Positions 1 to 48,621 of a DNA stretch of 48,621 nt are shown here, piece by piece. The notes beneath the pieces are model-generated. The model ran no database searches. It saw nothing but the letters and a program-made list of their open reading frames with translations, and was not told the origin of the DNA. Position numbers and translations under genes: made by a program. The stretch covers positions 1 to 48,621 of the forward strand of contig JAFTTY010000039.1 in the NCBI GenBank assembly GCA_017466525.1. The letters run 5' to 3'. How positions within the stretch are numbered: position 1 is the first letter of the stretch; the number at the start of each line of letters is the position of its first letter. The DNA comes from Alphaproteobacteria bacterium (GTDB lineage Bacteria; Pseudomonadota; Alphaproteobacteria; Rs-D84).

Positions 1-19
1 AAAGCCACGATAGTGGCGT

Positions 20-123
20 GGGTTCGACAATGAGTAGGTTTTGCAAACATAGTGCAGCAAAACCGTTAGGAATGCCCCACAGCCCAGCCATCCGCGGGGC
101 GAGGGAATACTTCGTCTCCGCCA
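20..123 (+). repeat. 104-bp tRNA-end repeat, unit 1
   Basis: First of two tandem units that differ at only about two positions from the copy at 208-311. The unit begins with a T-loop-like GGGTTCGACAATGAG, has a GC-rich hairpin near its end, and finishes with CTTCGTCTCCGCCA. That ending equals the 3' end of the tRNA-Ser gene at 40634-40724. It is followed at once by a rho-independent terminator, as a real tRNA would be, but no complete tRNA can be folded. A small hairpin (GCCAC...GTGGC, 4-14) precedes it. Confidence 0.8.
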
Positions 124-127
124 GAAA

Positions 128-158
128 TAAAAAATGCCCCATATGGGGTATTTTTTAT
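128..158 (+). terminator. Terminator after repeat unit 1
   Basis: Hairpin of TGCCCC and GGGGTA arms flanked by A and T runs, so it can work in both directions. It follows the tRNA-like 3' end, as in genuine tRNA genes of this window. Confidence 0.7.
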
Positions 159-207
159 TTCAGTTGGTGTCGCAGTGTGGACGAAGCGTTCGCAATCTAT
201 GATTGCT

Positions 208-311
208 GGGTTCGACAATGAGTAGGTTTTGCAAACATAGTGCAGCAAAACCGTCAGGAATGCCCCACAGCCCCGCCATCCGCGGGGCGAGGGAATACTT
301 CGTCTCCGCCA
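208..311 (+). repeat. 104-bp tRNA-end repeat, unit 2
   Basis: Second copy of the unit at 20-123, offset by 188 bp. It again ends in CTTCGTCTCCGCCA but has lost the terminator behind it. The 50 bp in front contain a perfect hairpin (GCAATC-TAT-GATTGC, about 193-207). The rest of 312-475 shows no convincing gene; a minus-strand reading frame through 160-438 crosses the repeat and has a TTG start without a ribosome binding site. Confidence 0.8.
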
Positions 312-475
312 GCAAAAAGTTTTGTTTCAGGAAACTGATAAATTCTTCCACTGACATCTCGCCCGATGCCATGGCAAACTCTTTGTGGTGTATTGCACCC
401 GAACCGCAAACATGCCCATTATTTTTACTTGAAAACAAATTTTAACCCGCTGTTTTTGCAGCGGGCTATGGGTTA

Positions 476-733
476 TTAGTGCAAAGTGTAAAACACGCCA
501 CGGGTTGTGCCTTGTTTTGATATGTGTCCCCGTTTAACCAACGCTTGTACCGCCTTGCGAAAGGTTTCTGGATTTTTATCCATTGCGGGTATCTTATTGG
601 TAAAACTTTGTCTGTAGTTTTGGATGGTTAATATGAGTTTAAACATTGAGGGAGTTGGGTGCTTTATATTTTTTCTTGAAAGTGTCCATTTTTTTAGTTT
701 AAACTGAGAATATTGATAAAGATGTCTAATCAA
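476..733 (-). CDS. Small hypothetical protein with winged-helix-like end
   Basis: An 85-residue frame I do not recognise as a family. The last 38 residues (NPETFRKAVQALVKRGH and onwards) look like the helix-turn-helix and wing end of a DNA-binding protein. The first half is basic and low in complexity. It is divergent from the S66 peptidase gene, with about 28 bp between them. A hairpin with GCCCGCTG/CAGCGGGT arms lies just behind its stop. It could be a remnant of a larger regulator. The region is more AT-rich than its neighbours. Confidence 0.3.
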   Translation of the reverse strand: MIRHLYQYSQFKLKKWTLSRKNIKHPTPSMFKLILTIQNYRQSFTNKIPAMDKNPETFRKAVQALVKRGHISKQGTTRGVFYTLH

Positions 734-761
734 GTTTAAAGCCTATATGAAGGGGTGTCTA

Positions 762-1814
762 ATGTTGTTGTCAGATCTAATTAAACCCACTAAATTGGAA
801 CCTGGAGATACTGTTGCTGTAATCTCTCCTTCATGGGCGGGGGCTTCTGTATATCCAGAACGTTATTTGGCAGGCAAGAAACAGCTGGAAGAAGAGTTTG
901 GCTTAAAAGTTGTTGAAGCGCCAAATACGTTAATAAGCGCGGAAGAAAATTTTTACAACCCCAAAAAACGTGTTGATGATTTGCATTGGGCGTTAACTAA
1001 TAAAGATGTAAAAGCGATTATTCCCATGATAGGGGGTGACGATTCTATCAGAATGTTGCCGTATATAGATTTTGATCTAATACGTAATAACCCAAAAATA
1101 CTATTAGGTTATTCCGACAACACCGTTTTGCACTATGCGTTTTTGTCAGCAGGTGTTCAGCCTTTTTATGGACCCTGCATTATGTGTGGTGGATTTTCAG
1201 AAAATGGGGGCATGTTCGATTATTTTAAAGATTCTGTATACAAGACTCTGTTTTCTACCTTTGAAATAGGTGAAATTAAGCCTAATATGAATGGTTGGAC
1301 AGATGAAGAATTGCCGTGGAAAGATCCTGCAAATCAGAGTGTAAAAAGACAAATAAAAGAATCGCAGGGTTTCAAGTTTATCAATGGTCAAGGAACTGTT
1401 ACGGGTCGTTTAATTGGTGGTAGCCTGGAAGTAATGGAGATGTTAAAAGGAACGAAAGTGTGGCCTTCCTTAGATACGTATGATGGTGCAATATTTTTTA
1501 TAGAAACATGTGAAGAAGCGCCTCCTGCTGATTATGTCGTTAGATGGATGAGAAACTATGCGGCTACTGGCGTTTTAGAGCGTCTTAATGGTATCGTTAT
1601 TGGGCGGCCCGCAAACGTGTCGGTGGACGAGCTGGATAAGTATGCGGATGCGGTCTTGCAAGTTGTAAAAACAGAAAATAATCTGGACATACCAATTGTT
1701 TCAAATCTTGATTTTGGTCATACGGATCCAATGTTTTTGATACCATATGGTACAATGGCAAAGATAGATGTTGACAATAAAACATTTTCCATATTGGAAA
1801 ACGCAGTAATGTAG
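762..1814 (+). CDS. S66 family peptidase, MccF/LD-carboxypeptidase-like
   Basis: The 350-residue protein matches the serine peptidase S66 family, which includes cytoplasmic LD-carboxypeptidase LdcA (murein recycling) and MccF (cleaves microcin C-type peptide-nucleotides). Visible motifs are GYSDNT with the nucleophile Ser, the IGGDDS loop in front of it, and DFGHTDP with the catalytic His near the end. The start at 762 is chosen because AAGGGG lies 6 bases upstream; an ATG at 747 has no such site. MccF-like immunity and LdcA-like recycling cannot be told apart by eye. Its stop codon directly abuts a yegD gene fragment, so it appears to have been inserted into a yegD paralogue, possibly by transfer. 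Confidence 0.85.
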   Translation: MLLSDLIKPTKLEPGDTVAVISPSWAGASVYPERYLAGKKQLEEEFGLKVVEAPNTLISAEENFYNPKKRVDDLHWALTNKDVKAIIPMIGGDDSIRMLPYIDFDLIRNNPKILLGYSDNTVLHYAFLSAGVQPFYGPCIMCGGFSENGGMFDYFKDSVYKTLFSTFEIGEIKPNMNGWTDEELPWKDPANQSVKRQIKESQGFKFINGQGTVTGRLIGGSLEVMEMLKGTKVWPSLDTYDGAIFFIETCEEAPPADYVVRWMRNYAATGVLERLNGIVIGRPANVSVDELDKYADAVLQVVKTENNLDIPIVSNLDFGHTDPMFLIPYGTMAKIDVDNKTFSILENAVM

Positions 1815-1985
1815 TATTTAGTTATTTTAACGGGTGGTTCGACCGAAATTCCATATGTAAGTCGTGTTATGCAGTCTTATTTCCCAAATGCAGAATTGTC
1901 ATCTGCAAACAAAATGGCCAGTGTGGGCCTTGGCTTGGCATACGATGCAATGCGCAGATTTGCAGAACCGCAACATACAAAATAA
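1815..1985 (+). pseudogene. Broken yegD paralogue, 3' end only
   Basis: The 57 codons reading VILTGGSTEIPYV and onward to EPQHTK-stop are closely similar to the end of the intact gene at 2187-3476, including the phosphate-binding GGST motif. Homology begins directly after the stop codon of the S66 peptidase gene. The downstream terminator-like sequence is also shared with the intact copy. I read it as the remains of a tandem yegD duplication whose 5' part was replaced. Confidence 0.85.
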
Positions 1986-2028
1986 AAAGTCCCTGTAATT
2001 CCCTGTAAAATTGGAATTTGTATGCGAT

Positions 2029-2120
2029 GGTTCGTAATAAAATCATACTCCGCCACAAAAATCAAACGCCCCATTGTGGGCGTTTTATTTTTGTGCCGAA
2101 ATCGGGGTTCGAACCCGAAG
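2029..2120. other. Two truncated tRNA 3' ends around one terminator
   Basis: On the plus strand a stretch beginning GGTTCG and ending ATACTCCGCCA (2029-2055) leads into a bidirectional terminator (AACGCCC...GGGCGTT, about 2063-2092). On the minus strand 2120-2094 holds a perfect T-arm (TCGGG TTCGAAC CCCGA) plus the acceptor 3' strand TTTCGGC and A, also leading into the terminator. No 5' half of a tRNA is present for either. An upstream ATG at 2022 in the yegD frame reads through this relic and is not a credible start. Confidence 0.6.
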
Positions 2121-2130
2121 CATAAAAAAC

Positions 2131-2158
2131 TTGCGCCCAACAGAAAGTGGTCTATAAT
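2131..2158 (+). promoter_or_regulatory. Promoter of yegD
   Basis: TTGCGC, a 16-bp spacer and a perfect TATAAT. The start codon lies 28 bases after the -10 box and has its own ribosome binding site. Confidence 0.55.
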
Positions 2159-2186
2159 ACGTCACAACTGCTCCAAGGATTTTTCT

Positions 2187-3476
2187 ATGTATTCATTACA
2201 CTATGTTGCCGGAATTGATTTCGGAACGACAAATTCTGCCGTATCTGTATCAGATGGCGGTGAACCACACATGATTCAAATCGGTCACAGCAGCACAACT
2301 ATTCCATCTGCGTTATTTTTTGACGAATCCACCAGATGTGTTTTTATGGGGCATGATGCGTATAACAAATATCGCGAACCTTTTTCCGAAGGTCGGTTCA
2401 TGCGCAGCTTAAAGCGTATCCTAGGAACCCCAATAATGTCAACAAGTACACAAATATATGGCAAAAACACTAAGTTTGAAGATATTATCGCATATTTCAT
2501 CCAGCATCTAAAAGAAAAACTAGACACATCTGTCAATCAGTCTGTCACAGATGTTGTTATTGGGCGGCCAGTGCATTTTCGTGATAATGATTCCAGTGGT
2601 GACGATGCGGCTCAAAATCAGCTGGAACATATTGCGCACAAAGTCGGTTTTAAAAATGTTGCATTCCAGTATGAACCAATTGCTGCCGCATTTGCACATG
2701 AAAGAAAGTTGACATCAGAGCATCTGGCCTTGGTTGTCGATATTGGTGGCGGAACGTCTGACTTTACGGTAATTCGTTTGGGGGCGAATTTGATGAACAA
2801 GCCCGACAGAACCGATGACATTCTTGCAAATACGGGTGTGCGCATTGGTGGTAATGACTTTGACCATGCGTTCGCCATAGATAAATTTATGCCTGAATAT
2901 GGCTTGGGTTCAATGTATCGCAGCGGTGACAAGATTTTGCCTGTCCCAAATGCGCCATATATTGATTTGGCGACATGGTCGGCTGTGAACCGTGTTTATA
3001 CGGCATCTGTATGGAATTTAATGCGTGGCGTTCAGATTGGTGCTCAAGAACCAGACAAAATATCAAGGATGATGGATATATTACAAAATAATCTGGGGCA
3101 TACAAATTTGGATTATATTGAAATGGCGAAAATACAATTATCATCGCAAGATGTCATAAAACAACGGTTTGAATTTTTATCTGATTGTCCAGAATTTACG
3201 ACACATGTATCAGAATTTATTAATGCAATAAAAAACAATGTTGAAAAAATAGTACTGGCGATGAACGCATGCTTGTCCCAGGCATCTATAAGAAACACAG
3301 ATATTGATTTGATAATATTGACCGGTGGTTCAACCCAGATTCCATATGTGTATAATATTTTCAAATCCATGTTTCCACGTGCGGTTATTTCGGATTCCAA
3401 TAAAATGGACAGTGTTGGTTTAGGGTTGGCATATGATGCGATGCATCGATTTGCTGAACCACAACATACGAAATAA
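2187..3476 (+). CDS. yegD: Hsp70-like protein, YegD family
   Basis: A 429-residue actin-fold ATPase of the Hsp70 family. GIDFGTTNSA (phosphate 1) is near residue 10, VVDIGGGTSDFTV (phosphate 2) near residue 185, and LTGGSTQIP (adenosine motif) near residue 380. It holds the nucleotide-binding domain with almost nothing after it, like E. coli YegD (about 450 residues), so it lacks the peptide-binding domain of DnaK. The ATG at 2187 has AAGGA 8 bases upstream; longer versions from 2022 translate a tRNA relic. A second, broken copy lies at 1815-1985. The physiological role of the family is poorly known. Confidence 0.85.
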   Translation: MYSLHYVAGIDFGTTNSAVSVSDGGEPHMIQIGHSSTTIPSALFFDESTRCVFMGHDAYNKYREPFSEGRFMRSLKRILGTPIMSTSTQIYGKNTKFEDIIAYFIQHLKEKLDTSVNQSVTDVVIGRPVHFRDNDSSGDDAAQNQLEHIAHKVGFKNVAFQYEPIAAAFAHERKLTSEHLALVVDIGGGTSDFTVIRLGANLMNKPDRTDDILANTGVRIGGNDFDHAFAIDKFMPEYGLGSMYRSGDKILPVPNAPYIDLATWSAVNRVYTASVWNLMRGVQIGAQEPDKISRMMDILQNNLGHTNLDYIEMAKIQLSSQDVIKQRFEFLSDCPEFTTHVSEFINAIKNNVEKIVLAMNACLSQASIRNTDIDLIILTGGSTQIPYVYNIFKSMFPRAVISDSNKMDSVGLGLAYDAMHRFAEPQHTK

Positions 3477-3529
3477 AAAATCTCTGTAAATTCCCCGTAA
3501 AAGCGGAATTTTTATGTTGGCATTGCAGT

Positions 3530-3673
3530 GTGGCCAAATCCTTCGCCGGTGAAATGCAACTGCGCGTCCATGATGATATGCATTGGGTGCCGGTCCACGA
3601 CTTGCCAGCGCATCCACAATTACCGGCAGACTTAATTGTGTCACAGGCATTATATTCCGTTGGAAAATATTGA
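3530..3673 (+). pseudogene. C-terminal fragment of a MutT-type Nudix gene
   Basis: An open stretch without a start codon reads VAKSFAGEMQLRVHDD, then WVPVHDLPAHPQLPADLIVSQ and a stop. This is the usual end of an 8-oxo-dGTP diphosphatase-like Nudix protein, where the Trp-x-Pro and LP-AD elements follow the Nudix box. No Nudix box or N-terminus lies upstream, where the yegD terminator-like hairpin sits instead. It is therefore a remnant, placed directly before an operon with two intact Nudix genes. Confidence 0.65.
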
Positions 3674-3717
3674 TATTTCTGAAAAAGCGGTTTAGAATAT
3701 CGCAAAGGGTGCATCTT

Positions 3718-4281
3718 ATGAAAGAGATTGAAATCTTGGTTCAGGTTTTTGCCGACGAAGCAGACGTTCTGCGTAAGTTGTCTGAATTTGAATTCATGGG
3801 CGATAAACGAACGGTTGATACATACTATTATGACCCATTACGTCCCGAATTACAGCCGGACGGCAATGGTCACCTGTATGCATGCTGTCGCACACGTCAA
3901 AAAGATGGGGTGAATTATATCACATATAAGAATGACCATTTTGATGGCGATACATGGCTTTATTCTGACGAAGCGGAAACAACCGTTGCAGACATGTCCA
4001 CAATGTGCGAAATTATGCATGCGCTGGGACTGCGTGAATTGATAAAAATTGATAATCTGAAACGAACATATCGTGCCGGCGACTACATAATTGAATTTGA
4101 AACTGTGGCAGATCTGGGGCTGTTTTTAGAAGTGGAATATTGCACCCCAAACGATGTAGATGTGGCGCAAATAAAATCACAGATTCAATCCTTTATTGAT
4201 AATTTGGGATTTGCTGTGTCACCCGAAATGAATGCCGGTAAACCAGAACTGATGCTGCGTAAGAAACAATGGGGTGAATAA
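3718..4281 (+). CDS. CYTH domain protein
   Basis: The 187-residue protein starts MKEIEILVQV, with the E-x-E-like strand typical of CYTH (CyaB/thiamine triphosphatase) proteins. It continues with the CCRTRQKDG and YITYKND strands, an ExETTV-type pair, KRTYRAGDYIIEFE, and LFLEVEY, giving the acidic and basic residues that line the triphosphate tunnel. The family hydrolyses inorganic or organic triphosphates or makes cAMP; the substrate here is unknown. Its ATG at 3718 has AAAGGG upstream. It is the first of four tightly packed genes, and its stop overlaps the next start by one base. Confidence 0.8.
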   Translation: MKEIEILVQVFADEADVLRKLSEFEFMGDKRTVDTYYYDPLRPELQPDGNGHLYACCRTRQKDGVNYITYKNDHFDGDTWLYSDEAETTVADMSTMCEIMHALGLRELIKIDNLKRTYRAGDYIIEFETVADLGLFLEVEYCTPNDVDVAQIKSQIQSFIDNLGFAVSPEMNAGKPELMLRKKQWGE

Positions 4282-4790
4282 TGTTGATTCTGAATATCAA
4301 TGGACCGATAAATTCTGGGAAATCAACGGTATCTAAACTGTTGGTGCAAATATTGTCACGCGCAATTTTTATAGAAGTTGACGACCTGTTATCCGATGAC
4401 GAAGAAAAGAAATTGGGATTAACCATGCAGGCCGGTTGGGGTGAACGTTTGAACCGATTGGATAGAATTATTGCCGACCAAAAAAATCAACGCCAATACG
4501 AAACAATTATTTTTGCGTATCCAATGACAGAAAATTTGTATCGGCGCTGGTCGGCACATATTGATAAGAACACACGTTTTATTGCAGTTACACTGGCGCC
4601 CAGTTTGGAAAATTGTTTGACCAATCGTGGAACACGTATATTGACTGACTGGGAAATTGGGCGCATACGTGAAATGTATAACGAAAATTATCACAGGCCG
4701 GTAAATTCAGATTTGATAATAAACAATGACGGACAGACCCCACACCAGACCGCCAAACAAATCGCAGATTATGTTACCAAACAACGATAG
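4281..4790 (+). CDS. P-loop nucleoside/small-molecule kinase-like protein
   Basis: A 169-residue AAA-17/zeta-like kinase. The Walker A motif GPINSGKS is at residues 8-15, an acidic VDDLLSDD stretch sits where kinases of this fold bind the acceptor, and an Arg-rich lid follows. It is short, similar in size to shikimate or adenylylsulfate kinases, but I cannot name the substrate. The start overlaps the CYTH stop codon by one base, and a Nudix gene begins 12 bases after it. Translational coupling with the CYTH protein suggests they act on related phosphorylated compounds. Confidence 0.65.
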   Translation: MLILNINGPINSGKSTVSKLLVQILSRAIFIEVDDLLSDDEEKKLGLTMQAGWGERLNRLDRIIADQKNQRQYETIIFAYPMTENLYRRWSAHIDKNTRFIAVTLAPSLENCLTNRGTRILTDWEIGRIREMYNENYHRPVNSDLIINNDGQTPHQTAKQIADYVTKQR

Positions 4791-4802
4791 GAGAAAACCA
4801 AA

Positions 4803-5276
4803 ATGGCAGAACGTGCAATGTTCAAGGGTGTAATCAACCTGATTATAAAAAAAGACGACAAAGTCTTGTTATTCTTCCGCAATGATGGTTTCTTTAACTA
4901 TGACGGTGGTTGGTGGGTTCTGCCGGCGGGCCACATTGAACAGGGTGAAACTGCCATGGCAGCAGCCATACGTGAGGCCAAAGAAGAACTGGATATTGAT
5001 ATTGCGCCCGACAACATCAAATGCGTTCATGTCACCAGCAATCTGGCCAGTCGTACAGAATCTTTTGATTTCTTTTTCGAGGTGTCAAATTACACCGGTA
5101 CAATTCGCAATTGCGAAGGGGACAAGTGTGCAGATATGCAATACTTTACATTGGATGAGGTTGCAAATCTGAAAAACGTAGTTTCAACCACACGTATATC
5201 ATTGGCTGGATTGGCCAAAGGCGAGATATATTCAGAATGCAAATCATATCGCAGTGAACAAAAGGATACAAAATGA
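4803..5276 (+). CDS. Nudix hydrolase
   Basis: 157 residues with a complete Nudix box starting GHIEQGE near residue 43 and ending REAKEELDI, with all metal-binding Glu residues present. The preceding GGWWVLPAGH strand is typical of MutT-like enzymes. Substrate specificity cannot be read from the sequence. The gene has AGGAG upstream and is followed by a 4-base overlap (ATGA) with the Nudix-ASCH gene, so it belongs to one transcript with the CYTH and kinase genes. Confidence 0.88.
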   Translation: MAERAMFKGVINLIIKKDDKVLLFFRNDGFFNYDGGWWVLPAGHIEQGETAMAAAIREAKEELDIDIAPDNIKCVHVTSNLASRTESFDFFFEVSNYTGTIRNCEGDKCADMQYFTLDEVANLKNVVSTTRISLAGLAKGEIYSECKSYRSEQKDTK

Positions 5277-6055
5277 TAAAAGATATCAGTTATTCTGCAT
5301 ATATTTTGCCAGTGCGTGATGGACAGGTTGCGCTATTAAAATACGGCGAAAACGGATATGGACCAATTGGCGGACGATTGGATGATTGCGAAGATTTTTT
5401 GACTGCGCTGCGGCGTGAACTGACCGAAGAACTGGGCGAATCTGCATCGGCGCTGGCAGATAGTGCGATTGAAGTTCCGGTGCCATATGCTTTTCGTTAC
5501 CCAACCCCCGAACGTGCGCAACGTCGTGGCGCATGGGGCGAAGAACATCACTTTTTTATCGTTCACGTCCCAGATGATATGGAATTGAATTTCTGCGAAA
5601 ATCGCCCCGAAGAAATTTCGGTTGCATGGGTTGCCCCCGACGACTTATTAAACCCAAAAATCACACCATTTGACGATATGCGTGAATTTTATGCGCTGCA
5701 TATTTTGCCAAACTTGGGCTGTAAATTTTCAATGAGTTTGCGTCCCGAATACTATGAAATGGTGCGTTCTGGCGAAAAAGATATTGAACTGCGTCTGTAT
5801 GATGAAAAGCGTCGCAGAATGCACAATGGGGATATGTTGTTGATATATGATGCGCAAAATCGCAATGATTATATTCGTGCCAAAATAGTTCGCCTGCATA
5901 TTGCGCACAGTTTTGCAGACCTGGCGACGAAAATCAGTATGTCCCGAACCGGCTTTGCATCGTTAAATGCACTGATGTCTGCTGTTTCAAAATTTTACGA
6001 TGCCGAAATGGAATCCAAATACGGTATTGTGGGGATAGAGTTAGAGGTTATATAA
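5273..6055 (+). CDS. Nudix-ASCH fusion protein
   Basis: 260 residues in two parts. Residues 1-145 form a Nudix domain with a full box (GRLDDCE...RELTEELG). Residues about 153-260 form an ASCH domain (LRPEYYEMVRSGEKDIELRL, NGDMLLIYD, KYGIVGIELEV), a PUA-like fold found in RNA-binding proteins and in N4-acetylcytidine amidohydrolase. The fusion suggests clearance or sensing of a modified nucleotide. The start overlaps the previous stop by 4 bases and has AAAGGA upstream. Its 3' end overlaps the convergent S51-ASCH gene by 8 bases. Confidence 0.8.
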   Translation: MIKDISYSAYILPVRDGQVALLKYGENGYGPIGGRLDDCEDFLTALRRELTEELGESASALADSAIEVPVPYAFRYPTPERAQRRGAWGEEHHFFIVHVPDDMELNFCENRPEEISVAWVAPDDLLNPKITPFDDMREFYALHILPNLGCKFSMSLRPEYYEMVRSGEKDIELRLYDEKRRRMHNGDMLLIYDAQNRNDYIRAKIVRLHIAHSFADLATKISMSRTGFASLNALMSAVSKFYDAEMESKYGIVGIELEVI

Positions 6056-7115
6056 CCACAAACTCGTTTAATTCCAGCCAATCAGTTTCCTGAAAATCGG
6101 GAAAGTATTTGTTAAAAAAATCAATGTGGACCGTACGCCAGTATGCCAGGGACAGGTCGCCTTCGCCCTCTATTTTTGCCCATGCGTCATCAATGTCACA
6201 AAACCGACACTTTCGAACGGCTGTAATTTGAATTCGTATTGTTTCGCCACGACTATTATAGATTTCCTGAACATCACCAATTTTTGCCATTGGTTCTTCG
6301 TCAGAATTCCGGCTACAGGTTCCACGTTTGCGTCCATTGCGCACCAGTTCAAACAATTCATCATTATCAAAAGTCCAGCGGTTCATTATTTTAACCAGCG
6401 TTATATCCTTGTCAACTAACCAAATCTTGCCATCGTTTTCAGTATAAAACTCTATCTTTTCAGCAGACGAACGGATAATACTGATATCTGTTAAACCATT
6501 TTCCCTCAGATTATCCTGTAATAGATAGAATTTACCATAATCTTTGGCAACCTGTAGCAAATCTGATTTTTTATATACCTCATCACCGGAAACCAACTCA
6601 TCTGGATATTCCTTGTCTGATGTATTATTATGTGGGTAGATTGATATGTTATCTAAGTCTAGACCTGGCTCAATATGAAAATTTGGAAACTCATCACTAC
6701 AAGGCGTGATAATGATATATTTAGACATCAGCATAGCACCAGCACTAAGCCCCAGCATAACACCATTATAGTTCTTCAAGTCGTCTAAAATGTTCAAACT
6801 TTTACAAAGGTCTTTTTGCTTATAGGGGTCACCACCCATCAGCATGACAAAGTTTGCATTTTTTATCATATCCTTTGCTTCTGCGGGGGACAGTTCGGGC
6901 GTGATGATATTTACAGATTCAAATTCTATTCCCACATTTTTGAAATGCTTTGTGAAATTAGGAATATGTTTTGCACGTGCTTTTTCTATTTTTTCCACAC
7001 CAGCAGGAATATAGACTATGCTCTTTGTGTCTTCTAGTTCGGTTTTAAACATGTCGCCCAAACCATGCCCAAAAAAGTTATCAAGGTCAAAACCGCTGCA
7101 ATAATATCTTGTCAT
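6048..7115 (-). CDS. S51 peptidase-ASCH fusion protein
   Basis: 355 residues. The N-terminal ~235 residues are a peptidase E/cyanophycinase-type S51 domain: MLMGGDPYKQ, then the nucleophile elbow GLSAGAM near residue 125, and a PHNN segment that may bear the His. The C-terminal ~115 residues are a YhfF-like ASCH domain (ELVRNGRKRGTCS, then KIGD, EGEGDLSLAYWR, LELNEFVV). S51 peptidases cleave Asp-X bonds or cyanophycin. Fusion to ASCH is not an arrangement I know. A GAAGGA site precedes the start. The Nudix gene at 7131-7535 lies 15 bases upstream on the same strand. Confidence 0.8.
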   Translation of the reverse strand: MTRYYCSGFDLDNFFGHGLGDMFKTELEDTKSIVYIPAGVEKIEKARAKHIPNFTKHFKNVGIEFESVNIITPELSPAEAKDMIKNANFVMLMGGDPYKQKDLCKSLNILDDLKNYNGVMLGLSAGAMLMSKYIIITPCSDEFPNFHIEPGLDLDNISIYPHNNTSDKEYPDELVSGDEVYKKSDLLQVAKDYGKFYLLQDNLRENGLTDISIIRSSAEKIEFYTENDGKIWLVDKDITLVKIMNRWTFDNDELFELVRNGRKRGTCSRNSDEEPMAKIGDVQEIYNSRGETIRIQITAVRKCRFCDIDDAWAKIEGEGDLSLAYWRTVHIDFFNKYFPDFQETDWLELNEFVVI

Positions 7116-7130
7116 TTTTAAGTGTTCCTT

Positions 7131-7535
7131 CTATTTAAATCTTTCTATTATCCAATTTTTAATAACAACAGGATATAATTTTGTGCCCGGCAAATCAGAA
7201 AATTTCACTTTTTCAAAGCCAATCAAATCCTCTTTGCTGCTGATGTCATCTGCATTGATGTCCACACGTTTAACAACTTCAATCCCGTACAGGAAATTTC
7301 CATTGGAATCATAGCCCTGATTTTCAATCGCCAGCAAAATGCCATCGTGAATAGTGATGTCAGATTCTGCAACACCCATTTCTTCATTCAGTTCACGTGT
7401 AATGCACTGATTCAATGTTTCGCCAATTTCCAATCCGCCACCAGGCAAGAAATAATAACCGCCAGCCAAGTGCTTGCATAAAACGATGCTATCACCTTGC
7501 ACAATTAAACATCTACTTGTTGTTTGTGTTCGCAT
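7131..7535 (-). CDS. Nudix hydrolase
   Basis: 134 residues, nearly all Nudix domain, with the box GGGLEIGETLNQCI followed by RELNEEMGV. It has AAGGAG before its ATG. It sits between the pyrophosphatase-like gene (18 bases upstream) and the S51-ASCH gene and is likely co-transcribed with both. This is the third intact Nudix domain within 3 kb. Specificity unknown. Confidence 0.88.
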   Translation of the reverse strand: MRTQTTSRCLIVQGDSIVLCKHLAGGYYFLPGGGLEIGETLNQCITRELNEEMGVAESDITIHDGILLAIENQGYDSNGNFLYGIEVVKRVDINADDISSKEDLIGFEKVKFSDLPGTKLYPVVIKNWIIERFK

Positions 7536-7553
7536 GACTTTGCTCCTTCTTTG

Positions 7554-7910
7554 TTATCTTACAATCGTATGCTTGAACCATTGTTCTTGGAATGCGGTTT
7601 TTTGTTCAATATATTCGTTTGTTGGATTTTGTCCGTCTGGTACAACAATCAATTTATCATCGTTGTCATTTGTGCGATGAATAATCGCAACGCATTTTCC
7701 GGTAAAGTTTGCCAACGGCGTATCAATACCCAATACGTATGCATCTAATTCTTCGCCATCGCCCGATATGGTGTTTGGGATAAAACCATAGTTCACCTCG
7801 TATGTAAAACCATGCTTTGGATGTTTGCTGCCCAGGGGTCTGTCCATTTGTACACGCACTAATTTGCCCAAGAAATCACGTGCATTTACGATGTTGGAAT
7901 TTGTGGACAT
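7554..7910 (-). CDS. Short inorganic pyrophosphatase-like protein
   Basis: 118 residues resembling a shortened family I inorganic diphosphatase: VRVQMDRPLGSKHP, the strand YEVNYGFIPNT, and the metal-binding GDGEELDAYVLG segment with several Asp and Glu. Standard enzymes have about 170 residues, so the C-terminal part is reduced. It may act on PPi released by the neighbouring Nudix enzymes, or on a nucleotide. The start has AAGGA upstream and the gene leads the minus-strand operon. Confidence 0.75.
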   Translation of the reverse strand: MSTNSNIVNARDFLGKLVRVQMDRPLGSKHPKHGFTYEVNYGFIPNTISGDGEELDAYVLGIDTPLANFTGKCVAIIHRTNDNDDKLIVVPDGQNPTNEYIEQKTAFQEQWFKHTIVR

Positions 7911-7941
7911 TTCAAATCCTTATGGCCGGGGTTATAGAATC

Positions 7942-7970
7942 AGTATAGATTACAATATTTATGTTGTCAA
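7942..7970 (-). promoter_or_regulatory. Promoter of the pyrophosphatase-Nudix-S51 operon
   Basis: On the minus strand: TTGACA, a 17-bp spacer and TATACT. This is a strong sigma-70-type promoter, about 31 bases upstream of the ATG at 7910. Confidence 0.65.
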
Positions 7971-8010
7971 AGTTTATGTATGCTGATTTTTTCACAGCAT
8001 ACAATCCTTT

Positions 8011-8038
8011 TTGACATCTGTTGAATTCGGTTTATACT
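8011..8038 (+). promoter_or_regulatory. Promoter of the Y-family polymerase fragment
   Basis: TTGACA, a 16-bp spacer and TATACT. The ATG lies 10 bases after the -10 box. No clear alphaproteobacterial LexA box (GTTC-N7-GTTC) is seen. Confidence 0.5.
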
Positions 8039-8048
8039 GAATCACGGA

Positions 8049-8261
8049 ATGGCGGAAAGGTTTTATCTTTGCATTGATTTAAAGAGTTTCTTTGCCTCGG
8101 TCGAAGCGGTTGACCGTGGGCTGGACCCATTTACAACAAACCTGGTGGTGGCGGACCCGTCACGGGGGCGTGGTTCGGTCTGTCTGGCGATAACGCCGGC
8201 GATGAAAGCCCTGGGGATTCGCAACCGATGCCGGGTCTTTGAAATCCCAGATGGGGAATGA
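8049..8261 (+). pseudogene. Truncated Y-family DNA polymerase (UmuC-like), N-terminus
   Basis: The 70 codons read MAERFYLCIDLKSFFASVE with the metal-binding Asp and the steric-gate region. They go on to NLVVADPSRGRGSVCL and ITPAMKALGI, the beginning of UmuC/ImpB-type translesion polymerases (normally over 400 residues). The frame stops at 8259-8261 and nothing of the palm, finger or little-finger domains follows, because the helicase gene ends 14 bases later. Only the 5' end with its promoter survives. Confidence 0.85.
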
Positions 8262-8274
8262 AAAAAAGTGATAT

Positions 8275-10791
8275 TTATTCGGATATCAATTTTGATAAGG
8301 CCTGAATAAGTTTTGCTTTTTCTTGGCTGCCATCGGTTCTAAAGCGAATAAGCGGGATGTTATAGGTGGCAAAAATACTGTCTTTCATTCTGTCCCGTTC
8401 ATATTGTTTGGTGTTTTCGTGGTGGTATTTGGTGCCGTCAACCTCTATCCCTAATACAGGCTTTTTAGTAACGCGATCAAATATCAGAAAATCGCAATGT
8501 GTCATGATATTGTTTGCATAAATGTATTCTTCGTTGGTTAGTTTTGATAAATCGTTGAAAATTGATTTTAATGGCACGTGCAACGCAACATCAAAGATAT
8601 TAAATTGTTCTGTTTTTAATACTTCTGTAATTAAATCGTACATAGCGTTTTCGCTGTCAAATTCTGAAACACTGGACTTTATCATTTGTCTGCGTTTTTC
8701 CGCATAGCACTTGTATAAACAATCAAACACTGAACTTATATCACTTTGTACGACGGTCAGGTTATTATAGTTAATATAGTCAATCAGGGCGCCAATATTT
8801 GTGTCTTTTTCTTCTTCGTTGCCATTGGTTACAACGATTAGTTGGTCTATGGCACGTGATATGGCCACGTTTAGTCGATTGGGCTGATCCGCAAATTCTG
8901 AAATTTGATTGTCAACCATAGATAGAATAATTATATTTTTCTCACGTCCTTGGAATTTATCAACCGTATCGGCCTGAACCTTTGTATCCTTGAATATGTT
9001 TTGCAGGGCGGTAACCTGATTCCTGTATGGTGTCACAATGCCCAGACTGTCATCGTTTACATTTAGTTTTTGTTGCGGAATAATCTCGTCAACAATAACG
9101 TCAATTTGTCTGTGGTTGGTATGGTTTCGGGCGTGATTGCCGATTTTAGTTTTATATACAACCAAGGGCGTACGGTCGGTATTTGGCCTGGACAGGGAAA
9201 TAAGCTGACCACCATAGAAACGTTGGTTGCAAAATTCAATAATCTTTGGGTGACATCTATAGTGTTCCCGTAACATAACAGATGGTATGTCTTTGAACAG
9301 TTTTGTAACGGTCGACAGCAAGCTGTGATTTTTATACCTGTAAACCTCTGGGATTTCAAATTTATCAAAAATCGCATCGGTTGTTTTTGCGTTTTCTGTG
9401 TCCACAACGTTGGGCAGTTGTTTTAAGTCACCGACAATTACTGCGTTCTGTGCACATCCCAATGCCAGCGCACCAGTAACTAAATCAACCTGGGATGCCT
9501 CGTCAATTATCACATAGTCAAAAATCCCATCAAATAGGCAATTTGAAAGGGAATATGTCGTACTAAGAATTACAGGGTATGATTTCAGAAAATCTTTATC
9601 AGCCGGATTTGTGGCCCGTTCCAGCTTTTTATATTTTTTTGCCAGATTATCTTTGACCAACTGCATAGACCAATCGGTATATTGTTTGATTTTTTCTGAA
9701 AAATTAAATTTTGCAAGTTTCTTTTCTGATTGCTCGATGTCCTGGGACAGGGTTGCTATGCGCTTTGTATACCAAGCCTGTTGACAGGTTTTTATCACCG
9801 TTTCAACATCACTGTGAAAGAATTGTTTATCCTTTATCTTGTATCTATAACGAAATATTATACGTTCAATCAGGTTTGGGCGGCGATTGCGCTGGGCAAA
9901 AATCTCGTATGCCAGCCAAAGCCGCATCGCCTTGTCATCACTCAGGTGACTGATATGGGATTCGTTTATATCTGGATTTTGTGCATGAAAGTGCTGGTAT
10001 TCGGTGTTCAGCGCATCAAATTCTTGTTTGTTTTTCGCCGTTCTGTTTTGTTCTGCCAGCATGGTCAGCAGTTTTTCATGCAGTATTTTGATTTTCTTTA
10101 TGGTGGTTTTTGCCCATTTGTTGCTTCTGTGCCAATCAGACATATCTGGTAATTTATGATCTGTCTGGTTAAATGCGGCAATGTTTGAACTGCTGCCCAG
10201 AAAAGCCGCCATAAATCCCAAATCGTATTTTTGCAATTTTTCCAGCACATTGGCGGTCGCAGAATTGTTTGCAGAAACCACGGCAACCGTTTTCCCCGCC
10301 ATTACAATATTTGCTATGATATTCAGTATAGTTTGCGTTTTTCCGGTCCCCGGCGGCCCCTCAATAATAGACAGCTGGTTGGTCAATGCATTATCAACGG
10401 CCTGTTGTTGGCTAATATTAAATCCAAAGGGGTACAACGGCGTACCTGATATCTTGCTGTTATTGTCCCTGTATTCGCCAGATAAAAAGTCATATAATAC
10501 GGTTTCTTTGGATTTTTCTTTAATACGATTAAGGTTTTTAAGCAAAATATTCTGACCATAATCGTTGTTCAAACCTACGGAATCCGCAATCGAACGCAAG
10601 TATGCAAATACTTTTTTTGCTCTTTGCTCATCCTGTTTTATTGGTTCTAATCTAATACTATTTCTGCTGTAAGAGTATGACCGACCGTTTTTAAACATGA
10701 CATTTATTTTATTGCCATCGGGTTCTATCTGCAGAATATCTTTGGTCAGATCTTCGCCTTTAATAAAAATCTTATGTGTTTCTGTATCCAT
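8275..10791 (-). CDS. SF1 (Upf1-like) helicase with C-terminal nuclease-like domain
   Basis: 838 residues. A non-helicase N-terminal part precedes Walker A GPPGTGKT near residue 145. Walker B DYVIIDEASQ follows near 430, motif III GDLKQLPNV near 455, then HYRCHP, TVDKFQGREKN and the motif VI stretch NRLNVAISRA. The last ~120 residues, with FDRVTKKPVLGIEVDG, YHHENT and RDRMKD, look like a DUF2726/PD-(D/E)XK-type nuclease fold. Helicases of this build occur in variable genome regions and some act in phage defence; that role is inference here. No ribosome binding site is seen, while TTGATA-18-TATATT lies just upstream. It abuts gene fragments on both sides. Confidence 0.8.
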   Translation of the reverse strand: MDTETHKIFIKGEDLTKDILQIEPDGNKINVMFKNGRSYSYSRNSIRLEPIKQDEQRAKKVFAYLRSIADSVGLNNDYGQNILLKNLNRIKEKSKETVLYDFLSGEYRDNNSKISGTPLYPFGFNISQQQAVDNALTNQLSIIEGPPGTGKTQTILNIIANIVMAGKTVAVVSANNSATANVLEKLQKYDLGFMAAFLGSSSNIAAFNQTDHKLPDMSDWHRSNKWAKTTIKKIKILHEKLLTMLAEQNRTAKNKQEFDALNTEYQHFHAQNPDINESHISHLSDDKAMRLWLAYEIFAQRNRRPNLIERIIFRYRYKIKDKQFFHSDVETVIKTCQQAWYTKRIATLSQDIEQSEKKLAKFNFSEKIKQYTDWSMQLVKDNLAKKYKKLERATNPADKDFLKSYPVILSTTYSLSNCLFDGIFDYVIIDEASQVDLVTGALALGCAQNAVIVGDLKQLPNVVDTENAKTTDAIFDKFEIPEVYRYKNHSLLSTVTKLFKDIPSVMLREHYRCHPKIIEFCNQRFYGGQLISLSRPNTDRTPLVVYKTKIGNHARNHTNHRQIDVIVDEIIPQQKLNVNDDSLGIVTPYRNQVTALQNIFKDTKVQADTVDKFQGREKNIIILSMVDNQISEFADQPNRLNVAISRAIDQLIVVTNGNEEEKDTNIGALIDYINYNNLTVVQSDISSVFDCLYKCYAEKRRQMIKSSVSEFDSENAMYDLITEVLKTEQFNIFDVALHVPLKSIFNDLSKLTNEEYIYANNIMTHCDFLIFDRVTKKPVLGIEVDGTKYHHENTKQYERDRMKDSIFATYNIPLIRFRTDGSQEKAKLIQALSKLISE

Positions 10792-10839
10792 GTTATATAG
10801 GAAAATATATCAAAACATACATGGGATTATCAATATATT

Positions 10840-10965
10840 TTAGGGGTGTTGATTCTCCAACCCCATTACAATCTCCAACAAATCGTCGGGGATATAGCTT
10901 TTGGCCTGGTCGATTAGTTCGGGTGGAATGCCGTAGTAGGCTTCGGCGACAGAGTCTGTGATTGC
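10840..10965 (-). pseudogene. C-terminal fragment of an ADP-ribosylglycohydrolase
   Basis: The minus-strand reading AITDSVAEAYYGIPPELI, then QAKSYIPDDLLEIV and a stop after QHP, matches the end of DraG/ARH-type ADP-ribosylglycohydrolases, whose last helices carry AEAYYGIP. A run of eight G at 10966-10973 marks the upstream limit of similarity. The catalytic Asp residues and the rest of the gene are missing. The lactate dehydrogenase gene ends just upstream of it. Confidence 0.6.
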
Positions 10966-10987
10966 GGGGGGGGCAGAGCACCGACAG

Positions 10988-11944
10988 TTAGTTTGCCATG
11001 CTGTTTGATGTTTTCCCAATTGTATCATAGTTTTTGCGAATGATTTTTGCGCTACGTCGCAGGGCCGCGGATTCTGGCGCGTCCATTTTTGGCGTCAGTG
11101 TTGCCAGTACGCCCGCATTTCCAACAATGCGCGGCATTGATAATGCTGTGTCTTTTACAATAACGCCATCGACGGTGCTGACGGTTAGTATGCGTTGTTC
11201 GTCGTTTATAATGCAACGTACCAAGTCTGCAACCGCCCCAGCAATTCCATCCCACGTTGCGCCACGTCCCTTGATAATTTCATACGCAGAATTATGTACG
11301 CGATGTTCGATTGTTTTGCGTGTTGTTGTGGGCAGGTTGTTTTTTGTTTGGCGACAGAATGTCCCCAGGTCAACCCCACCAATACATGCTGATGACCAGT
11401 TGATCATACTGCTGTCGCCGTGTTCGCCCAATACATATGCATTGATTGATTGTGTTGATACAGACAACTGACGCGACAAAATTGTGCGTAAGCGCGCAGA
11501 ATCCAGCATCGTCCCAGTGCCGATAACGCGTGCCGGTGGCAGTTTAGATATTTTTTGCGCAACCATAACCATAACGTCCAATGGGTTTGTGACAATAATC
11601 AGTTTTACTTTTTTGCTGTCCACATTTGCCATAATGCGTGGAACGATGTCACAGATAACATTATTGTTTGCGATCAACAGGTCTGTTCGTGTCTGACCTG
11701 GTTTTTGATTGGCGCCTGCGGCGATAATAACGATTTCACTGCCGCGAATACCGCGATAATTGTTGACGGCTGTTATTTTAACGTCATGTGAAAATGCGGT
11801 CGCATGACCCAAATCTTCTGCGGTTGCGCGGGCGCGAATGCTGTCACGATCAAACAGTGCAATTTCATGCACTAACCCAGTGTTTTTCACGGCTGTTGCG
11901 ACTGCAGAACCAACAGAACCCAAACCAATAATTGCGACTTTCAT
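10988..11944 (-). CDS. ldh: L-lactate dehydrogenase
   Basis: 318 residues of the NAD-dependent lactate/malate dehydrogenase family. The Rossmann motif GLGSVGSA is at residues 7-14. The substrate loop AGANQKPGQTR has Gln at the position that selects lactate (malate enzymes have Arg). NPLDVMV and GEHGDSS with the catalytic His follow. It reduces pyruvate to lactate and regenerates NAD in fermentation. A GAGAGGATATC ribosome-binding region precedes the start. It stands alone between a gene fragment and the XRE gene. Length is normal for the family. Confidence 0.9.
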   Translation of the reverse strand: MKVAIIGLGSVGSAVATAVKNTGLVHEIALFDRDSIRARATAEDLGHATAFSHDVKITAVNNYRGIRGSEIVIIAAGANQKPGQTRTDLLIANNNVICDIVPRIMANVDSKKVKLIIVTNPLDVMVMVAQKISKLPPARVIGTGTMLDSARLRTILSRQLSVSTQSINAYVLGEHGDSSMINWSSACIGGVDLGTFCRQTKNNLPTTTRKTIEHRVHNSAYEIIKGRGATWDGIAGAVADLVRCIINDEQRILTVSTVDGVIVKDTALSMPRIVGNAGVLATLTPKMDAPESAALRRSAKIIRKNYDTIGKTSNSMAN

Positions 11945-12063
11945 GATATCCTCTCTCCCTAAATTAATTTCTTATGAAGATTATATCATAAAAAAACAAA
12001 AACGTACATTTTATTTGTTAAGAACATTAACCAAATAAAAAACACGTATCTTGAAAAAGCAAG

Positions 12064-12372
12064 TCACAAATTGGTGTCCGAATCAATTTTTGATTTGCGT
12101 GTTCTTTTATATTTTTTCTTTGGTGGGTATGTTGCAGGATAATCATCAATCAGCATAATCTTTGCGAATTCCAGCGGCGAAACATTTGTTGCTTCTAATA
12201 TTTTTGAAATTGTCTGACACGATGGCCATCGTGGCGTTCCGTCTGATGAGTATTGTTTGCTTTTATTAAACGTTGTTGCATCCAGGCCACTTATTTTTGC
12301 CAAACCAGAAAATGACAGGCCGTGGATCCGTGCTAATTTTTCAATCGCCTTCCACAGCATTTTATGTTCCAC
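12064..12372 (-). CDS. Single-domain XRE-type regulator
   Basis: 102 residues. LWKAIEKLARIHGLSFSGLA, GLDATTFNKSKQY and GTPRWPSCQTISKIL match the N-terminal DNA-binding domain of alphaproteobacterial LexA-like/S24 repressors. The C-terminal peptidase/dimerisation domain is absent and is replaced by a basic tail (PPKKKYKRTRKSK). The start is a GTG at 12372 with AAGGGGG 7 bases upstream. Its target is unknown; an 11-bp palindrome lies about 40 bp upstream. Confidence 0.8.
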   Translation of the reverse strand: MEHKMLWKAIEKLARIHGLSFSGLAKISGLDATTFNKSKQYSSDGTPRWPSCQTISKILEATNVSPLEFAKIMLIDDYPATYPPKKKYKRTRKSKIDSDTNL

Positions 12373-12411
12373 AATTCGCCCCCTTTCGTATTTTATAAGA
12401 ATTTAATCAAG

Positions 12412-12422
12412 TTCAAGTTGAA
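12412..12422. promoter_or_regulatory. Palindrome upstream of XRE gene
   Basis: TTCAAGTTGAA, a perfect 5-1-5 inverted repeat in the AT-rich gap between the XRE gene and the lipoprotein gene. It may be an operator for the XRE protein. This is inference from position only. Confidence 0.3.
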
Positions 12423-12526
12423 TTATTTCTTATTTTCTATAATAAATCAAGCAAAAAAGGGAGTGGAAATAAAAAATCAATTATAAATTGTGTTCTTTTT
12501 TGCTTTTTTATATGTCGCTTATGTGA

Positions 12527-12532
12527 TATAAT
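12527..12532 (+). promoter_or_regulatory. -10 box of lipoprotein gene (leaderless)
   Basis: TATAAT 7 bases before the ATG at 12540, with no ribosome binding site. Transcription would start at or next to the A of the start codon. The -35 box is not clear. Confidence 0.5.
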
Positions 12533-12539
12533 ACTTAAC

Positions 12540-12848
12540 ATGACAAAGAAAATTTTACCGTTTATGGTTTTTGTGTTGGCGCTGGCGGGTTGTCAGACCA
12601 CATATGATGAAGTTATCGTTGAACCAGATGCCCAGATGGATTGTGTTGGTGCAAATTGTGAAATTATTCGCTATGATTCGCCAAACGGGAATGATTTGGT
12701 TCTGGAAACGGACAGACATATTATTCAGATTGTTGCAAACCCTGGGACAAAGTATTCGTATCATGTTTGGACCGGCGGCAAGGATACGTCGACCGATCCG
12801 GACTTGGTGGTTCGTGATGGTAACGCAATGGTCTTGGTAGAAGAATAA
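12540..12848 (+). CDS. Small lipoprotein
   Basis: 102 residues with a lipoprotein signal peptide: a Lys-rich start, a hydrophobic stretch and the lipobox LALAGC at residues 13-18. The mature part is acidic, has a second Cys pair (DCVGANCEI) and shows no family I recognise. It is probably anchored in a membrane facing the periplasm. The start codon follows a -10 box by 7 bases and has no Shine-Dalgarno sequence. A strong terminator follows. Confidence 0.75.
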   Translation: MTKKILPFMVFVLALAGCQTTYDEVIVEPDAQMDCVGANCEIIRYDSPNGNDLVLETDRHIIQIVANPGTKYSYHVWTGGKDTSTDPDLVVRDGNAMVLVEE

Positions 12849-12849
12849 C

Positions 12850-12874
12850 AATGCCCCAAATTGGGGCTTTTTTA
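12850..12874 (+). terminator. Terminator after lipoprotein gene
   Basis: GCCCCAA/TTGGGGC hairpin followed by a T run. Confidence 0.85.
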
Positions 12875-12938
12875 TACTTGTTTTTTTGTGGTGGATTTCC
12901 TAACCTTTTGGCGATATATGAAAACAGAGGAAACAGAA

Positions 12939-15557
12939 ATGGATTTACATGGTTTGACATCGTCACAGGTTATTAAAAGTCGCGAAAAATATGGCTCTAA
13001 TAAAATGCCAGAGCCAACAAAAAAAACAGCCTGGCAGTTTTTTAAAGAGGTATTTGATGACAAGATAAACGTAATCTTGTTAGTTATGATGTTGTTATTC
13101 GCAGTGCTTAGCGCTTTTGGTTATGGCAGTATGTACGAAGCGATTGGTATCGGTACAGTATTATTGGTTGTCACCTGTGTCACAGTAATAACCAAATTAA
13201 AAAGTCAGAAAAGTACACTTGAATTACGTCGTCGTGCGTCGCAATTATTTGTTAATGTTTTGCGTGATGGTATTGTGACACGTCTGGATAGTTCAGACGT
13301 TGTTGTTGGCGATATTGTGCTTGTCCAGGCGGGCGAAACAATTTGTGCGGACGGTTTTTTAATTTCTGGTGCAATCAGTGTGAATAATTCAATTCTAAAC
13401 GGTGAAAGTGAAGAGTGCGAAAAAACGCCGATTAAAGATTTTGTTTATAACAGAAATAAAACGATTAGCTCTGATGATTATGTAAATCAAAATTATGTTT
13501 TTGCTGGCACAACGATTCTAAGTGGTGATGGCGTAATGCAGGTTGCGCGTGTTGGGCTTGATACAGAAAATGCAAAAATTTTGACCGCCCTGCACAGTAT
13601 TGATGAGGTTAAAACAACCTTGCAATTGCAGCTGGATGATTTAGCCGACAAAATTAGCAAGATTGGTTCAATCAGTGCATGTTTAATTTGTGTGATAATG
13701 TTTGCTGTTCATGTTTACACAAACGGTATCGGCACGCCGGGCGACATGTTATATGCGGCATTAAACATTGTGACTGTTGCATTGACTATTTTTGTTGCCG
13801 CCGTCCCCGAAGGTTTGCCATTTATTATTGGTATTATAACCGGTCAAAATGTTAAATACATGATAAAGCATAATATCCTGGCCAAGAATCCAAACAAGAT
13901 ACCAGAGGCAGGAAATATCCAATTACTATGCACCGATAAAACAGGAACATTAACGCATGGAAATTTGTGCCCAATTTCAAATTATCTGGGGAATGGTTTT
14001 GATATGGGTTTTGATGTTGTCGTTGGTGGTGTGGCCAAAGAAGCATTTATTAAAAACATTTTATTAAATGGTCGTGCAATGTACGACGATAATAATCAAA
14101 TTGTTGGTGGCAATGTTACAGAACGTGCATTGTTGTCTGTGTTGGGATTGTCACGCGATGAAATTTCTGCATATCATCATGATGTGAAAATAGGGCATAA
14201 AATTATATTTAACAGTACAAATAAGTATTCTGGAACATGTACAAAATATAAAAAATTAAGCCGTACATATTTTATGGGCGCGCCTGAGGTTTTATTGTCT
14301 CATACAAAAAATTATATTGATGAAAATGGCGCATTAAATAAAATTAATCGTAAAAAGATAGATGCGATTATTTCTGAAAATACAGCCCGTGCAATGCGTG
14401 TTGTTGCGCTTGCGTATTCTGAAACGTGTATCGATAGTGATACGATACCAGACGACTTGGTTTTAATATCATTGGTCACGATGCGTGATGAAATCAGACC
14501 AGGGGTCAGTGATGTTATTGCATCCATGCGCAAGTCCAATATTCAGGTTATGATGATAACCGGCGACACGGTAAGTACTGCGCGTGCGATTGCGTCCGAT
14601 TGTGGAATTATAACCGACGCATCAGATATCGCAATAACCGCGACCGAGTTCGATGAAATGTCTGATGCTGTTGCATTGCGCAAATTATCAAAAATAAAAG
14701 TAATCGCGCGCGCAACACCCGCAACAAAATTGCGTGTTGTAAAATTGGCACAATCCCGTGGGCTATGTATCGGCATGTGTGGTGACGGCACAAACGATGC
14801 ACCGGCATTAAAGCGTGCAGATGTCGGTTTTGCAATGGGTGACAGCACAGATGTCTGTAAAGAATCCAGCGATATAATCATAACCGATAATAATTTTATA
14901 TCGGTCGCGAATAGTATCTTGTTGGGACGTACGTTTATGCGCAACGTGGTAAACTTTTTGCGTTTTCAATTACCAATAAATTTCAGTTTGGTAATCATCA
15001 GTATGTTGTTCCCGATTTTGTTGGGTTTTGATGCGCTGACTGCGGTTCAAATATTGTTGGTAAATATTGTTATGGACAGCTTAAATTCGCTTGCCTTTGG
15101 TGGTGAACCGCCGCGTTCAGAATATATGCAGACACCTGCGATGGGCAAGAATGCACCATTGTTAACACGTGCGACAATGATAAACGTTGCATGGTCTACG
15201 ATAATATTTACTTCAATATTTGGTTTGACGTTGCTGCCGTTTGTGCGTGATATATTTGGTTCGCCGGATACGTATTTGTCTGGACGCTTTGCCTTATTAA
15301 TAGTCATGGCAATAATGAACGGATTCTTTGTGCGTACAGATGGCTATAATATCTTCTATGGGCTGCGTCGCAATCCGATGTTTATTGTTGTTGCATTTGG
15401 CGTTATAATAGGCTGTGTCGCGTGTGTCCAGTTTGGTGGTAACATCTTGCAACTTGTTCCATTAACATTGTCTCAGTGGGCAATTGTATTTGGTTTGTCT
15501 TTGTTAATCATCCCGTTAAATTATATACGAATATTTCTTTCGCATATTGGGAAATAG
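12939..15557 (+). CDS. P-type ATPase, calcium-pump-like (P2)
   Basis: 872 residues. An N-terminal cation-ATPase domain (LTSSQVIKSREKYGSN) precedes two membrane helices. The actuator domain follows, with NGESE in the place of TGES. The TM4 motif VPEGLP is present, as are the phosphorylation site CTDKTGTLTHG, the TGD motif MITGDTVSTARA and the hinge CGDGTNDAPALKRAD. The C-terminal membrane segment contains NIVMDSLNSLAFGGEPP. PEGLP and the MD-x-L-x-x-L-A segment point to PMCA/SERCA-like calcium export. The ATG at 12939 is chosen because AGAGG lies 8 bases before it; an ATG at 12918 is possible. Confidence 0.85.
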   Translation: MDLHGLTSSQVIKSREKYGSNKMPEPTKKTAWQFFKEVFDDKINVILLVMMLLFAVLSAFGYGSMYEAIGIGTVLLVVTCVTVITKLKSQKSTLELRRRASQLFVNVLRDGIVTRLDSSDVVVGDIVLVQAGETICADGFLISGAISVNNSILNGESEECEKTPIKDFVYNRNKTISSDDYVNQNYVFAGTTILSGDGVMQVARVGLDTENAKILTALHSIDEVKTTLQLQLDDLADKISKIGSISACLICVIMFAVHVYTNGIGTPGDMLYAALNIVTVALTIFVAAVPEGLPFIIGIITGQNVKYMIKHNILAKNPNKIPEAGNIQLLCTDKTGTLTHGNLCPISNYLGNGFDMGFDVVVGGVAKEAFIKNILLNGRAMYDDNNQIVGGNVTERALLSVLGLSRDEISAYHHDVKIGHKIIFNSTNKYSGTCTKYKKLSRTYFMGAPEVLLSHTKNYIDENGALNKINRKKIDAIISENTARAMRVVALAYSETCIDSDTIPDDLVLISLVTMRDEIRPGVSDVIASMRKSNIQVMMITGDTVSTARAIASDCGIITDASDIAITATEFDEMSDAVALRKLSKIKVIARATPATKLRVVKLAQSRGLCIGMCGDGTNDAPALKRADVGFAMGDSTDVCKESSDIIITDNNFISVANSILLGRTFMRNVVNFLRFQLPINFSLVIISMLFPILLGFDALTAVQILLVNIVMDSLNSLAFGGEPPRSEYMQTPAMGKNAPLLTRATMINVAWSTIIFTSIFGLTLLPFVRDIFGSPDTYLSGRFALLIVMAIMNGFFVRTDGYNIFYGLRRNPMFIVVAFGVIIGCVACVQFGGNILQLVPLTLSQWAIVFGLSLLIIPLNYIRIFLSHIGK

Positions 15558-15565
15558 ACTTTCTT

Positions 15566-16096
15566 TTAACCGCGCATATGTGCGCGGTTAAAAAATGATA
15601 AAATATCTTGCTGGCATGTATTGATTAATTGATCTGATTGTGCTTCTGGACACACAATATATTTTATACGGCTTGTGTGATGCGCAGTTGGGCCCAATAT
15701 GCCATATTTGTTTCCAATAATTAATAACGGGCATTTAACAGTGCGCCATTTACGTGGACGCATATGTTTGATGTGCGTCGCGATACAAACGCCCCCAGAA
15801 TATAAGTTTGAATTATGTGCTAATTCGCAAATTGTTTGTTGGTTATGACTGTCGCCCAATACGAACAATGGGATCTGATATATTTGTTTAATCATCGATA
15901 CAAATTCCAATCGATTTTGGTCTTTGTGACACGGTATGGCAATATATCGATTGTCATTTAAAAAAGAACAAATTTTATCGCATTGATTTGGGCTGCGTGG
16001 TTCGTCTTGTATTATCAGAACCGCGCCGATTGGATTTTTTATATGTCCCCATATATCAAGATCATAGTTTGTATTATTTGTCGCAACAAATGTCAT
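15566..16096 (-). CDS. Alpha/beta hydrolase-like protein
   Basis: 176 residues with the layout of a small serine hydrolase: IGAVLIIQDEPRSP after strand 3, then FVLGDSHNQQ in the nucleophile-elbow position, and a late strand LLIIGNKYG. The elbow keeps Ser but reads GDSHN instead of GxSxG, and a catalytic Asp/His pair is not obvious (candidate H near TAHHTS). It may be a diverged or inactive member. The ATG at 16096 has AAGGTG upstream; upstream in-frame codons overlap the YhiN gene and lack such a site. Its 3' end overlaps the ATPase terminator. Confidence 0.55.
   Translation of the reverse strand: MTFVATNNTNYDLDIWGHIKNPIGAVLIIQDEPRSPNQCDKICSFLNDNRYIAIPCHKDQNRLEFVSMIKQIYQIPLFVLGDSHNQQTICELAHNSNLYSGGVCIATHIKHMRPRKWRTVKCPLLIIGNKYGILGPTAHHTSRIKYIVCPEAQSDQLINTCQQDILSFFNRAHMRG
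15570..15594 (+). terminator. Terminator of the P-type ATPase gene
   Basis: AACCGCGCA/TGCGCGGTT hairpin followed by A-rich sequence. The stem also encodes the last residues of the convergent hydrolase gene. Confidence 0.6.
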
Positions 16097-16176
16097 TGCT
16101 TTCACCTTTTTATTCCTGTGTGTGGGAATAATGGTAAAAAACAAAAAAATAATATCACTAGGTATGTTTTCGCGGT

Positions 16177-17343
16177 CTAAATATTTCCGGCATTTTGACC
16201 TGCGACGCGACCGCTGGCCCATGCCCATTGCAGATTAAATCCGCCTAAATCGCCTGCTATATCCATAACTTCGCCGGCAAAGAATAGTCCCCTGCATAAC
16301 ATAGATTCCATCGTTTTTGATGATATTTCACGTGTGTCAACACCGCCGCGAACGATTTCTGCACTTGCCATATTGTGCAACTTTATTTTATCCCCTGGTA
16401 TGATGATGTTTGTAATACGTGTTGCGATTTTCGCAATATCTGTATCCTTTATATCGGCAATATTTCGTGTGTCGTTTCCTGCAATCCACTTTGCTACACG
16501 GTTGGGCAAATATTGGGTCAGTATGTTTGTGACATTCTTTTTGCCAGACGTGTGTTTCGCGTCGCGCAGAACATTTTGTACATCGATATTTGGCATCAGA
16601 TTTATAACAATGCCATTGTGAATGTCGCGCACACTCGCGCGGTATGCCAATGGACCACCAATGCCAAAGTGCGTAAACAATAAAGAATCGCACAGTTTGG
16701 TCTTTCCGATTTTAATTTCTGCATCTATTGAAATCCCCGCCAGTTCAGACGGTATATTTGGAATTGATAGCGCGCACAGGGCAGGGCGCACAGGTATAAT
16801 TTTGTGTCCAAACGTTTTTGCGATTTTATATCCAATATCAGACACGCCCAAACCATCAAAAGATATACCACCTGTTGCAACAATCACGGATTTTGCGCAA
16901 AAGGTATTTTGATTGGTGCTTATAATAAATATATCCGTTGTTTTTTGAACAGATTTTACATTCGTGTTGTAAAAAATATCAATTCCGCGAACATCGTTCA
17001 TCAGTGCTTCTACCACGGCGCTTGCGCCATTCTCGCAAAAGTATCGTCCCGGCGTCTTTTCAACCAATGACAATTTCTTGCCGTTTGCCCATTCAATTAT
17101 ATCGTATGCAGAAACACGACTTAATGCGCCACGCACAAAATTTGGATTTTCACCAAAATATCGCGTATGATTTGCATCTGTATTTGTAATATTGCAACGT
17201 CCACCACCAGATGCCATTACCTTGCGTGCCGGCGTTTCGCCCATTTCCAGCACGGCAATACGTTTGCCACGTTCGCGTGCAGCTGTGGCCGCGCTAAGGC
17301 CTGCGGCACCCGCCCCAATAATAATAACGTCATATTGTTTCAT
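16177..17343 (-). CDS. yhiN: YhiN/HI0933-family flavoprotein
   Basis: 388 residues. The FAD-binding Rossmann motif IIGAGAAGLSAA is near residue 9, the family signature ASGGGRCNITN near residue 45, ATGGISFDGLG near 158, and the C-terminal FAGEVMDIAGDLGGFNLQWAWASG stretch (broken here at FAGEVMDI and DLGGFNLQ). It is a cytoplasmic FAD-dependent oxidoreductase whose substrate is not established. The ATG follows TACAAT by 7 bases with no ribosome binding site, so the mRNA may be leaderless. Confidence 0.85.
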   Translation of the reverse strand: MKQYDVIIIGAGAAGLSAATAARERGKRIAVLEMGETPARKVMASGGGRCNITNTDANHTRYFGENPNFVRGALSRVSAYDIIEWANGKKLSLVEKTPGRYFCENGASAVVEALMNDVRGIDIFYNTNVKSVQKTTDIFIISTNQNTFCAKSVIVATGGISFDGLGVSDIGYKIAKTFGHKIIPVRPALCALSIPNIPSELAGISIDAEIKIGKTKLCDSLLFTHFGIGGPLAYRASVRDIHNGIVINLMPNIDVQNVLRDAKHTSGKKNVTNILTQYLPNRVAKWIAGNDTRNIADIKDTDIAKIATRITNIIIPGDKIKLHNMASAEIVRGGVDTREISSKTMESMLCRGLFFAGEVMDIAGDLGGFNLQWAWASGRVAGQNAGNI

Positions 17344-17383
17344 AGGTTGTATTGTATCATGAACGATAAAAAAATCCTATAAA

Positions 17384-17410
17384 AAACCCCACGTGTTGTA
17401 CGTGGGGTGG
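17384..17410 (-). terminator. Terminator of the giant surface protein gene
   Basis: CCCCACGT/ACGTGGGG hairpin followed on the minus strand by a T run, directly behind the stop codon of the giant gene. Confidence 0.85.
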
Positions 17411-17413
17411 GAA

Positions 17414-20400
17414 TTACCATGTTGTATAACCTGGTGCACATGTATGCTCGCACTTCTTTCGTGACGCATTCCACTTTCTGGAACCCGTTTCATCCGAATA
17501 TGTATCGCAGATTAAGCGGCACTCATTATCTTCCAGATTGTACAATTCACCTTGGTACATACAGGATGCGATCTCGCAACCGCGTACATAGCTACTTGCG
17601 GCCAATTCTCCGTTCGCGCTATACATATTGTTGCAACGACCGCACTGTTTCCAACCTTCGTTTGTCAGACTGCTGTCATTCGTATAGCCTGGATTACATT
17701 CGATCGCGATACATTCACCCCATGTATTTGTATTATGGTTCCATTCGCGTACACCAATACCATTTTCCAGTTCGCAGACTTGTTCGTCAACTTGGCATGC
17801 ATTTGAACCAAGATGATAACCTTCTGCACATTCTGTAATTACGCATTCCCCAAACGCATTTTTATTAGAATCCCACTTTTGTGTTGCGGCAATTGCATTT
17901 GGCGCAGAACATTCAATCACATTGGATTCGCACGCTTGGCCATTTGGATGGTATCCAGAAACACACGATTCAACAACACAGTTTCCACCTTGCTTATAAG
18001 ATATTGCATTTTCACGCGCACATGGTGTACATATGCCATCGATTAATTCAAAGTTGTAATTGCACGATGTTTCAATACATACATTATCGATAATGTCGCA
18101 TGGGTTCCCTGTTGGCGAACGTCCTTCAAATTCGCATTCGAATGGATAGAATACGGTATCCTCGACTGGTACGGCTGTACCATTTGTAACCGCGTATTCT
18201 TCGCATTCTTTATAACATGCATCTATTGATGACGCGCCTGGGGCTGACATTGTATACAACCCACCTGTCAGTTCTGCGCACGTTTTTGGTGTATTGCCCG
18301 GTTCATCTGTTGTGCATACGCTGCCTGCCGGACATGTCACACACTGACCGTTGTTCAGATAGAATCCAGCTTTGCACGCGGCAATTTGGCATGTGTCTGC
18401 AACGTTGTCGCCGTAATAGTCGCGTCCAGACATCTGAGTTGCGTTTTCACCTAAATCACAGTCAGCATAACAGCGCGCAACATCCGTCGTTCCTGCATCC
18501 GCATACGCATATGCGCCGCCTGTCAGTTCAGAACATGTTTTTTGTTCGCCCCCAGAACATACATTATCTGCCGGGCAACCAATACACGTGTTACCAACCT
18601 GTGAAAAGTTTTCATCACATTCTGTCACAATACATGTTGTGCAATCTAATGCATACGCACCTTTCGTGTCATCATAATGACATGTGTTTTCACCTTTACC
18701 ATTTGTAATATCACACGACAGTTTTTCTTTATAGCATTCTGTTATACGTCCGGCGGTTGTTGTGTTCGTTCTGCCACCACTTGGGCATTCCTTTAGCAGT
18801 GTCGAAGACCCTGGTTTTGCAGACAATGGTTGTTCCAGTTCGTCGGTAAAGAACGCTTGTTCTGGACTGTAATGATGATTGCCAACTGGCACACAGTCGC
18901 GAACCCCGTTTTCATTTACAAATTGTCCATCATCATAGTACCCTGCATTACATGCCACAATTACAGGCATTGCGCATTGATAACTATATCCTTTATCAAC
19001 GTTTGTTTCGTTTGCATCATCAATATGATAGCAACTTAATCTCTGTGCACCATTTGTTGTCTCAACCCATCGGTCGCCCAGATAACACTGCGTTACTGTT
19101 TCAGATGTTGTGCTTTGTGTGGTTACGTTATCAACTTCGCCCAGGTTTGGACATGCTACGCGTCCCAGACTTTTTGCAGCACTGTAATATCCGTATCCAA
19201 CCTCTGTACAATCTATGTCTTTATTGCTTTCCAACCAATGTCCTGCGATACAAGACATAACCTGTATGTCATCACAATTCACAGAATATGAGTTTGTCGC
19301 GTCATCATAATAACATGTTTGTCTACCACTTGCACGATTTGTACCGGATACATACTGTACATTTGTTGCATAACAGTCCTCCTTTTCATCAGAACCTTTA
19401 GCAGATGATATAGATACTTCTACCGGTCTACCATTTTGATTTATTACTTCAACATATGTACCATTTAATGCCTCGCAGTATTCGATACCTTTATCAATTT
19501 TGTCGCCGTTTTGGTGGGTCGTAACACCCCCACAGTATGCGCCCTTTGGACATACAACACACGCGTCTTCAAAACCATCATAATACATACCTTTATCGCA
19601 TTTGATGATTGGATTTTCACCCCATACCGCAGTTAATGTAGCATTCTCACTAAATATAGTATAGTTCGAGCTAAGGCTGCCGTCTGGATTAATGACAACT
19701 TCGTCATTCAAAGCCTTGTATCCACCGAATGAATAGTTTTGTTTCTTAGGTACTGTGATTGATTCAATCCGATTTGTCGCGTCTGGTTGACCGTTTGCGC
19801 CAACCGTCGCTTTTGAATACCAACCATCGTTATATTTCAAATATATTGTGTCGACTGCCTGTGTCACATCTTCTGCGCCCTTATCAAGTGTGATTGTTAA
19901 TACTTTCGGGTAACATACATCGCCCAACGCCATATACCCTGTGTTGCATTTTGTCTCATATTCACACGCAGGTATCGTGGAATCGTCATAATACACATAC
20001 GGTTGTTTTGGTACGCGTACGCCATTTTCAATACTGATATTACTGCATGTATTATAGCATTGTGTTGGTGTCGATGCGTTGTCTACATTGGTTGTCGTGG
20101 TTTCATTTGCACCATCTAATGTTTCACACAACTTTTTTTCAATGCTGCCCTCAACACTGTATGCGCCAATTCCAACCAACGCACATGTTTGTGAATTTTC
20201 TGCTTCGCGGTATCTGCCGGCGACACAACTTGTAATTTTAATATTGCATCTTGCATCATATTCACTGGTCCCGTAATAGCACGTCTGATCCCCCGCACCA
20301 GTTTTGTCGCCCAGTTCAACGTTCGAACGAACCGCATAACAGTCTGTTATATCATCGCTATATTCAGCAGACGATACATTGCCATTAATTTTATCTGTCG

Positions 20401-23400
20401 GGCACAGACGCATACATCCGGTGTTTTCATCGTATTCTGTGCCTGCATCAACCCAACCGCCCGGACAATAGTAGCCTGGCTGGCAAGCCGAGTCGTCTGC
20501 ATCTTTGCCGACCTTACATTCCGTTTGCAGGCGTTCCCACTGCGCCGTAATAACACCGTTGCTTGTAAACAGATTACTTGCGCCTGGATTTACGATACCG
20601 TCCATATCAATAACTTCCGTACCATCCAAGAAATAACCCAAGAATCTATAATTTTCTCTGGTTGGTATTTGGATAGTGTTCAGTGACTTTGTGGCAGCCT
20701 CATCAGAGAACCAACCTACAGTATACTTTTCCCATATTAATGTTGTGCCACCTGTGCCACCAGTAGGATTCAATTCTACTGCGAATACCCCCGGATCACA
20801 CGATGCCAGAGTTACCGCTGTCGTCGGAGAGCCATTAAGAGTACGATATGAACCATACGTTATATCCCCAGTTGTGCTAGCAACGTAACCCGCATTACAT
20901 GTGTATGTAAATGTACAAGGTCTAGAAGGCGTGCAAATGGTCTGTGGATACCATCTGTATGACTGAATTGAGTCGTTGCTCTCAGTATTATCGGTGCAAT
21001 TCGCGTTCTTTGGGCAATGATTGATAGGGGTGTCATAAAAAGTGCCATCAGAATAAATCAGGTAATCGTTAAACAAATCGCATGTTGCTTTACATCCAAA
21101 ACCATAGCAAGCGTTAGTGCCTTTTGAAGGAGTTGCTTTAGAAGAGGAGTTCCAACAACTGCCTGTTGTTCCATCATGATTTTGACATTGACCGCCCAAG
21201 GATTCACAACTATTTGAACAATCATTTGTTTCTTCAGAAAAATAATGTGATGTATCGCATACGTTGTCTTCTGTACCTGTTTTTATAGGGCATGTACGCT
21301 CGCCGATTTCTACATTATCCCCAGAGGAATAACGTTTAACGGTCAGTGTCGCTGTAGTCTCATATGCGCATCGACTAAAATTTTCTGGACATGTGGTACA
21401 TCTCGAAGCACCCCCACACGGATCGTAACACGCCGTTTCCACCATTGTATAACATTCATCTGCGGATTTGGCGCCTGCGTCCGATTGGGAATATGTGCCC
21501 ACTTCATCGGCAGAACCCACTGTGGCACAGTCAACCAAACCCTGATCCACAGAACTGTTCAGGGTAAAGTCATTGCTGCCTGGGCAATAGGCGCCTTTTT
21601 CACACAGTTTACAATTTGCAGCACTGGTCGACTTTGCCGGCAGATAGTAGCCTGCGGAACAACCAACGGTATTTGCAGACCAGCATGCATAATACGTCAA
21701 GGATACTGGTGTCGAACCGTTTGGTTTGACAGACGTTGCCTTGGTATTGCATGTTGTATCCGTACCCCAGCCATTAAATGCAAAGCCTGTACGTGTCAGC
21801 GATGCGCCACTTAATAGTGTGCACTCTGCATGACCTGCATCACTAAGATAGCATTTTTGTGTCGCAGTATTTTTTTCGGCATCTTCCCCATTTAATGACC
21901 CAATACCGCTATTTTTATTAAACGTAATTTCACCATAGCATTGCGCGTGACTTGTAGAACCAATATCAGAATATTGATAAAATTCACCATAATCAGCAGA
22001 ACATTCATACGCATAGTCTGATTTGTCGACCAGACTCTCTTTATTATAGTGAACTTTCATGCCACCAGTATTATACCAACCAGATTCCATATAGTCGATT
22101 TCGCCGTTCAGGCCAATAAGTTGTCTACCTGCTGGTACTATGAAATAACAGTTGGTTATGTCTTTGCTGCCTTCGATACTTGAAACCAGATCTTCATATT
22201 CTGTGCCATCAAGCGCCGTAAACGCATTTGTTAGACAGCTATTGCGTCCAGTTGTTGTCGCAGAATTTGTCTCGACGGTTGTTTCGCTGTCACAGTAATA
22301 GCCTTGGGTACATGTTGTACATGTTTTTGTGTTGCCGTCATAATATTGTCCAACTGGACATGTTACGAAGTCTGATTCCCATACGGCATAACAATCAACA
22401 GCTTCGTCATTAGTATATTTCTCGGATTCGCCTGGCTTAATTTCATAATTTTCACACATCCATTGCGTCACGTGATAATCGCTTTTATTGCAATAGTATT
22501 CTGCGGTTTCTGATTCTATGCCGTATAACTCGCCGCCAAATGTCACTTCGTTTGGTTGCGCTAATGGATCCGGGTCTGTTGCCAGGACTTCCTTTGAATC
22601 ATCACAATAGAATTTTATAACAAATTGCTTCGGGCTATATTGAGCTTCTAATGTAACGAGATTATCACCATCTTTTGCCAACGGTGTCAAATCATACCCC
22701 GCAGGTATCGTAGTTTGATAAGCAACAAAATCATCGTATTCGGTTTGTGCATACGTAACCAGCCATTTGTCGAAGTTGTATCCCGTTTGTGGATGTGGTG
22801 CCTGCACTGTGCATACAGATGATTCGGATTCTTCGCCATATCGACATGTTTGTTCTTCTGGATCAATTACCCCTGGGAACGCTTCATAAGTCACCCAAAC
22901 AGCATTTGGTTCATATTGTGCAACAAATACAACATCGTCGATAGTATATTGCCATGGTTCTATCGTTTCACCTGGGTCAAGGCTTATGCCCTGTGTCTGT
23001 TCTTGCCAGGTGCTAATAAAATGACCTTCTTTTGTACATTGGTCATAGCCGGGTGCGGTTAATTTGCCACCATAGGTCACAGTGCTTAGTTTAGCTGTGC
23101 CGTTACCATCGCCACAACTAAATGTTACATTGTATTCCCCCTGTGATGCGACCGGTACAAATTCCATTTCATAGTCCGCATTGCCTGGACAGATAAACAG
23201 GCCAGATACATCGTCGCCCGGTGCATATATTGTACCAGCATTAAGCAGATCAGAAACGATAGGGTCATTGCACGAGTTAGAAATCATTTTCCAACCCGCA
23301 AAATTATATCCTGAAACCGGTGGCCACGGCAATTCTAGTAATGTGCATTCTCCGTCATATGCGGAACAAGTTATGTCATACGATGTTGAACCAGAATACG

Positions 23401-25138
23401 GATCCGCCGGACTTAAGGTTATTGTAACATCTGCACCAGACCGCAACGCGTATAGTGTTGGTGTTTTTTCTTCTGTACTGGTGTATTTTATGGATTTGTA
23501 TTGCGGTGATGCACTGGCACCAATTGTGGTTGGTTTTGTCGTTGACCAATCCCCAGTCGGATAAATACCATCAGGTCTAACAAATGCGGATGGCGTCGGC
23601 AATACATACGATACATTATAGTTAACCCATACTTTCTTTTGTGCGGTTGTGTTTGTGTCTGCCCATGTCAAACCATTAGAATCTAAAATAATTTCACGTT
23701 TACAATCTGATTGTGCGCCCGCGCCCGCATCAGACGTCCAGTTCGCTGGACATTTGTTTTGTGTCACACTGGTCGACCCCGCCGGACAGTAATACCCCGC
23801 CGTACATGCCGCCCATACAGCATACAGGTCATAGGTTCCGTTGTTGACTGATATCAAATTACTGACAGATTCTTTGTCTGCGAAATCTATAACAGTTGCG
23901 TCTTTGTTTGGTGACCAGCCCTTAAATGTATAACCTGCACGTGTAAACGTGTTGGCGGTCAGGTTCTGTGCCGCGTCATACGTAAAGGTTTGATTTGCCA
24001 TTGTCCCTGAACCACCATTCGCATAAAACTTAACTGAATACGTATTCGCCTGCCACACCGCATACAAATTAACAATTGCGCCATTTGTTTCGCTTAGATT
24101 TTTAACAGATTGTTCGTCGCTGTATGTTGCGTTTGTTGCCGTTGATGATGTTGCCCAGCCTTGGAATGTATAGCCTGTACGTGTAAACGTATTCACACTC
24201 AGGTTCTGTGCCACGTCATACGTAAATGATTGACGCTTTGCAGCAGAATTTGTTGCGCCAGTATTTGAATAGAATACAACTGTATACGTATTCGGCTTCC
24301 ATACAGCATACAGATTAACGGTTGCACCATTTGTTGTACTTAAATTTTCAACAGATTGTTCGTCGCTGTATGTTGCGGTTGTTGCCGTTGATGATGTTGC
24401 CCAGCCTTGGAATGTATAGCCTGTACGTGTAAATGTATTTGCGCTTAGTTCCTGTGCCACCCCATATGTAAATGACTGACGTTTTGTGGCGGCACTTGTC
24501 GAATTGTCATTTGAATGGAACAAAACTGTGTATGTATTTGCGGTACATTCATTATTATATACGTGATATCCGGCGGTGCACTCACTCCATCTTGCATAAA
24601 TTGTTGTGTCCTTCGTCACCAACCATGTTTCATCAGAATTGAGGCCATTGCCATTAAATAATTTTGTTCCGCCGACCACCGCCTTGGATGAATATAGCCC
24701 ATTAAAGACCTTGTTTGTCGCATTTATAGTGAATCCATCCGCCGGCCCCGACAGAAATATTTCAGTACATTCAGAATCTTTGTACCACCCATTTAGTCCT
24801 GTTTTCTTGTAAAGCACATTCGGTGTGACAGTACCCCCATTTCCATCAATTGTAATCTTATTACATCTTTGTTCCGGGCAACTGTTGCCAGCATTACAAA
24901 TCCAACCTTCGGGACATGTTATACAAGAATTCTCAGGGTCGGAGGGTGTTATATTCTCTCCAACATTTTCTAGCAGTTCGTTTAATTGGGTTCCACAATC
25001 ACTAAGATAATACCCATCATTACACTCAATATATTTCTTTTTTGTCGGACAACTAAAGCCATCCGCGAACGCATTCGTGCCAAAAAATACGGTTGCAAAA
25101 ATTGTTAGAATTCCCAGAAATCTGCGGATTTTCCCCAT
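17414..25138 (-). CDS. Giant secreted cysteine-rich protein with InlB-type repeats
   Basis: 2,574 residues from the ATG at 25138, which has AGAGGAAG upstream; 43 upstream in-frame codons lack such a site. A signal peptide (Lys/Arg start, hydrophobic core, cleavage after NAFA) is clear. Three InlB B-repeat/Listeria-Bacteroides modules follow (about residues 200-450; signature TFTRTGYTFQGWATSS and LYAVW), with more single GW/YAVW-type modules later. The rest is a long run of Cys-rich modules (CPAGYYCP, CxxGYY, CPKGAYCGG), and the end has repeats of the form C...W...GEC...ECxxGY. No membrane anchor or sorting signal is visible at the C-terminus (CAPGYTTW). It is likely an extracellular adhesin-like or structural protein. 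Confidence 0.85.
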   Translation of the reverse strand: MGKIRRFLGILTIFATVFFGTNAFADGFSCPTKKKYIECNDGYYLSDCGTQLNELLENVGENITPSDPENSCITCPEGWICNAGNSCPEQRCNKITIDGNGGTVTPNVLYKKTGLNGWYKDSECTEIFLSGPADGFTINATNKVFNGLYSSKAVVGGTKLFNGNGLNSDETWLVTKDTTIYARWSECTAGYHVYNNECTANTYTVLFHSNDNSTSAATKRQSFTYGVAQELSANTFTRTGYTFQGWATSSTATTATYSDEQSVENLSTTNGATVNLYAVWKPNTYTVVFYSNTGATNSAAKRQSFTYDVAQNLSVNTFTRTGYTFQGWATSSTATNATYSDEQSVKNLSETNGAIVNLYAVWQANTYSVKFYANGGSGTMANQTFTYDAAQNLTANTFTRAGYTFKGWSPNKDATVIDFADKESVSNLISVNNGTYDLYAVWAACTAGYYCPAGSTSVTQNKCPANWTSDAGAGAQSDCKREIILDSNGLTWADTNTTAQKKVWVNYNVSYVLPTPSAFVRPDGIYPTGDWSTTKPTTIGASASPQYKSIKYTSTEEKTPTLYALRSGADVTITLSPADPYSGSTSYDITCSAYDGECTLLELPWPPVSGYNFAGWKMISNSCNDPIVSDLLNAGTIYAPGDDVSGLFICPGNADYEMEFVPVASQGEYNVTFSCGDGNGTAKLSTVTYGGKLTAPGYDQCTKEGHFISTWQEQTQGISLDPGETIEPWQYTIDDVVFVAQYEPNAVWVTYEAFPGVIDPEEQTCRYGEESESSVCTVQAPHPQTGYNFDKWLVTYAQTEYDDFVAYQTTIPAGYDLTPLAKDGDNLVTLEAQYSPKQFVIKFYCDDSKEVLATDPDPLAQPNEVTFGGELYGIESETAEYYCNKSDYHVTQWMCENYEIKPGESEKYTNDEAVDCYAVWESDFVTCPVGQYYDGNTKTCTTCTQGYYCDSETTVETNSATTTGRNSCLTNAFTALDGTEYEDLVSSIEGSKDITNCYFIVPAGRQLIGLNGEIDYMESGWYNTGGMKVHYNKESLVDKSDYAYECSADYGEFYQYSDIGSTSHAQCYGEITFNKNSGIGSLNGEDAEKNTATQKCYLSDAGHAECTLLSGASLTRTGFAFNGWGTDTTCNTKATSVKPNGSTPVSLTYYACWSANTVGCSAGYYLPAKSTSAANCKLCEKGAYCPGSNDFTLNSSVDQGLVDCATVGSADEVGTYSQSDAGAKSADECYTMVETACYDPCGGASRCTTCPENFSRCAYETTATLTVKRYSSGDNVEIGERTCPIKTGTEDNVCDTSHYFSEETNDCSNSCESLGGQCQNHDGTTGSCWNSSSKATPSKGTNACYGFGCKATCDLFNDYLIYSDGTFYDTPINHCPKNANCTDNTESNDSIQSYRWYPQTICTPSRPCTFTYTCNAGYVASTTGDITYGSYRTLNGSPTTAVTLASCDPGVFAVELNPTGGTGGTTLIWEKYTVGWFSDEAATKSLNTIQIPTRENYRFLGYFLDGTEVIDMDGIVNPGASNLFTSNGVITAQWERLQTECKVGKDADDSACQPGYYCPGGWVDAGTEYDENTGCMRLCPTDKINGNVSSAEYSDDITDCYAVRSNVELGDKTGAGDQTCYYGTSEYDARCNIKITSCVAGRYREAENSQTCALVGIGAYSVEGSIEKKLCETLDGANETTTTNVDNASTPTQCYNTCSNISIENGVRVPKQPYVYYDDSTIPACEYETKCNTGYMALGDVCYPKVLTITLDKGAEDVTQAVDTIYLKYNDGWYSKATVGANGQPDATNRIESITVPKKQNYSFGGYKALNDEVVINPDGSLSSNYTIFSENATLTAVWGENPIIKCDKGMYYDGFEDACVVCPKGAYCGGVTTHQNGDKIDKGIEYCEALNGTYVEVINQNGRPVEVSISSAKGSDEKEDCYATNVQYVSGTNRASGRQTCYYDDATNSYSVNCDDIQVMSCIAGHWLESNKDIDCTEVGYGYYSAAKSLGRVACPNLGEVDNVTTQSTTSETVTQCYLGDRWVETTNGAQRLSCYHIDDANETNVDKGYSYQCAMPVIVACNAGYYDDGQFVNENGVRDCVPVGNHHYSPEQAFFTDELEQPLSAKPGSSTLLKECPSGGRTNTTTAGRITECYKEKLSCDITNGKGENTCHYDDTKGAYALDCTTCIVTECDENFSQVGNTCIGCPADNVCSGGEQKTCSELTGGAYAYADAGTTDVARCYADCDLGENATQMSGRDYYGDNVADTCQIAACKAGFYLNNGQCVTCPAGSVCTTDEPGNTPKTCAELTGGLYTMSAPGASSIDACYKECEEYAVTNGTAVPVEDTVFYPFECEFEGRSPTGNPCDIIDNVCIETSCNYNFELIDGICTPCARENAISYKQGGNCVVESCVSGYHPNGQACESNVIECSAPNAIAATQKWDSNKNAFGECVITECAEGYHLGSNACQVDEQVCELENGIGVREWNHNTNTWGECIAIECNPGYTNDSSLTNEGWKQCGRCNNMYSANGELAASSYVRGCEIASCMYQGELYNLEDNECRLICDTYSDETGSRKWNASRKKCEHTCAPGYTTW
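23815..24545 (-). repeat. Three tandem InlB-type coding repeats
   Basis: Three units with a period of about 243 bp encode the modules around GYTFQGWATSS / GYTFKGW. The first two are nearly identical in DNA, the third more diverged. They could recombine and change protein length. Confidence 0.7.
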
Positions 25139-25261
25139 GTTCTTCCTCTCTTTTATACTGTATGGTAGAAAATTTATAGCCATATGCGCAAGGGAAAACG
25201 TGTATATACAATGAAAATATTTCTTTGTCGGATAAAAAATTAAGAAATAGAAATTTTTGGC

Positions 25262-25290
25262 TTGCATGATTTTTATAATATATATATAAT
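25262..25290 (+). promoter_or_regulatory. Promoter of the CAU tRNA
   Basis: TTGCAT, a 17-bp spacer and TATAAT, ending 10 bases before the tRNA. Confidence 0.6.
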
Positions 25291-25299
25291 GACCGCCGT

Positions 25300-25376
25300 G
25301 GGTTAGTAGCTCAGTTGGTTAGAGCGGAGCGCTCATAACGCTTTGGTCGTGGGTTCAAGTCCTACCTAACCCACCA
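25300..25376 (+). tRNA. tRNA with CAU anticodon (Ile2 or Met)
   Basis: 77 nt with acceptor GGGTTAG/CTAACCC, a D-arm, anticodon loop CTCATAA, T-loop TTCAAGT and encoded CCA. The fully paired acceptor excludes initiator tRNA. The anticodon arm and variable region (CGCTTTGGTCG) resemble tRNA-Ile2, where lysidine would change the reading to AUA, but elongator Met is possible. Confidence 0.9.
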
Positions 25377-25385
25377 AGATTAAAA

Positions 25386-25414
25386 TCTGTCCAAACGGAC
25401 AGATTTTTTTATTA
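25386..25414 (+). terminator. Terminator after the CAU tRNA
   Basis: AATCTGTCC/GGACAGATT hairpin with a T run. Confidence 0.85.
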
Positions 25415-25438
25415 TATTTATTTTGTAAATATGTAATT

Positions 25439-26719
25439 ATGACGCACATGAATGGAATTGCCCCAATTTTAAATGAAACGCAAATGGCCGCCTTTAACGC
25501 GGTAGAGCGGACAAATTCAAACGTTTTAATCTTTGGACCTGCCGGTACCGGAAAATCAACGTTTGTAAATTTCTTAAAAAGCGCGTCAAAGAAACGCATC
25601 GTTTGTGCGTGTCCGACGGCGGTTTCTGCATTAAACGTTGGTGGTCAAACCATACATTCATTGTTTCAGATTCAGCCACGTGACTTTATTATGCCCGAAT
25701 TTTTAAAATTAAAGGCAAAGCCACGTAATATATTAAACGCCACAGATGTCTTGATTATCGATGAAATTTCAATGGTTGCGCCTGATTTGTTGGATGCGAT
25801 TGATATCTTGGCGCGTATGGCGCGCCGAAATAACGAACCTTTTGGTGGAATTCAGGTTGTTGCAATTGGTGATTTATTTCAGTTGCCCCCCGTAATAACG
25901 CGCGATGCGACCCAGTATTATGCGTCTGAATACGGTCATGCAAATTCATATTTCTTTGATAGTAATGTCTATAAGCGCGCAGATTTTATAAAATTCGATT
26001 TTGATTTTGTATATCGTCAGAACGATATGCCATTGTTAGAGAATCTGGTACGTCTGCGACAAAATCAAACAGATTCATTGGAATTTTTTAATGCCTGTCG
26101 CATTGATGATGCTGAGCGTCGATCGAATGCAGTAATAATTACACCTTTTCGCGCAGTTGCAGAACGTATAAATGCAACGCGTCTGGCCCAAATTCCAGAG
26201 ACAGAGGTTGCCTATAACGGTGTCCTGACAGGAACCTTTTCAGAACGCGATGTTCCGGCACCACTCAGTTTGGTATTAAAAGTTGGTGCGTTGGTTGTTT
26301 TTGTTAAAAATGGTGATAAATGGCACAATGGTTCCATGGGTATTGTGCGAAATCTGTCTGCGCGTGAAATTGTTGTGCAGCTGTTATCTGATTCCCGGGA
26401 ATTGGTGACGGTTAAACCAGACAAATGGCAGAAAATAGAATACAGTCGCGATGAAAACGAACGCTTGGTTGAAAACGAAGTTGGCTCATACAAACAATTC
26501 CCATTAAACCTAGGGTATGCCATGACAATACACAAGGCCCAGGGAAAAACGCTGGACGCGGTTGTTGTTGATATTTCGCGTGGCGCATTCGCCCATGGCC
26601 AGGTTTATGTTGCATTGTCGCGTACACGTCGCGCATCTGATATGCATATTGCGTCGCCGTTGCGACCACGTGATGTCATATTTGATAATCGTGTATTGGA
26701 ATTTGTGGGTGATTTATAA
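25439..26719 (+). CDS. Pif1/RecD-like DNA helicase
   Basis: 426 residues of superfamily 1B. Walker A GPAGTGKST is near residue 34, and VCACPTAVSALNVGGQTIHS is the Pif1-type motif Ia region. LIIDEISMV is Walker B, VAIGDLFQLPPV motif III, and YAMTIHKAQGKTLD with QVYVALSRTR motifs V-VI. It is short for RecD2 and close to bacterial Pif1-like proteins that unwind DNA 5' to 3'. An ATG at 25448 is an alternative start. Neither has a good ribosome binding site. It stands alone, behind the tRNA terminator and convergent with rimI. Confidence 0.8.
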   Translation: MTHMNGIAPILNETQMAAFNAVERTNSNVLIFGPAGTGKSTFVNFLKSASKKRIVCACPTAVSALNVGGQTIHSLFQIQPRDFIMPEFLKLKAKPRNILNATDVLIIDEISMVAPDLLDAIDILARMARRNNEPFGGIQVVAIGDLFQLPPVITRDATQYYASEYGHANSYFFDSNVYKRADFIKFDFDFVYRQNDMPLLENLVRLRQNQTDSLEFFNACRIDDAERRSNAVIITPFRAVAERINATRLAQIPETEVAYNGVLTGTFSERDVPAPLSLVLKVGALVVFVKNGDKWHNGSMGIVRNLSAREIVVQLLSDSRELVTVKPDKWQKIEYSRDENERLVENEVGSYKQFPLNLGYAMTIHKAQGKTLDAVVVDISRGAFAHGQVYVALSRTRRASDMHIASPLRPRDVIFDNRVLEFVGDL

Positions 26720-27100
26720 TTCTTTTTTCATCATGATTGCATCGACCCCGTCATAGTACTTTGGGCGAACGCCGACCTGAACATATCCATTTTGTTCATA
26801 CAAAGAACGGGCAGGGCGGTTATCTTCTGCAACCTCTAAGAAAACATGTTTTATTCCATTTTTGCGCAGTTCGTTTTCCATAATCCCCAGCATCGCCGCC
26901 GCAATTCCGCCACGACGTGCATCGGGCGCAACGCCAATTGTAATCAGTTCTGCTTCGTCTGCAACCGCGCGCCAAACAATAAAACCATTTTGACTGGCGA
27001 TAATTTCACATCCTGACTTTTTTAAGTCAGCAAAATCATCCGCAGACCATGGTTTGTGCGGAAAGCATTTTTGATGAAGATTCGCCAATTCATTTAACAT
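26714..27100 (-). CDS. rimI: GNAT acetyltransferase, RimI-like
   Basis: 128 residues with the acetyl-CoA site ITIGVAPDARRGGIAAAML (R-x-x-G-I/A) and the family end NGYVQVGVRPKYY. It is like RimI, which acetylates the N-terminus of ribosomal protein S18. Its start overlaps the tsaB stop by one base, a pairing common in bacteria and good support for the name. It is the last gene of the lon-tsaB-rimI operon; its 3' end overlaps the Pif1-like gene by a few bases. Confidence 0.85.
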   Translation of the reverse strand: MLNELANLHQKCFPHKPWSADDFADLKKSGCEIIASQNGFIVWRAVADEAELITIGVAPDARRGGIAAAMLGIMENELRKNGIKHVFLEVAEDNRPARSLYEQNGYVQVGVRPKYYDGVDAIMMKKEL

Positions 27101-27639
27101 TATTTTTTATTTTCTTCTGCATAACTGGGACGCAGATACATTGGCACCGCAGGTTCATTGTCGCCATTTGCAATTTTTTCTGCGACAACTTTTACCCCCA
27201 GTTTTAAATCAAATGGTTTGTGACCAACGGTACGTGGCCATTCCATTTGTTTTGTTTCTATTTCTTCGATTTGCATTGTCTGCGGTTCTAATCCATTCGC
27301 TGCGACAAAGAAATCACCACGCCCCGAATCGATTGCAACAAAGGCATCTGGTGTCGCCGCCAGATATAAATCAAATGCACTGATACCAACAACTGGAATA
27401 TTTAACCCCATTGCAATCCCTTTGGCGTATGCGATACCCAGGCGAATGCCTGTAAAACTGCCTGGGCCAACAACGATACCAATTGCGCTGATGTCGCGCC
27501 ATGACGCGCCACATTCTGTTATAAACCTTTCGCATTCAGTCGGCAATGCAACAGATTGCTTTTCTACTGCAACAGATTTGTATTTATCATCCAATACAAA
27601 TTCTAAATCTTTGCCTGATGTATTAATAATTAAGATCAT
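27100..27639 (-). CDS. tsaB: TsaB, tRNA t6A synthesis
   Basis: 179 residues with ILIINTS at the start and GIVVGPGSFTGIRLGIAYAKG near residue 55, the TsaB signature of the ASKHA fold. TsaB is the scaffold partner of TsaD in threonylcarbamoylation of A37 in ANN-decoding tRNAs. It is somewhat shorter than E. coli TsaB (231). It overlaps the upstream 100-residue gene by 4 bases and rimI by 1 base. Confidence 0.9.
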   Translation of the reverse strand: MILIINTSGKDLEFVLDDKYKSVAVEKQSVALPTECERFITECGASWRDISAIGIVVGPGSFTGIRLGIAYAKGIAMGLNIPVVGISAFDLYLAATPDAFVAIDSGRGDFFVAANGLEPQTMQIEEIETKQMEWPRTVGHKPFDLKLGVKVVAEKIANGDNEPAVPMYLRPSYAEENKK

Positions 27640-27938
27640 CTGCCACGCTCCTTGGCATTCAGTGTTTCAAATACGGCGCGTGCCAACATTCCACAACCAT
27701 CATATTGCAACGTCTTTTTGTTTGCAGATTCGACATGTTCTACACGCAGTCTATATGAATATGGTGCGTTTGGATATCTGATATCCGCAATACTTCTTTC
27801 AGATATTATGTAATCTGCGCCGTGCTTTATTTCGTATCTGTATGTTGCGGACAAATTACTGGTATCATATTTGCCCTTTGGTTTTATATCTTTGAATTGT
27901 ATGTTTTCTAAAAGTATCATCAGTTCCAAGGCGTTCAT
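27636..27938 (-). CDS. Hypothetical protein between lon and tsaB
   Basis: 100 residues of mixed charge that I do not recognise: no signal peptide, membrane segment or Cys cluster. AAAGGG precedes its ATG, 21 bases after the lon stop, and it overlaps tsaB by 4 bases (ATGA), so it is translated within the same operon. A link with Lon or TsaB cannot be argued beyond position. Confidence 0.7.
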   Translation of the reverse strand: MNALELMILLENIQFKDIKPKGKYDTSNLSATYRYEIKHGADYIISERSIADIRYPNAPYSYRLRVEHVESANKKTLQYDGCGMLARAVFETLNAKERGR

Positions 27939-27959
27939 TTTATATATCCCTTTTCATTT

Positions 27960-29723
27960 CTATGCGTGTGCATGAAAGCCAATTTTTTTATTAAACCCGG
28001 CAGATTTACGAACAGATAACAATTCATCAATTTTTTCCGGTGTAAATTCTGTCTTGATATCTTCGCAGTTGTTTTCCAACAATGAACGGCGCAGAATTGC
28101 AGTCAGTTCGCGCTTAATTTCACGAACGCCCTGTTCGGATGTATAGTTTTGAATAATGTGTTTAATTGCATCGTCAGAAATAACAATGTTTTCAACATCC
28201 CATCCTGTATCACGTGCCGAGCGTTCAATTAAATGTTCGCGTGCAATTTTAATTTTATCGTCCATTGAATAGCCCGGAATCTCAATAATTTCCATACGGT
28301 CTTTCAGCGCGTTTGACAGGTTTAGACTGTTCGCAGTCGCGATAAACATAACCTTAGACAAATCGAAATCAACTTCTAAATAATGGTCGCGAAATGTTTT
28401 GTTTTGTTCCGGGTCCAGGATTTCCAGCAATGCGGATTCTGGGTCGCCGCGCCAATCGCGCCCCATTTTGTCGATTTCATCCAACACAATAACAGGGTTA
28501 TTTGTTTTGCAACGTTTTAATGCATCCATAATACGACCTGTTTGTGCGCCGATATATGTTTTGCGATGGCCGCGGAAATGTGCTTCGTCAGATATTCCAC
28601 CCAATGATATACGTTGATATTTGCGTCCCAACGCGGTTGCAATTGATCTGCCCAACGATGTTTTTCCAACACCAGGCGCACCAACAAAGCACAGTATTGT
28701 ACCTTGATTGGATTTTGTTTTTTTCATAACCGCGATATGTTCCAAGATGCGTTCTTTGACCGCCTGCATTCCGGAATGTTCAGAATCCAAAACTTCGCGT
28801 GCTTTTTTTAGGTCAATTGGCGCCTCGTCAGATTTATCCCACGGCATCGCCAACAGTTCATCCAGATATGTTTTTAACAAACCGCCTTCGTTTGACATTG
28901 GTGACATGGAACGCATACGTTTCCATTCATTCATCGCTTTTTCTTTGGCGTCATTTGGCATCGCAGACTTTTGTATTTTCTTGCGAATGTTTGCAGTATC
29001 CATTTCGCCGTCGTCTTCGCCCATTTCTTTTTGCAACGCGCGCATTTTTTCTTGCAAGATTGCTTCGCGGCGTCCCTGTTCCATCTGTTGATGGATGCGT
29101 TTGTTAATTGATTCTTCAATCTTAACAGTTTCTGCCATTAATTTGACTTCTTCTAACAAGATTGTCAGTTTCTTTTCCCAACTGTCTGCGCACAAAACCT
29201 TTACCGCAACATCTGTGTCAATATCAGCAGTTTGAATAACAGAATCAACAAACGCGGGCAGGGGATAATTATTTAACACATTGCGTAATTTTTCGGCTTT
29301 GAATTTACGTGTCGATGATGCTAATGCCTGCATATTGTCTGCCAGAATATCGCGCAACATTTGTGTCTGTTCTGCGTTCATGTCGTCGGCAATTTTTATT
29401 ACCTCTGTTGTGGCAGAAAACAGGCCGTCTTTAACCTCAATCTCGCGCAGGGCAACAACATCTGTTGTGCGGACCAATGCATGAATCGCGCCATCTGGCA
29501 TGGTTAAAATTTGAACGACGTCCGCCATTGTTCCAAAGTGATAAATATCATCAACATTTGTTGGGTATGACCAACTGTGTTGTGGAACTAAAATCAATTG
29601 ATGATGTCCTGCGCCTGTCGCGGTTTTAACGCATGATACAGACATCTGATTGTCTATTAACACTGGTACGGTCAGCCCAGGCGACACGACCAAATCACGA
29701 AATGGTAAAATATAGTTTCTCAT
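27960..29723 (-). CDS. Lon-like AAA+ protein without protease domain
   Basis: 587 residues. The N-terminal LON substrate domain (LPFRDLVVSPG at residues 6-16) and a coiled coil (about 190-260) are present. The AAA+ module has Walker A GAPGVGKTS near 350, LGGISDEAHFRGHRKTY, Walker B VIVLDEIDKMG, sensor ATANSLN and the lid ending EQGVREIKRELTAI. The protein stops after a short tail (KKIGFHAHA) where the S16 protease domain should start; full Lon has about 800 residues. No Ser-Lys dyad or GPSAG motif follows, and the next gene starts 21 bases on. It can act as unfoldase only, or with a separate protease. Promoter and start suggest a leaderless mRNA. Confidence 0.85.
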   Translation of the reverse strand: MRNYILPFRDLVVSPGLTVPVLIDNQMSVSCVKTATGAGHHQLILVPQHSWSYPTNVDDIYHFGTMADVVQILTMPDGAIHALVRTTDVVALREIEVKDGLFSATTEVIKIADDMNAEQTQMLRDILADNMQALASSTRKFKAEKLRNVLNNYPLPAFVDSVIQTADIDTDVAVKVLCADSWEKKLTILLEEVKLMAETVKIEESINKRIHQQMEQGRREAILQEKMRALQKEMGEDDGEMDTANIRKKIQKSAMPNDAKEKAMNEWKRMRSMSPMSNEGGLLKTYLDELLAMPWDKSDEAPIDLKKAREVLDSEHSGMQAVKERILEHIAVMKKTKSNQGTILCFVGAPGVGKTSLGRSIATALGRKYQRISLGGISDEAHFRGHRKTYIGAQTGRIMDALKRCKTNNPVIVLDEIDKMGRDWRGDPESALLEILDPEQNKTFRDHYLEVDFDLSKVMFIATANSLNLSNALKDRMEIIEIPGYSMDDKIKIAREHLIERSARDTGWDVENIVISDDAIKHIIQNYTSEQGVREIKRELTAILRRSLLENNCEDIKTEFTPEKIDELLSVRKSAGFNKKIGFHAHA

Positions 29724-29732
29724 AGTGAGATA

Positions 29733-29760
29733 AATATAAAACTTTTTTATATTTTTTCAA
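29733..29760 (-). promoter_or_regulatory. Promoter of lon-like operon (leaderless)
   Basis: Minus strand TTGAAA, 16-bp spacer, TATATT, then 9 bases to the ATG at 29723. No ribosome binding site. Confidence 0.55.
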
Positions 29761-29776
29761 GATATACTTATACAGA

Positions 29777-29805
29777 TAAAAAACCCACCGTTTGGTGGGC
29801 TTTTT
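29777..29805 (-). terminator. Rubrerythrin terminator
   Basis: CCCACC/GGTGGG hairpin between A and T runs directly behind the rubrerythrin stop. Confidence 0.85.
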
Positions 29806-29807
29806 TA

Positions 29808-30428
29808 TTAGTCAATGTTTGTGTATTCACAAAAGCCTTCATTCGTATCACAGCGTGAAATTGTTCCTTCGCTGATGAAATAGCCTTGTTCATGCAAACA
29901 TGCTGGACATACTTTTGGTGCTTCTGTTCCAATATGCCACATGCCACAGTTTGTACAACGCCACATAACGATTTTATCTTGTTTAAAGATTGTACCGTCT
30001 TCGACTGCTTCGGCCAATGCACGGAAGCGTGATTCGTGATAGCGTTCTGCATAACCAATGTTTTTCAAAATTTCTGCAATTGCCGGAAAACCTTCCTGCG
30101 CTGCGATTTGTGCAAACTTTGGATACATTTCTGTATTTTCTTCGTGTTCACCATATGCCGCTGCTTGCAGGTTTTCCAATGTTGTGCCAACCTTGCCGGC
30201 TGGGAAAGAAGCTGTAATTTCAATGTCGCCACCTTCCAAGAATTTAAACAAGCGTGATGCATGTTCTTTTTCTTGGTCTGCGGTTTCTAAAAAGATTTTA
30301 GAAATTGCTTGAAAACCTTCTTTCTTTGCAGCAGACGCAAACATTGTATAGCGGTTACGTGCCTGTGATTCACCGGCGAACGCAATCAACAGATTTTTTT
30401 CTGTTTGTGTACCTTTCAGTGATACCAT
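29808..30428 (-). CDS. rbr: Rubrerythrin
   Basis: 206 residues. An N-terminal ferritin-like di-iron domain carries paired Glu motifs (FAGESQARNRY, ETADQEKEHA, EHEENTEMYP, YAERYHESRF). A C-terminal rubredoxin-like iron site follows (WRCTNCGMWHIG, APKVCPAC). It reduces hydrogen peroxide in the cytoplasm of anaerobes and microaerophiles. The C-terminus is about 20 residues longer than usual and has two extra Cys (ISRCDTNEGFC). The start has an AAGGAG-type site. It is monocistronic with its own terminator. Confidence 0.92.
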   Translation of the reverse strand: MVSLKGTQTEKNLLIAFAGESQARNRYTMFASAAKKEGFQAISKIFLETADQEKEHASRLFKFLEGGDIEITASFPAGKVGTTLENLQAAAYGEHEENTEMYPKFAQIAAQEGFPAIAEILKNIGYAERYHESRFRALAEAVEDGTIFKQDKIVMWRCTNCGMWHIGTEAPKVCPACLHEQGYFISEGTISRCDTNEGFCEYTNID

Positions 30429-30500
30429 GACTTGTTTTCTCCTTTATGGTTTGTGTTTCTGCCCCAGATTCTAGCAGAGAAAACAGAAAAATGCAAAAAA

Positions 30501-32004
<1,504 letters not shown>

Positions 32005-32036
32005 TTAACCTTTTGCTTTAATTATAACTTAAAAAC

Positions 32037-32065
32037 TTGCAATTTCCAGTCCAAAAGACTATAAT
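32037..32065 (+). promoter_or_regulatory. Promoter of tmRNA
   Basis: TTGCAA, a 17-bp spacer and a perfect TATAAT, placing the RNA start near 32072. Confidence 0.7.
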
Positions 32066-32071
32066 TATCTG

Positions 32072-32412
32072 GCTGCATTGCAGTGATGATTCTGAACCCG
32101 TTGTGAAATAGTCATTATGGACTGGGGGGCGGTACCCCACAGCTCCACCATTTCTTGATACGATTATTGGTCGTATTTGGGAATGGGGCTGACATAGATT
32201 CGACAGATGATGAAAGACAAACTGGCTGAATCCGACATGGCGTCGTTAAAAGCCGACTAAAAACTGAATGGCGATAGAATCGCTGCGAACGACAATGTTC
32301 GCCTTGCAATGGCTGCCTAATTATGGCGTTGAATATGGTTGGCGATTGTTGACCGTATTCGTTTAAGCAATTGCGGTGTTCGCCGGGTACATGGCACCAG
32401 AAACCCGGCATT
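32072..32412 (+). ncRNA. ssrA: Circularly permuted two-piece tmRNA
   Basis: The acceptor piece comes first and ends with CAGCTCC-A-CCA at 32140-32150. The coding piece starts GGGGCTG at 32185, and the two 7-base strands pair fully across a 34-nt spacer that would be removed. The T-stem TGGGG/CCCCA is at 32123-32139, with an unusual loop GGCGGTA. The tag reading frame at 32285-32320 encodes ANDNVRLAMAA and a stop, matching the alphaproteobacterial ANDN type. A GCCGGGT/ACCCGGC hairpin closes the gene near 32412. With SmpB it rescues stalled ribosomes. Ends are approximate. Confidence 0.9.
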
Positions 32413-32455
32413 TAATTTTATTTGTATTTAGCATAACGTATGAAAAGGACAAAAA

Positions 32456-32698
32456 ATGTTTGGAAAAATTAAAAAAGTATTCTTCACAGGCGTATTTGGC
32501 GCATTATACATTTCATTCTTGGCACAATTAGTATGGATTGTTGCGTGTCTGGGCAACTTTGATGGTGAATTAGATGTAAAGTTATTGGGGTTGGCTGGTT
32601 TGTCTTTGGAATGGTTGATTTTGATTGCTGCACGATATCTGTCAAAGCGTTCCAGCAACAATGCACAATACAATGGCGGATATGGCCGTCGTCGTTAA
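32456..32698 (+). CDS. Small membrane protein
   Basis: 80 residues with two hydrophobic segments (about 9-33 and 42-60) and a polar Arg-rich tail (NGGYGRRR). A good site (AAAAGGAC) precedes the ATG and a terminator follows. No family recognised. It lies just downstream of the tmRNA. Confidence 0.65.
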   Translation: MFGKIKKVFFTGVFGALYISFLAQLVWIVACLGNFDGELDVKLLGLAGLSLEWLILIAARYLSKRSSNNAQYNGGYGRRR

Positions 32699-32721
32699 TC
32701 GTGTTATATTGCGATAGATTT

Positions 32722-32746
32722 ACCCGCCATCGGCGGGTTTTTTTAT
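32722..32746 (+). terminator. Terminator after small membrane protein gene
   Basis: ACCCGCC/GGCGGGT hairpin followed by a T run. Confidence 0.85.
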
Positions 32747-32814
32747 TGCGTTATCTTATTGATTCCAAGAAAAAAATCCTGTAAGATGCACTTGTGAATT
32801 GGAGAGGCTAACTC

Positions 32815-33711
32815 ATGGCAACAACAAAAAAGCAACCTTTGATTTCTGTAATTATTCCGGTTTATAACGCGGAATCCTTTTTGTCGACGTGTTTGGAATA
32901 TTTGATTCATCAAACATATAAAAATCTGGAGTTTGTCATTGTTGATGACGGCAGTACGGACAATTCTGCATCTGTATACAAGAAGTATGCCAAACGGGAC
33001 AACCGTTTTAAAATCGTGCATCAGGAAAATTCCGGGCCCGCAAATGCACGAAACAAGGGGTTGGCGATGGCGACTGGTGACTATGTGCATTTTCATGACA
33101 GCGATGATTATGTCGAACAGGATTATTATGAAAAAATTGTGAATGCAATCACATTAAGTGATGCCGATGTCATCTGTGGCGAGGTTGTTGAAACAGGTTA
33201 TATGTTCCCCACGTTTGATAGGGTGCATATCTTGTGTTCATTAATGGATAAAATTGTCGTCACGCGTGCAAATTTATTTAATGTTGTTTGGCGTTTTGTT
33301 TATAATCGCGCATTCTTAAAGAAGCACAAATTGAAATATCCGACCAATATGTTTATTGGCGAAGATACCCAATTTATGATGCGTGCGACGTATTATGCAG
33401 AAACAATCGCAACTGCGCCGGGCGCAAAATATCACTGTATCAGTATGCCTTCGTCGCTGGGTAAAAACGCCGCAAAGATTATGCGCGGTCGTGCAAATGG
33501 TGTTAATGCAGAACATGCAGAATATGATCGTTTTATGACAGACAGCGGTATGCGCCAAGCAATATCTGAAATAAATCAGGGGATTTTGGTTGCACGCGAA
33601 CGATTTGAATTTTTGCGTATACCATTGTTTACACGTAAACAGTCTCATAATCGCATCCAGTACTTTGTTTGCGGGTTGTATGTATTTCGTCGCTATACGC
33701 GATCTGCATAA
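32815..33711 (+). CDS. Family 2 glycosyltransferase
   Basis: 298 residues. The GT-A fold begins ISVIIPVYNAESFL, then the nucleotide-binding VIVDDGSTDNS, NSGPANARNKGL, and the metal-binding HFHDSDDY near residue 100. A late GEDTQFMMRA segment supplies the likely catalytic acid. It transfers a sugar from an activated donor to an unknown acceptor, probably in surface polysaccharide assembly. GGAGAG precedes the ATG. It stands alone, without other polysaccharide genes in the window. Confidence 0.85.
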   Translation: MATTKKQPLISVIIPVYNAESFLSTCLEYLIHQTYKNLEFVIVDDGSTDNSASVYKKYAKRDNRFKIVHQENSGPANARNKGLAMATGDYVHFHDSDDYVEQDYYEKIVNAITLSDADVICGEVVETGYMFPTFDRVHILCSLMDKIVVTRANLFNVVWRFVYNRAFLKKHKLKYPTNMFIGEDTQFMMRATYYAETIATAPGAKYHCISMPSSLGKNAAKIMRGRANGVNAEHAEYDRFMTDSGMRQAISEINQGILVARERFEFLRIPLFTRKQSHNRIQYFVCGLYVFRRYTRSA

Positions 33712-33723
33712 TAAGATGTAATT

Positions 33724-33752
33724 TAAAAAAGTCCCCAATTGGGGACTTTTTT
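33724..33752. terminator. Shared bidirectional terminator
   Basis: AAGTCCCC/GGGGACTT hairpin flanked by A and T runs, between the convergent glycosyltransferase and secreted-protein genes. Confidence 0.85.
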
Positions 33753-33758
33753 GTTTGG

Positions 33759-35003
33759 TTATTTGCTGACGCAGTTTGCAAATTGTTGTGCGACCGATGA
33801 CATTTCGGACGGTGTCATTTGTGCCACCTGAACAATAAAGCATCTTGCGCCGTCGCGGATAATAAACACTTTTGTCCCTTTTATGTACGCCTGTTGCATA
33901 TTATCAACCTGTGTAGGTGTAAAGAACGAATTCTGTGTCAGCGCAGTATTTGTTAGCGCAGCCTTTACCGCTTGTTCGGCGCGATCATATGTGTACATCT
34001 CTTCGCTGGACGATTCTATTTCCATAAAAGTCGGCCAGAACTGGTACGGATTTTCTACCTTTTTTTGTTCGCCTGTACCGAATGCAACGCCTGTTGCCAG
34101 TGCTGCAATGGTTTGCAGGTTGCTGGGCTGTGAAGAACCAGATGTTGTTGTTGCCAAATTTAGCTGTAAATTTTCGCCACATGCAAGATTCATCCGGTTG
34201 GCGTATCCTGCCAAAACAGAATTTACAGCAGCTTCCCAGTTTTCGCCCTTGTTATTCATTTCCAGGCTAACAATTTTCTCTGCCCACCCCCAAACGCTGG
34301 CACCTGTATTCCCTGCGTTGGCAAAGCGTGTCACCATTTCGGCACTGCCACCTGGTACACCTGCACCACAATAATCATTCAATTGTGTTCTCAACATGCT
34401 ATCTGTTTCGTTGCCGTATGCCATTGCTGCTGAATGGCATGCCATTGCCGCTTCTAATTCTTGGCGACGTTGCAGGCACAAATCAGAATGTTGTTTTGAT
34501 AATTGATTTGCCATATTTGCCATTGATAGATAGGCCATCAATTCTTGTTGAACATATGATGGGCATAAACGTGCGGCTGTATTCATGCCGTTTTTACCAT
34601 TCATAGTATTTACGCCATATTGTGGTAATAAAATACTGGTGTCGCGTTGCAGACACAGCAATGTATAGTTATATAATTCACTTTCTGTTGCGTATTGGCA
34701 CTTTGATTCGCGTACGCCCGGGACAACAGCTGTGTCACCACAATAATCTGTTAGGCATGCGAAAATACGTTCGCGACATGCCGTGTCAACGTCAGGCTGA
34801 TTAATCATAAAATAGTTATTTCTTTGATTTGTTTGGTATACATTTGCCAAACCCGCATTTCCACGTAATTGTGTGGTCGTGTTATAACCTGCATAATTGG
34901 TATTCTTTGCTTGTGTGTTAACCCCTGCGGGTGATGCGGAATTCGCGGTATTTGCCAACAAGCATGCACCAATAAATCCAAAAATACAGAAAAATTTATT
35001 CAT
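33759..35003 (-). CDS. Secreted protein of unknown function
   Basis: 414 residues from the ATG at 35003 with GAGGG upstream. It has a signal peptide (NKFFCIFGFIGACLLANTANS). The mature part has an Asn/Thr-rich start and spaced Cys residues (CRERIFACLTDYCGD, CQYATE, CLQRD, CPSYV, CLQRRQELEAAMACHS, DYCGAG). The C-terminal ~100 residues look like a separate module ending CFIVQVAQMTPSEMSS. I do not recognise the family. It may be periplasmic and disulfide-bonded. It runs divergently from prfB. Confidence 0.7.
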   Translation of the reverse strand: MNKFFCIFGFIGACLLANTANSASPAGVNTQAKNTNYAGYNTTTQLRGNAGLANVYQTNQRNNYFMINQPDVDTACRERIFACLTDYCGDTAVVPGVRESKCQYATESELYNYTLLCLQRDTSILLPQYGVNTMNGKNGMNTAARLCPSYVQQELMAYLSMANMANQLSKQHSDLCLQRRQELEAAMACHSAAMAYGNETDSMLRTQLNDYCGAGVPGGSAEMVTRFANAGNTGASVWGWAEKIVSLEMNNKGENWEAAVNSVLAGYANRMNLACGENLQLNLATTTSGSSQPSNLQTIAALATGVAFGTGEQKKVENPYQFWPTFMEIESSSEEMYTYDRAEQAVKAALTNTALTQNSFFTPTQVDNMQQAYIKGTKVFIIRDGARCFIVQVAQMTPSEMSSVAQQFANCVSK

Positions 35004-35062
35004 TACAGTCCCTCTCGTTGTGATGATTTTAACACAAATCAAAAAAAAAGGCAAACATTCAT

Positions 35063-35091
35063 TTGATTTACCAACAATAAAATGTTAGTAT
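35063..35091 (+). promoter_or_regulatory. Promoter of prfB (leaderless)
   Basis: TTGATT, 17-bp spacer, TAGTAT, then 7 bases to the ATG at 35099. No ribosome binding site is present for that start. Confidence 0.55.
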
Positions 35092-35098
35092 CAAAATT

Positions 35099-36170
35099 AT
35101 GATTATTGTTTCAGACGTTTTATCGCAAATCTCAGACGACATTTCTGCCGTCAGGGGGTTTCTTTGACCCAGAAAAACTGCAAAAACAGATTGATGAATT
35201 AAATGTTCAGGTAAATGCCCCCGATTTATGGGATAATCCTGATAATGCGCGTGCTGTCTTGCAAAAGAAGTCTGGTCTGGAAAAGACTTTGAACGAATTG
35301 CTGTCTATGGAATCAGAGCTTTTGACCCTGCGTGAATTATACGAAATGGCCCCAGATGACCCAGATGTTGTTTCTGCGGTTGAAACATTGGCAGATGTTG
35401 CGCATCGTGCAAAGTTTATAACGTTGTTTCGTGAACCTGCGGATAACGATGGTGCATTCTTGTTTATTCAGGCGGGCGCTGGCGGGACCGAGGCACAAGA
35501 TTGGGCGCAAATGTTGTCGCGCATGTATTCACGCTGGGCAGAACGCCATGGTTTTATTTGCGAGGTTATAGAAGAACACGAAGGTGATACTGCTGGTATT
35601 AAAAACATAACATATCGCATATCAGGCACGCGTGCATACGGCTGGTTAAAGAATGAAATCGGTGTTCATCGCCTTGTTCGCATATCACCATTTAACGCCA
35701 ATGGCAAGCGTCAGACCAGTTTCGCATCTGTCGACGTATGGCCAGATATTGATGATACTATCGAAATTGAAATTAATGACAAGGATTTACGTATCGATAC
35801 ATATCGTGCATCTGGGGCTGGCGGTCAACATGTTAACAAGACTGACAGTGCGGTTCGTATTACGCATATTCCAACAAATACTGTTGTTACATGTCAGAAC
35901 GAGCGCAGTCAAATCCAAAATCGTGAAATGGCGATGAAGATGTTGCGCAGTAAGTTGTACGAACTTGAAATGCAAAAGCGTGCCGCCGAAGAAGATGCCG
36001 CCAAGGCCGCGCAAAAAAAGATAGAGTGGGGCAGCCAAATCAGAAATTATGTTTTGTATCCATATCAATTGGTCAAAGATGTGCGCACAGGTGTTGAAAA
36101 AACAGATTCAGATGCGGTTTTGGATGGCGATTTAGATGACTTTATGTTGGCGTTATTGCAACGCGGATAA
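35099..36170 (+). CDS. prfB: Peptide chain release factor 2 with programmed +1 frameshift
   Basis: Frame 0 from the ATG at 35099 encodes 22 residues ending AVRGFL and stops at TGA (35165-35167). The classic shift site AGGGGG-TTT-CTT-TGA-C follows, after which the +1 frame runs from GAC at 35166 to 36170 (about 356 residues in all). The codon-recognition motif SPF (RISPFNANG) and the catalytic GGQ (GAGGQHVNK) identify RF2, which ends translation at UGA and UAA. Low RF2 allows the shift, so the gene is autoregulated. An in-frame TTG at 35106 is not the start. Confidence 0.95.
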
Positions 36171-36229
36171 AACTTGACTTTCGTGATTTTGACAATAAAA
36201 TATTTCTGACAACTAAAAAGATTCACGAA

Positions 36230-37057
36230 ATGAAACGGTATAAACTAGAAGATTGCATATATACGATTAAAGACATGTATTCTGATGGCGTCAAAATCAA
36301 AATGCCAAAAATTACAGGGACTCAAAATAATGTGTTTTTTGTGAACACAGGTGATGACAGGGAAGTTGTTTTTAAATTTTCGGCACCTCAAATGGTTATG
36401 AAAAATGCGGCGGTTAGTTCGTTGTATTATAAACATGGTATTCCTGCGCCCATTATTTCTGCGAACAAGCACAAGGGATTGTCTTTTGAAAAGTATGACG
36501 TTTTGCCGGGGTGTACTTTCTTCGAAGCAATTAAAGACGGTATGACAGAGGCTCAGATAAAACAGGTTTATCGTGAAATTCTGGTTGAATTTGCCAAGAT
36601 GGCACAAATTCGCCCGAACATGTTGGCCCAAGATCTTTTAAAAGATATCAATAATGTCGTATATATGCACGTGTCAAATGTTCATAATCCTGCGATGGGT
36701 GCTTTATTCGCGGCTGTTGCTTATTTGTTAAATGTTGGGCGTGACGAAAACAATGCTGTCTTTCATTCTGATATAACGCCAAAAAATACCATTGTATCCC
36801 CAGACGGACATTTGGTTGGGTTTGTAGACATTGATTCTGCATCTGTTTGTAATAAAAGGTATGCATTTGGTGCGCTGGCGGCAAAGTATCAAGAACTGGG
36901 TTTTGATATGACAGAATTATTTGATTTTTATGAAAATGACACCACGGATGTGCGAAAATTAAATCGTGACAGAATCAAAGCAATGGCGAACATCACTAAT
37001 TTTGGCAAGCGTTTAATGTGGAAATGTTCTCAACACAAGGCGAAGCGTTCAAAATGA
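36230..37057 (+). CDS. APH-like small-molecule kinase, copy 1
   Basis: 275 residues of the aminoglycoside/choline kinase fold: a VVFKFS strand with the ATP-binding Lys, the catalytic loop HSDITPKNT near residue 178, and the metal-binding VDIDSAS near 198. The substrate is unknown; it could be choline, a sugar or an aminoglycoside-like compound. TTGACT-16-TAAAAT at 36174-36201 is a possible promoter; there is no clear ribosome binding site. Its stop overlaps the next start (ATGA), and the next gene is a diverged paralogue. Confidence 0.75.
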   Translation: MKRYKLEDCIYTIKDMYSDGVKIKMPKITGTQNNVFFVNTGDDREVVFKFSAPQMVMKNAAVSSLYYKHGIPAPIISANKHKGLSFEKYDVLPGCTFFEAIKDGMTEAQIKQVYREILVEFAKMAQIRPNMLAQDLLKDINNVVYMHVSNVHNPAMGALFAAVAYLLNVGRDENNAVFHSDITPKNTIVSPDGHLVGFVDIDSASVCNKRYAFGALAAKYQELGFDMTELFDFYENDTTDVRKLNRDRIKAMANITNFGKRLMWKCSQHKAKRSK

Positions 37058-37857
37058 ATCCGCGGTCACTAGAATTTTACCATGCCGCGATAAAAAATGC
37101 GTATCCTGATGCAGCGTGTATCAGACAGCCAGAAATCATAGGTATGGTTGCGCCTGTGTTCTTGGCAGATGTCCTAAATCGTACTGTTGTATGTCGTTTC
37201 AGTGCGCCACAGATAATATTTAAAAACAAAATAGTAAGTGATTTGTTTCGGGATTATGATATTCCTGCACCACAGACGCGTGTGCATGCATATGTTGGTT
37301 CTTGGTTCGAAGCCTATGATTATTGTACGGACAAAACGCTGTATGAGCATATGCAGTCCGGCTTGCCAGACGACAAGATTTTTGATGCGTATACAAGTGT
37401 TTTTAAAATACAAGATAAAATTTCTCGAATTCCCACGTACGAATTTTTGCCAAAAGACTTTCGGTATCATGTTCAGATGTTGAACGCAACATCGCCTCGT
37501 CGTGACATGCTTAGCAAACTGTATGCAGATTTTGTATATTCCAGATCTGCGCGTGGTGTGCAACGTTTATTGCATAATGACATACATTCAAAAAATATTT
37601 TGTATTCCCCAGAAACTGGTTGTGCGCGATTGATTGATTTAGATGCTGTATCGCTGTGTAACGAAAATTTTACAATGCTGATGACCGTGCAACGTTATCC
37701 ATTAAAGAATGTGCGTCAATTAATGTCGGCCTATCAAGATATAACAGGGCGCAGTTTGGACATAAATAAAATTTTGTTTGCGTGCAATATGATGCAGGTG
37801 TTACATGTCTTGCGTCATCCTATTAAAGCATGGCAGGAACAAAACCGTCAAAAATGA
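37054..37857 (+). CDS. APH-like small-molecule kinase, copy 2
   Basis: 267 residues from the ATG overlapping the previous stop by 4 bases. It shares the same layout as copy 1: VVCRFSAPQIIFKNK, GIPAP-like DIPAPQ, catalytic HNDIHSKNI near residue 180 and IDLDAVS. Arg replaces the Lys of copy 1 in the VVCRFS strand. The last four codons and the stop lie inside a 43-bp repeat that also forms the terminator of the tRNA-Arg, so the C-terminus was shaped by that duplication. The two copies probably form one functional unit. Confidence 0.72.
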   Translation: MNPRSLEFYHAAIKNAYPDAACIRQPEIIGMVAPVFLADVLNRTVVCRFSAPQIIFKNKIVSDLFRDYDIPAPQTRVHAYVGSWFEAYDYCTDKTLYEHMQSGLPDDKIFDAYTSVFKIQDKISRIPTYEFLPKDFRYHVQMLNATSPRRDMLSKLYADFVYSRSARGVQRLLHNDIHSKNILYSPETGCARLIDLDAVSLCNENFTMLMTVQRYPLKNVRQLMSAYQDITGRSLDINKILFACNMMQVLHVLRHPIKAWQEQNRQK

Positions 37858-37883
37858 CGGTTAAATTTTTGGCGCACCCGGCG
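37841..37883 (-). repeat. Duplicate of tRNA-Arg 3' end plus terminator
   Basis: 43 bp identical to 38005-38047. It holds the terminator hairpin (CCGTCAAAAATGACGG) and the last bases of tRNA-Arg including CCA. It overlaps the end of the second kinase gene. Confidence 0.9.
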
Positions 37884-38004
37884 GATTTGCTTGACATTAT
37901 AATGTCTGTGCGGCATTCGTATACGCTCAAACATCGCGTTGCTTGTTTTCGCGAACTCATTGTCGAACGCGGCGCGTCCAAATCGCGGGTTGCAATACAA
38001 AAAT
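37884..38004 (-). repeat. Short element between tRNA-Arg repeats
   Basis: On the minus strand it contains TTGGACG, then GTTCGACAATGAGT, identical over 14 bases to the units at 20-123 and 208-311. It then has GAATGCCGCACAGAC and a GACATTATAATGTC hairpin before the duplicated tRNA end. No gene of its own; reading frames through it are patchy. Confidence 0.65.
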
Positions 38005-38047
38005 AAAACCGTCAAAAATGACGGTTAAATTTTTGGCGCACCCGGCG
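38005..38047 (-). repeat. tRNA-Arg 3' end plus terminator, original copy
   Basis: The 43-bp repeat partner that contains the true 3' end and terminator of the tRNA-Arg gene. Confidence 0.9.
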
Positions 38048-38110
38048 CGATTCGAACGCGCAATCCCCGCCTTCGGAGGGCGATGCTCTATCCAGTTAAG
38101 CCACGGGTGC
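38034..38110 (-). tRNA. tRNA-Arg (CCG)
   Basis: 77 nt with acceptor GCACCCG/CGGGTGC, discriminator G, encoded CCA, T-loop TTCGAAT and anticodon loop CTCCGAA (anticodon CCG, reads CGG). Confidence 0.93.
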
Positions 38111-38225
38111 GAATGTCTGGTATTATATACGTGTTTTAAGTGATTTGCAAGCGTGCCATTTTATAAGATATTTTTCCTTGTTGTTTTTGTGTTAACTATA
38201 TAAAATATCGGCAAAGGGGTATGGT

Positions 38226-38690
38226 ATGCGTAAAATTTCTGTTTTATTGATAGTGGCACTGGGGTTGTCTGCCTGCAACAGTGTCTATGTAAAGCCAAAT
38301 ACATTGGATACAACTCAGGTCTTCTATGTCGACAGGGGCGGTGCTCAGTTAAAACACGCTATAAAAGAGCAGTTAGAACAGCGTGGTTATAATGTTACGG
38401 TTGGGCACAAACGGTCTAGTATTTCAACTACATACATAACAGCAGAAAGCAATGAATCTGTAATAGATGCTTCGGATGTTGGTCGCGCGCGTTATATAAT
38501 TCAGATTAGTGAGTCTGCGCCAATCCTTAGACCTTTTTGGTGTTCATTGAATGGGTTCTGGTGGTGGCGTTTTAATATGTCTATTGCTGATAATGTGACG
38601 GGACAAGAATTGTTAGGATGGTCTGGTCGTGGTTGTGCAAACAGTTCTGTTCGTAAGTTGAACAAGATTTTAGATAAAATGGAACAGTGA
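38226..38690 (+). CDS. Lipoprotein of unknown function
   Basis: 154 residues. The signal peptide ends in the lipobox LSAC at residues 14-17. The mature part has strands such as TQVFYVDRGGAQL and RYIIQISESAP, similar in style to lipoproteins that measure or bind envelope components, but I cannot assign a family. AAAGGGG precedes the ATG and a TTGTTG-17-TAAAAT promoter is plausible at 38178-38206. Confidence 0.7.
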   Translation: MRKISVLLIVALGLSACNSVYVKPNTLDTTQVFYVDRGGAQLKHAIKEQLEQRGYNVTVGHKRSSISTTYITAESNESVIDASDVGRARYIIQISESAPILRPFWCSLNGFWWWRFNMSIADNVTGQELLGWSGRGCANSSVRKLNKILDKMEQ

Positions 38691-38702
38691 TTTTTATTAC
38701 AC

Positions 38703-38731
38703 TTGAACGGGGGTGTGAATTTTGGTATAAT
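38703..38731 (+). promoter_or_regulatory. Promoter of amidase gene (leaderless)
   Basis: TTGAAC, 17-bp spacer, TATAAT, then 8 bases to the ATG at 38740; no ribosome binding site. Confidence 0.65.
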
Positions 38732-38739
38732 AACCTAAA

Positions 38740-39903
38740 ATGAAAATCAGCAGAAGAAGTCTTTTAAAATTCACAGGATTGGGGGTTTTGGCGGTATCCA
38801 TGTTACCACGCGTGGCGTTTGCGGCACGCAACAGTCTGCGTTCCTTGCGTACGGGGGTTCAGCCTGGTGATAAAACGCGTTTGGTAATTGAAACAGCAAC
38901 CCGCCCGTCATATTCGTTAAGTTATACTGCAACTCAATTAATTGTGAATTTATCAAACACTGCGTCGAATCCCGGGGCGTCCGCATCATTGGCGTCAAAC
39001 GGTCTGGCGAAATCAATTGCCCAGGCACAAAATGGTGATTCTTTGCAGTTGATTGTTGAATTAAAGAAACCAATTGCCCAGATTCCGAAATCGCAAATTA
39101 TGATTCTTGAACCAAATGGCGATAGTGACTATCGTCTGGTGTTGGATTTCGCCGCAGGCAGTGGTGCCAGCCCCACAACATACACTACGTCTTCTGCTGC
39201 GACAACAACAGCAGTGACGGCGTCGCGTAAATACATTGTTGTGGTTGATGCGGGCCACGGGGGCAAGGATCCCGGCTGTATCGGCAAGGGCGGAACCCGT
39301 GAAAAGGATGTTGTGTTGTCCGTTGCAAAAAAATTAAAAAACAAACTGGATGCGAATGGATTTAAGACATATTTGACCCGCAATAATGATACGTATTTAA
39401 AATTGGCGGAACGTGCCGCCATCGCAGAACAACGCAAGGCTGACCTGTTTATATCGTTGCACGCAAACGCAAATCCATCGCGCAAGATGAAGGGTTTTTC
39501 GATTTACACATTATCTGAAAAGGCATCAGACGAAGAGGCAAAAAAACTGGCAGAGGCTGAAAACGCCGCCGATAAAATCGGGGTAGAGGGCTTTACACAG
39601 TTCGAAGAAAACATTCGTATTGCCCTGTCTTCATTGCAACAACATGCCGTCGCAGAAATGTCCGAAGAATATGCAAATGGTTGCGCAAAGTCGTTTAAGC
39701 GTGCAGACATTGAACAGCAGCCTGGTCCCGATGTTAGACATGCGCCATTTGCTGTGTTGCGTTCAACGGTTCCGGGTGCACTATTAGAATTGGGGCATTT
39801 GTCTAATGCATCCGAAGAAAAGTTATTAAAGTCAGGCAAACACCAGGACAAACTTGTAAATGCAATTGTCCGTTCTGTTAAGAATTATAATTTCGAAGTT
39901 TAA
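38740..39903 (+). CDS. amiC: N-acetylmuramoyl-L-alanine amidase, AmiC-like
   Basis: 387 residues. The Tat signal SRRSLLKFTG leads a hydrophobic stretch ending AFA. An AMIN domain (about 30-135) targets the septum. After a Thr/Ser-rich linker comes the zinc amidase domain: VVDAGHGGKDPG (His ligand), EKDVVLSVAKKLK (Glu), SLHANA (His) and a final ALLELGHLSNASEE. It cleaves the amide between MurNAc and the stem peptide during cell separation. Tat export agrees with E. coli AmiA and AmiC. The gene appears leaderless. Confidence 0.9.
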   Translation: MKISRRSLLKFTGLGVLAVSMLPRVAFAARNSLRSLRTGVQPGDKTRLVIETATRPSYSLSYTATQLIVNLSNTASNPGASASLASNGLAKSIAQAQNGDSLQLIVELKKPIAQIPKSQIMILEPNGDSDYRLVLDFAAGSGASPTTYTTSSAATTTAVTASRKYIVVVDAGHGGKDPGCIGKGGTREKDVVLSVAKKLKNKLDANGFKTYLTRNNDTYLKLAERAAIAEQRKADLFISLHANANPSRKMKGFSIYTLSEKASDEEAKKLAEAENAADKIGVEGFTQFEENIRIALSSLQQHAVAEMSEEYANGCAKSFKRADIEQQPGPDVRHAPFAVLRSTVPGALLELGHLSNASEEKLLKSGKHQDKLVNAIVRSVKNYNFEV

Positions 39904-39904
39904 T

Positions 39905-39938
39905 AATAAAAAATCCCCATTGCGGGGGGTTTATTTTT
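39905..39938. terminator. Terminator between amidase and hypothetical gene
   Basis: AATCCCC/GGGGGGTT hairpin with A and T runs, usable from both sides. Confidence 0.7.
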
Positions 39939-40467
39939 CGCGTTCGCGCACATGTTCTCGCTCTCGTTCATACTCGCCTCTTGTGTGCATTTTAGATGTA
40001 TTACGTGTTTCTGGCGTTTGTACTGGATGTATTGGTGTGCCAGAATCAAAATCAATCACTTTTTGTCGCAGAATACGTGTTGCTTCGTTTATCTTTGTAT
40101 TAGCATTATTTAGCCATTGCTCATATTCTTCAATAGGACATTTGATTAAGTCGTCTGCGTTACGTGACGCGATAATTTGAATGTGCCATTTTGCGCGATG
40201 TTCAAATACGGCATTCCGCATAAAGGTTGTTGCAGGATTATTTTGTGGAATTTCGAAAATCATATCGCGCAGTGTGTCCAGCGCATTTTGCCATGCGTCG
40301 CGCAAAACGCCGCCTGCCAACCAGTTACGCAGCGACAGTCCTGAAAATAACAGGTCAATTGCATTTCGTATTTGGGTCTTATCACGTTCAGTCAACTGAT
40401 GACTTAGAAAACTATCAACTGTCTGACCGCTAAGTATCGCCATTGTTTTTTCAAATTCTAATGCCAT
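39931..40467 (-). CDS. Hypothetical protein with Arg/Glu tail
   Basis: 178 residues from the ATG at 40467, which has AAGGTGAAGG in front. Mostly helical, with an N-terminal part MALEFEKTMAIL and a highly charged repetitive end (EYEREREHVREREK) encoded by a CGCGTTCGCG-rich stretch. No known family, signal peptide or membrane segment. It is cytoplasmic by appearance and monocistronic. Confidence 0.65.
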   Translation of the reverse strand: MALEFEKTMAILSGQTVDSFLSHQLTERDKTQIRNAIDLLFSGLSLRNWLAGGVLRDAWQNALDTLRDMIFEIPQNNPATTFMRNAVFEHRAKWHIQIIASRNADDLIKCPIEEYEQWLNNANTKINEATRILRQKVIDFDSGTPIHPVQTPETRNTSKMHTRGEYEREREHVREREK

Positions 40468-40593
40468 GCCTTCACCTTTGTATCTTATGACACACACCGA
40501 AATAAATATAAATACAAAATATTAATTTTCAAGAGTACAGCATCAGCGCAAGCAGGTGGCGGCGATGAATCTCTTCTCGCCACCAGGGTAAAA

Positions 40594-40622
40594 CCAAAAC
40601 CGCCCATTCGGGCGGTTTGTGA
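40594..40622 (-). terminator. tRNA-Ser(CGA) terminator
   Basis: AACCGCCC/GGGCGGTT hairpin downstream of the tRNA on the minus strand. A second inverted repeat (GGTGGCG/CGCCACC, about 40554-40583) lies beyond it; the rest of 40498-40593 shows nothing clear. Confidence 0.7.
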
Positions 40623-40633
40623 TTTTAAATTCC

Positions 40634-40724
40634 TGGCGGAGACGAAGGGATTTGAACCCTTGATACGGGGTTGCCGTATACACGATTTCGAGTCGCGCGC
40701 ATTCAACCGCTCTGCCACGTCTCC
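40634..40724 (-). tRNA. tRNA-Ser (CGA)
   Basis: 91 nt with a long variable arm, acceptor GGAGACG/CGTCTCC, discriminator G, encoded CCA and anticodon loop CTCGAAA (anticodon CGA). Its 3' end CTTCGTCTCCGCCA is the sequence copied in the units at 20-123 and 208-311. Confidence 0.93.
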
Positions 40725-40773
40725 GGTGTGGGGTATTATAATTGCACTGGGATTATTTTGCAAGACCAAATAT

Positions 40774-40801
40774 TTGACATTTTTATCGTCATTGATAAAC
40801 T
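40774..40801 (+). promoter_or_regulatory. Promoter of alkyltransferase-like gene (leaderless)
   Basis: TTGACA, 16-bp spacer, TAAACT, then 7 bases to the ATG at 40809; no ribosome binding site. Confidence 0.5.
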
Positions 40802-40808
40802 AATAATC

Positions 40809-41153
40809 ATGGAAAAAACATTCAATGAAAAAGTCTATGATGTTGTCGCGCGTATCCCATCGGGACGCGTTGCAACGTTTGGTCAAATTGCACAAATGAT
40901 TGGGCGACCACGCTGTGCGCGTTTTGTTGGCTATGCGTCAAATAACAAGGCGTCATGGCACCTGCCGTGGCATCGGGTTGTGTTCAAAGATGGCAGTCTA
41001 TGTTGTGGTTTTGCTGCCGAACAGTATCGCGCCCTGCGTGCCGAAGGTGTCAAATTTGACAAAGAAAAAAAGGTTGTTATGTCTGATTTTCAGTGGAACC
41101 CTGAACGCGACGGCGTGCCAATGGACATACGTGACTTTCCGCTGGTATTTTAA
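40809..41153 (+). CDS. Alkyltransferase-like (ATL) DNA repair protein
   Basis: 114 residues of the MGMT DNA-binding domain: VVARIPSGRVATFGQIA (helix-turn-helix), ARFVGYASNN with the Arg finger, and PWHRVV. The active-site motif PCHRV of O6-alkylguanine methyltransferases has Trp in place of Cys, so it cannot take up alkyl groups. It fits the ATL group, which binds O6-alkylguanine and hands it to nucleotide excision repair. The ATG at 40809 is chosen over longer frames that run through the tRNA-Ser gene. Confidence 0.88.
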   Translation: MEKTFNEKVYDVVARIPSGRVATFGQIAQMIGRPRCARFVGYASNNKASWHLPWHRVVFKDGSLCCGFAAEQYRALRAEGVKFDKEKKVVMSDFQWNPERDGVPMDIRDFPLVF

Positions 41154-41185
41154 ACCAATAACAGACAAAGTTGTCCGCCCCGGGG

Positions 41186-41896
41186 TTACTTTTTGTCACC
41201 GTGTTTTTTGCATATTTTTTCATAAATATCTCTTTCGGCTAATTCTTTGTATCTCAGGAACCATGGGCTGACGTTCCCGTGTTTACGCATTGCGCTGTTC
41301 GTTATCGGTGCAGGCGTTAAAACATCGTCGCCCGGTTCCCAATTAACAGGCAATCCAACACCAAATGCATCGCTGGTTTGCAGACCTATAATCATACGTC
41401 TAATTTCCCACAGGTTTCGTCCCAATACGGATGGATAATAAAGTATTGCGCGTATGATGCCTTTGGGGTCGATGATGAAAACAGCACGCACTGCGGATGT
41501 GTTTGACGAATTTTCGTGTATCATTCCATACAGTTTTGCAACCTGCATATTCATATCATCGATTAATGGAAATGTAATGGTTGCACCATTATACATTTTT
41601 GATATCGAATCAAACCACGCCAGATGCGACGACAATGTCCCAACAGACAACCCAAGTAATTTCGTGTTAATTTCTTCAAAGTATTTTAAATCGTTCTGAA
41701 ATGCGATAAATTCCGTCGTGCAAACAGGCGTAAAATCAGACGGGTGCGAAAACAGCACAACCCATTTGCCCGCAAAATCATCTGGGAATGTTACGATGCC
41801 GTCTGTTGTGCTGGCCACAAAACTGGGGGCGCGATCGCCGATTAATGGCATAGAAAATTGTTCAGAACAGTCACACAGGTCTAAGATGTCGTCCAT
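41186..41896 (-). CDS. Peroxiredoxin, Prx6/archaeal type
   Basis: 236 residues from the ATG at 41896 with AAAGGAG upstream. The peroxidatic Cys lies in SDFTPVCTTEF near residue 50. The Arg of the active site is in SAVRAVFIIDPKGIIRA, and the long C-terminal domain (LPVNWEPGDDVLTPAP) is typical of the 1-Cys/archaeal 2-Cys group. It reduces peroxides, in line with the rubrerythrin nearby. Two further Cys near the N-terminus (LCDC) and one near the C-terminus (ICKKHG) could act in resolution. Confidence 0.9.
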   Translation of the reverse strand: MDDILDLCDCSEQFSMPLIGDRAPSFVASTTDGIVTFPDDFAGKWVVLFSHPSDFTPVCTTEFIAFQNDLKYFEEINTKLLGLSVGTLSSHLAWFDSISKMYNGATITFPLIDDMNMQVAKLYGMIHENSSNTSAVRAVFIIDPKGIIRAILYYPSVLGRNLWEIRRMIIGLQTSDAFGVGLPVNWEPGDDVLTPAPITNSAMRKHGNVSPWFLRYKELAERDIYEKICKKHGDKK

Positions 41897-42044
41897 AAAA
41901 AACTCCTTTTTTGTCATATTAAAGGCTATCATTTTTCTGGTTTTTCTGGCACAGGAACGTATTCTGAACACATAAAAAACTTTATTCTTGATAAAATGTG
42001 CTAAGATATGAATAATAAAGGGCAAGAATAAAGGATATAAAAAC

Positions 42045-42323
42045 ATGAAACGATCAGACATAGTACGTTCTATTCAGGTTAAATTTAAACACATGCGCGC
42101 ATCTGATGCTGCGGCGATTTTAGACACGGTTTCAGATCATATGATTGAATCTGTTGCCAATGGTGACAGAATTGAAATTCGTGGCTTTGGTACTTTTCAG
42201 CCACGCGCCCGCGCAACCAAGATTGGTTATAATCCTTGCACTGGTCTGCCAATGCCGTTGCCGGCCAGCACGACCATATTGTTTAAGCCCAGTCGTGAAT
42301 TAACAAAAAAGATGAATGGATAA
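42045..42323 (+). CDS. IHF/HU-family DNA-binding protein
   Basis: 92 residues with the family core RIEIRGFGTFQPRARATKIG and NPCTGLPM, the DNA-embracing arm with its Pro. The start MKRSDIVRSIQVKF resembles IHF beta, but LPASTTILFKPSREL is diverged, so alpha, beta or HU cannot be fixed. It bends DNA. AAAGGA precedes the ATG, and the accDA fusion gene starts 5 bases downstream. Confidence 0.85.
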   Translation: MKRSDIVRSIQVKFKHMRASDAAAILDTVSDHMIESVANGDRIEIRGFGTFQPRARATKIGYNPCTGLPMPLPASTTILFKPSRELTKKMNG

Positions 42324-42328
42324 TAAAA

Positions 42329-44074
42329 ATGTTATTTGGTAAAAAATCCGGTATAAAAAACCGCAATCGTGAACGTTATGAACGCGTTCGTCGCCTGCTG
42401 TGGATTAAGTGCGAGGCATGCGGTCGCCTTGTTTATTACAAAGATTACAAAGAAAATAAATATATTTGCCCGAACTGTGGTCGTGCGTTTATTATGACGC
42501 CAAAACAGCGTTTCGATTTACTGTTTGATGACAATACATGGGAACGCCTGACACCACCAACAATATCGGATGATCCGCTGGAATTTACAGATCGTGTGTC
42601 GTATGCCGATAGATTGGCTGACGCACGTTCTGAAACAGGTTCTTATGACGCAATCACAACCGCAGACGGCACAATTGGTGGCGTTCCATCAACTGTTTGT
42701 GTATTAAATGGCCTGTTTATGATGGGGTCAATGGGACGTGCCGCCGGCGATGCGATTGTTGCTGCAATGGAACACGCAATTGCAGAACGTCGTCCATTTA
42801 TTATGGTGACGTCCAGTGGTGGCGCCCGTATGCAAGAAAATATTTTATCGTTGATGCAGATGGCACGCACAACGGTTGCTGTGAACAAATTGCACGAGAA
42901 CGGAATACCATATATCGTGTTGTTAACTGACCCAACATTTGGTGGTGTAACTGCATCCTTTGCGATGTTGGGTGATATTCATATCGCTGAAAAGGGTGCG
43001 CGAATTGGATTCGCGGGCCGTCGTGTTATTGAACAAAATATTCGTGAAAAATTACCATCAAAATTCCAGACGGCGGACTATTTATATGAACATGGTATGG
43101 TTGATATGGTTGTCGCACGTGGTGATTTGCATGATGCCATTGCGCGAATTTTGCATGTCTTAACCAAACAAGAATGCGAACCAAAGACAATCAAGACAAT
43201 AACGCCACCACATGATGCGTCAAAGAAAATACGTGGCATGGGTGAAAACGAGGCCTATGACAAAGTTTTATTGGCGCGCAATGAAAACCGTCCGCATTTC
43301 TTGGATTATATTGACGGCATTGTTGATGAATGGACATATTTGGCCGGCGACAGATTATTTGCCGAAGATGCCGCCATGGGTTCTGGTATTGGATATTGGC
43401 GCGGAATCCCGGCTGTAATTATTGGTCAAGAACAGGGACGCACAATTGAAACACGTCAAAAACATCGCTTTGGTATGGCAAATCCAGACGGCTATCGCAA
43501 GGCGCAACGTATGATGCGTCTGGCAGAAAAGTTTAATTTGCCACTGATATCGTTATTTGATACCGCCGGCGCATTCGCAGGCCGCGAAGGCGAAGAACGT
43601 GGTCAGTCCCAGGCTGTTGCATCATCTATCTCGGTTGGTCTGTCTATCAAGACGCCATATGTCGCCGTTAACGTGGGGCAGGGTGGTTCTGGCGGCGCCA
43701 TCGCGATTGGTACGGGCGACCGTGTCTTGATGATGGAAAACGCAATTTATTCGGTTATTGCGCCAGAATCTTGTGCCAGTATTTTATGGAAAGATAATAA
43801 GTTTAAGGCAACTGCCGCCCAGGCAATGAAGTTGACTGCGCGTGATATGGCGAATCTGAATGTTATCGATGAAATTATACCGGAACCGGCCGGTGGGGCG
43901 CATACAGATTGGCAAACGACAATGGAATTGTTGGCAAATGCTGTGGCAAAACAGATTACAGAATTGCAGCAAATTCCGGCAAATGAATTGCCGGCCCGTC
44001 GTGCTGAAAAGTATATCGCAATGACGCGCGATGTCGAAATATATCAGCCTGACCACGTCAGTGACGAACATTAA
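42329..44074 (+). CDS. accDA: Acetyl-CoA carboxylase carboxyltransferase, AccD-AccA fusion
   Basis: 581 residues joining both carboxyltransferase subunits. Residues ~1-290 are AccD-like, with a zinc finger (CEAC...CPNC at about 28-50), MGSMGRAAGDAI and TSSGGARMQE. Residues ~300-581 are AccA-like (IIGQEQGR, HRFGMANPDGYRKA, LFDTAGAFAGREGEERGQSQA, VNVGQGGSGGAIAIG). AccD and AccA are normally separate and total over 620 residues; the AccA N-terminal coil is shortened here. The enzyme carboxylates acetyl-CoA to malonyl-CoA for fatty acid synthesis. No frameshift or stop separates the halves. Confidence 0.92.
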   Translation: MLFGKKSGIKNRNRERYERVRRLLWIKCEACGRLVYYKDYKENKYICPNCGRAFIMTPKQRFDLLFDDNTWERLTPPTISDDPLEFTDRVSYADRLADARSETGSYDAITTADGTIGGVPSTVCVLNGLFMMGSMGRAAGDAIVAAMEHAIAERRPFIMVTSSGGARMQENILSLMQMARTTVAVNKLHENGIPYIVLLTDPTFGGVTASFAMLGDIHIAEKGARIGFAGRRVIEQNIREKLPSKFQTADYLYEHGMVDMVVARGDLHDAIARILHVLTKQECEPKTIKTITPPHDASKKIRGMGENEAYDKVLLARNENRPHFLDYIDGIVDEWTYLAGDRLFAEDAAMGSGIGYWRGIPAVIIGQEQGRTIETRQKHRFGMANPDGYRKAQRMMRLAEKFNLPLISLFDTAGAFAGREGEERGQSQAVASSISVGLSIKTPYVAVNVGQGGSGGAIAIGTGDRVLMMENAIYSVIAPESCASILWKDNKFKATAAQAMKLTARDMANLNVIDEIIPEPAGGAHTDWQTTMELLANAVAKQITELQQIPANELPARRAEKYIAMTRDVEIYQPDHVSDEH

Positions 44075-44106
44075 AAAAAATCCCCACAAATGGGGATTTT
44101 ATTTTT
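44072..44106. terminator. Terminator between accDA and hypothetical gene
   Basis: AATCCCCA/TGGGGATT hairpin with A and T runs on both sides. Confidence 0.85.
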
Positions 44107-44623
44107 GTGCTGTGCGTTTTATTCTTGCAATATATCGTACCATATTGTGATTTGGATAGCGCGCAATAATTTCGTCTTGGTTTTGTGCAATTTCTTTGCA
44201 TGCGTCTTGGGCAACTTGTTTGATGTTTGTGTGACGTACAATTTCAATCTGGTTCGCGCCACATTGCCACAGTTCTGTTCCATCAGGTGTCTGATTCTTA
44301 TAAATGGTCCCGATTGGCTTAATTTCCAGAAATGTTATTGTTGGGTTGTCATAGTCGATAAAATTATAAACTTCCCAATACCACAACAGCATATCAACCG
44401 CATTATCACAAAAATGAAACACAGGCTCTGGTGCGCGTACGCCAAATCCGCCGAAATAATTTTTTCGTGGAATTGCAGTAAATTGACGCCCAGGGGTATA
44501 CTCTGCGGTGCTTTTTATGTTGAACGAAATGCTTAACCCATCGGGCGAGCTATCAGCTGGCCAAACCATTTTATACGATTTGGCAGCATATATTTCTTCA
44601 AAATCAGTATTTTTTTCATTCAT
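44099..44623 (-). CDS. Hypothetical protein, probably leaderless
   Basis: 174 residues from the ATG at 44623. Mixed alpha/beta, rich in aromatic residues (YWEVYNFIDYDNPTITFLE), without signal peptide or membrane segment; I do not recognise the family. An ATG at 44644 in frame is possible, but the promoter TTGACG-16-TATATT ends only 9 bases before the chosen start. No Shine-Dalgarno sequence precedes either. Confidence 0.6.
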   Translation of the reverse strand: MNEKNTDFEEIYAAKSYKMVWPADSSPDGLSISFNIKSTAEYTPGRQFTAIPRKNYFGGFGVRAPEPVFHFCDNAVDMLLWYWEVYNFIDYDNPTITFLEIKPIGTIYKNQTPDGTELWQCGANQIEIVRHTNIKQVAQDACKEIAQNQDEIIARYPNHNMVRYIARIKRTAQK

Positions 44624-44632
44624 GATGTTTTT

Positions 44633-44660
44633 AATATAATACAATAATACAATTCGTCAA
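44633..44660 (-). promoter_or_regulatory. Promoter of the hypothetical gene at 44099-44623
   Basis: Minus strand TTGACG, 16-bp spacer, TATATT, then 9 bases to the ATG. Confidence 0.55.
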
Positions 44661-44682
44661 CCGCAAAAGCAAAAAATTAAAT

Positions 44683-44727
44683 CCCGCCGATTTGGCGGGT
44701 GAATTTTCTGGCGGAGCGTATAGGACT
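44683..44727 (-). repeat. Duplicate of tRNA-Ser(GCT) 3' end plus terminator
   Basis: 45 bp identical to 44860-44904: the terminator hairpin CCCGCC/GGCGGG and the tRNA 3' end through CCA, discriminator, acceptor and start of the T-arm. Confidence 0.9.
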
Positions 44728-44859
44728 GTACTCCCCATCCCCTTACGGGGTGGGGATGCCCCTATCCACTCGTAACGATTTGTGCGCGTTTCACTTCCCA
44801 AATCTACTTCGTATCGAACCTTTTACGGTTCTCGTCCAACGTCCGCAGACATAAAATTA
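44728..44859 (-). repeat. Short element between tRNA-Ser repeats
   Basis: On the minus strand: TTGGACG, hairpin GAACC/GGTTC, GGTTCGATACGAAGTAG (compare GGTTCGACAATGAGTAG in the window-start units), and a long hairpin CATCCCC/GGGGATG before the duplicated tRNA end. The same order of parts as the elements at 1-311 and 37884-38004. Confidence 0.6.
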
Positions 44860-44904
44860 CCCGCCGATTTGGCGGGTGAATTTTCTGGCGGAGCGTATAG
44901 GACT
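44860..44904 (-). repeat. tRNA-Ser(GCT) 3' end plus terminator, original copy
   Basis: The 45-bp repeat partner belonging to the complete tRNA-Ser gene. Confidence 0.9.
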
Positions 44905-44973
44905 CGAACCTATGGACCAAAAATTTCGGTCACAGATTAGCAATCTGCTGCATTACCACTCTGCCAACGCTCC
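44886..44973 (-). tRNA. tRNA-Ser (GCT)
   Basis: 88 nt with a long variable arm, acceptor GGAGCGT/ACGCTCC, discriminator G, encoded CCA, T-loop TTCGAGT and anticodon loop TTGCTAA (anticodon GCT). Confidence 0.93.
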
Positions 44974-45035
44974 GTGCGAGGGTTATTATATATAAACAGA
45001 AAATTAAATGCAAGCAAGAAAATCTAAAAAACGCC

Positions 45036-45065
45036 TTGACCCAGATTGGCGTGGCGTGGCATAAT
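45036..45065 (+). promoter_or_regulatory. Promoter of cysS leader
   Basis: TTGACC, 18-bp spacer, CATAAT. The leader-peptide ATG lies 6 bases after the -10 box, at the expected RNA start. Confidence 0.55.
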
Positions 45066-45071
45066 CAACGC

Positions 45072-45110
45072 ATGACAATTCGTTTTATAAATTTTTACTG
45101 TTGTCGCTAG
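45072..45110 (+). CDS. Cys-Cys leader peptide upstream of cysS
   Basis: A 12-codon frame encoding MTIRFINFYCCR and a TAG stop, with two adjacent Cys codons (TGT TGT) just before the end. It starts at the predicted transcription start, as rhizobial trpL does, and lies 90 bases upstream of the cysteinyl-tRNA synthetase gene. A hairpin follows 11 bases after the stop. This is the layout of an attenuator that senses charged tRNA-Cys. It is inferred from position and codons only; no homologue was compared. Confidence 0.6.
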   Translation: MTIRFINFYCCR

Positions 45111-45121
45111 TATTTATTTTC

Positions 45122-45142
45122 TGCAAACTAAATTTGTTTGCA
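45122..45142 (+). promoter_or_regulatory. Hairpin of the putative cysS attenuator
   Basis: Perfect 7-bp stem TGCAAAC/GTTTGCA with a 7-base loop, followed by only a short T stretch. It may be a weak terminator or a structure that affects ribosome access. TTGTC within the Cys codons could pair with GACAA next to the cysS ribosome binding site. Confidence 0.45.
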
Positions 45143-45199
45143 TTTCAATCACGCAATTATTAAAATTTCAAAAACATAAACTGACAAAGGACACATATC

Positions 45200-46624
45200 A
45201 TGACGATTAAATTATATAATACATTAACGCGAAAACTAGAAGAATTCAAGCCATTGGAAGCAGGCAAAGTTGGCTTTTATTCATGTGGTCCGACAGTTTA
45301 TCATTATACGCATTTAGGGAATTTGCGTACTTTTTTACATAACGATTTTTTAAAGCGTATGTTCTTGGCAAATGGCTATGACGTTCGTCATGTTATGAAT
45401 ATTACAGACGTCGGTCATTTAACCAATGACGATGATGATAGTGGCGAAGACAAAATGGAAAAGGGCGCTGCACGCGATAATAAGTCTGTATGGGATATTG
45501 CAAAATTTTATAAGGGCGAATTTCTGCGCGATTTTAACGACTTGAACATGATTGCGCCAACTGTTATGCCACATGCCACAGATTACATTGCAGAGCAAAT
45601 TGAATTGGTTCAAAAGTTGGAAAAAATGGGGTATACATATGAGATTCCTGGCGATGGAATATATTATGACACCTCAAAATTTGCTGCATATGGCGCATTG
45701 ACTGGTGGAACTTTATCTGGGAATCGTGCCGGTGCACGTGTTGGTTTTAATGACGCAAAGCGCAATCCAACAGACTTTGCTTTGTGGAAATTTTCACCAA
45801 CAGACGCCAAACGTCAAATGGAATGGGACAGCCCGTGGGGTGTTGGTTTCCCTGGTTGGCATGCAGAATGCAGCGCAATGAGCATGAAATTATTAGGCGA
45901 CCACTTTGACATTCATACCGGCGGCGAAGATTTATCGCGTGTTCATCATGCAAATGAAATCGCGCAGAGCGAACCAATCACAGGTGCACCGTGGGTAAAT
46001 ACGTGGTTGCATTACAGCTTTTTGTTAGACAAATCAGGCGAAAAGATGGCAAAGTCTAAGGGCGAATTCTTAGGAATGGATGCCGTGCGTAATCGTGGGT
46101 ACGATCCGATGGTGTATCGTTATTTTGTCGCCATGGGTCATTATCAGTCACAGTTGGCGTTTTCGTGGGAAACTATGGACGCAACTGCAAAAAGTTATGC
46201 AAATTTGGTGCGTCGTGTATCTGAATTACTGAACTCAGAAAAGGGACAGGTTGACGACACGGTTTATAACAAGTGGCGCAACGAAATGATTGAAGCGATG
46301 TCTGATAATTTAAAAACCGCGTCGGTTTTGGTCTTGTTGCAAGAATTTATTAAATCAAGCGATATAAATGATGCAACCAAGTTGGCATTAGTTCATGTTG
46401 TTGATGAACTGCTGGGTCTGCAATTTATTGACCGCGCAACAAAATTGGTCGCATTGGAAAATGAATCTGCCCCGGCGGAAATTGTCGCGCTTGCAGAAAA
46501 ACGCGCAGCTGCCAAGGCGAACCGTGACTGGGCGACTGCGGACGCGTTGCGCGCCGAAATTGATGCGGCGGGCTGGACAATTTTGGATTCCAAGGACGGA
46601 TACAAAATCGTAAAAAAGGCATAA
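45200..46624 (+). CDS. cysS: Cysteinyl-tRNA synthetase
   Basis: 474 residues. The class I site HLGN (HIGH motif) is near residue 38 after [10 protein letters not shown]. The zinc ligands are Cys in YSCGPTV and the C-H-E set in GWHAECSAM and HHANE, and the signature KMAKSKG (KMSKS) is near 280. It charges tRNA-Cys. The C-terminal helical domain ends in the usual [13 protein letters not shown] motif. AAAGGA precedes the ATG. A 130-base leader with a Cys-rich peptide suggests control by cysteine supply. Confidence 0.95.
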
Positions 46625-46657
46625 ATTGCCAAAAAACAATATTTTAGTAAAAAACGG

Positions 46658-46691
46658 TTGAAATTGGGGCAATATTGGTGTATATTGCCCC
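46658..46691 (+). promoter_or_regulatory. trcR promoter inside a 10-bp inverted repeat
   Basis: TTGAAA (46658-46663), 17-bp spacer, TATATT (46681-46686). GGGGCAATAT and ATATTGCCCC (46666-46675, 46682-46691) form a perfect inverted repeat that covers the -10 box. It could be an operator or a cysS terminator without a T run. Confidence 0.5.
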
Positions 46692-46713
46692 CAGTAATTA
46701 AGAGGAAATTTCC

Positions 46714-47265
46714 ATGAACTATCCATATATGCCAAAATCAACAGCCCTGTGGTTAATTGAAAATACTGCCCTGACATTTGAACAAATCGCAGAATTCTGC
46801 GGCTTGCATGAGTTAGAGGTTAAAAACATCGCAGACGCTGAAACATACAAAATTCAACCGTTAAACCCAATTCTGAGTGGCCAGGTCACACGTGAAGATA
46901 TCGAAAAATGCGAAGCAGATTCTGACGCACGCCTGACATTGCGCAAAGAAATCGTTGATGCCCAGCAAAAGCAGAACAAGCGTGGCGTTGGCTATACCCC
47001 AAAATTACATCGCCAGAACCGTTTGGGTGGTATTTTGTGGATTCTGAAAAATTATCCAGAATTGTCAGACGGTCAGGTTGCACGCCTGATGCGCAGTACA
47101 AATCCAACGGTTGCGTCCGTCCGCAATAAAACGCATGCATCTTATTCAATCATTCAAATTCAAAGCCCGATTGTTTTGGGTTTGGTTTCTGAATCTGCCA
47201 TTCATGATGCGGTGGCCAAGGCGCAAAAACAGGCCAGCAAACCGGCAAAAAAGAAGAAAAAATAA
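46714..47265 (+). CDS. trcR: DUF1013/TrcR-like cell-cycle regulator
   Basis: 183 residues starting MNYPYMPKSTALWLIENTAL, then FEQIAEFCGLHELEV and CEADSDARL, the strongly conserved start of alphaproteobacterial DUF1013 proteins (TrcR). A second helix-turn-helix-like part (LSDGQVARLMRSTNPTVASV) and a Lys-rich tail follow. TrcR is a transcriptional regulator of the cell cycle in Caulobacter relatives. GAGGA precedes the ATG. It lies between cysS and rpoD; its presence supports the alphaproteobacterial origin. Confidence 0.9.
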   Translation: MNYPYMPKSTALWLIENTALTFEQIAEFCGLHELEVKNIADAETYKIQPLNPILSGQVTREDIEKCEADSDARLTLRKEIVDAQQKQNKRGVGYTPKLHRQNRLGGILWILKNYPELSDGQVARLMRSTNPTVASVRNKTHASYSIIQIQSPIVLGLVSESAIHDAVAKAQKQASKPAKKKKK

Positions 47266-47322
47266 TATTATTTTCTGAAAAAAACTAAACGCACAACATT
47301 AAAGACTGAAAAAGGCTGATTG

Positions 47323-48621
47323 ATGGTTAAAAAACTGGACGAAGCAACAAAACTATTAATTGATTCTTTGCCGGAAAATCTGCAAAAACTGGCAACCAGT
47401 GCGATAGAGGTTGGATATCTGTCGCGTATGGATTTTACCGCCGCGACCGACGCGGACGAGGTTCCATCCGAAGAACACGATGAAGTTTTGGACTTCTTTC
47501 AGCAAGATTTAGGTCTTGAAATTCTGGAAACAGATAATTACCCCCAAGATTTGGGGCGTTATTATGATACAGATGATGACGAACCACGCGATAAAACGCG
47601 CAATTTGTTAAACGCAGATGCCGAACAGGTTGATGTTAATGACGATGATTATGAACACTATGCAAAACAATTGGAACGCAGTCAAACAGGTTCGCTTGTT
47701 TTGGGTGTTCAGGATTCTGTTCAATCTTATCTAAAACAAATTGGTACTGTTCAGTTGTTAACCGCCGCAGGCGAGGTCGCAATTGCCCAGCGTATAGAGG
47801 CGGCGTCCCGTCTGATGGTATATGGTCTGTGCGAAAGTCCAATGACAATTCAGGCAATGTTGGATTGGTATCAGCAGTTGTTAAACGAAGACATTCGTTT
47901 GCGCTATATCGTAAATCTGGAAGTTATGTATTCCAGTGATTCTGAACAAAAATCCCTGGCCGCATTGTCAGAGGCTTTAAAGTCCAAAGGCGTTGAACAT
48001 GTAGACGAACTGGACGATGATGAATTGGACGATTTGACTGATGCCTCTGTCGAAGATGACGAAGATGAAGACGACGAAGATGATGAAGATGGTATCAAAA
48101 AAGAAGACACGCCACGTGGTACATCTGGCGTTCCAATTCCTGTGATGGAAGAATCTTTGATGCCAATGATTACCGAATTGTTTGCCAAGATAAAGCGCAT
48201 ATTTAACAGCATGCAAAAATTACAGGCAAAACGTTTGGACAATTTGTTGTCGTCAGACACACCAGATGCCGCGTTGGAAAAGAAATACACAAAAATGCGT
48301 CTGGAATTGTTTGAACATGTCAGCAAAATCCGCCTGAATGACGATCGTATCGCAGAAATCTTGGAACAGTTAACCAAGCGTGACCAGTTGTTAATGGGAC
48401 TGGAAGGAAAGTTATTACGTTTGGCAATGGCAAACAAAATCAAGCGCGAAGATTTCCTGGCAGAATACGCCGGCAATGAATTAAATCGCAATTGGGTTAA
48501 AAAGTTGGCGAAACATAAAAATGCAACTTGGTCAAACTTTGCGAAAAAGCACGAAGCAGATATTTTAAAGATTCAAGAAGATATCACTGCAATCGCGGTT
48601 GAAACGGGTCAGCCAACATCA
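47323..48621 (+). CDS. rpoD: RNA polymerase sigma-70 factor RpoD, N-terminal part
   Basis: 433 codons run off the right edge without a stop. AAAGGC precedes the ATG. Region 1.1 (KLDEATKLLIDSLPEN) is diverged. Region 1.2 (QDSVQSYLKQIGTVQLLTAA and EVAIAQRIEA) is clear near residue 130. The non-conserved insert includes a long acidic run (VEDDEDEDDEDDED) as in other alphaproteobacterial RpoD. Regions 2-4 lie outside the window. It is the housekeeping sigma factor, probably transcribed with or just after trcR. Confidence 0.9.
   Translation, partial: MVKKLDEATKLLIDSLPENLQKLATSAIEVGYLSRMDFTAATDADEVPSEEHDEVLDFFQQDLGLEILETDNYPQDLGRYYDTDDDEPRDKTRNLLNADAEQVDVNDDDYEHYAKQLERSQTGSLVLGVQDSVQSYLKQIGTVQLLTAAGEVAIAQRIEAASRLMVYGLCESPMTIQAMLDWYQQLLNEDIRLRYIVNLEVMYSSDSEQKSLAALSEALKSKGVEHVDELDDDELDDLTDASVEDDEDEDDEDDEDGIKKEDTPRGTSGVPIPVMEESLMPMITELFAKIKRIFNSMQKLQAKRLDNLLSSDTPDAALEKKYTKMRLELFEHVSKIRLNDDRIAEILEQLTKRDQLLMGLEGKLLRLAMANKIKREDFLAEYAGNELNRNWVKKLAKHKNATWSNFAKKHEADILKIQEDITAIAVETGQPTS

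Follow-up and report, generated by a model that had tools for sequence, protein, structure and literature searches.

The cysS Upstream Region Contains a Cys-Codon Reading Frame, a Hairpin, and Two Predicted Promoters

The window analyzed here is the whole stretch of 48,621 nt, positions 1–48,621 of the forward strand of contig JAFTTY010000039.1 (Alphaproteobacteria bacterium, GCA_017466525.1). Its source is contig 38 of a 0.94-Mb draft genome from an uncultured alphaproteobacterium, whose close relatives in the collection searched are mostly MAGs from gut and rumen. The region in front of cysS is organized as follows:

44886–44973, reverse strand: tRNA-Ser(GCU), divergent in the window; in several relatives it shares the strand of the short reading frame and lies immediately before it
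45036–45065, forward strand: predicted promoter P1, TTGACC-18-CATAAT, with TG before the −10 box (promoter scan)
45072–45110, forward strand: upstream open reading frame (uORF) MTIRFINFYCCR*, leaderless-looking (sequence, conservation, and codon-position substitution pattern)
45099–45104, forward strand: tandem Cys codons TGT TGT, a putative sensor (two changes, both synonymous, in 34 aligned leaders)
45122–45142, forward strand: perfect 7-bp hairpin TGCAAAC(TAAATTT)GTTTGCA, 11 nt after the uORF stop codon
45138–45166, forward strand: second predicted promoter P2, TTGCAT-17-TAAAAT (TANNAT-like box at a single fixed distance in almost all of 40 loci)
45143–45185, forward strand: G-poor, unstructured, rut-like tail with C>G (composition and folding)
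45186–45191, forward strand: Shine-Dalgarno sequence AAAGGA of cysS (sequence)
45200–46624, forward strand: cysS, cysteinyl-tRNA synthetase (PF01406, E = 4e-86)

The uORF reads ATG ACA ATT CGT TTT ATA AAT TTT TAC TGT TGT CGC TAG and encodes 12 residues. The first-pass annotation had described a 12-residue leader with adjacent Cys codons, followed by a perfect hairpin and then cysS, and all of these elements are present (45072–45110, 45122–45142, and 45200). Its placement of the leader at the predicted RNA start also agrees with the promoter scan, in which the −10 box of P1 ends 6 nt before the ATG. No Rfam family scored above chance at 45072–45200, and the sole match in a plasmid similarity search was the cysS coding sequence.

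Two observations concern the DNA upstream of this region. A perfect 45-nt direct repeat (44683–44727 and 44860–44904) comprises a hairpin that resembles a terminator, together with the tRNA-Ser(GCU) 3′ end, and looks like a duplicated tRNA 3′ end of the kind left by an integrated element. At 42329–44074, a single 581-aa frame combines AccD-type (zinc ribbon, carboxyltransferase) and AccA domains and is a fused acetyl-CoA carboxylase carboxyltransferase.

The PALP domain of the cysteine synthase family was not detected in the window's genome or in any of the 27 good-quality genomes of the genus that were searched, and was found in 14/14 control genomes. The genus therefore probably depends on imported cysteine, so that external supply probably sets tRNA charging, and with such a dependence it makes sense for a sensor of charging to act on cysS.

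The uORF Is Conserved across a Family and Carries Codon-Level Signs of Translation

Relatives were gathered by genome search, a scan of named genomes, and region fetches. The short Cys-containing frame that the first-pass annotation expected upstream of cysS in close relatives is indeed conserved: an ATG-started uORF with clustered Cys codons occurs in 41 of 70 distinct cysS upstream regions, all 41 of them in the window's genus. The Cys codons are adjacent in all but two of these (39/41), and a stem follows the uORF in nearly all. The uORF is missing upstream of the same cysS in five genus loci (L009, L012, L035, L037, and L040) and in the sampled other families of the order; genus members without the leader element still have cysS. 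Some genus members (L122–L127) carry a divergent cysS, with ∼35% identity to that of the window, and here too the leader is missing; the divergence suggests gene replacement.

A covariance model of the leader, built from 34 loci, matched 62 of the 113 family genomes, exactly once each, and none of those sampled from the order's other families. We fetched 20 of the matches, mostly loci outside the model-building set. All 20 contain a Cys-containing uORF, and a recognizable cysS start lies directly after the leader in 19, including loci of five other genera; the exception is L256, whose cysS start was not recognized by the motif. Seven of the 20 belong to six other genera of the family, and leaders from other genera include MKTFFSSFSCCC, MKLFLSFSCCCR, MRLFNINIYCCC, and MIVKYINFYCCC. 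Besides Cys, the residues F-I-N-F-Y are conserved in the peptide, and some subclades retain only its Cys-rich end (MKKFLSCYCCR, MKQFLSCCCCC). The probability of an ATG-started small ORF (sORF) with adjacent Cys codons arising by chance in the window's intergenic stretch is ∼1.2% (Markov shuffles), and a chance origin is ruled out by conservation in 41 loci together with out-of-sample recovery by the covariance model. A genus-wide pattern, AAYTTYTAYTGYTGY, matched the cysS leaders and seven other sites; these seven resemble chance or coding sequence and were rejected as leader copies elsewhere in the genus.

Substitutions in the uORF were counted by parsimony on the cysS protein tree. Over codons 2–11 of 34 aligned leaders there are 31, 23, and 53 changes at codon positions 1, 2, and 3, respectively. 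Codon 6 has 13 third-position and 0 second-position changes, and codons 10 and 11 (Cys-Cys) have two synonymous and 0 nonsynonymous changes. This codon-level selection indicates that the uORF is translated. A translated uORF with clustered codons for the cognate amino acid upstream of cysS, a defining feature of leader-peptide control, was thereby found.

The Hairpin Is Conserved as an RNA Element

The stem mostly lies 7–19 nt (median 12 nt) after the uORF stop codon, which places it just beyond a terminating ribosome. Hairpin pairing is kept in 204/204 cells of the 34 aligned sequences. In loci with the right arm GTTTGC, the left-arm substitutions (11 loci) are all tolerated by G-U pairing in the sense RNA; the stem has undergone compensatory replacement in L036, L025, and L054, and other genera have different stems, including CAGGCAA/TTGCCTG (L252), GTGGTT/AACCAC (L254), and TGGGC/GCCCA (L258). 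These G-U-compatible and compensatory changes, together with the different sequences in other genera, indicate that the hairpin acts as an RNA feature. Loop length varies among loci, and the stems at L017 and L260 are weak. The 48 nt past the stop codon are more stably folded than their shuffled versions (mean z −1.84, 58 loci), compared with a mean z of −0.04 for the comparable stretch of ten leader-lacking genus cysS loci. In the window, the folding energy of the whole leader is unremarkable (z −0.26), so only the local hairpin is meaningful. No RNAP pause consensus was found after the hairpin in alignment column counts.

A Leaderless-Looking Start and an Internal Promoter

In 32 of 41 loci, the promoter scan places the end of the P1 −10 box 4–10 nt ahead of the ATG, a spacing that should put the AUG at the RNA 5′ end or immediately beside it. 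Seven loci have no P1 (L007, L016, L018, L021, L024, L034, and L044); their uORF begins 10–19 nt after tRNA-Ser(GCU), an arrangement also found in another genus (L253 and L254); at L007 a TTGCAT-17-TATAAT box is located upstream of the tRNA. The 5′ end of the leader RNA in these tRNA-linked loci would presumably be made by tRNA 3′ processing.

A TANNAT-like box occurs 19 nt after TTTGC in nearly all of 40 loci, giving TTGCNN-17-TANNAT, and the scores of all other offsets are well below that one. The predicted boxes of P2 in the window are TTGCAT at 45138–45143 and TAAAAT at 45161–45166. P2 is retained in the leader-lacking loci L035, L037, and L040, and L012, also without a leader, has TTGACT-17-GATAAT where P2 would stand. 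The P2 −35 box coincides with the hairpin 3′ arm in most genus loci; it sits in the hairpin loop in L258 and after the stem in L253, so this overlap is not required. Through P2, part of the transcripts may start downstream of 45072, a start site that the first-pass annotation had held would count against a leader; P1 remains. On this comparative evidence, the element is a real, family-wide, leaderless-looking Cys uORF with a conserved RNA hairpin and a predicted internal promoter before cysS.

Ribosome Position Has Little Predicted Effect on the Hairpin

For constrained folding, the RNA was blocked to 12 nt past the start of the A-site codon, with the ribosome placed at the first Cys codon or at the stop codon. 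Neither the Cys-stalled nor the terminating ribosome reaches the hairpin, whose paired fraction is 0.70 with the ribosome at Cys and 0.68 at the stop; accessibility of the cysS start is 0.54 (stalled) versus 0.57 (terminating). On average, the left arm has no better-than-chance partner in the uORF (mean z 0.06), and the right arm has none downstream (mean z −0.58), except in a subclade whose cysS starts ATGCAAA. Codons 1–3 of the uORF can pair with codons 10–12, a pairing that depends on repeated UGU and that several loci do not preserve. A run of at least 5 T follows the stem in 7/41 loci, and at least 5 T fall within the 8 nt after the stem in 13/41; in the window, a terminator scan found none between P1 and cysS. 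Neither a consistent intrinsic terminator after the uORF nor an alternative antiterminator that forms or not according to where the ribosome stands, both features of classical attenuators, was found. With no consistent U-run, no competing pairing, and a stem unaffected by the ribosome, a textbook terminator/antiterminator switch is not supported, and the earlier proposal that stalling changes the hairpin did not hold up.

At L049–L052 and other loci in which cysS starts ATGCAAA, the hairpin 3′ arm can pair with the start codon region, a possible lineage-specific translational switch.

The Tail before cysS Resembles a Rho Loading Site

Measured over a fixed interval upstream of cysS, the tail of leader loci has C 0.175 and G 0.070, compared with C 0.165 and G 0.172 for the 5′ flanks of 124 other genes and C 0.116 and G 0.148 in ten genus cysS loci without a leader; P values for tail composition across loci ignore shared ancestry. 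New loci repeat the bias (C 0.163, G 0.045; C>G in 16/17), and the tail has less structure than its shuffled versions (mean z +0.42). It looks like a Rho loading site, and the window's genome encodes a rho gene; C>G, G-poor, unstructured RNA before cysS and rho itself are thus the features of Rho-dependent attenuators that were seen. The composition may instead serve ribosome access to cysS, or P2. A ribosome at the Cys codons leaves the tail uncovered, so how it would block Rho is not obvious.

Comparison with Known Leader Peptides

The pheM-pheST system of Escherichia coli places a synthetase gene under a leader peptide in which the cognate codon is abundant, with an intrinsic terminator and a Shine-Dalgarno-led leader. 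The present element likewise joins a synthetase gene to a cognate-codon-rich leader; it differs in its leaderless-looking start and in having no consistent terminator.

A Cys attenuator for cysS has already been predicted, so the idea itself is not new. The first-pass annotation was aware of no described case for a Cys-tRNA synthetase in this group, but uORFC-8-2, found before Rhodobacterales cysS, was published in 2021 (PMC8632094). It comprises 145 examples, located only before cysS in Rhodobacterales, with tandem Cys codons and a U-run terminator. Both elements combine an alphaproteobacterial cysS, a short tandem-Cys uORF, and a stem after the uORF (PMC8632094), and relief on low Cys-tRNA was proposed for uORFC-8-2 as it is here. 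The Cys codons of uORFC-8-2 are usually 14–15, with UGC dominant, whereas those of the present element are 10–11, with UGU dominant, and the U-run terminator, present in all uORFC-8-2 cases, is inconsistent here. uORFC-8-2 also has a first stem that includes its Cys codons; the observation bearing on this feature here is the pairing between codons 1–3 and 10–12 described above. The present element further has a leaderless-looking or tRNA-linked start and an internal P2, and lies outside the taxon of that motif.

Leaderless polycysteine sORFs of mycobacteria are described as cysteine-responsive attenuators (Canestrari 2020, cited in PMC9031893), with an elongation speed that depends on cysteine. 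As described there, they share with the present element a leaderless sORF with contiguous Cys codons before the regulated genes (PMC9031893); this likeness, by description and across phyla, is limited in that here cysS lies behind the sORF and a conserved hairpin follows it. The trpL leader of Sinorhizobium meliloti begins at the RNA 5′ end (PMC7298713) and resembles the present uORF as an alphaproteobacterial leader peptide, close to it in length (14 aa), that is leaderless and contains control codons, but it responds to Trp, has a biosynthetic target, and uses a true terminator/antiterminator pair.

Within other alphaproteobacterial families, a tandem-Cys sORF lies ≤250 nt from cysS in 4/77 loci versus 0.9 expected, an excess that is suggestive only. 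Such sORFs lie close upstream of cysS at L217, L212, L214, and L233; L217 (MYKFLNCCRCCC) and L233 (MNTASIIIICCITR) look like further cases, the latter with a leaderless-looking start and a GC-rich stem. A separate leaderless-looking sORF, MVKSTRYNFFGLFFAL*, was observed at L240 (G000 contig 8, ∼793–880), ahead of a 64-aa frame. It overlaps a stem (GCCC/GGGC) whose tail is T-rich, and may be a Phe-codon leader or chance. A Phe leader was looked for before pheS and was not seen.

A Probable Cysteine-Charging Sensor in Front of cysS

Our best reading is Cys-responsive control of cysS in cis, with the uORF as a sensor of charged tRNA-Cys, to which we give a probability of about 0.65. Comparison among loci supports the translated uORF, its Cys codons, the promoter-ATG geometry, the hairpin, P2, the biased tail, and the link to cysS.

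Several other accounts have to be weighed against it. Classical attenuation, in which the hairpin forms an intrinsic terminator and stalling at the Cys codons switches between it and an antiterminator, would fit the tandem Cys codons and the spacing of the stem from the stop codon, the published description of uORFC-8-2, and the T-rich sequence after the stem in some relatives (the 13/41 loci above, and L252). It nevertheless appears quite improbable, given the inconsistent U-run, the lack of competing pairing above chance, ribosome positions that fall short of the stem, and the empty terminator scan. A post-transcriptional role, in which a stalled 5′ ribosome protects the P1 mRNA against decay or changes how cysS is translated, compares with the mycobacterial polycysteine sORFs and would suit the leaderless-looking 5′ end, with Cys codons ∼27 nt from it, and the AU-rich, single-stranded tail. 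We consider this account unlikely: pairing of the 3′ arm with the cysS start AUGCAAA is available in one subclade (L049–L052, z −2.4 to −3.5) but missing in most loci, the window included, and start accessibility barely differs between ribosome positions.

The uORF could also be a small gene in its own right that encodes a trans-acting peptide, its position before cysS being mere synteny. Conservation of F-I-N-F-Y besides Cys, the independent P1, and the precedent of S. meliloti peTrpL, a leader peptide with a trans role (PMC7298713), point that way; we think it very improbable, as subclades keep only the Cys-rich end and the covariance model finds one match per genome, at cysS in 19/20 fetched. 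Hardly credible is an inverted repeat that serves as a regulator-bound DNA operator of P2. Its right half is the P2 −35 box in most genus loci, yet loop length is variable, G-U pairs form in the sense RNA, compensatory replacement has occurred, other genera have other stem sequences at other positions relative to the −35, and L037 and L040, which lack the leader, have lost the GC end of the left arm.

Under Cys-responsive control in cis, a strong P1 (or the tRNA-Ser gene in some relatives) would yield RNA with a 5′-terminal or near-terminal uORF AUG. When Cys-tRNA is scarce, ribosomes would stall at the uORF Cys codons and alter the share of P1 RNA that becomes productive cysS mRNA; we infer the sign to be more cysS at low Cys. 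The weaker P2 within the leader would give basal cysS, bypassing the sensor. For the output step, which would not be an intrinsic terminator, our leading guess is conditional termination of the Rho type, tentative and well short of even odds: Rho would terminate prematurely on the G-poor, C>G tail, the hairpin would serve as a pause or boundary element, and a stalled ribosome would keep Rho off the leader RNA. More doubtful is the full scheme of an attenuator without terminator or antiterminator, in which a leaderless Cys uORF gates Rho on a short rut-like tail, P2 supplies basal cysS, and in several species tRNA processing frees the uORF from a tRNA-Ser precursor.

Cys-sensing control of cysS would extend to a family of gut alphaproteobacteria that have small genomes and are apparently cysteine auxotrophs, and there is a hint that the class may have evolved such sensors more than once. 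A route to leaderless mRNA through tRNA processing is suggested by the loci linked to tRNA-Ser. If the missing terminator is real, the element would be a compact example in which leader-peptide control has another kind of output.
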